A stretch of DNA of 64,000 nt. Source: Polytrichum commune (lineage: Eukaryota > Streptophyta > Polytrichopsida > Polytrichales > Polytrichaceae). Numbering within the stretch: position 1 is the first letter of the stretch; each line of letters opens with the position of its first letter. Shown here one piece after another: positions 1-64,000 of this stretch. Location of the stretch: positions 20,336,001-20,400,000 of the forward strand of contig OX485806.1 in NCBI GenBank assembly GCA_950295325.1, given 5' to 3'. The position numbers and the translations under genes were made by a program. The notes below the pieces were generated by a model. That model was given only the letters and a program-made list of their open reading frames with translations. It did no database searches and had not been told where the DNA came from.

Positions 1-775
1 TCTACCTCAGACTAAGTAACTATACACATTACCACATGCACTCACAAAACTAAAAGTTCAAATATATTTTTATGCAATTTATAAATTAATCAAGATTAAG
101 GTGACGAGACATAATGGATTACTGAAATTAATTCTTAAGATGAGTTGAAGATTAAAAAGAGGTGAAGCATTGAACCAGTCCATGGTCTTCTAACCAATTT
201 GGCACATTGATTCCAACAATTCTTGGGAGAAGAAATGAATGTTGTGGTGGTACTTAATCAGAAGACCATAACTTGACCATAATTCACTATTGAAGATTTA
301 ATTAAGGAATAGTGCAACCCTGAGAGGGTAAATTGACAAACATTTCAAGTTGAATTCAAAAGGTTATTTAACATGAGACAATTGATTACTCCAAAGTGCT
401 CTTGACTTTGGTAAAGAGACTCAAATGAGATACTACATGCAAGATAATTGACTATGGCTATGCCTATCCTTGTGCACCGCACTTGGTCCCATTAAAATGA
501 ACTCACTACCAGACTTTTGCCTAGGCAAATAGTGTCCGAATGAGTGACTGTCATAATTGCATGTATTGACATTGAGAGATTTTGAAGTCTTTAGCGTCTA
601 AATCATCACCTAATTGTTAGTTCCAACTTGATGTAATATGAAATAACCTTGTGTTTTCCCTAAATAAATTTACGTGAGACACCTAGACATATCAAAAATC
701 ACCTCTTAAGTCTTCCCTAAGTGTTTCCCTAGGTTTGTTTGTATCCAAAACCTAAACTACATGCAATTTTTTACA

Positions 776-798
776 AGAAAGAAAGAAAGAAAGAAAAA
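776..798. repeat. (GAAA)n microsatellite
   Basis: Five consecutive GAAA units followed by an A run. A simple sequence tract in AT-rich intergenic DNA. Confidence 0.9.
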
Positions 799-2984
799 CT
801 TGAGTAGTAATTTCATGATAAATCTTTCATTTTTAAATGCACGGGCAACCACAAAGTGGTCGATTTTTAGTCAAAGGGGGTCAAATTATCAAGTTTCAAA
901 CTTATGTTTGGGATACTCCCTTCACAAGGTGTTTAATTAGGTTACAATGCATTTTGTTGACCATTGGGATTGAGCAATAGACCTATTTTGTAGATTCTAC
1001 ACAGTTGAAAAATCAAAATTTGGTGTCCAAAATGCAAACCAAATTCTAGGGATGTTTTAGGGATGCTTCAATCATGTGCGTAGACTTGTAAAAAAATTTC
1101 CTTTGTGACTTCAATTTAGATTTTTTACACATAATAATCATAACCAATCTAAATATGGTCCAATCATGTTGCAATATTGATTATAGCTTCAATATACAGT
1201 CACCTACTTGTAGGATTCAACTTTAGGATTGTACTCCTTCAAGTAAAACAAAAAAATACCCATATGCAATGCTTTGACTTTTTAAAAATATGCCCAAGTA
1301 TTTAGGGGTTTAAAATACACTCTACACTCCGTAATCTCACACATGTGGCAACAAAGTGCATGTGATATCAAGGAATTATGTAGTGTTAATATAGATGCGT
1401 GATAAAAAAAGAATTAGTGTAGAATGTGACATTATGGAATATAACAAATTGCAACATAACAATCACTGCTCCAAATCAATCCAAACACTCAATCTGCTCC
1501 AGCTCTAACACGTCCACCACAAATCTTGTTGCTTGCATTAACTTACACTACTGCATTTCACTTCATTGCAAGTGGAAAGAAGAAAGTTCCACATTGTAAG
1601 TAGCTGCTCGTGGCTAGATTACCACACAACACCATAGCCAAACATAAAAAACTATCATGAACATGGACTACTCTTCAACTAACCAGGTTTAGGTAGGTAA
1701 AAGTGAAGCAAGCTTAAGGTTATAAATTAACACGTGGACGCAAGTTTGTGGTTCCACCAACCTCTCATGGAACATGAAAGCAAGTTCAAATCCATGAGAC
1801 GAGAAAAGCAACACCACCTTGTCTATTGTTTGTGTTGTGTTGGTTGAGAGTTTGGAGACATGTGAGTGACTCGGGGGGTGCACCTTTCATTAAAACCTAG
1901 AATCACGTGCGTTCACTGCATACTCTAAAAACCCCCTATATACAAGTTATTTTTTGTGAAATGAAGTAATACACATTCAATTGCAACAATAAATATGCAA
2001 GTGACAATATGTATACACAAAAAAAACATCCATTCATATATAGTCATTAACATAAGTATACAAATATACTTTTGAACAATAATCAACCCCTATAATATGT
2101 ATAACAAAATATCCTAGCTTTCATCAGCAAAGTTGTTGAAAACTTTTTCATCTCCCGGATGTAACTCATAAACATTTGATTCACCAATATATGTCATTGT
2201 AGCCAATGCAATTATTGTCTCTAAGTCTACCATCAAATGATCAGTAAGATCATATGTCCACTTGTTGTTAGCCCCTTTTTGATACCAACATAAACCAATC
2301 TCCTTGTTACTTTGAGCTGAACGAATCATTTCAAAACCCTAATACTGCCTCTTTCCCCGATATTACCTTGACACCTTGTACATGGTTCATACTACCCTAT
2401 AAGGTTGCTATGAAAATCGTTAATCCTAGTTAATCCTAATTTCATCCAATATGAAAACTTATGATATGTAGTATAGTAACAGTACCATACAAGTACAATT
2501 ATTGTATACTTTTTAAAGGCCTTCCATATATGTACGTAACTATAAATTATAACATGTATACCATATGTATACGTAATACGGCAAGGTCCAAATCAATACC
2601 CCTCCTGTGCACTCACGTATACTCGTACATGTTTAGTACAGTGCACCCCCCGAGGTGAGTGAGCAACTCCTAAAGTAACTAATAAGTAACTCAAAACTTC
2701 GGAAACACTTCGATGATCATTTGACACATAAAGACTTGAGTAAGAAAATCACAATAAAATTAAATCATTGATGAGGAAAGGACTAGGAAATTGTGAAAAG
2801 TGCCTCGTGATATGATGCAGCGTGGTAGAGAAAGGCGGATAGGACTATTCTAACATCAATGTCAAAAGCCATGATATATGGGAGGGAAATGTGACAACAT
2901 GGAGTGAGATTTAAACGAAGAACATATATTATTTATAGTGTTTTGAGATATAAGAAAAGGAGTGACATTAAGGAGGTTGATATA

Positions 2985-3065
2985 AGAGAGTTTAGAGTGT
3001 ACAAGTTGGTCTCATTCAGACAACGAGCCACTTAAGAGCCATCTACCTACCCATGGGTAGAAGAG
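2985..3065 (+). repeat. Fragment of dispersed repeat family R
   Basis: The phrase around 3008-3055 (a GTCTCATTCAGACAACGAGCC-like core, then GCCATCTACCT) recurs in diverged form at about 47335-47385 and 48535-48575. This is a short piece of the same old repeat family (see the copies at 47060 and 48250). No coding potential is visible. Confidence 0.4.
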
Positions 3066-3972
3066 GTGACCTTCCGAGAAGCAAACATCACAGCAAAAAG
3101 TAGTTTTTTTGAAAATAAATAAAAAATTTTTAATCATTCACCGACCACTTTCTAGGCTATTAAGTTGGCTTCCTAGGCTATTAAGGTTAACTTACACGCA
3201 AATACATTCTTGCAACCCGAAGCTTGACCACCCGGGCCTACCGAATAAGTTATCTTGCACCACATGTGCATGTGGTCCGTCGGGATGTTCAATGAGTGTC
3301 TTTTCCTTAAAGAAATCAACACGACATCCATAATCTTATTTTAGCCTCTGATATTTCTGAGAAAGTGCTCTGGTGTCCAAGTCGGTGCACTTGTGTGGCA
3401 CAATTGCGAGAATGTTTGGTCAATTGGTGCAGATAGTGATCATACATCCATGGTTTTGTGACATCTCGTGAGGGCTTGGCTTCAATCTCCATATTTATAT
3501 ACAGATATTTTGATACTCTCAATGGAAATAAAATCATCAGAATTTCTTAGCGTAAATATGAATTGAGGTTACCTTCGGCCCCGTGGCTGATGGACATTTG
3601 TGCAATAATTCACAGCAATTCCGGCTGTTGGAGCTCATGACTGCCCCAGCAACAAAAATAAAGGATGCTTTGAACCACTTGTTTCTAGCTATTAATCTCA
3701 TCTTTCTTTGCCATGTATCTTCGCATGGGGAGGTACAGTGCAACCCCAATTACATCAGGCCTAAAGAATCAGTGGCTGAAGAAATTGACCTCAAAAATCA
3801 CGTACTACTATACATTTATCTGATCACTGACTGTAATCATAATCCTGCAGTAGCTCTGAAGTACAATGAAGGAGAAGAAATTGGAAGTTGTTTTTGTTCC
3901 CAACACAATACTCACTCTATTAAAGTGTTTGGAGTAACTCTGGTATATATGATATAATCAGTAGCTCATAGA

Positions 3973-4000
3973 TCCCTAATCCCTAAACCCTAAACCCCTA
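3973..4000 (+). repeat. Short interstitial telomere-like motif (CCCTAAA)
   Basis: Degenerate CCCTAAT/CCCTAAA/CCCTAAACCCC units, three to four in a row. Similar short motifs occur at 13741, 22884 and 32830. They match the plant telomere unit and the plant telo-box promoter motif, but they are too short to mark a telomere. Confidence 0.6.
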
Positions 4001-4007
4001 GTTACCA

Positions 4008-5497
4008 GAAGTTGGTTGCTTTGCTTCAGCAATCAGGTTCTGTGTGAGCCCAAGATTGTGCCCACATGTCTTGTTAAGCTTAAAAAGTAGAAAAACCTTA
4101 GGATTTGTGGTTGTTTGATTAATCAAAAACATACAAAAAAGAGTGATGTGTTAAATTTTAGTTATGGTTGGGGTAAGTGTTGAACTAGAGTTAGAGAGAG
4201 GGAAGAAGAAGGAAGAAAACCGAAAGACAAGTAAGTAATTCAATTATGTTTGGGCTACCCTCAAGCTCAAGTGGCTTGAATCCAAGATTATTTCCTCGGT
4301 TAGTATTAGGTAACTGTTCGTTTAGGGGGGGGGGCGTTGTGGATAGACTTCGGTGCAAGGCCAGGGAAAGCAGGAGAGGCCCCTGGTGCTTACACCACGG
4401 AGGGGGAGAACGGCTGCCGAGCCAGGCAGCAAGGTGGATCATCAAGATCAGGGGATTCGAAGTAGAGGGTGCGCCTCGGAGAAGTGAGGATAGGACGAGG
4501 AATGGCTTGATCTCCTACAGGGGAGGCCCCTGATGTGAAAGGGAGGGGATGCGGCGAAATCAGGTGAAGATCCCTCAGCTTCGAAGGATGGTGAATTCGG
4601 AAGTCGCCCCCACATGGTTGGGATGAGAGACGAAGAACCGCTGTCATTTGAATCCGAAGCAAAATTAATGCTGTGGGTACAGATCACCTTGAGGGGAGCT
4701 GCATTGTCATACCCTCTCTTTCGCGCACGCAGAACTTGTTTTTGGCAATGTTGTGAGGAGCAAGCAAGAAAAAGGGATCCGAGGTTGTGGAGAACTAGTG
4801 CAGAAAGATTAGAGGGCGGTCAGCGCTTCCCTGAAGCAGGTAGGAGGCACGGCAGCTGGATGGTGATTCCATCCGGGAGGAGATTTATGCGTGTTCAGTG
4901 TGTTTGGGAATCTGCCACTTCTGTTGGCGAGTGCCATTGACTGCAGCCGAATGGCTTAGTACTGCGCAGGAAAGCTCGCAATCTGTGTTGGGTGTGGACG
5001 AAACTGTGGAAGGGGTCAGTAGGTAGGGAAGCAACAGCAATGTGTGCAACCCTGGTTGGATTGGAGATCGTGAGGATGATTGCGGCATGCTGCCGCAGCA
5101 GCGCAATAGGTGGTTGAAGTGGGGGGAGGCAGTGTGACAATGCAAGGAGCTCAAGATTAATTCATCTGGCCGTGTGACCTCGGGGAGGTTTTTGGAGTCG
5201 CCACCGTCTCAAGGGGGATCGGGTGTTGTGATTCGGACAGAAGGAGCTACTGGGATCTAATCCCAGTGCTGAAGCTTGCAAGCACTGGAGGCTGGCTCCT
5301 GGCTTCACTGAGTATTCACTCGGGAGGTGGTAAGGCAGCTACCGAACTCGCATAGGTTCCAGACAATTGTGGGAGCAGGGGAACTGTTGATCTTCAGAGG
5401 AGTGGAAGGGTGGCGAGGCTTGAGCAGGAGGCCGAGCTGCTGTTGAGTGGGGGTTGGAACCAGGGAGTACCGGCCAAATTCAAATGCCAGAGGGGAG
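4008..5497. other. GC-rich segment of unknown nature, host of the LTR element insertion
   Basis: Base composition changes sharply at about 4250, from AT-rich to GC-rich with a G9 run near 4325. Frames of 80-110 codons exist on both strands, but none shows a known domain. The same unit appears to continue after the LTR element at 28616. A 60-bp stretch at 4010-4069 resembles, in inverted orientation, the sequence at about 28815-28920 (shared core TGGGCTCACA). The pair may be the ends of a non-autonomous TIR element of about 1.8 kb that held captured GC-rich DNA before the LTR element jumped in. This is tentative. Confidence 0.3.
5493..5497. repeat. 5-bp target duplication, left copy
   Basis: GGGAG directly before the 5' LTR is repeated exactly at 28616-28620 after the 3' LTR. 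Five base pairs is the usual length for Ty3/gypsy integration. Confidence 0.9.
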
Positions 5498-5955
5498 TGT
5501 AAGGCCCCCTTAGAGCGAGCCCTCCATTGGGCGGAGGAACACCTAAGGGGGTTGGGTGTGCGATTAGTATCGCACCCCTTAGAGTGTAAGGGTTGAACCC
5601 GGTTGGGAAAGTACTCTAAGGCGGGCGGACTTAGAGTATGGTAGGGTGACCCGTGTGGGGTGCACGAAGGACTTAGGCAACGCGGCTTAACGGGTGAGGA
5701 CGTAGGACTCGGAGCACACGCTCCGCGTGTGGGAAAGGCCTGAACCTTGGGGCCTTGGGAAGGAACCAGGGTTGTCTGTGGGAAGGAACCAGGGTTGTCC
5801 GTGGGTTGACTAGTGAGGTCTCCACGAGTGTTAGAACTTTAGGAGTCTAAGGTTGCTAGTTGATACTAGCGGGACTCACCTAACAAGTGGCTTGTGCAGG
5901 TGAGTTGTTAGCTTCACGCGAGGCGGGAGGGATGTGGCGCTAGAGCGGCGTTACA
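5498..5955 (+). repeat. 5' LTR of the chromovirus
   Basis: A TG...CA-bounded 458-bp repeat, nearly identical to 28158-28615. It contains a tandem pair of about 24 bp (core GGAAGGAACCAGGGTTGTC) at about 5757-5804. A 17-bp hairpin at 5715-5731 lies in the opposite orientation from its counterpart in the 3' LTR. Confidence 0.95.
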
Positions 5956-5957
5956 AG

Positions 5958-5969
5958 TGGTATCAGAGC
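5958..5969 (+). other. Primer binding site (initiator tRNA-Met)
   Basis: TGGTATCAGAGC lies two bases after the 5' LTR. It is the standard plant retrotransposon primer site, complementary to the 3' end of initiator methionine tRNA. Confidence 0.95.
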
Positions 5970-6162
5970 GTCTAAGCTCGGTATCGTGACTCGAAGCCGA
6001 AGGAGCAAAAGGGAGCTTAGCAACCTAAGAGGGGGAGCGACAATGGCACCCGAGAAGCGCTCAAAGAAAGGCGAGGTTGAGCCGTGATGAGAGGAAGACG
6101 AAACTCGAGAGGAGTTAGCGCCGGGAGTTGCAATTGCGGCAACCCAAGGCGAAGAGGGTGGG

Positions 6163-7134
6163 TGTCGCAACCCTTGCTAGCCCCCCTTGACAATCTTGCC
6201 AATTTTCAATTCTAGCTAAGGTTACGAGCGCTAACCATTCGCATTCCGCCATGCTAATGATTAGCTCCTCCTACCCCGGACCTTATAGTTCATAGGAGGG
6301 AACCAACCCTCCTACTTTGCTTTCGGGACTCACCCCTTAATCGGTAACCCATTCCTAGATGTGGACTTCCATCCATGGAAGTCCAATCCCATGTTGATCA
6401 TCGCATTGCCGGAGCAACACTACAACAACCCGAACCATACTAGGCAACTATGGCCTCACAATGGGCCAATGCCCATGGAGGCCTTGCCGTTCGGCCTCGG
6501 GTGGGTGAGGCCACACCACCTCACCCATATAAGCCTCTAGGACTTCACGCGGGGCCCCTACCCCACCGTCAACCAACCTCTTGTCTCTCTACCAAGAGTT
6601 GGGGCCAAGTGGACATTTTCCTTTAGCTGCTGGGCCTAGAACCCCCTAGCAGCTTCAGACCATCATAACTTCCTTGTATGATGTCTGATCATAACAACCA
6701 ACCACTCCATCTTCATCTACGCTTCACGTAGATGCCGATGGACTCCTCACTTGCCCCATTCGGGCAAGTATTGAGGAAGTTATGCCTGTTTGAACCTTGG
6801 CAGTCCCGGGAATCACTCCCAGGCACTGCTGTACCAGGGCGCTGTCCCGGGACAGCGCCCCACTCAAATGGCCATAACTCCTAGCTCACACCTCCGATTG
6901 AGGTGTTCTTGGGCTTTCTAGAATCACCACGCCATGAGCTACGCATAACTCATGGCCTTACCCTTGTGCCTCCTAGTCTTTGTGGGTGGGAGGCGTTCCC
7001 AACGCCCGGGCCCTCACCCACACTAGGATCACTTGGGCCCTCTCACCAACGGCGCCACAAGTCCCGGGTGTCACTCCGGGGTCCCCCTTGTGCCCATGGT
7101 GTTTCGGGCACTCCTCATGGAGAGGTGCGCGACA
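6163..7134. mobile_element. Candidate solo LTR nested in the chromovirus leader/gag region (fossil)
   Basis: A 972-bp block of different composition begins TGTCGC and ends GCGACA, a perfect inverted 6-bp terminus of the TG...CA type. It is flanked by GTGGG (6158-6162) and GCGGG (7135-7139), a 5-bp duplication with one mismatch. It has no convincing coding frame and holds a 24-bp perfect palindrome at 6837-6860. The simplest reading is a solo LTR from a second LTR family. No full-length relative is present in the window to confirm it. Confidence 0.5.
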
Positions 7135-7211
7135 GCGGGCCGAGCAAGAAGCGGGCGCCGTGAAAGAAGGCCTCCGCGCCTTCGAAGACCGCAAGTCAAA
7201 TTCGTGAAGAA

Positions 7212-7622
7212 TTGAACTTGGAGCCGATCACCACGGAGCACCAAGTGGAGCAAGAAGTGGTGGATCAAGCCGCAAAGGTGGCGGAGCAACCTAACGTACC
7301 GCTTGACGCAAGCGAGGAGGTTGACTTGGAGGTATCCGAGAAGGATTCGGATCGGGAGGGACCCCGACACCGCGAGACGGCGGTGGTGCGACTCAAGACC
7401 GAGTTTCGCGAAATGCAAGCCACCATCGCGTCTTTCGTGCAACAAAATCAAATGTTGATGGAGTTGGCACAAGCGGAGTTAGCTAAGGGCTTGTCCTCGG
7501 ATGGGTCCAAGCCAACTTACATGAAGAATGTTCCTAAGCCTCCTAATTGGGATACAAAGGATCGTAAGAACATCGAGGCATTTCTTACCGAGTACGAGAC
7601 GTACTGCGACGCCTCAGGTTAC
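7212..7622 (+). CDS. Gag, N-terminal region (fossil fragment)
   Basis: An acidic, coiled-coil-like start is followed by the typical plant Ty3 gag entry (PKPPNWDTKDRKNIEAF at about 7535-7585). This precedes the capsid-like domain, which lies on the far side of the MULE. In the family this protein forms the virus-like particle. The reading frame is cut by the MULE insertion at 7632. Fossil; not a functional gene. Confidence 0.8.
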
Positions 7623-7631
7623 ATTGGCGAC
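7623..7631. repeat. Target-site duplication of the MULE, left copy
   Basis: ATTGGCGAC is repeated at 23008-23016. Nine base pairs is the commonest MULE duplication. The identical stretch actually runs 14 bp (7622-7635 and 23007-23020), so the exact boundary is uncertain by a few bases. The 9-bp choice gives the best-matching TIRs. Confidence 0.8.
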
Positions 7632-7735
7632 GAGGGAAGCTATCTTATGAGCGACGAGTAGTGAGCGGTGAGCGGTGAGCAGTAACACATGAGCAATGAG
7701 TAGTAACATATGAGCAATGAATCCAAATTTAGTAA
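7632..7735. repeat. Left TIR and subterminal repeats of the MULE
   Basis: The outer 20 bases match the right end with two or three changes and one indel. Inward from it is a series of short direct units (GTGAGCG, GTGAGCA, ATGAGCAATGAG) at about 7661-7720. Subterminal repeats of this kind are transposase-binding sites in other DNA transposons. That role is inferred here. Confidence 0.75.
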
Positions 7736-7915
7736 AGACACACGGGTTTAGGGTACACAACCAAATTTTTGACAAATTAATTGCATATTTTCAATTGTAA
7801 ATTGCCAATATTTTAAATGAAGCACAAGTCAAAGGGCCCTATTTCCATGGATCATTTAAAACACTTTCAATCCATTGCTGGTGTTTATTATAATAATCCA
7901 AACCAATACATGTCA

Positions 7916-7921
7916 TTTATT
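7916..7921 (-). terminator. Poly(A) signal after the distal last exon of the transposase
   Basis: AATAAA on the minus strand, about 40 bases past the stop codon at 7962. The equivalent signal follows the proximal last exon at 9909-9914, so both ends carry their own signal. Confidence 0.55.
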
Positions 7922-7961
7922 GACATCCTTATACATGTAGTTACAACTAACACTTGCACAA

Positions 7962-8081
7962 CTACTCACATTTCACAACATCAGCAAGTTCAAGTAGGTG
8001 CATAACCTCATTATACGTATATGTAGGTGCCATAATTGTGAGCCACTCAAATCGCTCACGGGTTGAGTTAAGGCCCAGAAT
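7962..8081 (-). CDS. Duplicated, apparently alternative last exon of the MULE transposase
   Basis: On the minus strand this encodes 39 residues ending APTYTYNEVMHLLELADVVK-CE and a stop. It closely parallels the C-terminus of the main transposase (APTYTYNEVMRLLELAGIVE-CE) at 9955-10020. It is preceded by a good 3' splice site (pyrimidine-rich, TTTTGTAG at 8089-8082). A phase-0 donor AAG|GTGGAT exists inside the main second exon at 10056-10051. Splicing 10053-8082 (1972 bp) would replace the last 33 residues of the main form with this exon, giving about 1178 residues. The surrounding 190 bp (about 7845-8035 against 9842-10028) is a direct duplication. It may be a usable alternative exon or the remains of a related copy. 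Transcripts would decide. Confidence 0.55.
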   Translation of the reverse strand: MLGLNSTRERFEWLTIMAPTYTYNEVMHLLELADVVKCE

Positions 8082-8149
8082 CTACAAAAGAAAGGAAATT
8101 AGATATTAGAAATAGTCAATATGTAGGTAACTACTAGGTTTTGAGACAT

Positions 8150-8340
8150 CCGCCTGTGGATGCGAGTTGTGTAAGAGACTGGTATTAGGTCTGGATCAAC
8201 CCGGGTTCGAATCCGGTTGGTTACATTGACTGGTGCTATCCCAAATTGAGCTAGTGATAAAGCAGGAATAATCTATAGGCGGATACCAAGAAGACGTTAC
8301 TACGCGGATGTGCGTAGAATCTTCTCAATTTTATTTTATT
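8150..8340 (+). mobile_element. Possible tRNA-derived SINE
   Basis: A perfect RNA polymerase III B-box (GGTTCGAATCC, 8204-8214) lies about 40 bases after a poor A-box-like stretch (about 8160-8172). A non-tRNA body follows and ends in a T-rich tail (TTTATTTTATTTTTA, about 8331-8345). That layout fits a plant SINE head and tail. No second copy is in the window and target duplications were not found. A degenerate tRNA pseudogene is the alternative. Confidence 0.35.
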
Positions 8341-9841
8341 TTTAGAAACTTATTATTATTTATCCGTGTGAATCAATCAAACCTGTGAGCTAGGATCACC
8401 CCCACCCTTAACTGCGTCGTAATCCAGGTGGGGGATCACCATTTCACAGTTTGGAACATGCCCACCTCCAATGGTGGTTCTTTCCACCTCTAGGTGACCC
8501 TTAATAATGAATAACCGTTTACTTTATTACTAATACTCATGCGTGTCATAACACGAACGTGAGAATCAACACATTAAGTCACACATTAAGTCACACATTA
8601 GCTTTTCACCTAAATTCCTAGCTTAACTATCACCCTTCACTACTTCACTAATATTACTGCCTTAGCTTAACTCGGTTAATCCAGCTTAGTTCTCAGTTGA
8701 CCGTTGTCCTTTCATGCCCTTGGGCCTAATCACAACCAGCTCCTAGCCTCTTAGACCAACCCCGTTACCGGCCCTGTTACCGGCCATGTTACCAGCCGTG
8801 GCTAGGATGATCCCTTGCACCCTTCCTACCACACGTGGCTCTCGCCTATCTGGTCTGAGCACCCTTCCCATGCGTTCACAACTGTTGAGACCCCAGCCAC
8901 AGCTCTCGGCCATGCAGCCATCAATTCGCATTTGTTCACACTACGACCCCCTCGCATTTGTGCAACCTCCTCTCTGTGCTGATTAACCATTTAAATGAGG
9001 CTTGTGGCCTGGGCTCTTCCCCGCTCAATTTTGATCATTCTTCACATTAGTCATGTTGTAGTGCACTCCGAACCATTTGTTTCGAACAATGTTGGTCGCA
9101 ACCTGTGGAATTCACCTTCTCCTTTCCAGCTCGCCCCTGCCTTGTGGCATTGTGCCAAGTTCTTTTTGGAAGGCCGAGGCCTCCAGGCATTCGAATTCAA
9201 ACAATCCCTATCCCAGCTGCGCCCTCGGCAACCTCTATCATTTGCTCCAGCTTAGCCTCCAGCCTCCTTCCCTTCTTTGGCACAACACTTCCTCCTCATT
9301 CTCGGCGGCACCCACCTAGCTACCTACTAACTCCTCCAGCATCCATTACCAGCCTCGCATTCGGTAGCGCCTTACTCCTCAGCGGTATCGTCCCCCTCCC
9401 CCTGCTAGCTTGCTTGTTCGAGAGAGAGCTGAGTTGTGAGAGCGGCGGCCTCAATCGCGCCCGTCCGAGTCCTTGGATCCGCACTTTACTAGGGTGCAGT
9501 GGCACCTGCCTAATTCGAACAGTTCCCAAGCCTTTTCAAGTCACATAAACCCCAGGCTTACAAGGCCTAAGGTCTAAGCCTAAGAACCACCTTAATCACC
9601 TCCTAGTCAATTCCCTTACACCTGCTCTCATTATTCAAGCACTAAGTACTAACCTCCTATCCCTAACCTTAATTCTAACACAACTCCAATCCTCCACACT
9701 TTTTATGTTTTAATTAATTGATGAAAACTCCAAATCTGAGTTTTAATGTGTTTTTCAGGTTGAGAACACATGTGGCCACAGAGTTTGGGCTCACAAAACT
9801 GCTCACGGTTGGGTGGTAGTCTAAATAGAAATGAAGTTACT
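8341..9841. other. Non-coding filler of the MULE left arm, GC-rich in the middle
   Basis: This lies between the two copies of the transposase 3' end and would be intron in the distal-exon transcript. About 8700-9545 is GC-rich and looks unlike its AT-rich surroundings, with overlapping frames of 60-150 codons on both strands but no recognisable domain. It could be captured host sequence, as MULEs often pick up. I see no gene that I can support. Confidence 0.4.
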
Positions 9842-9908
9842 GAATCATTTGAAATACTTTCAATCCATTGCTAATTTTTATTATAATAATCCAAACCAAA
9901 ACATGTCA

Positions 9909-9914
9909 TTTATT
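9909..9914 (-). terminator. Poly(A) signal after the main transposase stop
   Basis: AATAAA on the minus strand about 40 bases downstream of the stop at 9955. Confidence 0.55.
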
Positions 9915-9954
9915 GACATTCAAATATATGTTGCTTAATACAACACTTGCAATA

Positions 9955-12900
9955 CTACTCACATTCTACAATACCAGCAAGTTCAAGTAGTCGCATGACC
10001 TCATTATAGGTATATGTAGGTGCATGAATGAACTTGTCACTCTCGTAATCCACCTTGCACAAAAATCTAAGCACATAATAAAGATGTTTACAATACACCC
10101 ATTTTCCTTTCTTTTCCAATGCATGAGAGGACATTTTCGTGAAGTCCGGGCATGTGCAATGCGGGATGTCACCAATTGTGACACGGTATGTAATATCCTC
10201 TTTGGAGACAATGTTGATTATCACTCCAAAACCTGGATATGGAATGGCAGTCACCCCAACTACAAAGTAACCATCCATGAGTCCGGCGCTCTCCCATTTT
10301 TTTTTGTGATCCGTTGTCGGTGCGGTCGGATTGCAACGAACTGTCTTTCCAAACCTGAATGTAGGGTGGGCGTCCGGGTTGGGTGGCATACGAAAATGCG
10401 AGCGAGGGATGGGAAAGGTTGCAATTGTAGAAAGCCTACGACGGGGGGATAATGCTTCCCTTTGCTGTAGTTGAAATCCAGCGTCCTCAAGCGCCAACAC
10501 CTCTTCTCTTGATAGATTGGTGCCTATCTTCACCGGCCAAGTGTTAGGCACTATCGGCCAATCCAACACATATTTCTTCTTACTACCACTCACACAACGC
10601 TTGATGTCGTCAGGGCAGAAGCAAAATTCATACTCCACATTGTTGGGAGAGCGAAATTCCTTCTTGAACCCTTTGTATGTTGGAGCAGGTGTGCCATATT
10701 TTCCAGTACCGACTTTGGCATTGCACATCGTTCCTGTAATGGCCTGTAATGCCCAACATCGTCTAGCTGAGTTGGGTGGCAATCTTGCAATGTGCCAATT
10801 AGAAGCAAGACAATCAGTCTCTAACACGGATGTAGTATGAGTCACACCATGTTGTGCAGAATTCAACGATTCCTCTATACGTTGACGAGTTGCACGAGTG
10901 TTAGGGCGAGGAATTGAAAAATTCACTTTGTCGGGTCGATGAGAATCGCAATCAGCACCCGGGGGCATGTTGAGTTTTCGTTTGGTGGACCCAAATAGCT
11001 CGGACCCTTCCAATGCACAATCTCTAGTGTTGACGTCTTCTGCCCCCGGGAAAGACTTCATGGCATCAGCCAAAATTTTTGGATCTCCACACCTGGCAGC
11101 CGCCTTAAGTTTCAAGGACGCCGAATCAAGACCTTTACCATGAGACCCCCCTTTCAACCATGCACGGTAATTCGCGATTTGCATGAAGGCACGGATCATG
11201 TCATCAACAGTAGCTTCATACAGGCAAGTCATCTTGTTGCCGGATTGTTGGAGCCATTTGTTATGAACAGTCTCGGCAAGGTTGCATGTTGGCATTTCTG
11301 CACGCTCATCTATTGTCATATCCTACGAACAACATACAAATATGGGGTTAAGAAAAAACAAGACACAAATTTATAAAAATGGAAAAAATACGAGAAAGTT
11401 CAATGACATTGAATAATGCAGTGTGGTATGCACTTACAAGTAGCATATGACCACCCCATTGTCTATAACGGAAGTGCCAAAATCCCAACAACTCCGAAAG
11501 GCCAAGGATGCCTTCTTCTGTGGCAGCTCCAGATGACAACCACCAAGAACGAATCACGTGATACTTAGTCTCGGCATCGTCCATTGTTACCGCGTCCTTG
11601 TAATCCTTGCATATTTGCTTGTGTTGAAACTGCAAGGATGGTTTGATATATTTTTGTGTCACCTTATCCAAGCTTGCAGACCAGTGGAAAAGGCATGTGC
11701 GTTCACGTGCGACCATAGGCAGGCTTGGATCGCCGTCCCCATAAACCATCCGCACCGCATTCCAATTGGCTTGAGCACTGTCTGCCATGAACCCTTTGAA
11801 GTTTGTTTTTGGAACACCATTCTCGGCCATAACAGCATTCAGATTTTCCCAAAAGAGAGTTTGTGCTGCACCATCTTCAGATTGCATGTCACAACACGCA
11901 ATGGTCAACACCTTACAGTATCGACTGTCGTACACATGGCAAGCCATTGTCGTCCAATCCTTCAAACGTTTGACATGGTCAAACATGATCCAAGAATTCT
12001 CCATATCTCCCCCAACTTGCATCCTCTTTACAAGCTCCACACCACTGCCCGAAAGGTCTACGGACATCTTGAAAACAAAAACCTTGTCTTTCGATTGCCC
12101 TGGGAACCGACTATCATGGACGAACTTGAAAGCAGAATGGTCTTTGAGTGCCATAATACTATCCATAGTTCCCATTCCACTACGCACAAAACGTTTTGAT
12201 CCAGATACAAAATTACGACAATTTGGGGAGGTTAAAGTGCTGAATTTGTCCATGACCACCTCTAAGGAAGAACCAACCAAGTGATGGCTTTCTCCAATTG
12301 TGGGAGATCTAAGAAGGTAATCGGCCAATAATTGTTTGCTCGCGGCCATAACTATGGCGGAATTTGTGGCTGTGGGTGTTTTCAACACTTCATTGGCAAC
12401 GCACTGGTATGCCATATCCAATGATTCACGACATGTACCATTGGATACAAGGTGATCATGTACACCAAGATGAATGCAAGCTCTGGACATCCCAGCAGAG
12501 GCGGAATGAATGTATATAATGCGAGCAGGGCACAAAGCAATGCACACAGGTGTTGAACGACATACCTTACACTGGATAGTAGACCTAGTAGGGGCAACAT
12601 TATCCACAAGAAATGGCAGAGGGGTTGAACCGGCCCATTCAGTGTTGTTGCGCAGACCCCCATTGCGATGCATGTAATCACAGTAGTCATTAAGACATTG
12701 GAGATGATCTGCACAAGTAGAACGCCGAAAGGATAATCCAAAATCATTTTGGATATTCGTGGTTTTGGTGGTGCACCAAGGGTGACCGTCGCACATTTTA
12801 TCCATACCATCCATGGAGCGGCCATACGTATTTGGAACTCCAAGTGCCACAGGGGGCAAGATAAATAAAACGTCGCCGTCAAAAGAAGATGGCAAGTATT

Positions 12901-13585
12901 TGACATCACGGACATCTATATTGTCAAAATCAATGAATGCAAGATCTGACTTTGACCTTTTCCTAGACTTTGTGAACTTCAAGGCATCAACGATAGTCAA
13001 CCCTGTAGATGATGGTGAAGGGTGCAATGGAGGGCGCTGAGAAGGTGTCATACGGTGAACCAATGTGTTGCACATAGGACTGAATGGGGATTTGGGAAGT
13101 TGTGAAGGAGTGGAATTTTTACTTTTGAATGGAAATGACGATATGTCTGAAAGATCAACAGCAGCACAAATATCATATTCTGAATCAGACAGCACCAATA
13201 CACTATCATCATTGGGCTCCAACTTAACAGTTGCAACAGTGGGCATTTGAACTGTGGATGTACCGGATTCATTGGTCAATAAGACAGTTGGAGCTTGCAT
13301 CTGCGATTCAGAAAGACCTATGACCCTGAATGAACCAGGCCCTAAAATCCACACAAATCCATCTTCAGTTCTAGTCTTTTGAACCAAAATCGTTTCATAC
13401 ACCTCTCCATCCGCAGAGTACATCTCTTGTTCTAAATACATGCTTCTTAGTTGGAGATTGAATCTCAAACTAAGCAAATCTTCCGAGACACACACAAAAC
13501 CATCATCCTGAAGTGGTAGCAGGAAAGGAACAAAGGATCCGGGAGCTCTAATGGTAGCCATGGAGAAAGAAAGCAATAGATGCAT
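9955..13585 (-). CDS. Mutator-like (MULE) transposase, two exons, about 1171 aa
   Basis: The enzyme that would cut and re-insert the element at its TIRs. Exon 1 is 13585-11438 and exon 2 is 11322-9955. The 115-bp intron has the donor CTT|GTAAGT and acceptor TTCGTAG|GA, both phase 0, and both exons are open. Residues about 335-385 form a Cys/His zinc-binding region (CKVCRSTPVC, then SRACIHLGVHDH). The DDE core spans about 520-690, with the first Asp near 537 (WIMFDHVK), the second near 601 (FMADSAQANW) and the CxxH motif CLFHW near 630. The third acidic residue I cannot place with certainty. A SWIM zinc finger (PHCTCPDF then YCKHLYYVL) is at about 1100-1130, as in other MULE transposases. No internal stop or shift is seen, so this copy may be functional. 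It reads away from the cargo genes. An alternative last exon lies at 7962-8081. Confidence 0.85.
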
Positions 13586-14739
13586 GTCACAATAATATTG
13601 GATGGACGGAGATTATTATACTGAATGGTATGTACTAAAAAATGGGGTGTCGATCAAAACTTTGAATACTATAGCATCCAATAATACACAAGTAGACAAC
13701 TCACACTGACAGTTAAAGAATAGATTAGGCCAAACATAAAACCCTAAACCAAACCCAATAAACTATCTCATTTGGAAACAAAACCATAGCGAACCATAGT
13801 GAGATGTGGATCTTAAATTCATGACACCATAAGTCATGTCCATTATAACATTGGGAAGAATATATGAAGAAGAGATTTAACTAATGTATATAACTTAATA
13901 AAAATATAAATTATTTAGAATATAGATCTATATATATTTATATATCTATGTTTATATCTATATGTTTATATGTTTATATGTTTATATGTCTACATCTATA
14001 TATCTATATGTCTATATGTCTATATTTATATGTCTATATATCTATATTTATATCTATATGTCTATATTTATATCTATATGTCTATATATGTATATATGTA
14101 TATATGTATGAATTCCTAAATGAAAACGGAAGAAACGCGGCCACGGACATCATTGAAAAACGTGTTATATAATGAACAAATACATATAAATCAATACTAA
14201 CAATTTGGCGAATAATTTCACTTTTTATATGATGTTGGGGAAGTGAAGGATTTAAACCCTATAACCTTCTTAGAATGTTCCCCAATCATGTGCAAAAAAA
14301 TGATTTCGGAAAATTTCCAAAATGTACCGTATAGGAAGATTTCCCAAAAATCTACGATGTCATCAATTTCAGAGTTTTTAGAAATTCATAAGAATTTGAA
14401 ATTTAATGAAAAAAATCTAATTTTTTGTATATTACTACATATGATGGGTGTAACTATGAGGAAAAAATTTCAAGCTAATTAATTTTAATATGTAGGAGAT
14501 ATACCTATCTAAAGTTTTCTAAAATCTATGGGTTTTGTATTTTTATTTTTTTCCCCCCCAACCTTTCATTCCCTTCTGAACCTAAACCTAAACCTAAACC
14601 ACTTCGCGTTCACGGCCGCCATGGCCGAGGCGTATAAATAATGATGAAAAGGTGTTTCTACAACAAACTTACATGAGCGACCTTCTGTTTAGCACTGCGT
14701 ATGAGAGCAAGTTTGTAGAGAAGTTGCTGGTTGGACCTG
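13586..14739. promoter_or_regulatory. Transposase upstream region with AT-rich simple repeat
   Basis: This divergent intergenic stretch should hold the transposase promoter. Positions 13924-14110 are a long tract of TATATCTA/TATGTTTATA-type units, low in complexity and likely easy to unwind. At 14577-14602 three AACCTAA units form a telo-box-like motif. No defined TATA or start site can be assigned from sequence alone. Confidence 0.45.
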
Positions 14740-15608
14740 CTTGTGCGCTAGTGCACAAACTTGCATTAGGACTATTTCTGTTCATTTTTTCTTTCAATGC
14801 TAGCACTTACATAAGATTTGTTTAGCCCTGCTGCTGAGAGTTGTTTGTGCGCTAGAGCACAAACATCATAGAATTCTTTGTGTTTACTTTGTTCTTTAGA
14901 TCTATCATTTGCATACGATTTGTTGCGCCCTTCTGCTGGAAGTTCTTTGTGCGCTAGCGCACAAACATCCTTTAGGACTCTTTTTGTTTAGGGTGTTCTT
15001 TAGATCTATCATTTACATACAATTTATTGCGTCATTTTGCTGGAAGTTCTTTGTGCACTAGCGCACAAACATCCTTTAGGACTCTTTTTGTTTAGGGTGT
15101 TCTTTAGATCTATCATTTGCATACAATTTATTGCGTCATTTTGCTGGAAGTTCTTTGTGCACTAGCGCACAAACATCCTTTAGGACTCTTTTTGTTTAGG
15201 GTGTTCTTTAGATATATCATTTGCATACAATTTGTTGCGCCCTTCTACAGGAAGTTCTTTGTGCGCTGGCGCACAAACATCCTTTAGGACTCTTTTTGTT
15301 TTCTGTGTTCTTTAGATCTATCATTTGCATACGATTTGTTGCGCCCCTCTACTAGAAGTTCTTTGTGCGCAGGCGCACAATCCTTTCTTAGTACTTCTAT
15401 TCATTTTTCTGTTTTAGTTCTTACATTTAGTTTAAGCTTCATTTCATTTTCTCTGGTTTACACTTCATCTGCCTTGCTGTTGGATTCTGCTTGTGCGCTG
15501 GCGCACATTAATCAGGTATTTTTCCATTGATTTTTTGTTTACTTCTATCAATGGTTTTAAGCTTGTTATGTCCTGATCTTGCTTTCTGGTTGTGCGCTGG
15601 TGACTAGT
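14740..15608. repeat. Array of 20-bp palindromes with 104-bp period
   Basis: Eight full palindromes of the form TTTGTGCGCTAGCGCACAAA and one partial copy start at 14740, 14844, 14946, 15050, 15154, 15258, 15362, 15490 and 15589 (partial). The spacings are 104, 102, 104, 104, 104, 104, 128 and 99. The central four (14946-15361) sit in near-identical repeat units, so they arose by tandem duplication. The outer copies have diverged between palindromes while the palindromes stayed. That pattern suggests selection on the palindrome itself and on the spacing, about ten turns of B-DNA. The array lies just upstream of the kinase and methyltransferase genes, between the two divergent halves of the MULE. 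A protein-bound operator, partition-like or assembly site is inferred. The element's own ParB-fold protein is one candidate binder. Confidence 0.9.
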
Positions 15609-16364
15609 TCGATTTATATATTATGGTTTATCTACTAATATTTGCTTGAATCTTGTTCTTAAATTTTTTTAGAACATTTTACAACTTCTGTTTTGCTTTG
15701 TTATTTATAATTGGATTTTTTTTAATTGATGTTCTGAACTTCATGTGTAGCACTACACCTCCGATCTGGTTGTGTACCAAGTACAAAGGCATCAACTTTC
15801 AATCCAGGTATTTTTTCACTCTATTATGTTTTGTTTTGCTTTTATTTGTTTTGTTTTGCCTTGTTCTATTTTATTTTGCTTTGTTTTGTTTTGTTTTGTT
15901 TTGTTTTTCTTCTAAATTCCGAATCATCTCAGCTGGCGTGGATGGATGTTTTATGCTTCCTCACGTCCTAGGTGTTAGGACGTGTAATTACATCACACTC
16001 ATCATTTCCAGCTGGTATGGTCCACATGATTATAATTTTCATGTGCATATCCTGGATTTGATTTTTAACATTCAACTTCAAATGGCCCTAGCAGACGTGA
16101 ATGGATGTTTCATGCATTCTCACGTCCTAGGTGTTCATATATGTATTTCTATAATATATTTTCCTTCTATCCGTGTACCAATCCATTTTTTAACTGACTT
16201 TTAAGATGTGTATCTAAATCCTATATTTCATTTCTTCAGCGTTAAGCATACAACCCATACTATATGGTAATTTCATGTGGTTTTATTGACTCTTATATGC
16301 AGGTGTTCATTGTTCGTTGATGCTATCTTCAACATACTATTCAAGGTGATTATTACTTACAACT
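15609..16364 (+). promoter_or_regulatory. Probable spliced 5' leader of the cargo genes
   Basis: There is no long open frame of interest. Several short AG...GT-bounded blocks look like leader exons: about 15751-15808 (CTTTCAATCCAG|GTATTT at its end) and about 16304-16345 (TATATGCAG before it, TTCAAG|GTGATT after). A TTTTG-rich simple tract fills 15826-15908. Leader introns are common upstream of plant transposon genes. This is a splice-signal reading, not proof of transcription. Confidence 0.35.
15936..16135 (+). repeat. Pair of 41-bp direct repeats with a hairpin
   Basis: About 41 bp at 15936-15976 recurs at 16094-16135 (shared core CTCACGTCCTAGGTGTT). At 15962-15984 the first copy extends into a 9-bp stem, CACGTCCTA/TAGGACGTG, with a 5-base loop. 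It lies in the presumed leader of the cargo genes. The function is unknown. Confidence 0.7.
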
Positions 16365-17861
16365 ATGGAACCTCTTCTCAATAAGCCTAATCAAATGGTT
16401 ACTTTGAGTGTGCAAAGCTTCCTTGTAGAATGGTGGGGTGATATGTCTTGGGATTCAATCCATCAAAATTTTGTATCGATGGGTATGTCCGGCCCTATCC
16501 TTTTGCGTGAGCGTGTGAAGATCATGATTGATGATTACATCTCGAGACGTTTTCCATCTTGCAAAGAAATGTCTAATTATAATACTTGGAAAGACAACGT
16601 CTCTTCTAATTTTATTGGACAAATGCCCGATGTGATTTCAAAGGTGCATCGGAAAGTCACACATGGTTGGACATTGGACAAGTTAGAAGCGCAAAAATTT
16701 AATTCCGATCGGTGGCGAGTGGAGATTCCACAACTTTCAAGACGTAGAAAAATTCATGTCAAAAATTTGAACCGTGTTGATCGACACGTCATTCCTGGAG
16801 GTGGTGCTTTTCTTTTTGTTTGGAGAGATGTTGTTATTGAGAAGCATGAACGACTAGGCCGTGGTTCATATGGAGTGGTGTGGAAATGTTTCATTAAGGA
16901 CAATTCAGATACTGATCCATTCGTACCCTATGCCATTAAATTTTTCTTGGATCATAATGGAAATCCTCATCATGCAAGCATGAAGGAGTTCTATTCTGTG
17001 GCTTCCATAGATCATGGTGGTGTTATCAAACCGTTTGCTTTCCAAACGACACCCGCACCCGCCATCTTCTTGCCTTATTGGAATGGTGGGACATTGGGAG
17101 ATATATTCAAAAGTGTGAAAGACCATGGAACTAATAAGTATGATGTTTTTCAACGTCTCACAATATTCAAGAAAAATCATCCAGAACAAATATCTAAAAT
17201 TTAAGAATTGGAGCGGTTAAGGCTTTTCTTGTTAAACCGTTGTACCCTTGCGATCACCTTCATTCAAATCATGGCCGATGTACTTACCATTCACAATGTA
17301 TTTCATTGTGATTTATCCTTTACAAACATCTTATTCCATTTTGGTGAGATGGATGATAAAGATGAAATTTACATAGGCATTGGTGATTGGAGATCGGCAA
17401 CAATATCGTCAGATAGACGACATTCAAATCATTTCTTGCAGTCTGAATCTTTGAGACATTCTAGGCTCCAAGAACGTTGGTGGGTAGATCCTGAGTTGTT
17501 CTTTACCAAAGACCACAATGCTCGTCCGTGCCATACCGAAAAGACAGAGTCATATTCTGTATCGAAGATTGCAGAGGCTATTTGGGGTTTATATGTCGAT
17601 CCAATATATCTCAAAGTCATTTACTCTCGTTTTTATAATATTTTGTTACATTGTATTCGTCGAATGTCATGCACTTCAACCACGGAGCTTCGCATGACCC
17701 CTACTGATGTCATGAATCGATTGTCTCGCGAACCAGATTTTCATACTTTTCCCTTCAACAAACACATCCGTCAACGTTATCTTACTCTACCAGAACGGAA
17801 TAGGGTTCATAGTCGTCAAATTGATTGTGATGATGAAATCCCTTTCAAACGTCGGAAATAA
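16365..17861 (+). CDS. Protein-kinase-like protein (499 codons, one in-frame stop)
   Basis: The frame has a kinase fold in its second half. A glycine-rich loop GRGSYGVV is at residues 163-170, the ATP lysine in YAIKFF near 190, a hinge-like PYWNGGTL near 235, the catalytic loop HCDLSFTNIL near 313 (Asp and Asn kept, Arg replaced by Cys), GDW in place of DFG near 339, and DPE in place of APE near 373. The first 150 residues are not recognised. All core catalytic residues are present, so phosphotransfer is possible in principle. A single TAA at 17202-17204 interrupts the frame between the two lobes. No intron with GT-AG ends would remove it, and homology of tone continues straight after it, so it is probably a recent nonsense change in this copy. 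The nearest relatives are unclear; it is not a standard receptor-like kinase. It is followed after 135 bp by the ParB-methyltransferase gene on the same strand. Confidence 0.75.
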
Positions 17862-17879
17862 ATTATATATTTTTATATT

Positions 17880-17885
17880 AATAAA
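17880..17885 (+). terminator. Poly(A) signal of the kinase-like gene
   Basis: AATAAA 19 bases past the stop, in an AT-rich trailer. A second AATAAA overlaps the stop at 17857-17862. It implies that the kinase transcript can end before the next gene begins at 17997. Confidence 0.5.
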
Positions 17886-17996
17886 GTATTGGATTTGTAA
17901 AATCCCTTATGTATTATTTTGAAGTATATATACGATGAAGTTATTTCTATCATTTTTTGTTTGCATTTTCATTTATGTTTTTTGTTTGCAGAAAAT

Positions 17997-20900
17997 ATGT
18001 TTCCTAAAGGAAAACAAAAAGACCCATCCTCCAATGCGTTACAACCTCTCTCACCAAGAATACAAACTATCCATCAACAAGGCGTTAAATCAACAACTAG
18101 GAAAAGAAGACAAGGTGAAAACTCCACCCCTACGCGAAGGTCTCATCGCAACAAGGGACTTCAACCTGATGTTGTTCTTGAAACAGTGGAAGAAGATTAT
18201 GCATCTTCCATGCATTCGAACGATCAACCACAAATCCATTCTAAAGAAAATACAATAACATTGTCGCAAAGATTGGAGCCACTTTTGGGACAACATCAAA
18301 ATATTACTGAAGATGTTGCAACAAAAATTGTCAATAATATTGTGGATTTAGTTGCAGAACAAGTTATTGAGGAATCCACTTTAGAGAAATCGCATGAAGA
18401 AAATCAAGACAATCTGCAATATGATGATACACAAGACTCTCAAGAGAATCAACACTTTCAAGTGACACAAACTTCTCTAGAGAATCAACAATTTCAGGAT
18501 ACACAAACTTCTCCAGGAAATCAACACTTTCAAGAGACACCAGATTCTCAACATAATGAACAATTCCAAGAACAACATCTTTCTCTTGTGAATCAACGAT
18601 TACAGCATAGAAAGCATTCTTTAACATTGTCTCAAGGGACAATATCTACATCTCAATTTACTGGTGGACCTTCTGAAGGTGTAACTAATCGACGTAAAAA
18701 AGAGAAGGTAAATTTTATTTTCATTTGTATTAAACGGTTTGAATTTTTTAAATTTATATATATTCTCTATTATTATTAGGTTTATATTCTTACATACATG
18801 AATATTGTGCAGAGTGGAAAAAATGATATTCATGAAGGATTATGGACACCTCCGCCTACATTGGAGAACCCAGCTGAACATGAAGGGAAATCCATCAAGT
18901 ACACGAGAATGAGACTCTTGGAGCGAAAACAAAAAATCAACTCGACATTGAATGATATATGTGTCATGAAATATCCTGTGCCTATCCCTTTGTGTCGAAT
19001 GATTGGCATGGAGGTGGTTAGGCCCGCATTGGACGATGATGTATCAATTTTGTCACGTTCGTTTCTCAATGGTTATATTCCTGGGTCTGCATCATTTTAT
19101 GTCTCGGTAGAGCATGAAGAGGGATACACGATTGATGTCAATGATGATATTGTGAATGAATGGGATGAAATTTGGAAACAAAAAAATGAAGAATTTGAAG
19201 CGTATCTGACAGAGCATGGTTTGCATGCATTCAAAAATAAAATGTTTCACATTTGGGATGGAAATCATCGCTTTAAAGCGTGGTACAATACCAAAGAGAT
19301 GAAGTTGGGTGGTGTTGAATATCATATAAGCCCTACATCGATAATCCTTGATGGACGAAAAGAAAATCATTCTGTTATCACATGTCTCTGCGATGATATC
19401 AACATGTAAGTATTTTATTCATTTGTATTTTGATTATCTTATATTGTTAATTTTCTTTACATGTTTCATCTTTAATTTTTTCATATTTTTATATTATGTT
19501 TATATTTTGAAATGATTCAGATCAACAGAGAAAAATGTTGTCAAACCTCGATTCATTCACACACTCTTCAAAGTGACAAAATATGGAAGTCAACCACTGG
19601 AATGGTGGGAAGGAAGGATTAGTCCTGAGCAAATGGCTTTGTGCAAAAAGAGAAAATCAGTAAATTCCAAAAAGTGGTATAATGTCACACAAGAGATCCT
19701 GGTCGAACATATTTACAAGGTAAATTTTGTATTTCCTTATTTCTTTAACTATGTCAATTCATATTTATGGATTTCTAGATTTTCTTTCTTTATGCTCATC
19801 AATACTTTGTATTGTACAGAGTGAAATTGAGGACGAGGTTGCAAAAACAACTGAAAACTATATCAACTTGGAGGTTGCAGATCACATCGGATTGCAACAA
19901 ATAATTGCAACAGCGTCACAATCCATCAAAACTAAAAAACGGTCAACACTGGTTAAAATTTTGGCCATCGCTGATCCCGAAAATGGCACAGAGTTTTTTG
20001 ATGAAATCAAAAAACACTATGACAAAAATGGAGACAATGTGCAAATGACCCTTGATCGCCTCCATCGTCTTTGTCAATCTCAGGTTGGCTCCAAAGAGAA
20101 AACGAATTGGCTAAAGCTCTGGAATGCTAATGATGACACAAAACATGCTGCATCGTTTCCTTTAGAAATTGGAGGAAATGATGCATTGGATCCATGGCTG
20201 ACAAGAAGAACATTTTGGTGGCAGGTATTTATATATGAAGTTTACTATTTGATATGTAATATATTTATGTATCAGATATATAATATATATGTATGTTTGA
20301 TATATGTATTATGATACATAACTATTTGTATATTGTATATTAATTATTTTTATGTATGTTATACAGCTCAAAGAGGAGGCATACAAAAAAATTGACTACT
20401 ACATCAATCATGATGATGCAACACAACGATTGGTGTTGGACAATATGACTTCGGATGTTCCGGATGTTGTCTCATATATTAGAACATGGGAGGAAAAAAT
20501 TGGGAACATGGCCTTTTTAGTGGAAATACCCACTAAGGTGAATGCAAAGACTGTGTGGAGGAACAATATATGGAAAGATCAACCAGGTTCTGCTGCAATC
20601 ATGTGTCGTATAATTTATCGATACATTAAATTCATTTTGATTGCAAATGGAAAACTTCGAGGTCGTCCATCATGGTGGTCTTCTTGGACACTTGCAGAAG
20701 GAATGCTTTGGAATATTGAACAAAGAAAATGGCCATCTGCACATCGCGAAGGGGGATGTTGGTATTTGGACCTTCCCAACGGTTCTTTACCAGAAGAAGA
20801 AACACAATTGTTTGAAGATTGCAATGCAAGAGTTGAAGAACAAAGAAGTGTTGGTATTAATGTGGGTGAAATGCCAACATTTGAAACCGAACAACCATCG

Positions 20901-22369
20901 GAGTCCTCCAAACAACCATCGCAGTCTTCCAAACCACATATTCAATTGAGGAAAAAAAGAAAAATAATCAATACAGAAAATAACGAACAAGATATTGTCC
21001 CAAATCCAAAGCCACCAAGTGGTCGAGTGTCGTCAAGATCACAAATTGCAACTGTACCAAAACCGGGAAGAAATCTTGATTTTATTCCCAAGGTAGGCCT
21101 TGTTAAAGGTGATTGGTACGATTGTCATGTTTTTTATGAAAAACACAAAAAAAACATCTCCTGATTTCAAAAAATTGATGTCATGGATGAAAGATGTTTC
21201 TTTGGGAAAAGTAAACAACGTGAATGGAATTGTTACCAAAGCATGTGTGGACCTAATTATTGTTGATATTCCAGATGGGATGCCAATCCATGGTATTGAC
21301 GAAGGGCGTACTATTCCTTCGTGGATGCAATTGAAGACAGATGAATGGTGGGAGACATTGTTTGATTTTTTGGAATCAATACTTTCAGACAATGGTTGCA
21401 CGCTTATCATGTGCAATGCCAAGATGCCAAGACTGCAAGAAAAAATTGTGAGTTATGCACTAGGGACCAGAGATCGTCCAAAACATTTTTGTTTAAGGGA
21501 GCATGTCAAAACATTCACAATTGTGAATTGTTTACCACAAAATGCTCCTAACGGTATCCAAACTGCTCTTTCCAACATTCTTCTCTTGAAGAAACCATCT
21601 AGTTCATTTGCCCTCTCGGATGCTGCTAGCTACATAGATCCATTTGTGGACATCAAACAATTGGATGTTCTGTTCAATCAAATAACGAACACAAACATGT
21701 GTTTGAACCAATGTGGACAACCTTGGAGGGGAGCTAAAGAAAAAAACCCTTTGGTTATGCAACAACTCATTGAAGCATGTTCTCCATTACATGGTCGTAT
21801 ATTGGATTTGTCCGTGGGTACAGGTGCAAGTTTTCACGCTGCAAAAGAAAGTGAAAGACATATTTTTGGTTTTGAAGCAGACGAAGAAATACACATGGGG
21901 TTATTGGATGCTTTATTTCAGAGTTTGAATGTTGAAGCATCCAATGTATTTCAAACACCCTCAGAACCTTCCTCAAGTATTGGTCCAAATTTTGAGGATG
22001 TAGCTCCAAAGCAAGGGCGCAAATTTGTGGCCATCGATGTATCTGATTCTGAATAGTAAGTAAGTCTTCAAGCTAATTGCAAATTTCATACAATGAATTT
22101 GCATGTGTACATTTATTTTTCAATATATTACTTAAACTCATATTAATATTGTTTTTTTTTGCATGATTAGCATTGGATTGAAAGATTGGTTTGCAAAAGT
22201 ACCATCAACTCCAAATTTTGTACAAGACCTACCAATATATGCAAGGTCAATGGCACAACACATGGCACAACAACAAGAAGTTTCACTAGAGTCATCAAGC
22301 CAATCAACGGATCTTCATCCTAGACGATTAGTAGAAATGTTCATGGACATAGAGGCCCATGAAAAATGA
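17997..22369 (+). CDS. ParB/Srx-domain and DNA methyltransferase fusion, six exons, about 1265 aa
   Basis: Exons: 17997-18707, 18813-19405, 19521-19719, 19820-20224, 20367-22055, 22171-22369. All junctions are GT-AG with matching phase, and the last donor is GTAAGTAAGT. Residues about 150-210 carry five 12-residue Q/N-rich repeats. Residues about 300-425 look like a ParB/sulfiredoxin fold, with the signature DGNHRFKAW at 386-394. Residues about 905-1150 look like a beta-class (permuted) N6-adenine or N4-cytosine DNA methyltransferase: a motif IV-like DIPDG near 930, then a motif X-like region and the SAM-binding motif I, ILDLSVGTGASF, near 1114. DIPDG departs from the usual DPPY, so catalysis may be lost. 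The reading frame shifts once, at an A8 run (21147-21154) that has one A too many. The start is the ATG six bases after a 3' splice site (TTTGTTTGCAG, ending 17991). ParB plus methyltransferase is a phage/plasmid-type pairing, so horizontal origin is likely. Confidence 0.75.
18432..18611 (+). repeat. 36-bp coding minisatellite in the ParB-methyltransferase gene
   Basis: Five imperfect 36-bp units encode a 12-residue repeat of the form TS-xENQxFQxTQ, rich in Gln and Asn. This is probably a disordered linker between the basic N-terminus and the ParB-like domain. It keeps frame throughout, as expected for a once-translated sequence. Confidence 0.75.
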
Positions 22370-22961
22370 AATTTTACATATATATTATGAAGATGTATGT
22401 TGAGAGTTCTCCAATGCCAAGTTTTCAATTGGGTTGTAATAATTAAAATAATTATATATTTAATGTTTTGACTCTTCAATGTTTGTTGTTGTACATATAG
22501 TCTTCAAATTTCCACAAATATATATATATATATTCAATACCACGGTCATGAACATGCACCTGTAATTAGGTTTGGTTGTGATGAAATTCTTTGTGGTATA
22601 TTGTACAAGTTGCATATTATGCATCCACTATATTTGAGTGCACACATGAATGCACCCAAATCCATGAACCCATGCACCAATTCATTGTTAATTATTTTGC
22701 TACAATTGATGATATTATTGAACCACAAAATAAAACATGTGGATGCAATAATTTATCTATAGTTGAATTAAATATGTATTTATATATGATAAATATATAT
22801 ATGCCCATAGTCATGTGGGATTTTTTTTTTCTCATTGCTCACTTCTTACAATGTTGCTTATCATCCCCACACCTCTCCCTATTAAACCCTAAAATCAAAA
22901 ACTTTTATGCCAAAATTCTACGGTTATAGGATACTAGTGGCCCTATTACCAAATATTTCAC
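22370..22961. other. Right-arm 3' non-coding DNA of the MULE
   Basis: AT-rich trailer after the methyltransferase stop, with a short TA run at 22517-22532 and a CCCTAAA-like motif at 22884. No gene is seen. A 112-codon frame at 22591-22929 has no recognisable domain. Confidence 0.5.
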
Positions 22962-23007
22962 CTTCCTCACCGCTCATTGTTCACCGCTCACAAGATAGCA
23001 CTCCCCC
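22962..23007. repeat. Right TIR of the MULE
   Basis: Read inwards on the minus strand, it begins GGGGGAGTGCTATCTTGTGA and continues with GTGAGCGGTGAAC and ATGAGCGGTGAG units. It mirrors the left end, including the subterminal TGAGC repeats. Confidence 0.8.
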
Positions 23008-23016
23008 ATTGGCGAC
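23008..23016. repeat. Target-site duplication of the MULE, right copy
   Basis: ATTGGCGAC, identical to 7623-7631. Confidence 0.8.
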
Positions 23017-23700
23017 GAGGTAAGAGTGCGAAGCTTTGGGTCGTTTCTTAAAGAAGGAGCGGCGGTCTCCTTCGTCGCGTGGCGGAGTTCACGTGGCGAA
23101 ACCGTGGCTTGGGAGGAGTTAAAGGTTTGGGCGTTGGATGCGTGGCGCAAGCCGCACCAACACCTTCTCGACGTGACCTCGCTAGGCTCAATGCGGTGGA
23201 AAAACGACATGAATTTGTCGAGATATGCCAAGGAGTACAAATCAAAGTACTTGCAATATGATTGTGAAAAGAATCCTCAACTCGGCATGATGGGTGCCTT
23301 CTTGGCTAGCCTAGACGAATCGATACGGCAAAAGGTGTGGGAACGGGAGAACCTTCCCACTACAATGCTAGAGTTGCTTGACGTCGTGATAAGGCTAGGC
23401 GATGTGCGAGAGGTGGGGCGCGCCGAGACTCCGAACGCGAAGAAACCTCATGAAAGGTTTTCCGGGGGCAACAAGCCCAAGTTTCCGAAGCGGAAATGGG
23501 AGTCTAAAGAGGATCCCGAAGGATCTAGCGGCAAGCCAACTACGCCAAAGGCTTTCGTCAAGCGACCGAAGCGTGTTGACGCCAAGGACGCGACGAAGAA
23601 GGGCCCTTGCTTCAAGTGCGGCAAGGCGGGACACCTTGCGAGAGAGTGCCGCGAGGGCGGGTCCGGAAAGGTAGAGTTAAACTCTACCACGATCTCGCCA
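23017..23700 (+). CDS. Gag capsid-like region and zinc knuckle (fossil)
   Basis: A retrotransposon gag domain is readable (SFVAWRSSRGETVAWEELK, then the W.RENLPTTMLEL region). It is followed by a basic stretch and one CCHC zinc knuckle, CFKCGKAGHLAREC, at about 23608-23650. In the family these build the particle and bind RNA. Part of a broken element. Confidence 0.9.
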
Positions 23701-23859
23701 AGGCAAGATGAGGAGCTCAACTCCTTGATTAAAGACAAAGCGCTGACTTTCAAAAGAGGGCATAAAGTCTTAGAAAGCCTAAGTCTAAAGAGCTTAGTCG
23801 CCGAAGGCGGTTTCGAAGCTAAGTTGTCTTTGATAAACCCGAGTAGCAAAGGGTTGGTT

Positions 23860-24130
23860 TATTTGAAGGGTCAAGTAAATGGAACTAATGTGTCAATGTT
23901 GGTTGATACAGGAGCAACGAACTCCTTCATGATGCCGGAGTGCGCAAGGAGATTGAAAGTTGCGGTGGAGGGCACGGCCTTGCCGGTCAAGGTGAACTTC
24001 GCGCAAGGATCGTGTCAAGCGGCGCAAGTTGCGCGGAGCGTGCGATTTAAGGCGGGAGCGGCGAAGTTTGAAGAAGACTTCACCGTGTGCGAGTTAGGTG
24101 GTGTGGACGTAGTGTTACGAAACACTTTCC
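23860..24130 (+). CDS. Retroviral-type aspartic protease region (fossil)
   Basis: The active-site signature LVDTGATNSF follows a gag spacer, as is usual for Ty3/gypsy elements, with a downstream hydrophobic-Gly segment. In life it would cut the polyprotein. Fossil. Confidence 0.85.
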
Positions 24131-24479
24131 TCCATTTTTACGGGGTAGAAGTTAGGCAAAGGCCTAGCCTTCAGATAGTGATGGTTGGCGTGGACGGGAA
24201 GCCGTAGCCGCTGCCTCACACTAGAGTGGTGGGGCTAAGTGGATTGGGAATCAACTTAGTCTCGCAACAAGACCTCTTTGAGGAACAATTTGTATTAGTT
24301 TTGAAAGAGGATTTCCTCGATTATAATACAAAGGATGAAACCCCACCACTTTCTTACTCCGAGTGCATTTCTAAAGTCCTTAATGAGTTTGGTAACGTCC
24401 TAACTAATGAACTACCAAACGAGCTACCTCCCGAGAGGGAGGTAGATCACAAAATCGAGTTAGTTCCGGGGGCGGAGCC

Positions 24480-25110
24480 CCAAAATAAGGCTCCGTACCG
24501 ACTCAACCAAAGTGAGTTGGTTGAGTCAAAACGGCAACTAACCGAGCTCTTAGCGCGAGGCTACATCCGGCCTAGCAAGTCGCCGTTTGACGCACCGGTA
24601 TTCTTTGTGAGTAAGAAGGGTGGCCAACTACGCATGTGTGTGGATTACCGTGCGTTGAACCGAGTTACGGTTAAGAATAACTATCCTTTGCCGTGAGTCA
24701 ACGACTTGCTGGATAGGTTGGCGGGATCAACCCACTTCAGTCGAATAGACTTGAAGTCGGGTTACTACCAAATAAGGGTAGCGACCGAAGACGTGCATAA
24801 AACGGCGATGCGAACTCGATACGGGTCGTACGAGTTTCTCGTAATGCCGTTTGGACTGTGTAACGCCCCCGCTACCTTTATGTCCATCATAAATGACATT
24901 TTTCATGAGGAAATGGACGAGTGCGTTGTAGTGTATATTGATGATATACTAATCTACTCGCGGAGCGAGTTAGATCACGCACGGGACCTAAAACGGGTCC
25001 TAGAAAAACTAAGGCAAAATAAGCTTTATGCCAACGCCGGGAAAAACGAGTTTTCGCTAAGGGAGTTGGAATTTTTGGGTCACGTCTTAAGTGGCAAAGG
25101 CATTCGTCCC
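24480..25110 (+). CDS. Reverse transcriptase region (fossil)
   Basis: Typical Ty3/gypsy RT motifs appear in order: [40 protein letters not shown] and the catalytic YIDDILIYS at about 24936-24962, then [11 protein letters not shown]. This identifies the superfamily firmly. Fossil. Confidence 0.95.
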
Positions 25111-25329
25111 GACCCGAAAAAAATTCAAGCCATTCGCGAGTGGGAGGGCCCGCGAACTCAGAAAGGAGTTAGGTCCTTTCTAGGCTTGGCCAACTATTAT
25201 AGAAAGTTCATTAAGAACTTTTCTAGGGTGGCGTCGCCCCTCTCGAACTTGCTAGGCAAGGAGGGGCAAATCCTAAAGTGGGACGAAGAATGCGACAAAG
25301 CATTTTTAGAGCTTAAGACTTTGTTGTCT

Positions 25330-25700
25330 ACCGCGGGTGTGTTGAAATACCCCGAATTCGATAAGGAATTCGAGGTGCACACCAACGCTAGTGGCTTTGC
25401 CATTGGTGGCGTCTTAATGCAAAACGGGCATCCAGTGGCGTATGAAAGCCGTAAGTTGACTGGGAGTCAACTTAGGTGGCCAACTCACGAGAAGGAGTTG
25501 TAAGCCGTAGTGCATTGCCTTAAGAGTTGGCGGCACTACATTGGGGACGAAAGACTAAGGTCTTTACGGACAATATCTCCCTCAAGTATTTAGATACGAA
25601 AGCCCAAACAACTCCTAAGGAGTTGAGGTAGTACGACACCATCATTTCAATGGATGTCGAGTTGATCCACAAGCCGGGGCGGGACAACTTAGTGCCGGAC
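25330..25700 (+). CDS. RNase H region (fossil)
   Basis: The segment after the RT thumb includes [13 protein letters not shown] and VAYESRKLT and reaches the [16 protein letters not shown] signature that ends the Ty3 RNase H domain. Fossil. Confidence 0.85.
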
Positions 25701-25939
25701 GCACTAAGTCGTCGCGAGGAGTTAATCACTCCTCGAATACTTATGCTAGTCGAGGACGAGCTCGACAAAGTGGAAAAAAACTTTCTCGACGACGTGCGAG
25801 AAGCGATGAAGCAAGACGAGGATGCGATTACGAATAATCGATTCTTCGACGAGCGGGGCTCGAAGAAGAATCCTCCCGGGGGCCGGCGAATGAAAAATTT
25901 ACGAAGGAAGAATGGCCTTCATTATTTCAAACAAACGCG

Positions 25940-26700
25940 GCTTTATATCCCGGAGGGCGAACTAAGGAAACGTTTGCTTCACGAGTTCCATGATACGCCG
26001 TTGGCGGGGCATAAGGGAGTTCGCGCCACGATGGCCGAACTCCAAAAGAGGTACTTTTGGCCGTGTATGGGCGCGGACGTTGAAGACTACGTTAAGACGT
26101 GCGTCAAGTGCCAAATGTCGAAGCACTCGACACAACCCAAGATCGGAAAACTAAGACCATTGCCGATACCGAAACAAAACTTCTATTCCATTTCAATGGA
26201 CTTTATGACCGGTATCCCGAAGGTGGCGGGTATGGACGCGATAATGGTTATCGTGTGCCGGCTAAGTAAATGGTCGGCTTTTGTGCCTTGTTCGAAACAA
26301 GCCACGGCCGAAGAAGTGGCCCAATTGTTCTTAGACAATTGGGTTAGGCATAGGGGCTTTCCGTGGGACATTGTGAGCGACCACGGGTTGTTGTTCCAAA
26401 CTCAATTCTGACAACATATGATGCGGCGCACCGGAGTGCGACTTTCGATGACGACGGCTTGGCATCCGCAAGGTGATGGCCAAACCGAAAGGATCAATTC
26501 GATCCTTAACATGTATATGAGGGCCTTTTGTGAAAAGGGCCAACAAGAGTGGCCAACCTTGATACATCTTGCTGAGTTGTGCTATAACACAACGGTTTCC
26601 CGAATGACGGGAAAAACACCGTTTTACTTGTGTTATGGACAAGAGGCGGTATTGGCTAGTGACTTGTCCGTTGGTCAAAGTGAATTCACGCGTGACCAAG
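25940..26700 (+). CDS. Integrase region (fossil)
   Basis: The HHCC zinc-binding domain (FHDTPLAGHKG ... CVKCQMSK) precedes the catalytic core with SMDFMTGIP, IVSDHG and TAWHPQGDGQTERINSILN. This is the standard Ty3/gypsy integrase that inserts the cDNA. Fossil. Confidence 0.9.
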
Positions 26701-27109
26701 AACGTCTCTCGGGATATTACTCGCTTGATGCGGCCCAATGGGTCGCGCGAAGGCAAATGATTATTCGAAATGCTAAGGCCATAATGGGTAAGGCGCAAGA
26801 TCGCTACGCTAGTGCGGTAAATAAGAAGCGGAGGGAAATCACATTCAAAGTGGGTGAAAAGGTTTGGTTGGACTCAAGGAACTTGGGAATTCCTACGGAA
26901 TTGTCTATCAAGTGGTCCGCGAGGTGGATAAGGCCGTTTCCGATGAAGAAGATTCTTCATCCGGACGTGTACGTGTTAGATTTGGGCAAAAGGGTTGGTA
27001 AGAGTTGGCACCCGGTGTTTCACGTGTCTTTACTTAAGAAGTACCACCGGGACGAAAAGGACTTGCACCTTTGGCAAGAAGATCCTAGGCCGCCACCTGA
27101 ATATGAGCT

Positions 27110-27290
27110 TTGGGACGGGGCGGTGGGCAAGGTGACGGCGATCCTAGACTCAAGAAGTATTCACGGGCGTGGAAAACAATACAAGTGTTTGATGCACGGG
27201 TATTCGCCTTACGAATACGAGTGGATCAATAGAGTCAACTTGCCGCATGCTAGAACTCTTATCAAGGCCTTTGAGGCTAGAAAGGTGGCC
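27110..27290 (+). CDS. C-terminal chromodomain of the integrase (fossil)
   Basis: KVTAILDSRSIHGRGKQYKC then GYSPYEYEWI and LPHARTLIKAFEA match the chromodomain pattern (beta strands plus C-terminal helix) carried by chromoviruses. There it steers integration to marked chromatin. It is followed by a basic tail to about 27515. Fossil. Confidence 0.85.
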
Positions 27291-27519
27291 GAGGCACAAG
27301 CCGCGGCGCACGCTAAAGCTAACAAACCGGCACGGAGGCGAACCACGACTAGTAAGAAGTTGCCACCTCTCATTGACGACAATGATATTGAGATGGACGA
27401 CGAACTAGTCACGCGGTGGGACGATGATCCAACCAACCCACTAGATGTGCCGCGATACACAAAGCCCACTAAGAATAAGCGTAGGATGACTGGCTCCATC
27501 CACGTGAGGCATTGATAGT

Positions 27520-28145
27520 TGGCGAGGTCGCCAACACCTCTAAGTGGGGGAGGATGAACCCCGAAACAAGCAAAAGAAAAGTAATGAAGTGCAACCCAAG
27601 CACAGGTAAAAAAAGTAAGAATGTAAACGGCGAGAGCACAAGTACACGAAGGAATGACTTAAGTCGAACTTGGAGGATGGGCGCCGCCGAGGGGCTCTCG
27701 AAGCAAAGTAAGAGGGCTTGGTTGTGGCGAGACCAAGGTGCGGGCGCCGAGCGTGAGGTGGATCACCCACAAGGCGTGTCCCGGAGCGAAAGCGCACGAA
27801 CGGTCATTCGTGTCCTAATGGGTAAACGGGGGAAAGGCTTAGCTAGCCTCAAACGCATTCTATTACCAGCCGGCAATAAATACCCACCACTTGCTGTGGC
27901 CAGGCAAGGTTCGAAGGGCGAGGGACTTAGGAAATTGCCTTAAAAAAAAACGACCCGCACGTAGTGGCGAAAATGGGAGTCGTAATGGACTGGCGCGAAG
28001 TGAGTGGAGGCAATGCGCATTGAAGCCTTCATCTCGGGAGCCAACGCGAACCGGATGTGGTCCAAACCGAAGGCGTTGAGACTCGACCTCGTTGGGAACG
28101 AGGGAAGCCGAACCAATGGACTTAATGAGGACATTAAGTGTTCTA
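27520..28145 (+). other. 3' internal non-coding region of the chromovirus
   Basis: Between the end of the integrase region and the polypurine tract. It is GC-rich and has no recognised domain. No separate gene is supported. Confidence 0.6.
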
Positions 28146-28157
28146 AGTGGGGGAGGA
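28146..28157 (+). other. Polypurine tract
   Basis: A purine-rich run (AGTGGGGGAGGA, one T) directly before the 3' LTR. It is the plus-strand primer site of LTR elements. A second similar run occurs at 27543-27553. Confidence 0.8.
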
Positions 28158-28615
28158 TGTAAGGCCCCCTTAGAGCGAGCCCTCCATTGGGCGGAGGAAC
28201 ACCTAAGGGGGTTGGGTGTGCGATTAGTATCGCACCCCTTAGAGTGTAAGGGTTGAACCCGGTTGGGAAAGTACTCTAAGGCGGGCGGACTTAGAGTATG
28301 GTAGGGTGACCCGTGCGGGGTGCACGAAGGACTTAGGCAACGCGGCTTAACGGGTGAGGACGTAGGACTCGGAGCACACGCGGAGCGTGTGGGAAAGGCC
28401 CGAACCTTGGGGCCTTGGGAAGGAACCAGGGTTGTCTGTGGGAAGGAACCAGGGTTGTCCGTGGGTTGACTAGTGAGGTCTCCACGAGTGTTAGAACTTT
28501 AGGAGTCTAAGGTTGCTAGTTGATACTAGCGGGACTCACCTAACAAGTGGCTTGTGCAGGTGAGTTGTTAGCTTCACGCGAGGCGTGAGGGACGTGGCGC
28601 TAGAGTGGCGTTACA
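28158..28615 (+). repeat. 3' LTR of the chromovirus
   Basis: Same 458-bp length and ends as the 5' LTR. About five substitutions and one inverted 17-bp hairpin (28375-28391) separate the two. Confidence 0.95.
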
Positions 28616-29734
28616 GGGAGGATAGAACCGGACAACAAGGGTGAAGGGGGTAGGTAGAACTAGTTAGTGGTGTTACCTAGTGGTTAGCGACTTGATTAAA
28701 AGCATTTGTTAATGCTATTGTAATGGTTCTCTCTTTTTATGATAAAGTGTGTTGCATATTAACTTCATTCAAGGGGGTATTATAAAAGTTTGGTTGGTGA
28801 AGAGGAATTAACTTAGGACATGTGAGCTCGGAGCCTTCACCCGGACACTGACGCACATGAGGGTGGAGGTTTTGGGCTCACATTCTGAACTGCCAAGAGA
28901 GTTGGTTGTTGCAACTGATTACATATCTGCGAGTGTATATATATACAGTGTGTTAAAATCTGTGAGTTTTGCTTCAAATTTTCTGTTGAGAATGGTTTGT
29001 AAGTAGAACTATATGTATATCAAGTGTTTAGAAGCTCAAGGGGGCCGCAACAGAATTGTGAGCATTTTTGAGGGATTTGCATGTTTAATTTCTTGTTTGG
29101 ATCATGTCCAGGTAGGTCAGGTACCAAGGAATTTAGAAGGAAGATCGTATAGTGTCTTGTAGACTGCATCTGGAGTCTGATTACATTCGTTATTTTCATG
29201 ATATCAGTGATGGTGTATTTATATGAGAGATCTTTGAATTGAAAAGTATCTACCCTGCAGAAATAGTCAAGATGTTGGATCCAATATTAGAAAATACCTA
29301 ACATTCCAAACAACAGAAACTGACCACCTTCAACAAGGATAGAAACATGTATGTGTGATATTCATTTTGCTGGCTCCAAGTTTTTGATTTTGCGATTGTT
29401 GTTGTTGTTGTTGCAGGCTGGAGATGGAATTATAGATTTCAGGCGCCGAAGGGACAAAATGAGGTTCTAAGCAAATCGCCTATACCAGGCAAGAGCCATG
29501 CAGAGCATGCCCATTGTACATGAGTCCAAAACATGAGTTCATTTTGTAGTCTATATCTTTAGTACGTGTACATTTGTTTTCCTCTATAAATTTCTCAAAT
29601 ATAAGGGGTTTTATTTCATAGTCACATGGATGCACGTCATTTAGGTTCCAATGAAGAGTCCACCCCCGGGCGGATCTTAATCAATCTTCTCACAATGTGA
29701 ACGTGGAGAAAGACAAAGACTTTGCACATGAACT
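28616..29734. other. Right flank of the LTR element, no gene recognised
   Basis: 28616-28620 is the right copy of the GGGAG target duplication. The rest continues the segment broken at 5497. A TTG microsatellite lies at about 29394-29414, just before CAG. Positions 28815-28920 show inverted similarity to 4010-4069. No coding region can be supported. Confidence 0.5.
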
Positions 29735-30100
29735 ACACTACATATGATATTGAGTGTCACCAATTCTAATTGTCTTGCTCAATACTAATTGTAAACCGTG
29801 GTGTAGTGTCATCAACACTAATGTCAACCCAATATTATTTGTCATTCCTTGTAAACTTTTTGGGGGATTATAGACTTACAGTGTTGCAATTAGTGACCCT
29901 TACCAAGTGATTTTTCATCCAAATTTCAATCATCCATGTCAATATTTCATCACAAGTTGCTGACAAGGTAGGGTTTTGGCCAATGGATGAACTCATCCAT
30001 CATCCATGACAATATTTGTTCAGTTATTCATAAGAAGTGTCATCCGAAAAGTTACCATAGTGACACTAAATACCATTTGACACGAAATATCATACTTAAT
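29735..30100 (+). repeat. Small TIR-type element, family P, copy A
   Basis: Starts near TATGATATTGAGTGTCACC and ends near the inverted counterpart GTGTCA...GATATTTCGTG (minus strand reading). The interior matches copies at 35005-36215 (reverse) and 60560-60905: a GTCAACCCAATATTATTTG-like segment, then CATCCATG.CAATATTTCATCACAAG. No coding capacity. A non-autonomous DNA element; superfamily unknown. Confidence 0.6.
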
Positions 30101-30239
30101 TTACCTGCTTACAGTTTTCATCAACAACTGGGCCTTGTTGGTATTATAACTAGGCTAGCAAGCCCTTGAAGCTGTTGCGAAGACCTATAAACACTTACTG
30201 CAGTTGGCATCCATCTGAATCACAGTAATATTAATGGTT

Positions 30240-31200
30240 GCCTTTATGTCAAGAGCAATGGTCGGGGAAAACCGACGGCTAGTTCATTATCAGCCGATGG
30301 ATTTCCCCTCATGGCCGGTCCAAATTTCCAACCATTGGATGGCAATCCGCCTATAATTTCAATCCTCCGGCAATTAGCCGATGGACCAGAAAATGTCCCG
30401 GAAATGTAGCCGATTCTTCTTGTGAGTTACTGGATTTCAGCTCGAAGAGGTATTCAAATATTGGCCGATACCCGGGAAATGGTAACCGATACCCTCCGGG
30501 TCATGAGCATGGGTATATGAGTGCAGGTAGGTATCGAGGGATGCAGGTCAAGGCTTCGAAGATGAAAGGGCATTTTCTATTCAAAATACTATTAAACAAA
30601 AACTTCGTAATCGAATGTCTACATCTAACTTAGAAAGTATGATGCGTGTTGCTATAGAAGGCCCATACAATGATTTTGATAACATTCTAACAAGTGCTCT
30701 AGATCTTTGGAAGGATGCTACTAAGTTTCGCTATTTGTATAGCAATCCAGAGCGCCATTTGTGTGGGGCATCTAATGATGCACTTGAGGAAGTACCCTAA
30801 ACCTTAACCTTTTTGAATTATGCAACCTTTCCATGACCAAATCCAATTGCTTCTATGAAGAATTGGGGGACCCTTGGCCTTCAAGCGGTGAAGGCATTGC
30901 TAGGTTCAATTCCTGCCAAGGATATTAACTCTTCAAATTTAAAGTTTTGAACATGCCTTTCTTTTCACTTATTCAAGATTTTGTACTAAGAAATGATTTC
31001 TAATAACTTTTCATACATTTTTTAAACAATTAGTGCCGATACGAATTCCATTTAATCGGATATTGACCAATGAAAATATGAAAATATGGGCAATTGGCTG
31101 ATTGATTTTACAAAAGACCGGCTCTTGCCGATGTAAATTGGAAAAAATCCGACCCTTTGTAGCAACTACCGGCAATTAGCCACTAAGGCTTCAAAAACTT
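30240..31200. mobile_element. GC-richer block with repeated GCCGAT motifs enclosing a hAT fragment
   Basis: Both ends (about 30255-30500 and 31030-31170) are rich in short scattered motifs such as GGCAATTAGCC, GCCGATAC and ACCGGC, in diverged inverted or direct order. Between them is the hAT-like coding piece at 30555-30800. It looks like a degraded DNA transposon whose termini carried subterminal repeats. Exact ends could not be set. Confidence 0.4.
30555..30800 (+). pseudogene. hAT-like transposase C-terminal fragment
   Basis: The frame reads RAFSIQNTIKQKLRNRMS, then LESMMRVAIEGPYNDFDN, then ALDLWKDATKFRYLYSNPE and a stop. The FS-QN-IK-K-RNR ... L-S-MR-A-EGP pattern is the C-terminal dimerisation region of hAT-type and DUF4371-type transposase-derived proteins. 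Only about 80 codons remain, and the catalytic region and the zinc finger are absent. A relic or captured fragment. Confidence 0.55.
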
Positions 31201-32940
31201 CCCGAACTCTGGTCAAGAGGCTCTGTGTCTGGCGAGTTTATCCCTTATTACTCCAAAGTTGTTGATCTCAACCTCATACAACTACCGGAGTGCAAGCACA
31301 TGTTGGCTTCTGTTCAAAATGGATCTTAGTTTTCGAACTCAAACCGATGTTTTATAAATAGACCGATTGTTTCAGTTTGCGTGGGATGGCTTTCAGTGTT
31401 GGGCTCTAATAAATCTGTTCTTATTCCACAATTATAAACGCCTGGAATAAACACATGGAATTAACACATGGAATAAACGCCTACTTATTTCAAGATTTGT
31501 TTCTTGTGTATGTAGTGGAAGCATTTGTCACATTATATTGAAAAGCTTAGTATTTTTTAACCTGCTGTTTGTACGTATACATTTCTTTTTCTCTATAAAT
31601 TTCTCATAAATAGAGGGTTCTATTCCATAGTCACCCACACATGTCATTTAGGCTACCAGTGAAGAGTCCATCCCTCCAGGGATTTCTACGTGTGTGACAA
31701 CTTCAAGCAAGCCTATCAGGATCCTCTGCATCAACATACCCGTGATGGTGAAGGGGTTGGTGTAATTGTCTTGATGGTGAAATTTAATTTTAGTGGCAGT
31801 ACTACACGGCCCAGTTTGTCTAGATGGTGATGAATATTCTTTCAAAGTGCAGAGGTTTATGAAGGCGGATAATACTTAGGGAAGAAATTTTGTACCAGGA
31901 AGTTATGCATGAAGGTAGAAGGTCCCTCAGTTCAAGTATTGACCAGTCCATCGTGTTTACCGTTTAATCATTCAAAGGAATGTGAGGGAGAAGGGGGTGA
32001 AAACATGTTTCCAGGTTGCATTTTGCTAAATCGGGGCTTGGAAATGGGTGGCCTCCACTGCCCACGTTTCCTTCCCACACCTCTCAGATGTCGAGAGTGT
32101 TCAATAGAGTTTCAGTAAGTCAGATTGGGTTGACAGTCTCACAATGGAATCCATAACCGAGGCTAGCAAATCCTTCATCGACGTGCACGAGTGGTACTTT
32201 GAAAGTGTGCATCCTATGACGAAGTTCTATGATTGATCTGTATCATCTACATTTTATGAAGAAGTTTTGTATTTATTGAGTCTTTCTTTGCTCATATCTA
32301 GCATGTGTTCCCTCTGCAATCCCACTTGTTTTTCTCAATTCTTCCAAGCATTTCCATCATTCTCCGATTGCAGCTGTTTCACAGCATTTTTAGGTTTCAT
32401 GCATTTGTTGATTATTTTCCTGTTAGTTTCCATACAATTTTGATACCTATCTGCGTCCCTATTCTGCCAGATGTGTATGTCTCTGCATGAAATGTCAAAT
32501 TCATATATATATTTTTTATTTTATTTTATTTTTGAGGCGGGGGGGAGGGGTTCGTGCATGCACTGCCGCAGCACAATTGCATCTTCATTTGACAACATTC
32601 AATCTTCTATTTAGAGACTATTTGTAAATTTCCATTCTTCCAAGTTGCTCTCACTGTCTCATTATGCAAAGCACCAATGCACAGATTAAATTGCTCCACA
32701 AATTGTTCTCATAAATTGTCCTTATGAGCACAAAACCAATTGATCACAGATTCCAAAGAAGGAATCTGCACAACAACTTCAAGTGTCTCGTTCTGAAGAA
32801 CATCAATTCACAGCTTGTTTATATACTATTAAACCCTAAACCCCCTAAATCCCTAAAACCTGAATTGAAACCCTTATGATCACAAAGGAAGATTACTGAA
32901 TGGTACAATATAGATTCAGTACAAGGAATAATTTAGAACA
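31201..32940. other. Intergenic DNA, no gene recognised
   Basis: AT-rich, with scattered frames under 70 codons and no domain. A CCCTAAA-like cluster lies at 32830-32870 and a T/A run with G-rich tail at 32505-32550. Nothing else is defined. Confidence 0.5.
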
Positions 32941-33420
32941 ACACCTCCATACCTACAAGCCAGGGTAAAAGATTGTTGACAAGCAATCAAGAGGCTGAGA
33001 TAACTTAAAAGCATACAAATTTGCCACTTCCCCACCAGCCTCATTGTACATCTCTTCGTTGTTCACCAGGATTCGAGGGAGATAAAAGGGAACTATTGTA
33101 TACGAGGTAAAAACTTGACCCCCTAAAGGTTTGTTACCGATTCATCTCAAATGACCCTGAGTAGATGAATTTGGGGTCTTTAAAACTCATTTCGGTGTCA
33201 AATCAACAACAAAAAAGTAACGTCTGGGCTGCATACCAATTCAGAACTTTTATGTTGCATGAATGAGAGGTACGCTCATGTGCGATAATTCCCTCTCTCC
33301 ACATTAGAGTGCTTATTGGAAATCTGAGTAATTGGTTTTTGTCCTGACAGATGCTTGCAACACCCTAAGATCTCTTCAATATTGATCATGATGCTTTCAC
33401 CAGGCCTGGAGACGACATGT
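32941..33420 (+). repeat. Dispersed repeat family E, copy 1
   Basis: The start (ACCTCCATACCT, AGATTGTTGACAA, CAGCCTCATTGTA, GTTCACCAGGAT) and end (AGATCTCTTCAATATTGATC, CCAGGCCT) recur at 34498-34735. The middle (about 33130-33310, GGGGTCTTTAAA then CTCATGTGCGATAAT) recurs at 53830-54040. An old interspersed repeat; no coding region recognised. Confidence 0.6.
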
Positions 33421-33659
33421 GGTCTTTGCAGGATATATATTCTTAGTGGAGTTATACCCAAATTGAAATTCTTCCTGCAACCTCCAGGATTACCATGTGC
33501 TCTAGGTTCAATTGTTAGCTCAAATTACATTCAGAGCGGCTATGTAATCATTGAGAGGAAGGGAATCATCACTTGTACCTTGTATGACTTTCTGCATCTT
33601 ATTTTGGATTTAGATCCCGATACGTGAAATAATGTCAATCTACTTGGTTTTGCACTCGC

Positions 33660-33930
33660 TAACTGGATGAGACAAATCCTGATCATATCAAAGATTCTTG
33701 TTCTCTTTAAGTGATCACATAGGCCCTCCCAAAGCTATATGTGTTAAGAATTGAATCTAAAATGGTTGATATATTTAGAGCACAATGTAGTTCAATCTCA
33801 TCGTAATATAATATATCATTTTTTGTGTCCGGTCTTCACTACAAGCGTCACCCTAAACCACTCCAATATAGGTGTTCAATCAATAAGAGTGACCACATGA
33901 GGCCCATGTACCTTACATGCGATCCTTTTC
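33660..33930 (+). repeat. Dispersed repeat family R, copy
   Basis: Shares with 48600-48860 and 51850-52130 the series AAAGATTCTTGTTCTC, TAAGTGATCACATAGG, GAATCTAAAATGGTT and later a GTGTTCAATCAATAAGAGTGACC-like end. Strongly diverged; the origin of the family is unknown. Confidence 0.5.
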
Positions 33931-34497
33931 TAAGATATGTTTGGAATGTGATTGGAGGAACAAATTCAATGCAAGCATAACTTCAGTAGAATGGGCAATG
34001 ACAATGAGCATCATCCAACAATAACAACCTACAAAGATCATTTAGAGTAGAGGCGCCCATATTTTGTTCACTTAAGAAATTCTCCACTAGACCTAGAGAA
34101 GTATAAGGTGGTACAAAACTTTCGCATGTAGGAAGATAGAAATTAGGAAGTCTACATGAGATTTAGTAATTTAATTCCTTACATTGAAATTACTATGAAT
34201 TTTGAAACCAAAGTTGGCCCAAACATATTACCAATGTCTAGAGTCTATCCTAACGGCTCATTTTAACCACTCATTCCTCCTCATTTTAGCACTCAAAACC
34301 ATGACACGTGTCATGGCACTGTTGATTCCAGCCTAATCGAAATTCAGTCCTAGCTCGCTCAAAATTCCAGTACCCTATAGATTGCCAATGCGGTCCCATT
34401 CGGGAATAGACGCCTCTACTATAATTCCCTTGAAATTAATGTTCTCGTACGTATGCTTAGAATCCGGATCGCCTGATACTAGAAATCGTATCACCAC

Positions 34498-34735
34498 AAC
34501 CTCCATACCTCAGTGGTGACAGATAGATTGTTGACAAACGATCAAGAGGTCGAGATAAACTCAAAAGTGTACAAAATTGCCACCTCCCAACCAGCCTCAT
34601 TGTAAATCTCTCTGCTGTTCACCAGGATCAGAATGCTTATTGTGACTCCGAGTGCCCTGATAGATGATATTTGCAACGCCCAGAGATCTCGACAACATTC
34701 ATTCATGATACTTTAACCAGGCCTCAGAACAAATG
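34498..34735 (+). repeat. Dispersed repeat family E, copy 2
   Basis: A shorter version of 32941-33420 lacking the middle section. Confidence 0.6.
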
Positions 34736-35021
34736 CCAAAATGAAAGGATCATGTGGTGTTTTGATTCCATTTTGAGAACAATTTTTTGTGGGTGGCAGG
34801 TCTGTCAGTCAACTGTCAAGTCATAACCGATTCAATTTTGTAAGCGAAGATCAGACACATAAAAGGCTTAGAGAACACAATTCTCGTCTGAAGTCTCCAA
34901 CAAGGAGGTCTGCCCTTCTTGTGTGCACGATCTATATCACAGCCAGTGTTTGATTGAATGACTATAGTGGGAGTCGACCTCATAACCTGATAGGAACAGC
35001 AACATTAAAGATTTGTACTTA

Positions 35022-35536
35022 TGCCCCCTCCCCACTTGACATTAGCTAAGCCTAAAAGTGGGTTCTTAAAAATGGGCGTTCACACCCTCGACATTATCTA
35101 GTGCCAAGCCTAGTTGGCAAATGATGTGGCATGGCTTAAAAGTGGAGGTTTAATTTAAGCTAAAACTACCGACCCTCCCATCGGTACCTAGACATGAGGC
35201 AAGAATGTAGGACCTCTAAAAGTGTTGCCTCCCGCTCTTGTGACTGGTTGCTTTTAGTCTTAGCTATGAGGGCACGAGGAGCTTCATTAACAAAAACCGA
35301 TGGTAAGTATTAAGGCATTTGGGGATGGGACAAAAACCATCCAACATTCATTGGTTGGTAGATAAAACAATGAACATGTGTGAAAGCTACTTAACTAAAA
35401 CCTACTTGAAAATCTCCGGAGCAAGTTCTTGTAGGTGCATTGGGATAGCCGGACGTGTCCACTATAACCGAGGGAGCTTTACCCGGGTTTTAGGGAAGTC
35501 TTTGGTTATTTGCTAATGTCAAGTGGGGAGGGGGCA
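35022..35536. mobile_element. Tourist-like MITE (PIF/Harbinger type) with perfect 25-bp TIRs
   Basis: The ends TGCCCCCTCCCCACTTGACA... and its exact inverse at 35512-35536 are perfect over 25 bp. TTA flanks both sides (35019-35021 and 35537-35539), the target duplication typical of PIF/Harbinger elements. 515 bp, no transposase. The perfect TIRs imply a fairly recent insertion. Confidence 0.85.
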
Positions 35537-35586
35537 TTAGTGTCATATGAGTATGATGTCACTGTGGTAACTTTTTCTAATAACAC

Positions 35587-35811
35587 CACCGATTATGGTG
35601 TTTAGTGTCACTTACTATTCATAGACTTTACCAAGTGCTAAATCTATTTATTGAGAATGTGGTATTTTACCAAGCAAAGTCATCTATGTTGTACAATATA
35701 TGAACAACCTAGTATACAACCTTTGAAAGTTAAAAAGTGGAGTCTTAAGTAAGAAGTTGATTTCATTGCGTATTTCCGAACAGTAAGTGACACTTGACAC
35801 CATACACGGTG
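35587..35811. mobile_element. MITE family T, copy 1 (225 bp)
   Basis: The ends CACCGATTATGGTGTTTAGT and, inverted, CACCGTGTATGGTGTCAAGT match the better-preserved copy at 38993-39209. Inserted in the family P element. TA follows the right end; the left flank has drifted. Confidence 0.75.
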
Positions 35812-36271
35812 TACTTATGCATAAGTTTACAAGTATTGTCATCCCAACATACTTTTAGTTCATCCATTGCTGCATGGGGCTGGAGATGTGTGGATGCATG
35901 CCTGTTCTTGCTCCCCCACTCGTCTCTGGGATAATGTAGAAACTCATGCCAATTATTGAAACAAAATTTGGTATATTCTGCATCTGAACATTTCTGTGAT
36001 GAAATTATTATTATGGATGATGGACATATGGACAAGAAATCACTTAGTAAGTGACAGTAATTGCAACGTTGTGAATTTACAATGCCCAAAACATTTTACA
36101 AGGAGTGACAAATAATGGTAGGTTTGCATTCAGTGTTGGGGTGACACAACATGGGTGGTTTGCAATTAGTATTGACCTAGATAAATAGAATGGGTGACAC
36201 TAAACACAATGTCTTAGTGTATTCCTTCCTAGCCCAGGAAGGCCGATCTGGAGGAGATGTTCTGGGAGCGA

Positions 36272-36433
36272 TGGTTTATGTGATCTAAAAAGCACATTAT
36301 AGACGTTCATGGTCACACAGTCCAGTGGTTTATGTGATCTAAAAAGCACATTATAGACATTCATGGTCACACAGTCTAGTGGTTTATGTGATCTAAAAAG
36401 CACATTATAGGCGTTCATGGTCACACAGTCCAG
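36272..36433 (-). repeat. 54-bp minisatellite, three units
   Basis: Three nearly identical 54-bp units start at 36272, 36326 and 36380. On the minus strand they stay open and encode an 18-residue repeat (DCVTMN-YNVLFRSHKPL). Since 54 is a multiple of three, the open frame is expected by construction and does not prove a gene. Confidence 0.9.
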
Positions 36434-38992
36434 GTCGTTCGTTCGTTCCACAAAGGAAAGATCGATCTTTCTAAAGTGGGAATTCATGATGGATCTTAGG
36501 TTGAACGTTCATGGCCTGCAGTTACGAAGTCAGCTCAAAAAAATAAACACATCTACGTGTTGCCTTTATGCACCACCTGTGAAGGGAAACGAGCAGCAAG
36601 GTCTCTTTACAATCAATCTTCATTTAGTACGCTGCAGCTTATCTTTGCAAACATTGTTGGAATTGAAATTCATTTTGGTTCATGTTGGTAGCTAGTAATC
36701 TGCAGTTTAGATCACAAAGTAAACCAATGACCGGACTCGACACGTGTTTCTGTCGTTGATGGGGTCATCTGAAATCCATTACTCCATGGCACAGAGTAAT
36801 TATCAGAGATGTTGGCAATCTGTCAAAAGGGTCAGGAGGGTACACAAACTCGGGTTTTTTTATAAAATTGAAGAGGTTTGACCTGCATCAACTTGCATCA
36901 TCTGCACAACTTTGAAGTTGTAGAGTAAGACCTAAAGGCACTTCCAGCTCAGACAGTTGGAACAGTTGGAACAGGTTTGGAATTGGCCCATCCAGTTAGC
37001 GATTGTGAATCAGAAAGGTTGTCATTTCAAGTTCAGAATCGGGGCTAAGATGCACAAGTTAGAGGAGGTCAAAGTAGAGATTATTCTTCTCGTTAACGAC
37101 TGAGTTTAGGATGGTGTCTATATTTTCAGCACATACCGAGTCCAATCTCATTGTAGCACGCCTCTATTCATTGCCTGTTCTTAAGAACAAGCCCTACCAC
37201 TTATCAGCCATATGTAAGGCAATATGTGGGTGTCCAATTAAGAAGTGTGACCACTAAAGATCCACATATTTGATAAGATTAATAAGGATGGTGAGCATAA
37301 TAAATTTGTCTATTGCTGCAAGATCTAAGGTAGGGATCCCTAAATCGAACACAAAAAGCCATTTGGACACCGATTTTTGAGTGGCTTGTGCTTAAGTGTG
37401 GATCTAAGAATTGGCACCAACAAGACGCATGTTTAAAAGAGATTGGACTATGCACTGAAAACATGCTAACCAATTTAAGCTCAATAGTCAACATGATTGG
37501 GGGAGCCTAGTGTACAACCACTCAATGAGCACGAGAATTTTCACTTTGATAAAGAACGTGTTATTCATATAAGATCCAAGAATCGTGAGGCAAATGGCTA
37601 CAAGTATGATTTTGGATTCACAATTCAGCTCGCACCAATTGTGTGTTTCATATCCTACGTGACATGGATGCAGAGAGAAAGAGTACTCAAATAACACGCA
37701 TCTGATGCCTTAGAAAATTTCGGGAGGTGTTTCTGTCTGACCCTTCATGAAGGTCCTGGAAGAAAAGGAAAATTCCAGCACCAGAACTACATAGCTGCGC
37801 CTCGTATTGAAATATGGGAATCTAAGCCGATTCTTCCTTTGATACTATTTATACTATTTATACTCTTTATTCTGTAGTTCAATATTCAAGGAGAAATTCT
37901 CTGTGCAACAAACAATCTTGAACAGAAATTTGTCACTGTACCTCAAAATCAAAAGTTTGTTGGTTCAGATTCCGTGCCTGTATGAATGTCTGGACCATTA
38001 GTTCTAAGCATATAACTGTAACACTCAAACCCTCACCAGACACTTCACAACAATACCCTTACATTTCATGAATGGCTGCGTATTATAATCAAAAAAGAAA
38101 TTAACAATTATGGGTTGACATGTGGGAGAGCTTGAAGTGCTAACTACCCTTGCAAAAAATGTAAAGATCTTGAAACTGTTCCAAATAAATTCTGTAACTC
38201 ACCTGGCAAGATCCATTGATTATGTTGCAATCTATAATACGATATGTGTCAATCCATCGTAAATAAGATCTCCAGCATACCAAGTGTAGTTTATAACTTG
38301 GTAGCATGCAAGTTCTCCAAAAATCAAGTAGACAAGTATTTGAATTTTTCATGTTTGCAATTGGACTTATTTGACATTGATTTAGAGGTTGTTATAACCA
38401 ATGTTGGTGTAATATACAGAGAATTGCATGGTATCAATAATCAACACCAATAATTGTATCAAAGAACTTACTCATGGGGTATCAAAATTGTGACTCACCA
38501 GTCATATATTCATGCTTGGTGGTGAGAGAATTTGTATATCTGAGTTATTATCTGGGTCAACACCATTCTGAACCATATTGAGACTAGGTCGATTCATCTG
38601 AAGTATGAAGGTTTTGGCATGGTATATAGACCTAAATCACATCAAAAACAAAAACTCCATCAAATTTCCATACTGTCATGGTATCAGAAAATGTGGAATC
38701 CTCATTATAAATGGCTGAATAGTTTAAATAAAGACAATACATGACCAACAGGAGACTGACATTTGTTATAACCATGAAAATTCTTGAGAGGGAACATCGG
38801 ACTCTGCCTAGTCCATATCAAAGTTTGACACATAGCTATAGACCTGTAGTGACTACAAATGAATAAATACACATACACTCCTAAGTGACTGATCGTGAGT
38901 TCATCTTTACTCCTCAAAAGTATAGCTTCAAGGTTGAAATGTGCAAATTTGACAAGATATCTCATCAACTACTGTGACTCCCAATGCAAGTA
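36434..38992. other. Intergenic DNA with a family R fragment
   Basis: No gene recognised. 37095-37265 carries the family R phrases CCGAGTCCAATCTCATTGTA and GGGTGTCCAATTAAGAAGTG. A few unrecognised frames of 65-90 codons lie on either strand. Confidence 0.5.
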
Positions 38993-39209
38993 CACCGTTT
39001 ATGAAATTTAGTGTCACTTACTATTCAGAGTTACGCAGTTCTATAACTATTTATTGAGAATGTAACATTTGACTAAGCAAAGACATTTATGTTCTATAAT
39101 ATGTGAACAACCTATACAACCGTTCTTAGTATAATTTGGAGTCTATGGTAAAAAGCTAATGCATTGCGTAGTTCCGAATAGTAAGAGACACTAAATACCA
39201 TAAACGGTG
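38993..39209. mobile_element. MITE family T, copy 2 (217 bp), best preserved
   Basis: The TIRs pair CACCGTTTATGAAATTTAGT with CACCGTTTATGGTATTTAGT and extend about 35 bp inward. TA flanks both ends (38991-38992, 39210-39211), the duplication of Tc1/mariner-type elements. No coding capacity. A further partial copy is at about 61020-61095. Confidence 0.8.
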
Positions 39210-39325
39210 TACTGAGAATTCACCATGCTTGTTGCAGTCTTCTTGCGTATGGAGTAGTACAACTTACAGCACAAGAATGGAAGCCAATTAAAATTGTAAG
39301 GACCGTTACAAAAGACTTCAACTTA

Positions 39326-39824
39326 GGGCCACTTCACACATGAGCCAAGAGCCATGACCATTAAATTGTGAGAGCCCAAAAGAAGTGTCCAAAGGCCGTC
39401 TCAAGACACTTCCAAAATCACGTAGTGTGGTCACGGGCCCTCAAGTGTAGTGTGAAGTCATATGGGACTAGACCCTCAACCGAATGCTATTTCAATGAGT
39501 TTCTATTCATGTGGGGTCCTCACACATGATAAAATAGAATACATCAACGGTTGTGAGATTTCGGAGTGTCATGGTCTCCCAGTTTTGTGTTAGGCCTACC
39601 TCCAAGAGGTGGTCTTAAAAATAATCCAAGTGACCGTGAAGCATGGTCCATTTGATGCCATGTAGGAATCCATGTACACATTACATCCATCTTGCATTCA
39701 CATACTCCGTAGGTCCCTCAAGCGTAATGTGAAGCGAACTTGGACCGGCTCCGCCTTTTCCACCAATGAGAGTGCTTAAAGTGCAATGATCATGAGGCCC
39801 TCAATCTTGTGTGTGAAGCGGCCC
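39326..39824. mobile_element. Non-autonomous TIR element family C, copy 1 (499 bp)
   Basis: Begins GGGCCACTTCACACATGAG and ends with the inverse of GGGCCGCTTCACACACAAG. A second copy of the same length class is at 56695-57204, about 85% alike by eye. The interior has no coding capacity. The target duplication is unclear, so the superfamily (hAT-like or other) is open. Confidence 0.75.
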
Positions 39825-42800
39825 TTTAATGAATCACATCAACTTTGTACAAAGTGTTTAAACTTGTTTGCTTAGAAATTTTGGGGACCTTCGTGAAAGT
39901 CACACTCAAGACATGCTTCATGCCCTATTTCATTTTAAACGAGGTAACTAGAAAGATGCGCTTAGGCCGGCATGCAATGTTGTAAAGTTCCTAAGTTAGT
40001 TTTGCCCATGTGAGCCCCATTCTTCCTCTTGACTTTGTTCTCTCAAAGGTAAATTTTTCTGGCCAAGTGTTTGGAGTTTATTTCTTTTTAAACAAGTGAT
40101 GAAGTGTTTCGTGATGCTCAAGTAAAAAAATTTAGTTGTTTTTCACCCTCACCCGAAATGCCGTTCAATATTGCTCTCGGGTTCCATGAATAGATTCATA
40201 CAAGATCGTGGTCCAAAAGCTTTGTACCACCCACCGCACCTCTCCATTTCCAAAATTTCTTTCTTTCTTTCTTTATTGGGGAACATGAGTGGAGGAAGTT
40301 ATGGGGCTCTTGCAACATGATGGATCCCCTCATGAGCCAATCACCACAAACCTTCCAATTCATACACCTCTCAACATCGATTTGATTTTGATTCAACCGC
40401 GTCAAACTACGATGTTGAATCAAATTTCAATGTCGACTAAACATTGAGATGTGAATTTAACCTTTCATTTCTATGTTTTATAGTTGCAAGACATTAGTAA
40501 AAGGTTGAAGTATACATGCAAATTGAAATGAGACACGTAAACATCGTGGGATTCAAATAATGAACGTCAAAGAGGAAGAAAGATATGACATTTCAATTCT
40601 TGGAGCCATGATGAATTTTGTTTGAATTCTTAAAGTTGTACTCGTAGATCTCCTTCTACAATTGTATTTTTTCCGGATATAATGCACAACCAATACTTGA
40701 ATATGCAACAGAAATCACTTAGAGGTCGTGTTTAAGTAAAGCATGTCGACTCTAAACATGTAAATAGGGACATGTCAAAACTTCTAAAGTATACATGTGT
40801 AAAAGTAACACCAACCTTAAAAGCAACACCTATATATTTCATCTTTAAAGTGTAAACACGTGAGTGCAATGGTGCACTAAGTGAGTCAAAAATAAAAGTC
40901 ACAAAGTAATGCGGCATTAAGTACAAAAGAATACCACTTTGGCCAATCATAATAGTGATGTAAGAAGGATGTTAGTAAACTGTAAGAGCACCAACTTTGG
41001 CCACTCACAGTGGCTAATCTAGGATCTACTGGCTTAACAAGGTGGTATAAGAAGTGTTCAACAAAAGGTGAAAAATATCTCATTTAATGAAGACTCTTAT
41101 ATGTTATAAACTAATTTTGAGGTGGTTTCAACTAGCCATCCAACATTAGTGAACCTACCCCCCACCCCCCATGTGACACCAAATGACCCAATGTTGCAAT
41201 GCACTTTGATGATTTATAAGAGTCATCAAAAACCAAAAAAACAAAAACAAAAAAAGTAAGAAACCTAATAACAACAAAAAGAAACATGGGGTTGTCACTT
41301 TAAGGACCCATTACCTTAATAGAAGAAAAAATCCCATGTACACAACACCTTCCAACTTGTGAGAGATAGTATTGTTGGATTGTTACATGGAAATTGTTAT
41401 CAGGATGTAGAATAATGTGCACAAACTTACATATGGTTATTATACAAGCACTTATTTCTAGTGCCTTGAACAATTGACCTAGGTCTATTGAATCAACATG
41501 GAATCAATTTTTAATTGAAATATAGATCATACATAAGGAATTCAAAAAAAATGAACAATTTTTTCACCCACAACAAATATCTTACAAATTTGTATAGTTG
41601 AGAAGCATAGAGACCTATCATGAGCCTTAAAGTGGGTCCCATAGTTTGAACCTATATGTGAGATTTTTTATCATTCACATGTTTTGAGCAGGGTGTTAAC
41701 AATGGGTAAATTTACTACATGAACAGTGATTCCTTATCACTAGTCCTCTTCCTCTAGATGGTTTAAAGATCTACTTCAATAATAGATTTCAATTTTATAT
41801 TCACATATTTCAAACATGTCTAGTGGAAGAGAACAAGTGTTAAGGGACCGCAATTCATATAGTGATTTATACAAGACATGTTGAACTTGACTATAACAAT
41901 ATGAAAGGCATATATCATAACTTGTGAAATTAACAAGCTATATTGACTTTTGATCTAGTCATATAATTCATATATAACGCAAGATTGTAATTATTCATAA
42001 AACTTCACCAAACAATATGGCCTATACTATTCATCATCTTGCATTTCACTAGGTGGAGTGTCATAACCTACACTCCATTGTTTTTAGCAACAAATGAAGT
42101 TGCTCGAAGGTTGCGGCTTCTACATACATGACAAGTGCAAGGGTAGTTAACCGAGGTCACCTTTTTAAGAGTCATCCTTCACTAAGTCATCATGTTGGAC
42201 GAGTTTGGCTTCAAGTGAGACGACCCGAAGTTTGATGTAAACCCTAAGATGCTATAATATAAATACTACTTCCTAACAAGGAGATGTTAGCTCAATGTCC
42301 ATTAACTTATACATCGGCGGTCATAGAGATGTGATTGTAGATAACCTCTACGTGGAAATACAATTTTCAATCTTGAACTTGGTGTACCATATCTTGCAAT
42401 TGTTGACCAACATTTGATCAACTTGGAAATTGGGGAACTATGAAACAACGTTGCCTATTATGATTCATTAAATCTTAACTTATTATTTGTTCACAGGTGC
42501 ATTCCGATGTACTTGGAATTACTTTACAAACAAGAGCCCACCCACCGCAAGGTAGTTGGTAAACCCCACCCTGCACCAAGGGGATTCTTAAACAGGGTAG
42601 GACCGACGGGCTCAAATTCACGTTGGATTGCTTGGCGGTGGTATTTCTTTTCTTTTCTGAACTTGGAATTCTCATCCACCATAACCAATTTGTTTCATCC
42701 ATTTGTATGTGGAAGCTTGCTCCATTATGAGGATGTAAGAAGAAATATTTCCTCATTCATGAGCCTTGTAGTCTTATCAATCACACACTCCAAGCTTATG

Positions 42801-43489
42801 GTCTCCAAAGTATCAAAGTAAGCTATAGTGATAGTGTGCTTCATACATGATGTTGTTGTGATAATAAAGAGAGAGAATTTTATGGTGATTAATGTGGGCA
42901 ACATTGAGGTGCACACTATTTTCCAAACCGCAATAGTTATCATTTGTGGTCAAGACTTAGTTAGTACGGACCACACACACGTTTTAGTATTGGGGAAAAA
43001 CAACAGAAGTTGATTTCTTAAATGATAATTATTTGATTAGTTAGAGTGCACACATTGATGTTTGATCGTGTGAATAACACTATAGAATGGCTAAAAATAG
43101 TTCACACTATAGATTTATCCATAGTGTTAACCATAACCTATTATTGATGTAGACGATTTGCTAATTTACCCAACACCGCATCTCCTTTTATTAGACAATT
43201 CGTGACTAGAAACATCAAATCAAGGCTTAAGCATGATCTATTACCTAGATCATATATTTTGAAACACTAGTGTTTCATATGGTACGCAATGCATAAAGAC
43301 ACTAAATTTGAAACTTCATGAATTTTTTCTAGGGGTATGCACACAACATTGGTCATACCTATCCTCATGGATGCATAAAAGGGGCATAAGATAAGGGTAG
43401 AGTCCAATAAAAAATAGCTATAGGGTATTACTTTTCTCATTTTTGTTAGATATACTAGGCTATTTTCCAATGAAATGAAATAAAATCGA
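39825..43489. other. Intergenic DNA, no gene recognised
   Basis: AT-rich, with a CTTT microsatellite at 40257-40275 and an A-rich tract at 41230-41285. Frames up to 104 codons (42507-42821) show no domain. Confidence 0.5.
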
Positions 43490-44400
43490 TTTCATAGTCC
43501 AAGAAGCCGAAAAGGCTAATGGGACAGAGAGTACATCCCAACGGTTTCAAACAACTAATTCTCTAGAGTGGTGGAGTGCGGTAGCCTCCGTGAGATAGAG
43601 GCTACTGTCAACTTGGTGGTTCATTCAAAAGAAAAAATTGAGGCCTCATGGAACTACATATTTCACATAGTGATGGAATTTATCTCCAATGGGGTATATA
43701 GGGGTCATTCCAACACCAAATGTGCCCCATTTCAATTGCATTATAGGAGAAAAAATGGCATGGTCTAGTATCTATGGAGATAGGGATAGTCACCCATCGT
43801 TCAATTTTAGTGGCAAATCTATGGTTCGAGGTGCGGTAGGCAACAATGATCTTGCATTGTGGTGGAGTCAATGGTTGCTTCAAGTATAATTCACATTTGT
43901 ATTTGAGAAATGTAATTCAAATCCTTGAGGTGGAAGTACTCTAGTCTCTTCCCTAAGAGATGGAAAGAGTCCCACTCTTCAGCAAGAAAGGCCTCCTTGA
44001 CATCATCATATGCTACTTTTGATGTGGTTGGGTTGTCATGGGTATCCCAATGAGATAGACCCCATGATGTCTTCCACATGGTTGTCGATGTGTGCCAAGT
44101 GTTAAATTCTTGTTCGGCTAGGTGTTTGGGAAAGTGAAGTTGCTATATCGACTAGCTAAGAGGGGGTTAGGTGGCCAAGCCAATGTTGAAAGCCCATCGT
44201 GAGTTTGAGAGCGTATACTTCTATGGAAAATTCTCCAGATTCAATCAACAAAATATGATATGTAGTCGAAGAATGCACTTTGACTTGAGACATCATATGC
44301 ATCTTCATGTTCTTCTCAAAAACCTTGCAATGAGAGTTTTTCAAGTCACCTCCTTAAATTTGAATGCCATGTTTGAAAGTTGGTAGCACCAAATCCTTGA
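43490..44400 (-). pseudogene. LINE-like reverse-transcriptase 3' region, relic 1
   Basis: Read on the minus strand, fragments such as ESGEFSIEVYALKLTMGFQH, TSWGLSHWDTHDNPTTSK and the zinc-knuckle-like tail region near 43690 follow one another. They parallel the better-read tail at 52300-52740. Such a C-terminal tail (zf-RVT type) is typical of plant LINE open reading frames. Many stops and small shifts are present, so it is an old relic. The RT catalytic domain itself is not preserved. Confidence 0.5.
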
Positions 44401-46031
44401 ATAGATGGGATTTTAGTTCCCAACATGTGACTCCTACTACTACTTTTTTTTTATCTTAAAGGCTTTCATACCTTTTTTCAAAGAGTTAAATATTTGGCCT
44501 TCTTTGACGGCCAATTTAGCATTAAATTCGCAAGCTGGCAAAATATAACCAACCTCCAAACAAATGGTTGTAACTTATTCTATTTCCCAACAAGTGTGAA
44601 GGAAACAACATGAACGAATACTTTCGAAATATGCACTAAGGACATATTTGTCAAGACAGCCTGGATGTAAATTTGTGTGTTTGTCCATAACGACCTCATT
44701 TAAATGACACTATTTAGTGGCATTCGTATCTTACTTGATGTGGTCCATATATTTACTCAAAGTTGTAAATTAACATGAATAATTGAAAGTTGACATGATC
44801 CACACTAATAGGAGGAGACTCGTAAAGTTTCCACTTGTAGCCGCGTTCCTTGTATCAGTTAACAAACTTACAAATGTGAGGAGGAATTGAGCTAAAGTGA
44901 GAAATAAGACTTCAAAGATCCTCTTCAGGCCGATAAATGGTAACTAAATGTGTGCATCCTAAAGTTTGCAAATCCAACCTAGACCCATAACAATGCTAAG
45001 CGCGCAGTTAGATGATGGACCCTTTCCAAAGAAAGAGGTTGCAACTAAAAAACTACGAATTGATAAGTGTTTGTTGAAAACTCCACAATACATAGCATGA
45101 GTGCTTGCAAATCCAAGAATGAATGGGGATTCATTTTAATATGATACATGGTCCAACAAATTGTAGCCAATGAGCTGAGTAATGTCATGTCAAGGCTTGT
45201 TGAGTGTATTTTTTTTAATTTTTTTTGAGTGTCACTCTTGTTCCCACAATTATCATTATATATTCAATTGTAATTATCAAAGCTCCAACTTGTTCTACAA
45301 TACTCCAACATATTGCATTCTCACCCATAACATTTGACCAAATCCTCGATGAGAATGCCCGTCTCTAGGTTAGTATGACGATGTCAAGGGTAAGTTTACA
45401 TTAGGGTCCGAGTCCAAGAAACTTGGGATCGAAAACACCTCGGAATGGACCTTACTTGCGGACTCAAGGTTGAACCCAAGCTTGAAAATTGATTTCTCAA
45501 ATTAGTAGGAGGTAATTTCTTGAGTGGGGACTAATGAGACTTGGCAGAAAAGTGGTGCCACATCATCAACACTTTGTTTTTCAGACCTTAATCCATACCC
45601 TAGCATAGACTCCTTGGGTCCAAAGTTGTACTTCTATCCAATTAGATCACTCGAATATGGCGTTTCTTTGGTCGTAGGCCCTAGTGTATACCCATGTTGA
45701 ACTTGTGTCATCCCCTTTTGAATACCATTCGGGTATCCATAACGAAGATTTCCCGATTCCAAAATATTGGTAGGGGGTATGGGTAAATTAGGACATTGTT
45801 TTCGATTTAGATGCATCTATATACCACGCAAGAACCTACACACCTACTGAGTAAAATTGCTCTTCGAATATCCATAATGGTGTCAACCCAAACAACAACA
45901 TGGATATACAAAGACTCTCTCACATGTCAAGAGACCCACCAAATACCAAGAGTTGGTTTGGTCGGTATCACAATTTGGACACCCACACGTAAGTTCTTTG
46001 ATGACCGATTATCGACCCCATACAGCCTTCG
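44401..46031. other. Intergenic DNA, no gene recognised
   Basis: AT-rich to about 45600, then mixed. A 117-codon frame at 45811-46164 runs into the foldback and has no domain. Nothing is supported. Confidence 0.5.
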
Positions 46032-46463
46032 ATCAGGGACAACCGGCCGTTGGTTCCAGATGGACCGGTCGAGGTCGAGAAATCACCGGTTGAAGTTCAT
46101 CAAGACTGCAGGAAAATGGCCGATCGCGTTAGAGGAATCTATAGAAGAATATACCCCGGTTTAGTAAAGGAAAACCGGAGGACGCCAACATGTCACCGGT
46201 TCGCCTTGCAAACACATGGATCTCCACCGGTTATGCCCAAAAATCTCCCCGAGATTTTTGGGCATAGCCGGTCGAGATCCTCGTGATTCTAAATCAAACC
46301 GGTGACATGTCGACATCCTCCGGTTTTCCTTTACTAAACCGGGGTATATTCTTCCATAGATTCCTCTAACACGATCGGTCATTCTCCTGCAGTCTCGATG
46401 AACTCCAACCGGTGATTTCTCGACCTCGACCGGTCCATCTGGAACCAACGGCCGGTTGTCCCC
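46032..46463. repeat. Long foldback: 215-bp arms with a 3-base loop
   Basis: The arms 46032-46247 and 46251-46463 are inverted copies, roughly 88-90% identical by eye. They meet at GCCCAAAAATCTC-CCC-GAGATTTTTGGGC (46235-46263). Each arm read outwards encodes a similar frame (VPDGPVEVEKSPV ... PGLVKENRR), a result of the inversion. A single-arm relative occurs at 60185-60410. Transcribed from either strand it would form a near-perfect hairpin RNA that Dicer-like enzymes could cut. A foldback transposon is the alternative. Confidence 0.9.
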
Positions 46464-47059
46464 GACCATTGTCCCTGCTCACTGCATACATACATCCCAC
46501 CTTGTATGTAGTACTGGCCCAACACCCGCTTTTAAGTAAAGTAGGGAAACGGGCCCGCAGAAGAGGTCGGTCGAAGGGGCACGAAACAAGTCAAATACTA
46601 AGGTATATATATATACATACTTACGTATGTTGTGAACCTGGCCTGGTGCACTGGCTGGCTGGGCTGGGCTGGCTCCTGGATCGATCAGGCCAGGCCAGGG
46701 CCAGGGCCAGGCTTGCGTTCCGTTCCCTTCCGTTCCCTTGCCTTCCCAAAGCCCAGCTACCAGCCCCGGCCTGCCAATGAACAGTCCAGTCCTTGGGCTC
46801 ATGGGCCTCACATGTGTTTCTTGTACCACTAAGCTTAGTGGTACGTACATCACCCTCTCAAGCCCTCCTTCATCGTATGGGCTCCCCCACCCCCTGCACA
46901 GATATTGCGGAATAACACTCAGATCGGCTGACCACTTCTGCTCCCTCGGGTTCGTGGGGGGTGTGGTTTGTTTGGTGCGGGTTTCATGTTCCCCAACTTC
47001 ACCTGATTCCATTTACCACCCACATGAAATGACAAAGGAGGGGAAAAAAGAAAAGAAAA
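46464..47059. other. GC-rich segment with GGCTGG/CCAGGG simple repeats
   Basis: 46645-46740 contains runs of GGCTGGGCT, CCAGGGCCAGGG and CCGTTCCCTT. Frames of 100-177 codons on both strands follow from the GC content and show no domain. No gene supported. Confidence 0.5.
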
Positions 47060-47400
47060 GAAAAAACTAAAACCTCGTGTGGTATTCGCAAATCTACGAT
47101 GAAACCTTTGCAAAATCTGGATTGGAAATTGGATTTTCCATGATTCGGTTATGGGTACCGGAAGTGTGTGTATGTTGATTTGTTACTTTGGTACATAGGG
47201 TCCTCTTCGTTGTGTTCATTATGGAAGGGTAGAGCAGTTCTCAATGTTTGAAGATGGAGTCCGATCTCCTCTTTCGAACATGTGTCTCTGTGATGTTTGC
47301 TCTTTGGTCCTCACCGAACCACGTACCAATCAAATGTAGGGTCCGATTGAGAGAACGAGCCACTTCAGACCCATCTGCCTTACAATCATACCTTCCAAAC
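47060..47400 (+). repeat. Dispersed repeat family R, copy
   Basis: Matches 48250-48580 over about 330 bp: GCAAATCTACGATG, GGTTATGG, ACATAGGGTCCTC, ACATGTGTCTCTGTGATGTTTGCTCTTTG-like text and TACCAATCAAATGTAGGG. Diverged, with small gaps. Confidence 0.7.
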
Positions 47401-48249
47401 CCACATGTTATTACTACCATCCCGTCCAAAGTCTAGGTGAGGAGAACGAAGGTAGACAACGCCAAAACCGTCGCTTCTAGGCTTTGAGGTTATATGTTGT
47501 TATTGGATCTGTAAACTTTATTAATTATAAATTTTCTCATTAACAATTGAAAGGGGATCCAACCGCACCAACCTAGGTCTTTATTGACTTTCCTATTTAA
47601 AAGGTTATGAGGGTTTGATATTGTATTGACAAGTCATGTGACCAAACAACATGCCTATGTGGTCGTTTCAACCAGTGTGTGATCAATTTAACATTCCCAT
47701 ATATATATATAAAACAAAATCATACATACATACATTCAACACAAACAAACAAACAGTATGTCTTAAATATGTCATGAACACAAATTGATGTGGGCTTCTG
47801 GCTCCTTTACGTTGAGTATTTGTTGGGTTGTGAGTGTTTTATAAGCTTCAAGATTACTTAATGATAATAAATAGCACTGTGGAATATTATTTATCCACTT
47901 TGTTCTATTGCACTTGAATATACATGGAAAAGAGTTAAAAACTTAAAGCCAGGTACTACCTACAGTAATTAAGAATACAAATCTAAGTTTCCATAGATCA
48001 CCACCAAGTACCGGTACCTTTAAATCCGGGGTAACGGCTGAATGGGGAGGACAGCAGGTAATATCGTGTGATACTATACTACTAACTTGGCTTCCTCACC
48101 AAAGCACATCATTAACTTAGACCGATAGATGGGTCTTAAATGGTTACTTTTTCCCAACTAGTCCACTTCTCCTAGAATATTAAAACATGTGAGTCCCTCG
48201 GACATGTGGGTGTGATGTGGTGTGTTTTTCATGTTCTACCGGTTAGATT

Positions 48250-48870
48250 AACACAACCAAACTCGTGTTGCATTAGCAAATCTACGATGGAACATATGCA
48301 AAATTCGGATTGAAAGTCAGATCTCCCCTGATTTAGTTATGGTTGTCAGAAGTGCACATGTTTGTTGATGTTCTTAATTGGATACATAGGTCCTCCCCAT
48401 TGTGTTTCATTGTTGAGTGTGGAGTAGTTATTAGAATTTGAAGGCATAGTCCAATCTTCTTTAAACATGTGTCTTTAAGATGTTTCTCTTTGATCCCTCA
48501 CTAAACCACATACCAATCAAATGTAGGGGTTTGATTGAGACAATGGGCCACTTTGGATCCATCTATCTTAGTACGAGATGATTAGCAAATCCAAATGGAG
48601 GCCGTAGCCACTTTCATGATAATATTCGGAGCTCGTATGAACATCTTAATCATCAACAAAGTGAAGATTCTTGTGCTCATTAAATGGTCACGTAAGTCCC
48701 CCAATTACGTTGACGGTTGAGCCTAGAATGGTTATCATAATTATTGAGAATGCAAATTAATGTATCTAAAACATATGTATTTTTGGTATCATTCTTGCCC
48801 CAGGGGGTGACCTCTTTCATACCACGTACAAACTAACGTGAGTGTAAGGAGGGGTATTATTTAAGGCATT
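48250..48870 (+). repeat. Dispersed repeat family R, copy
   Basis: Two consecutive sections. 48250-48580 pairs with 47060-47400, and 48570-48870 pairs with 33660-33930 and 51850-52130. It therefore shows the order of modules in the family. No coding capacity. Confidence 0.65.
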
Positions 48871-48899
48871 AGCATACATACTCATTTGGTAAGATGAAA

Positions 48900-49594
48900 G
48901 CACAGAAGTGTGAACTTAATTTCAAGATTTTACAAATCAATTTAGCAATAGGTTCTACCAATATCATTGGAATCACAATCCAAGTTCACTATAGACACAA
49001 CCAAATTCACTACATGTTGTGAACAACTTCATGATTTGGTGCCCATATTCACATCTCCACAAAATCAATTTCATGGAATGTATAGCTCTATTTCACAAAG
49101 AGCAATACATAATGTCTAAGATTCTCTTAATTGCTCCCCCCTTAATTGCTCTACCAAAATTTGATTGACCTTTCTTATCCAACCTTGCACCATGTATGTA
49201 GTGATTGTTTGTATGTCATCATTAATGTGAAGGAGTGATGTTCTTCATTGTCAAAATCATCTGGTTCATGACACATCAACTTGAGGGTAAATCCAACTTG
49301 ACTTCGAATGGCTTTTGAAACACAATTGATAGACACAGGGCATGGGAATTGAAAAGCTTCATTCAGTTAATGATAGAGAGATTCTACAACGATGTCCAGA
49401 TCTACATGAGGGCTCTTTACTAACCATTGAATGTGCTCATCTTTAACACCTCCTTTGTGTTTGAGTGCTAATTGACCATTTTCTTCAAAAGCTCTGGTTA
49501 TGCTCCTAATAGTCTCATAAGGATAATCGTAGCATTCACTTGTATCATCATAAGATAAGCTTTCATTAAAGTGAAATGTATGATTTGTGAGCAA
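48900..49594 (-). pseudogene. Tc1/IS630-like transposase N-terminal relic
   Basis: On the minus strand: YPYETIRSITRAFEENGQLA, LKHKGGVKDEHIQWLVKSPH, DLDIVVESLYH and, after a stop, PVSINCVSKAIRSQVGFTLK. The order helix-turn-helix, K-GG, then L-V-P...L-IV-L and VS--VSKAI-S-GFTLK matches the DNA-binding region of Tc1/mariner and IS630-type transposases. Beyond about 49200 the frame degrades, and the DDE/D core is not readable. A plain DNA-transposon relic. Confidence 0.45.
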
Positions 49595-49599
49595 AGTGC

Positions 49600-51639
49600 A
49601 TCATCTATGCGGTTATATATACGCGGGTGACTAGACATAGCTATAGTAGGCCCCTACAAATTTAATGATTGTGTAGGAGACAACTTGAGTGATATAGACC
49701 AAAAGTAACTATGTGATTGTAAAGGAACTAGGAAAGTCACAATTTATGGTCACTTACAGTAGGCCCCCGCAAATTCTATTATCATCTAAGAGACGACTTG
49801 AGTAAACTGATTAAATCGCAAAGTGATCATATTGAATAAATTAGATTCATAGATTGTACACAGTCATATAATTTGTTGATTTAGTCAACCAAAGTTAGTT
49901 GATTTATTCATATTGGTTTATTCACTCTAGACGACTCAAGTGATTTGAATGAATCATGAGTTCTATGATTATCCACAACATGTGAATCTGAAAAAACCTT
50001 TGCAAATTTGAATGAAATCTATGTATTAGAGTTTGTGAACTCAAAGAATGTGGAGAGAAAATAGAACATACATTACTATCAGTTTCTGTTGAGTCATGCA
50101 AAAGAGGCCTTGAGGCAGGTAACCATTACGAAACCTCGTAAGAGAACCCAAGCGTGCTAAAGAAGTGTATCACTGCTCAAGAACTAGAGAACCGTATCAC
50201 TACTAGAGAACTAGAAAGTTGTATGTGGGCACACAAATTTGCTTCCAAATCGGTTCTACTCTTAAACCTAGTACAAAGGTTCTCACCAACAACCAGATGT
50301 TGAGAAACAAGAAGTCAAAGAATGCGAAATGAGAAGATGAGAAATTGAGAAGTTGAGAATACAATACCTGCTTGGTTTGGAAGATTTAAGAAATTGGTTT
50401 GGAAGATTCATGAAGTTGCTAGAGGTAAAGGTCCACTATCATGAAATTGAGGTGTGCCACATGTCAAGTTGGTATAAAAGAATCATGAATTCTTTTAGAA
50501 GGTTCATGAAATTGGTAAAATACTTTGGTAACATGAGTTGGAAGGTTCATGAAGTAGCTTGGAACCTTCATGAAATTTACTTTGCACTTTTGTGAAGTCA
50601 TCTTACCAAAGGAGGAGTAGTATACAAAAGGGAGAGGTATTATTTTTCTCCAGTGTGTACATTTAAAAAGGTCATTAAGAATTTTGAAGTAAAGATAGAT
50701 GTACAAGTGGGGCCCTCAGGTTTAGAGAAAAGACTGCCAATAGATGTGTAACTTTCACCTAATTTATGTTTTCATCCATTATTGTCATATGGTACCATGT
50801 TCACTCTTGTTATGATTTGCATTTGGGTTCTAGGTTTTTTATAAATTGGAGGCGATTGGAGTGCTCATGGGCTCCCTTGAGTTGTTCTCTCCGGATTGTG
50901 GCTAAGTAATTATGCTCTTGTCTTTGTTTCTTTGATGTAGTTGTCAAGTTACATGCTATGGATGAGATAATGTTCAATGACCTTCTGATTAAAGAGTCAA
51001 AGTGGATTATAAATGTAATAAATGCATATACTTGGATGGTTGAAAATTTGTGGTGTAGATTTGTACCCCTCATTTACCCCTCATGAGTAGACTGGTAAAT
51101 TTGTAGGTGAAAAAGCAGTGATTTATATGATAGCATGTACATGCTTATTTTAAAATGAAAGGACTCCAAAATTTGCATCAGAAACCCCAAATTAGTTTAG
51201 TAGAGTCTAGCTAGATTGAATCAGCCCTCAACATTATAACAAACTTATTTTTATCATAGCCGATGGATGAGTTCACATAGATGCCACGAATCCCAAGCCG
51301 GGGTTAGCAAGTTAAGTAGTTGGTGAGGTGGAGGTTTGGGTGCGATGATTTGATAATACTTATACAAAGCTATGGATGATGAAAAACAAGAGAAGAGAAC
51401 ATAGCAAGACAAGAGAATTTGTAAGCTAAAGACCTGCAGGCAATCATGGTAGGCTAAGCTACAAATGTCACCCAAGTAGGAACCCAAAGAAAGAATAGCC
51501 TTAAGTCTATTAGCCTAGGATCAAGAGAACACAAAAGTTACATAAGCTAAACACACGCATATGTAAGTACATGAGTACCAATATTGTGTGGGAATCTAGG
51601 ATCACGCCAACCCAGATATTAATACCGTACTTCAATTTC
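49600..51639. other. Intergenic DNA, no gene recognised
   Basis: AT-rich. 50350-50600 has repeated short phrases (GGAAGATTCATGAA, AAGGTTCATGAA, GGAACCTTCATGAA) that read as a local degenerate repeat. No gene supported. Confidence 0.5.
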
Positions 51640-52170
51640 ATCATAACACTTGTCTTTTGGTGTCCATTTTTTAAAACTAATTATGCCATATGCTCCTCAA
51701 ATGTAGGCGTCTAAATAAAATGAGTGCCCATGTAAGGCCCTCCATAAACTTCACATGAAAAAAATAGATTCCACCCAAAGGTAAATGGCTCCTAAATGGT
51801 TACTATTCTGACTAGCTCACTTCTCCTACGATGTATAACACACTATTAGTACAAGATGGTTAGCAAATCCAAGACAAAGCCATAGTCACGTATTTCTTAA
51901 TTTTTGGAGTTGCATATGAATATCTTATTTATTATCAAAGCAATGATTCTTGTCCTCGTTAAATGATCATATAGGTCTCCTTCATTATATGGACTTTTGA
52001 ACCTAGAATGGTTAACATATACTAGGCACACAGTTCAAGCTCTTTCAAACACATGATGTCCATTCTTGAAGCCACACCCAACCACATACCACTCAAATAT
52101 GGGTGTCCACTTAAGATAAGTAACCGAATTAGGCACATCTACCTTAGTACCCGCACAAAATCCTTTCCAT
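51640..52170 (+). repeat. Dispersed repeat family R, copy
   Basis: Shares CTATTAGTACAAGATGGTTAG, GATTCTTGTCCTCGTTAAAT, ATAGGTCTCC and CCACATACCACTCAAATATGG-type phrases with 48570-48870 and 47060-47400. Diverged. Confidence 0.6.
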
Positions 52171-52299
52171 GGCATGAGTGAAAGAGTACATACTTACGTA
52201 CCTTGAAAAGCCACCCACTCATGCACAAAAGCCATCAGTTAATAATTCGAGCTATGCTAGTAAATGCAGATTCCACTACTTATAGGACACAATTTACAA

Positions 52300-52740
52300 C
52301 CCACTCGAACCTTTACCCAGGTAGAAGGTCAACTATCTGTACTACGATGAAATGAAAAATAATGCAATAAAATTGATTTTAGAGTCTAGGAATCCAAAAG
52401 GCTAATGGGACTGAAAGTACATCATGATGGTGTCATACCAGCTAATTCCCGAGAGTGGCAAAGTATTGCAGCCTCTGTGAGATAGAGACTAATGTTAACT
52501 TGATGATGCAATTAAGAGAGACTTGAGGCTCCCTAACCTACATTCTCAAATATTGATGGAAATTTATCTCTAGTGGGGTTGTATAAGGGACACTCCAACA
52601 CAAAGTGTGCCTTGTTTTCATCTGCATTGCAAGAGCAAAAGTGGCGTAGTCTATTATCTCTATAAATAGGGACAGTCGACCACTATCCAATTCTGATTGC
52701 AAATCTATGACTCTTCCATCGTCCATGAAGACCACAATCT
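52300..52740 (-). pseudogene. LINE-like reverse-transcriptase C-terminal tail, relic 2
   Basis: Minus-strand reading near 52645-52545 gives CSCNADENKAHFVLECPLYN followed by RDKFPSIFENV, a CxC...H....C zinc-knuckle tail of the zf-RVT kind. It is followed by ISLYLTEAAILCHSRELAG. The sequence after it (to about 52300) would be the 3' untranslated part. It aligns with 43490-43890. Truncated at both ends and carrying stops. Confidence 0.6.
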
Positions 52741-53714
52741 TAAATAGACATATATATGTGTTTTTAAAGGAAAGAAAGAAAGAATGTTGGTATTCTTGTC
52801 CCCATGTGAATACGAGCCCATAGAATGCACACTAATGTTCATTTAAACATATGTCATTAGTAGATTTTGTCAATTTGTATTGGGTCTTGTTGTTAATTGA
52901 AAGAGGATGGCAATGAATCTTAGCATGTACTTTTTGAACACCACATGAATAAGTCATAAGTTTTCACAGTGTTGATACTAGGTGTTTTCAAAATTGACCA
53001 TGTGTTCTCATGTCCAGACTAATGTTCAACTCAGCCAAGAATTAATAGGTGTTGCTTTTTGGGTAAGGGTCACAATTAGGTGTCATTATCATATCCCCCT
53101 TCTTATTTTGTTGGACCCTTGTGTCACTTAGTAGAAAACATAGTCCGAAAGTGCACTTGGACATGTCATAGGAGGTCGTGATGTTAGATTAGATGGCATC
53201 TACATTCTACTATGAATCTCTTTGACTGTAATATATATATTATGTTGTGACATAGATTGGTACAATTTCCTTTAGTCTTGTCATTTGCCAACATAGGTGT
53301 TCAAAACAATTTCGATCGCTACATGTGGGATATATATATATAATACTTCTTTTTAGCAAGAGTCGAGGAACGTAACATTCCTTACCAAACATTGTTTGTT
53401 CTCTTGTCAATCTAAGCCCTACTATGACAATCATTGTTTGAAACAAGCACACTTACTTGCCCCAAAGATCATCTTCATCCCAAATCCATATTGAGATGGA
53501 GGAGATGTTTAGAAATAGTTGAGGTGATGCTAGAATTTGGGGGTTAGGTGTTGGTCCCACTAAACTCAACCCTCCTAGCTGAAGAATGTTATGAACAATT
53601 AGGCATTGGACAAAAATATTCTTGGTGGCACTTAAGGGTTGATTTGTTGGTCCCTTATGTAAAGTATAACCATATGAAGTGACGGAACAAATTTGATGGT
53701 TGAGCTTTGCTTGC

Positions 53715-53716
<2 letters not shown>
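52741..53716. other. Intergenic DNA, no gene recognised
   Basis: AT-rich, with a short GAAA run at 52768-52785 and TA runs at 53230 and 53333. No gene supported. Confidence 0.5.

Positions 53717-53792
<76 letters not shown>
53717..53792. repeat. (AG)n microsatellite, 38 units
   Basis: An uninterrupted 76-bp AG run. Confidence 0.98.
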
Positions 53793-53793
<1 letters not shown>

Positions 53794-53829
53794 ATACCTC
53801 TCATCCATCCACCATAGAAACTAGATCCT

Positions 53830-54040
53830 CTACAACTTTGTGGCCAAATTATCTCAAATGATTTCCACTCCCCTTCGACTAGACTTATTTGGGGTCTTTA
53901 AAGCTAATTCCAATGTCAAATCAATTAAAAAAAGCATTTGGAAACATACTAGATATTTTAGGGCTTTTATGTTGGACGAATGCAAAATACACTCATATGT
54001 GATAATCTCCTCTCTCCCATACTGGGGGGCTAATTCACTT
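53830..54040 (+). repeat. Dispersed repeat family E, partial copy 3
   Basis: Matches the middle of 32941-33420 (ATCTCAAATGA, TTTGGGGTCTTTAAA, CTTTTATGTTG, TGTGATAATCTCCTCTCTCC). Confidence 0.6.
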
Positions 54041-54409
54041 ACAACTAATCTTAAGAGACATAATCCATGTAATTTCGTAAAAGAACGTTAGATATTGTCG
54101 TGGGATTTCCATAGACAACATTTGCAATCATTTTAACAGCTACACCTTTCACACCTACTACTGCCACAGTTAACCATTGGGAGCCACATGTTGCTATAAC
54201 TTTCTACTAAGAGCATCGTTTTTCGCCAAGTAAGTTAAGTTACATTCCTCGATCTACATACCATCTAATCATTATAATCGGACTAAAAATTATAATCGGA
54301 CTAAAAATTTATAAACTGAATACAAATTGGTAATAAACAACTGTAGCAACACATAAAGCCCAAACAGTAAATCACAATCATAGGTGTAAAAGGTGTGAGG
54401 CACTTTTGG

Positions 54410-54610
54410 TTTCCTAACACCTACCGAGGGGGTGATAGTAAAAATTGACCCCCTTTTAACCGATCGCTCATTCATCCCAATTCAACCTCACTGGATGAAA
54501 CGAAAGCCTTTGACCGTTATCTTAAAAAACAGATCAGACCAAAAGCAGTAGTCCCCCAGTATGTACAATAATAATCAACGTTTTCACCCTTCCCTCCCCA
54601 TAGGTGGTTG
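54410..54610 (-). mobile_element. MITE family G, copy 1
   Basis: The end TTTCCTAACACCTACCGAGG and the other end (minus strand) CCACCTATGGGGAGGGAAGG flank an interior matching 63535-63723 in reverse (GGGTGAAAAC.TTGATTA.TATTGT). About 200 bp, no coding capacity. Confidence 0.6.
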
Positions 54611-54775
54611 GCCCTTCTCCGCCTCGGTAAGGTAGAAATACCATAACCCGTTAACCACCCTGTAGCCGTGCACTAGACCGCTGTCATAATGGTGAAGTGC
54701 CATTTCTAAAACGGATCATGGCTCGGCGGCAACTTCAACGCGTGTACACTTAATGTAGCCAATGGGAGTACACTT

Positions 54776-55719
54776 AATGTACTCACGAGGTAACCGATTT
54801 AGGCGATGTTCTGTATGGAAATGCGGATTACCGTGCTCGGTGTAGGGAGAATCCAATGAACGAGTAGGGGGGTTGGACAAACTTCCCACTTTGAAAAATT
54901 GTAGCATTTTTTTTCGTATAGGGCAGAAAAACACGAAACAACTTGCATTCTTCACGAATCCTTGTCGTCTGTGTTGGAAAATTGTGTCATGATTGTCAGA
55001 CCAGATGTTCAATGTGAATCACCTCACTTTCACGGGTTATGGTGTTTCTACCTTAGGTGTTGTGAACATTCACCCCTCTCTCTCCCTCTTAATGTACTCA
55101 CGAGGTAACCGATTTAGGCGATGTTCTGTATGGAAATGCGGATTACCGTGCTCGGTGTAGGGAGAATCCAATGAACGAGTAGGGGGGTTGGACAAACTTC
55201 CCACTTTGAAAAATCGTAGCATTTTTTTTCGTATAGGGTAGAAAAACACGAAACAACTTGCATTCTTCACGAATCCTTGTCGTCTGTGTTGGAAAATTGT
55301 GTCATGATTGTCAGACCAGATGTTCAATGTGAATCACCTCACTTTCACGGGTTATGGTGTTTCTACCTTAGGTGTTGTGAACATTCACCCCTCTCTCTCC
55401 CTCTTAATGTACTCACGAGGTAACCGATTTAGGCGATGTTTTGTATGGAAATGCGGATTACCGTGCTCGGTGTAGGGAGAATCCAATGAACGAGTAGGGG
55501 GGTTGGACAAACTTCCCACTTTGAAAAATTGCAGCATTTTTTTCGTATAGGGCAGAAAAACACGAAACAACTTGCATTCTTCACGAATCCTTGTCGTCTG
55601 TGTTGGAAAATTGTGTCATGATTGTCAGACCAGATGTTCAATGTGAATCACCTCATTTTCACGGGTTATGGTGTTTCTACCTTACGTGTTGTGAACATTC
55701 ACCCCTCTCTCTCTCTCTT
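54776..55719. repeat. 315-bp tandem repeat, three units
   Basis: The units start at 54776, 55091 and 55406 and differ by only a handful of bases. Each begins AATGTACTCACGAGG and ends in a CT-rich tract (CCCCTCTCTCTCCCTCTT). The minus strand is open for 70-98 codons in each unit with the same start (MNIWSDNHDTIFQHRRQGF). 315 is a multiple of three, but stops between the units prevent one long frame. Either a young local satellite or a triplicated exon of something unknown. Confidence 0.95.
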
Positions 55720-56694
55720 TCTCTCTATCCATGAGGGTAGAGTGTAAGGTAATGGAGACTGGTCATATGGTGACGTACGTACGGGGGCGGGAGCATTCAT
55801 CGGACACACTATGATAAAGGCGGCCTCACCGTTCCTTTTCCCTCTCCCTCTGACACCCCTGCACCCCATTTTAAAGGCCATGAATTCTGAACAAGGTTGG
55901 AGACTGGGGTTGGGGGGTCGGAGTCAGAACGGAAACAAGAGAGAGAGAGAAAGAGCGAGAGAATATTATTAGTTTTTGTTGTTGCAAATGATGCCTGAAC
56001 GAGTAGAAGTACTGACAAGCCTTCAAGGAGGCAGGGGGTGTGAGTGAATGATGGGTCGTCGTTACTAGGCTGTGTTGTGAGGGGTTGTTTAAGTTACACC
56101 TTGGGACAACCGTGAAGTCGTCCCAAGGCCCTGTAAAATCTATGATTGGTTGTTGAACTTGTTCCGGGACCAGTTTGGTTTACACCAAGGAACATGAATG
56201 TGAGAGTGATTATGGAGTATGAGGTTTAGAAAAGACACGTATTTTAAGGCACGCGTTGTTTGTTGGCATGGTCCAACGTTTTTTTTTTTTGGATGCGGTG
56301 GGAGAGGTAAAGAGGTGGTCTAATAGAAAAAGGCAAGGGCCCGTGGCAGAGGAATATTATTATTAAAAAAAAGTTTGATGAAATTATTACTGGGGAAGAG
56401 AGGATGACAACAAGAGAAGACAAAAGAATGGTTGAATTTATTTTATTTTTTATTTTTCCCCAAAACTGTCCTTTTTGAACATGTATTAAAGAAATCAGCA
56501 CATTCACTTTTTGGTGCATGGTCATTCCTCTTGGTCCACATCCAGTTTACACCTAGTGAGGGGCCCATAGGCTTTGTAAATTGGTTTTTAAGGAGATTGG
56601 ACCATGAAAGTTGGACCATCAAGTCGGACCGTGGAAAAAGGCCATCTTCGGTGGTCCGACTTCATGGTCTATGATGTAAACCGGCCCTAACTTA
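55720..56694. other. Intergenic DNA with small inverted motifs
   Basis: 56555-56690 contains a partly palindromic block (GGACCATGAA/TTCATGGTC and GGTCCGACTT/AAGTCGGACC) that may be another small TIR element abutting family C copy 2. No gene supported. Confidence 0.45.
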
Positions 56695-57204
56695 GGGCCA
56701 CTTCACACATGAGCCAAGAGCTATGACCATGAAATTGTGAGAGCCCAAAGGAAAGTGTTCAGAGGTAGTCCCAAGACACTTCCAAAATCATGTAATGTGG
56801 TCATGAACCGTCAAGTGTAGTGTGAAGTCATAATATGTCACCGGGCCCCCACTCAAATGCTATTTCAATGAATTTTTAATTATTTATGTGGGGTCCTCAC
56901 TTATGATAAAAAAAAAATATTAAAGCAACGGTTGTGAGATTTCGGAGTGCCATGGTCACTTGATTTTATGTTAGGCCTACCTTGAAAAGGTGGGATTTGA
57001 AATAGCCCAGGTGACCATGAAACATGATCCATTTGATGCCATGTATGAATCCATGTAGACTTTATATCCATCTTGCATTCACTTACTCCACTGGTCCCTC
57101 GAGCATATTGTGAAGCGAACTTGGACCGGCTCCGCCTTTTCCACCCATGAGAGTGCTTGAAGTGCAATAGTCATGGGCCCTCAATCTTGTGTGTGAAGTG
57201 GCCC
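56695..57204. mobile_element. Non-autonomous TIR element family C, copy 2 (510 bp)
   Basis: Same termini and interior as 39326-39824 (GGGCCACTTCACACATGAG at the left, inverted GGGCCACTTCACACACAAG at the right). No coding capacity. Confidence 0.75.
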
Positions 57205-60184
57205 ATACTATGTACAAGTTCTCATAATGAGGCACAAAAATCCTATAAAGTGACCTACATGTGGACATGCGTTAGTCGGTGGCTACTTGTGCAATACATG
57301 GGGGGTTTGATTGCTTTAGAGAGCGCTCTATTTCATCTTTACTAGTGTTGAAATCAATTCTTCATGTGGGATACAAGTGAGTTTGGATCAATGTAAGAAT
57401 GACACAAGGCAAATTTCAGATGGAAAGAGTGATTTTAATTTTTTGGGTCGGAATAGAGAGTCCTCTATGGGTACCCTTCACGATGTGTTCGGGTGGTAAG
57501 CTTAAGGTGTGTGGGCTTTATGTGGTCACACATATTAACACGATGTATGTATGTGAGAGTGGTATGTGGCAACTTGCAAGGATTGTATCTAGGAATGAAC
57601 ACCAAAAAGTCAATTGTTTTGATGAGATTGGACTATGTGCTCAAACCATAGACACCATTCTAGGTTTACAGCACCATTGGGAGGGTCTGTGTGATCATTT
57701 GAAGAGTAAGTATGAGAACCTTCACTTTGGACTCTTAGAGCTTTTACATTGCGGCTTCAATTGTGAAACTTAAACATTACATTCTCTATGATTCACAATC
57801 GCTAACTAAATGCAAACAAATCTCAAATACCAATAATGCATTCATGGAGATGGATGTGCCCACAATATGGCTGCACACCTCATGTATAATACTCATCTCT
57901 ATGTTTCCTCTACTAGTTGGTGGATGGGGTTGATGGAATTTTAACCCATATTGCTAATATTAGATAACCCACAACCCATGGTCATTCCGGACCCCAATGA
58001 AAACACCTACTAATACGAGGGTGAAGTTCCATGACAACTACCATGAATATGTAGAATAACATTGCCTAGTACATGGATTTTAATTTTTAAAAACGGAATA
58101 TTAAGTCAAAATTAAAGAATCCAATTTAGTCTACTGAAACCAAAAAATAAACAACAAACAACTGACATTTAGTATATTTGGACAAACCACTTGTTTAAAA
58201 ATAAGAACGTATGTGCACTTGTGGGGACAAAACCATCAAATGACAACAACAAAAGCAACAACACAATAACCACAATTTCGAATGTTTGTATTCCATGTTT
58301 GCCAACCACCATATAATTTTGTGCAGTTTTTGCTATCTAGTGTATGCCACATTGACGGTTGAAATTGTCCAAAAGTCACGCATAAATCCAAAGTACTTGA
58401 ATCCCAGCTAAACATGAAAAAACAACAAGGTTTTTATTGCAACCCCCATGCCTTATTTTAAGACTAGAAGTTAACTTTGGCTCTCTATTTGATCTCATAC
58501 ATTCATGATTTCTAGTCATCTAAATTAAACTTGATTTCATCCACATTAGTTCTCTAGTTTCCACATACATCCATTTGACACAAACTCATGGGTGAACCAA
58601 AGACCCACAATGACTCTTGTTTTGAAAGTTGAGACCCACAATGCAAGTAACGTCTTGAAAGTGTTCAAGACCACTTGATTTAACAAATAACACCCACTTG
58701 TTCATCTAGAACACATCTATTGAAGGCCCACATGGCCTACACGTGGGCGTCATACCCACTTTGCAGGGTCATGAATATTGTATACACATAAACACCAAAT
58801 ATTATCAAACAATATTTCTAGTCGAGATCGATAAGACTCAAGTGACAAGATCGAAGCATTCAACAACAACAACAACAACGTCGTAATTTCATGAACATTC
58901 CATGGAACCCGCGACCAATGTGATGCTTTGAGCTATCGACCTCTTTCCATTGGGATGTCACCAAATTCGACCCGAATGTGTAAATTCCATCCGATGCCGA
59001 TTCCATTAAGTCCCTTTTTCGCATGCCTACTCATAGTTTTACACACGTCTCCAAGTTTCGCGTGGCGAATCGGTCAAAACATTGGAGTTCTTGGTCCCAA
59101 AAGACACGAGTTCCCATTTCAAAGCATGTATCTTGGAGGAGGGGCCCATAAGGTCTATATGTAAGAATGTAAAGTGCTCCAAATATTTTGATCATTCTTG
59201 GTTTCAAGAGTCAACATGATCGAGATAACCTAGATGATCATTTTTTTGAAAGAAAGAGAATATTCATTTTGACATTGTATTATGACATTCATATTAGCTC
59301 CATAATTTATGAGGAAAATAATTACAATCTTGGCTAATTTTTTTTCAAATATCTTGTACTAATCACATGTTTTGTATCCTTGAACAAGTGGGTGGAGGTT
59401 TAAAAATGTATGTGTTAGGTCCACTTAGTTCATATTGTTTTTCAGGGAGAGAATGATATGCGTAGGGTTCTAGGTTCTGTCAAAGCGGACAATGAAGTTA
59501 TCTTAAGCTTTGCTACTTCAATCTTTGTTAAATCAAAACAAGTGAGGTTGCCACATGTCACATCCAATACATATCCATGTTAACCAAAGCACCAAAAACA
59601 TATGATTTAAAATGGTGTTCAAAATTAAAGTGCCATGTTGATTAGAGTGATCTTTGTGACCAACCATGTAGCACCAAGTGTCATATGACACCCCCTAGTT
59701 ACCACCAAGTGATTACAAATAATATGAGTTGATAATGAACAGTACAAACCACCGCATTGAAACATATGTTTATTGTAGAGCTTTTTTTTATAAAAAAATT
59801 AAGATTTATATATAAAAAAAAAGCGAGCCCAACATGTCTAACAAATTCAGCAAGACAAAACCGAGTGAGTAGAGGCTTTTGGTATGCGCCAAATACACAC
59901 TATCCAATTCTCTATAGAAGGAACCGTACAGATAATATTGCAATGCCCAAAGGCCGTTAACACAATTTAAGACGGTCCACAAAATGACAAGTGTTGAGAT
60001 TCAGCAAAGAATTTATGTGTTTGTGGCCTAGAAGAAAGTCCACTCTGAAGGTGTTCATTTTGTACCAAAATTATAAAATAAAATGAATAAAATTGTATAA
60101 ATGAATGAAGGATGAGAAGGAAGTCCACTTGAATTTGGGTGGAAGCGAAAGTTGACTAAAATTGAGAAACAAACAGCACAGTGT
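57205..60184. other. Intergenic DNA, no gene recognised
   Basis: A 124-codon frame at 57399-57773 overlaps a reversed family R fragment (about 57575-57735) and is judged a chance frame. CAA microsatellite at 58860-58880. Nothing else is supported. Confidence 0.5.
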
Positions 60185-60410
60185 CCGGGGAGGAGGATTT
60201 GGGGCATAATAATCAGTCGAGATCCTAGTGTTTCCAAGACCAACCGGTTGAATGTTAACATCTTTCGATTTTCCTTCATATAATTGAGGAATATTCGGTG
60301 AGCATCTCTAAATGGATCGGAAAATTTGCCTAAAGTCTTGAATTTGAGATGGTTGTTCCTCAAACTCATAGACTGAATACACCGGCCACTTCTGGCACCA
60401 TCTGCTGGCA
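60185..60410 (-). repeat. Single-arm relative of the 46032-46463 foldback
   Basis: GGGGCATAATAATCAGTCGAG, GATCCTAGTG, ACCAACCGGTTGA.TGT.ACATC and TTTTCCTTCATATAATTGAG follow the order of the right foldback arm, at lower identity. No second arm is next to it, so it may represent the unduplicated ancestor sequence. Confidence 0.6.
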
Positions 60411-60559
60411 TCTCTAGCTGTAATAGTATGAGAAGTGGTGGGCCAATGTCAATTTCTCAAGACAATCCATAGCAATTTCACAGTTAGAACATAACGGAAG
60501 CGTTGGTGTGATTAGGGCATCCACAGGTTCATTTGTAACTAATGAATCGTGTTTACAAA

Positions 60560-60905
60560 TGCCCCGAACACATCATCGTGTAGTGTCACCAACACTAAAT
60601 GTAAATTGACATTATTTGTTATTCCTTGTAAAATATTTATTAAGCATTATGAAATTTACAACGTTGCAATCACTATCACTTACGGAGTGTACTTCCATCC
60701 AAATTTGAACCATCCATGACAATATTTCATTACAAGAATGTTAGGATGTAATATATATACCAGATTTTATTTCCGTATTTGGCACGGATTTCATCCAAAT
60801 TTAAATCATGCATGACAATACTTGTGAACGTATTCACTAGAAAAGTAACCACAGTGACATAAAATACCATATGATGCTAAGTACAATATTTGATGTAGTT
60901 AGTAC
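60560..60905 (+). repeat. Family P element, copy C
   Basis: Matches 29735-30100 and, reversed, 35005-36215. Ends in GATGCTAAGTACAATATTTGATG. A partial MITE T copy follows at about 61020-61095. Confidence 0.6.
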
Positions 60906-61095
60906 CCCTCTACCATGCCAACAAATTTTAGAAAAGTGAAACAATATAAGAAAAAAATATCCATGTGGTTGCAAAAGTACTTCATTTTCACTTATCTCAA
61001 GTGCAAGTTTGTGATTACACTACATTGTTTATGGTATTAAGTGTCACTTACTATTCAAAGTTACGCAATGCTAATATCATAAACATCGTAGTGCA

Positions 61096-61984
61096 AAGGA
61101 GGGGTCTTCTTGAAGATGGTACCTCTTCTAACTAGATAATGCAAACATGATGTAACCAACTATACTCATTACTTATTTTAATTGTAGCTTTGTGGTCAGG
61201 ACCTTATATGTGTGCACACATCCGCCTTCCTCATCTCAAGCATCCAAGGGGTTGCGATGACTAACCTTCTCAATGACTCTCTTCCACTTCCAATCATCTA
61301 AATGATGGGAGTGATTATTTCATATTCGCTAGTACGGACAACTATTTACATGTTAGTTCAAGTGCACATGCAAGGGTGTTTTGTCCCTATGGTTCCATCA
61401 CATGGTTAACCCTTTAGTGTTCAAGAAGCCCCCATTGGACCTCTCTAGAAAAAGAAACTCAAGAGCCACTACCTGTCTTCTCATTTGGTCCCCCCACTTG
61501 ACATGCAGATTCTTTAATGCTTCAAGAAAAGGTAGGTGCAAGTCTTCTTTGGTTTCATCTTGATTTTAAGGAGAACAATGCCCTAGAGTTTCTTTTTTGA
61601 AGCTTGTAGAAGGTCACCAAGACTTGGAGGAGGACACAGTTTGTCATGCCGGGGGTGTTGACCATTGCAAAAAAATTGACCTCTTTAGCAGTGTGGGCAA
61701 CACTCATAACCAAGAATGTTTCCAAACTGATACTCAAGCTCATTGTAAGAGACACTCATCATCCGGTCAATGGACTTTGACCACCTCTAGAACAGGCGTA
61801 TGTACTCCAAATTTGAAATTTTGAATTCTCACATGTATGTTCTACATATTTATACCCTTTTCTATCTATATAATGGCCCTTGTCCATCTCCGAATATAGA
61901 AAACGGAATCTCACTAGTTGTGCCAACTTGGGAATTTCTCAAATTAGCGACCATTGGAAATTCTCAACTTTTGTTGAAAAATAG
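61096..61984. other. Intergenic DNA, no gene recognised
   Basis: Small unrecognised frames (60-75 codons) only. Confidence 0.5.
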
Positions 61985-62700
61985 TATATAATTCCTTCTA
62001 GATCTTCATGATAGAGTTGATTTCCACACACAACTGGTCAATCCTAATAAATGTTGGTGATAGTAAGTTGAATTCCCCTCGACGTCAAGGGTGATACGCA
62101 AGTGCCAAGTTTCATTGGAATGCAAACCGCAACAATCAAGGGCTCAATGAACCAACAACCAGTGTGAGATTCCTTTTTCCTCTAATTCTACCACCGCCCT
62201 TTTTTAATATTAAAAAACACCCCTCACATTGGGACCCCTTTTGATGTAGAGTATATATATATATATATATATAAGTAACATCATCATGCTCACATGTGGA
62301 GTCTAGCAAAGTGGATGGAATGGGGAGAGGGCGGCAAGATGTTGGATTAACATCATCCTAGATCTTTTTGAATGGACTTGGTGTCCACATCCAAGTGGCC
62401 GATCATAACCCATGTTGGTCATAGTGAACCGAATCGCCCTCAGCATCAAGGGTGATATGAAAGCTCCCAGTTCATTGGAACGCACCCCGCGACCATAGAA
62501 GGGTTAAACGAACTGACAACCCAATATGAGATTCTTTTTTCTGTCCGCTTCTAATGCTGCCCTCTTTTTTTATATCATAAACAAAGAAGCCATCACGCAT
62601 TGGACCCCTACTACGACGATGATGTAGTAGATAATAATATCCCGCTAACATGTGGAGTGTAAGGGATTGGATGGAACACGGGGAGGAGGGCGGCATGATT
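61985..62700. repeat. Diverged tandem duplication, two units of about 355 bp
   Basis: Unit 1 (about 61985-62340) and unit 2 (about 62345-62700) share in order CTAGATCTT, GTTGGT-ATAGT, TCAAGGGTGATA, TTCATTGGAA, AATATGAGATTC or GTGTGAGATTCC, CATTGG.ACCCC, TAACATGTGGAGT and GGAGGGCGGCA. Unit 1 has a TA microsatellite at 62248-62271. No gene. Confidence 0.7.
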
Positions 62701-63534
62701 GGTTGGCTATTATGATACGTGAAGTTGAGGAGGGGAAGGTCCGCAAAGGTGCTTGAGCGAAAAATGCGACGTGATCATGTAAGTTAGTATTTGGACATTG
62801 TCATTCAATCACATCCGTTTGGGCTCCCGGTGCGAGGCAAGACGGCAACTCCGTGGGGCCATGTTATTGAGCTAATTGAATCTTCTTTGGCACCAAAGAA
62901 GGCCATGCAAGCAAAGGCCTCCACTCTACCCACCTACGAAGATGACCGGGTCCACAACCAATCAAGCCACTTGATCCGAGCTACCGATTACATGATTTGG
63001 AGGGAGCTAGTATACGTGTGTTGAAATGCTAGGCTCCTAGTTGAAGGTCGGGGGAGCATGTATGTGGGGCCTCACCGTGTGGAGATTGTGTACATTGTCC
63101 CCTCTTTTGTAACCCCCCTTTATTTGTTTTCGAATTATTAAGTTACGTGGTAGGGTTAATTTTTAAATGTAACCGGAGTTTTCATGGTTGGGAGTTGGTT
63201 GTTTTTGCATGCAAAACTTTTCATGTTCGATAACTTTTTGGTGCATGCTTGGAGTCAGTGTGGAGGTTTGAACGAAGATCAGGATTCTATATCGGTTTGT
63301 TGGGGGGCCAAACTCATTTTAACACCTCTTGACATTTCAAAATGAGATTGGTCCTCAATGACCCAATGTGGAAAGTTCTTTCTTTCAAACATCCAAGAAT
63401 GCACCAAAAATCCACCGCACTGTATGGAAAGCACCGTATGCAAAACAACCAAGTATTGACCAAAAGGCTAGTTGAATCAAAGCATAACTCTAGTAACAAA
63501 CATTGTTTATTTGCTATGAAATGAAGGGCGAATA
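62701..63534. other. Intergenic DNA with one unrecognised coding-like stretch
   Basis: 62810-63020 (+) has balanced protein-like composition (HPFGLPVRGKTATPWGHVIE, then ESSLAPKKAMQAKASTLPTY) and could be a fragment of a transposase-derived or host protein. I cannot name it. The rest is AT-rich and empty. Confidence 0.3.
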
Positions 63535-63723
63535 TTTCATAACACCTATTGAGGGGGAGGGCAAATTGGGGGAGAGGGAGGGTGAAAACACTGATTACTA
63601 TTGTGAAGCCTCAATTTTTTTATTTTTAACCAAATCAATCTCTAAATTGTGTATGAATCAACCAACATATTAAAAGGGGGGGGGGGAGGTTTTACTATTA
63701 TCCCTATAGTAGGTGTTATGAAA
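63535..63723. mobile_element. MITE family G, copy 2
   Basis: TTTCATAACACCTATTGAGG at the left and inverted TTTCATAACACCTACTATAG at the right. Interior related to 54410-54610 in reverse. Contains a G11-type run at 63676. 189 bp, no coding capacity. Confidence 0.7.
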
Positions 63724-64000
63724 CCAAACCCTATAATGAAGGTTGCAAGGTTGTAAGTAAATGCTTTGTGAAGCAAGCTTGTTGCATAACCTTATTCAAC
63801 CTTCAAAGCATCCTCCATGGGACTGAGAATATTTGGGAAATCGTGCCCCCACAATTCTTGGTGGATTCCCCATGGGACATGGGATTTATGCTTCCTTTCA
63901 CAATATAGGGGACATGAACATTTCCATTCTTGGCCCTAAACACCTCCATTTTGGCTATGAGTCTCATCACCTAACTTGGGTTGAGGGTATAAACGTAATG
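63724..64000. other. Window end, no gene recognised
   Basis: No feature seen. Confidence 0.5.

Follow-up and report, generated by a model that had tools for sequence, protein, structure and literature searches.

Positions ~7634-23006 of the analysed window (64,000 nucleotides of Polytrichum commune, contig OX485806.1) constitute one 15.4-kb transposon unit, which interrupts the gag frame of its host, a young Ty3/gypsy element. On balance, this unit is probably a large, recently inserted MULE-like DNA transposon of the cut-and-paste type with accessory genes of its own. These are a kinase gene and a ParB-methyltransferase gene on the plus strand; the transposase gene is encoded on the minus strand.

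Insertion unit and host element

The host element is delimited by a 5' LTR (5498..5955, plus strand, 458 bp with TGTAAG..GTTACA ends) and the paired 3' LTR (28158..28615, plus strand), with the 5-bp sequence GGGAG as flank at either side. The K2P distance of the LTR pair is 0.0177, and this divergence limits the age of the 15.4-kb insertion. The unit ends in a left TIR (7639-7672, plus strand) and a right TIR (22966-22999, minus strand), which are identical in 28 of 34 positions. This outer pair scored 38, whereas none of 100 shuffles exceeded 26. With 34 bp, the TIRs are short, yet within the 20-38 bp listed for one MULE group (PMC6446971).

The sequence CATTGGCGACGAGG is located at both borders of the unit as a direct repeat (7622-7635 and 23007-23020), and these are its only two copies on the plus strand of the window. 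If the flanks of the unit are joined, the gag frame is open again. As a local match, the repeat scored 28, which equals the highest value of 100 shuffles and does not exceed it; the case for a target duplication therefore draws on the position of the repeat directly beyond the TIRs and on the reopened gag frame. The claim of the earlier note that one TIR pair and a target duplication enclose the unit was confirmed, with this caveat on the duplication. The duplication comprises 14 bp at most, or 11-12 bp if the terminal G run is part of the element, and thus reaches or exceeds the MULE range of 8-11 bp (PMC6446971).

A SINE-like stretch was observed near 8135-8345, with B-box matches at 8194 and 8205; this stretch yielded no tRNA call and no flanking repeat. 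An Rfam search gave no match.

Transposase gene

A transposase-like gene reading to the left consists of exon 1 (11438..13561, minus strand, 708 aa) and exon 2 (9955..11322, minus strand, 455 aa), which are separated by a GT-AG intron and together form a frame of 1163 aa without stop. The motif D...A...AV..C..H is present (found in 37 of 5000 shuffles), with the candidate residues D528 and D594 at a spacing of 66 and a C..H at 623, after the second D. In exon 2, a SWIM-like CxC..CxH occurs at residue 1097 as a pattern only (130 of 5000 shuffles). A D..D spacing of 66, a C..H past the second D and a SWIM-like C-terminal end are patterns that fit MULEs. No fitting match was obtained with Pfam profiles, SWIM and zinc finger included, at E up to 1. 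The strand agrees with the left-reading MULE transposase of the earlier note, and a MULE-like identity is suggested by the motifs.

The same patterns speak against a backbone of another superfamily, which would be MULE-like in a few motifs only and would share its accessory module with Sola1 and further elements of algae. Likewise, Sola1 target duplications differ in length from the one found here, as they comprise 4 bp. Such a backbone appears very improbable, even though a Pfam MULE match is missing, the target duplication is long and, according to the available text of the Ectocarpus paper, the carrier of the ParB-methyltransferase gene there is a Sola1 element.

Palindrome array

Between the transposase and the kinase genes, an array of eight copies of the palindrome TTGTGCGCTAGCGCACAA was detected (14741..15508; 18 bp each with 0-2 mismatches). 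The copies are spaced by 102-104 bp, with a final interval of 128 bp. The array spans the midpoint of the element, in agreement with the central array described in the earlier note. The layout as a whole is not symmetric as stated there, because the kinase and the ParB-methyltransferase genes both lie to the right of the array. When the units at 14741 and 15363 were compared, 33 of 36 palindrome positions were identical versus 114 of 180 spacer positions. Better-kept palindromes are what a protein targeting its own element would need.

Kinase gene

The protein kinase gene (16365..17861, plus strand) appears to have a single exon, and an in-frame stop (17202-17204) interrupts it. With this stop masked as X, the product matched Pfam Pkinase (E 4e-7; 30.1 bits, slightly under the cut-off of 31.7) and PK_Tyr_Ser-Thr (26.1 bits, over the cut-off of 23.1). 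The kinase motifs GRGSYG and HCDLSFTNI are retained; of 5000 shuffles, 2 contained the former and 21 the latter.

Seven related proteins were found, all of them short pieces, with 57-87% identity in the alignments; a search of viral contigs with a kinase piece revealed no relative. Three of the relatives (P0007, P0008 and P0009) continue through the position of the stop, and P0004 ends at its exact residue. Should P0004 share the stop rather than end at a contig edge, the break preceded the insertion of this copy, which then moved without a working kinase.

ParB-methyltransferase gene

The second accessory gene, also on the plus strand, encodes a predicted product of ~1260 aa in six exons. Exon 1 (17997..18707) contains a 36-bp tandem repeat, and exon 2 (18813..19405) the ParB-like motif DGNHRFKA (19257-19280; 3 of 5000 shuffles). 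Exons 3 (19521..19719) and 4 (19820..20224) as well as exon 6 with the stop (22171..22369) follow from the gene model and its splice sites. Exon 5 (20367..22055) carries a frameshift at an A-run (21147-21154) and, from ~21154 onwards, the methylase part.

The one motif DGNHRFKA suggests a ParB-like identity of the part that precedes the methylase. Up to E 1, this part did not match the Pfam family expected for it, and there was no match among solved structures; at E up to 10, three phage records and one plasmid record matched, none of which is annotated as ParB. A match of the ParB exon to a head protein in PHROGs/NCBIfam (E 0.03) was taken as chance.

The methylase part matched Pfam N6_N4_Mtase (PF01555; E 7.5e-7, 29.8 bits, cut-off 26.7). 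The kinase and the methyltransferase domains that the earlier note claimed for the right-reading genes were both confirmed. At the position of motif IV, placed by eye and outside the Pfam match, the sequence reads DIPD where the catalytic DPPY is expected, and the aromatic residue is absent. The methylase exon also gave weak methylase matches in PHROGs and NCBIfam (best E 0.0017 and 0.012), and the best E among solved structures was 0.17. Against phage records, the methylase ORF yielded no match at 1e-5; at E up to 10, weak matches to 30 records were obtained, and among the best 20 of 30, which lie at E 1-10 and fall mostly on the motif I part, 15 are annotated as methyltransferase or methylase. 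No relative was found in viral contigs with the ParB exon, transposase exon 1 or the methylase exon as queries; the methylase exon was also without relatives in the genomes of bacteria and archaea. The full-length protein had no match at E up to 0.001. Three related proteins, again all short pieces, showed 48-73% identity in alignments to the methyltransferase; together with the seven kinase relatives, this is the picture expected of repeat families. The contigs of the kinase relatives and those of the methylase relatives had no length in common, which speaks neither for nor against linkage of the two genes.

Origin of the accessory genes

Two of the three genes of this copy are broken, the kinase gene by one stop and the methyltransferase gene by one frameshift. 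By rough arithmetic, neutral decay within the time span set by the host LTRs could account for this damage in ~8.8 kb of coding sequence. The description of the cargo as two nearly full genes with introns stands for their near-completeness and for the GT-AG introns of the methyltransferase gene; each gene is broken once, however, and the kinase gene appears to have a single exon.

This damage, the kinase stop possibly common to P0004 and the GC content of the cargo exons (0.37-0.40, in comparison to 0.45-0.46 in the transposase exons) would also agree with passengers, i.e. a kinase-like gene of the host and a methyltransferase gene of bacterial type that were picked up and carried without benefit to the transposon. 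Pack-MULEs contain gene fragments and are supplied with transposase in trans (PMC13317346, PMC6431247, available text), and in the available text none of those in the set cited by PMC6431247 exceeds 7 kb. The nearly whole, intron-containing cargo is unlike such fragments, several diverged copies exist among the relatives of either gene, and a ParB-methyltransferase gene has been reported, in the available part of the Ectocarpus paper, from an unrelated transposon type. A passenger origin is thus rather unlikely. The unit itself is not a Pack-MULE, as it includes the transposase-like frame; like Pack-MULEs and Kaonashi (Ulp1) MULEs, it is MULE-like with extra coding sequence, but its 15.4 kb hold a transposase together with two almost complete genes, as far as the available texts allow the comparison (PMC13317346, PMC6431247).

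A separate kinase and ParB-methyltransferase element could also have inserted into a smaller MULE-like element. A break in GC content near 13-14 kb of the window would fit such an event, as would a second, diverged copy of the end of the last transposase exon and its 3' region at the left end of the unit (7848..8030, minus strand; 86% to 9841-10023, with 24 translated residues that are 79% alike), which indicates a composite history. A direct-repeat match (13934-14009 and 22448-22531) exceeded the shuffles (39 vs 37), but consists of AT-rich low-complexity sequence, and it was the only direct or inverted pair to do so in the comparisons of 13560-14750 with 22370-23022 and of 7610-8100 with 13560-14750. 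Inverted repeats between 13560-14750 and 22370-23022 remained below the shuffles (31 vs 36; 24 vs 32 in a narrower stretch). In particular, a second TIR pair near 14200-22900, which the earlier note had named in advance as evidence for a nested insertion, was looked for and none was found above shuffles, in a test that would miss an element without terminal repeats. Two separate elements are accordingly considered unlikely.

Accessory genes that belong to the MULE-like element are supported by a single unit, bounded by TIRs and a target duplication, whose removal restores the gag frame, by the lack of inverted repeats around the cargo that exceed the shuffles, by the kept kinase motifs and the palindromes kept where spacers diverge, and by the opposite-strand accessory gene of Ectocarpus Sola1-1, as described in the available text. 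The explanation is weakened by the missing Pfam matches of the transposase and the ParB part at E up to 1, by the length and shuffle-level score of the target duplication, by the differing GC contents and the DIPD at motif IV, by the possibly shared P0004 stop and by the empty search with the full-length ParB-methyltransferase.

Comparison with known elements and putative mechanism

According to the available text, Ectocarpus Sola1-1 (21.5 kb) is likewise a giant DNA transposon, and its ParB-methyltransferase accessory gene runs opposite to the transposase gene. The encoded protein of 1104 aa (~1260 aa here) joins a ParB-like part to an N4C/N6A methylase part; correspondingly, the protein found here has an N4C/N6A methylase domain and is located in a DNA transposon with a motif-based transposase. 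The transposase of Sola1-1 differs, and the available text mentions neither a kinase nor a palindrome array; binding of the protein to its own transposon is stated there merely as a possibility.

In VANDAL/Hiun elements, VANC binds tandem short motifs in non-coding parts of the element and counters silencing (PMC5735166, available text). The shared features are extra genes in a MULE or MULE-like element and arrayed short non-coding motifs; however, the VANC21 motif is a 9-mer and not an 18-bp palindrome, and VANC is described there without a ParB or methyltransferase part (PMC5735166). The parallel would be restricted to working alike.

As the proposed mechanism, the terminal repeats would be the cleavage sites of the transposase, and the ParB-methyltransferase protein would bind the palindrome array of its own element, in the control region between the transposase and kinase genes. 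By a logic comparable to that of VANC, it may alter the chromatin or the methylation of the element, which would then be expressed or transpose at the proper time. The target tuned by the kinase might be the transposase, the ParB-methyltransferase or a silencing factor of the host. Two of the three genes in this copy were broken, either before or after the insertion. The proposal of the earlier note that the cargo serves the element's own biology is in line with palindromes that outlast their spacers, but DIPD at motif IV, which lacks the aromatic residue, speaks against a plain DNA-marking role.

Since ParB-methyltransferase accessory genes have already been reported in algal transposons (Ectocarpus Sola1-1, available text), the gene is not new in kind. 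No description was found in the literature searched for the kinase as a partner, for the backbone of MULE-like type or for the palindrome array.

In bacteria, ParB recognises parS. As a tentative and rather doubtful proposal, the element could be a self-addressing transposon, whose ParB-like protein with a methyltransferase fold reads the palindrome array of the element. Together with a dedicated kinase, this protein would make up a transferable accessory module, shared by unrelated transposon superfamilies, that controls silencing by the host or the time at which transposition occurs. The palindrome array offers a direct and cheap way to test binding of the protein to its own transposon. If kinase and ParB-methyltransferase do travel as a module, bacterial-type DNA-binding and DNA-modifying proteins would have been adopted repeatedly by transposons of distant eukaryotes.

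Insertion site and ends of the unit

The Ty3/gypsy element that houses the unit is bounded by LTRs of 458 bp each (5498-5955 and 28158-28615), which differ by four transitions and four transversions (K2P 0.0177), and is flanked on either side by GGGAG. This element and the introns indicate that the window is of eukaryotic origin. Its gag frame is split by the unit of about 15.4 kb, and when the 135 and 180 bp flanks of the unit are joined, a single open gag frame runs through the insertion site. The terminal inverted repeat (TIR) of the unit (7639-7672 and 22966-22999; 28/34 identical) scored 38, and the best of 100 shuffles scored 26. The 14-bp sequence CATTGGCGACGAGG is present in one copy on each side of the unit and has no further copies on the plus strand. 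As a direct repeat, its local-match score of 28 only equals the top of 100 shuffles, so that its weight as a target duplication comes from its position adjoining the TIRs and from the restored gag frame. Because the unit ends in a G run (C's before the right copy, G's after the left), some of the 14 bp may belong to the unit itself, which would leave a duplication of 11 or 12 bp. For MULEs, target duplications of 8-11 bp are given (PMC6446971).

A second TIR pair around the cargo, which the earlier note had named as the mark of a separate nested insertion, was looked for, and no inverted-repeat pair bounding the cargo scored above shuffles. A direct match (13934-14009 / 22448-22531; score 39 vs. 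37 in shuffles) consists of AT-rich low-complexity sequence. The GC content is 0.45-0.46 in the transposase exons and drops to 0.37-0.40 in those of the cargo. Furthermore, 7848-8030 and 9841-10023 form a direct repeat (86% identical) covering the transposase coding end and 3' region, and the left copy is readable as an alternative, diverged last exon. The GC shift and this second transposase end both allow a composite history of the unit.

The left part of the unit also contains a SINE-like stretch with tRNA B-box-like motifs (8135-8345), for which neither a tRNA call nor a flanking duplication was obtained. Between the two transposase ends lies a pyrimidine-rich region (8380-9760) that is part of no recognised gene and may be a further insertion.

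Transposase-like gene

The transposase-like gene is encoded on the minus strand by two exons (13561-11438 and 11322-9955) separated by a GT-AG intron, and its product comprises 1163 amino acids. A Pfam search at E up to 1 yielded nothing except a chance match to a beta-propeller family. By motif, the protein possesses D528 and D594 (spacing 66), C..H (623) and, at residue 1097, a SWIM-like CxC..CxH. The D...A...AV..C..H pattern was reached by 37 of 5000 shuffles and the SWIM pattern by 130 of 5000, counts to be read in the light of patterns that were picked after the sequence was seen.

Palindrome array

In the array (14741-15508), TTGTGCGCTAGCGCACAA occurs eight times, each time with 0-2 mismatches, at spacings of 104, 102, 104, 104, 104, 104 and 128 bp. 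In units 14741 and 15363, the two most diverged ones placed in the tandem array independently of the palindrome, 33/36 palindrome positions are kept vs. 114/180 in the rest (Fisher P 0.0007); unit 15491, which was detected via the palindrome and is biased toward conservation, was omitted here. For all seven units compared to the reference, the values are 117/126 in the palindrome and 472/620 elsewhere (P 7e-6). Since duplication links the units to one another, these P values are guides only. By eye, a TATA-like TATAAATA was recognised at 14633-14640, which would put a possible kinase promoter upstream of the array. In VANDAL MULEs, the VANC proteins bind short tandem-arrayed motifs in their own non-coding DNA (PMC5735166).

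Outside the unit, a 315-bp sequence occurs in three tandem copies (54773-55719; 98% alike), and a palindromic stretch of about 430 bp (46033-46465) matches its own reverse complement at 90%.

Cargo genes and their relatives

The protein kinase gene (16365-17861, plus strand) contains an in-frame stop (17202-17204). With the stop masked, the product matched the Pfam family Pkinase below the cut-off (E 4e-7; 30.1 vs. 31.7 bits) and PK_Tyr_Ser-Thr above it (26.1 vs. 23.1 bits); the motifs GRGSYG and HCDLSFTNI are retained. With the kinase piece as query, seven related proteins were found among 242 candidates. Three of them (P0007, P0008 and P0009) read on past the stop, P0005, P0006 and P0010 are uninformative at this position, and P0004 terminates at precisely this residue, which reflects either a shared stop or a contig edge.

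The ParB-methyltransferase gene (six exons, plus strand, all introns GT-AG) carries a single frameshift in an A-run (21147-21154). By Pfam, the C-terminal part of the product is an N6_N4 DNA methylase (E 7.5e-7) with DLSVGTG (9/5000 shuffles), a motif of the SAM-binding type located C-terminal to the catalytic motif position, which is the order of the beta class. The catalytic position, placed by eye upstream of the Pfam match start, reads DIPD and not DPPY; in the relatives P0001 and P0003 it reads NFPN and DILD, respectively. The middle part contains the ParB-type motif DGNHRFKA (3/5000 shuffles) and gave no Pfam match. In exon 1, a 36-bp tandem repeat (18404-18571) codes for a Q-rich repeat.

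With the whole protein as query, none of 5443 scored candidates reached E up to 0.001, and the methylase exon retrieved three related proteins among 445 candidates. All ten kinase and methylase relatives are short pieces (161-267 amino acids), several with frames that appear by eye to be shifted in the alignment.

Age of the unit and decay of its genes

Insertion of the gypsy element predates that of the unit. Half of the LTR divergence (~0.009 per site) over ~8.8 kb of coding sequence corresponds to at most ~78 substitutions by our arithmetic, and a few per cent of substitutions give stops. One stop and one frameshift fit within this number, so that transposase, kinase and ParB-methyltransferase may all have been intact at the time of insertion. 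A stop shared with P0004 would mean that the kinase was already broken by then. The unit and the restored gag frame are independent of the direct-repeat shuffle score, the kinase Pfam cut-offs and the end of P0004.

Cargo as a probable part of the element

Extra ORFs are present in several MULEs (PMC6446971), and the Pack-MULEs described in the first report were all at most 7 kb long (PMC6431247). Ulp1-bearing MULEs are treated in PMC13317346, the main text of which does not use the word kinase. Among the titles and abstract starts listed in searches that covered few subscription journals, none described a MULE with a kinase and a ParB-methyltransferase, and no paper in the literature searched combined Mutator-like, ParB, methyltransferase and transposon.

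In its main points, the anatomy described in the earlier note is real, with TIRs, a probable target duplication, a transposase-like gene and two cargo genes. The note's proposal that the cargo may be part of the element's own biology is the best reading, and the ParB-methyltransferase half is a known kind of accessory gene. As far as the searches reach, the MULE-like carrier, the adjacent kinase and the conserved palindrome array are new.
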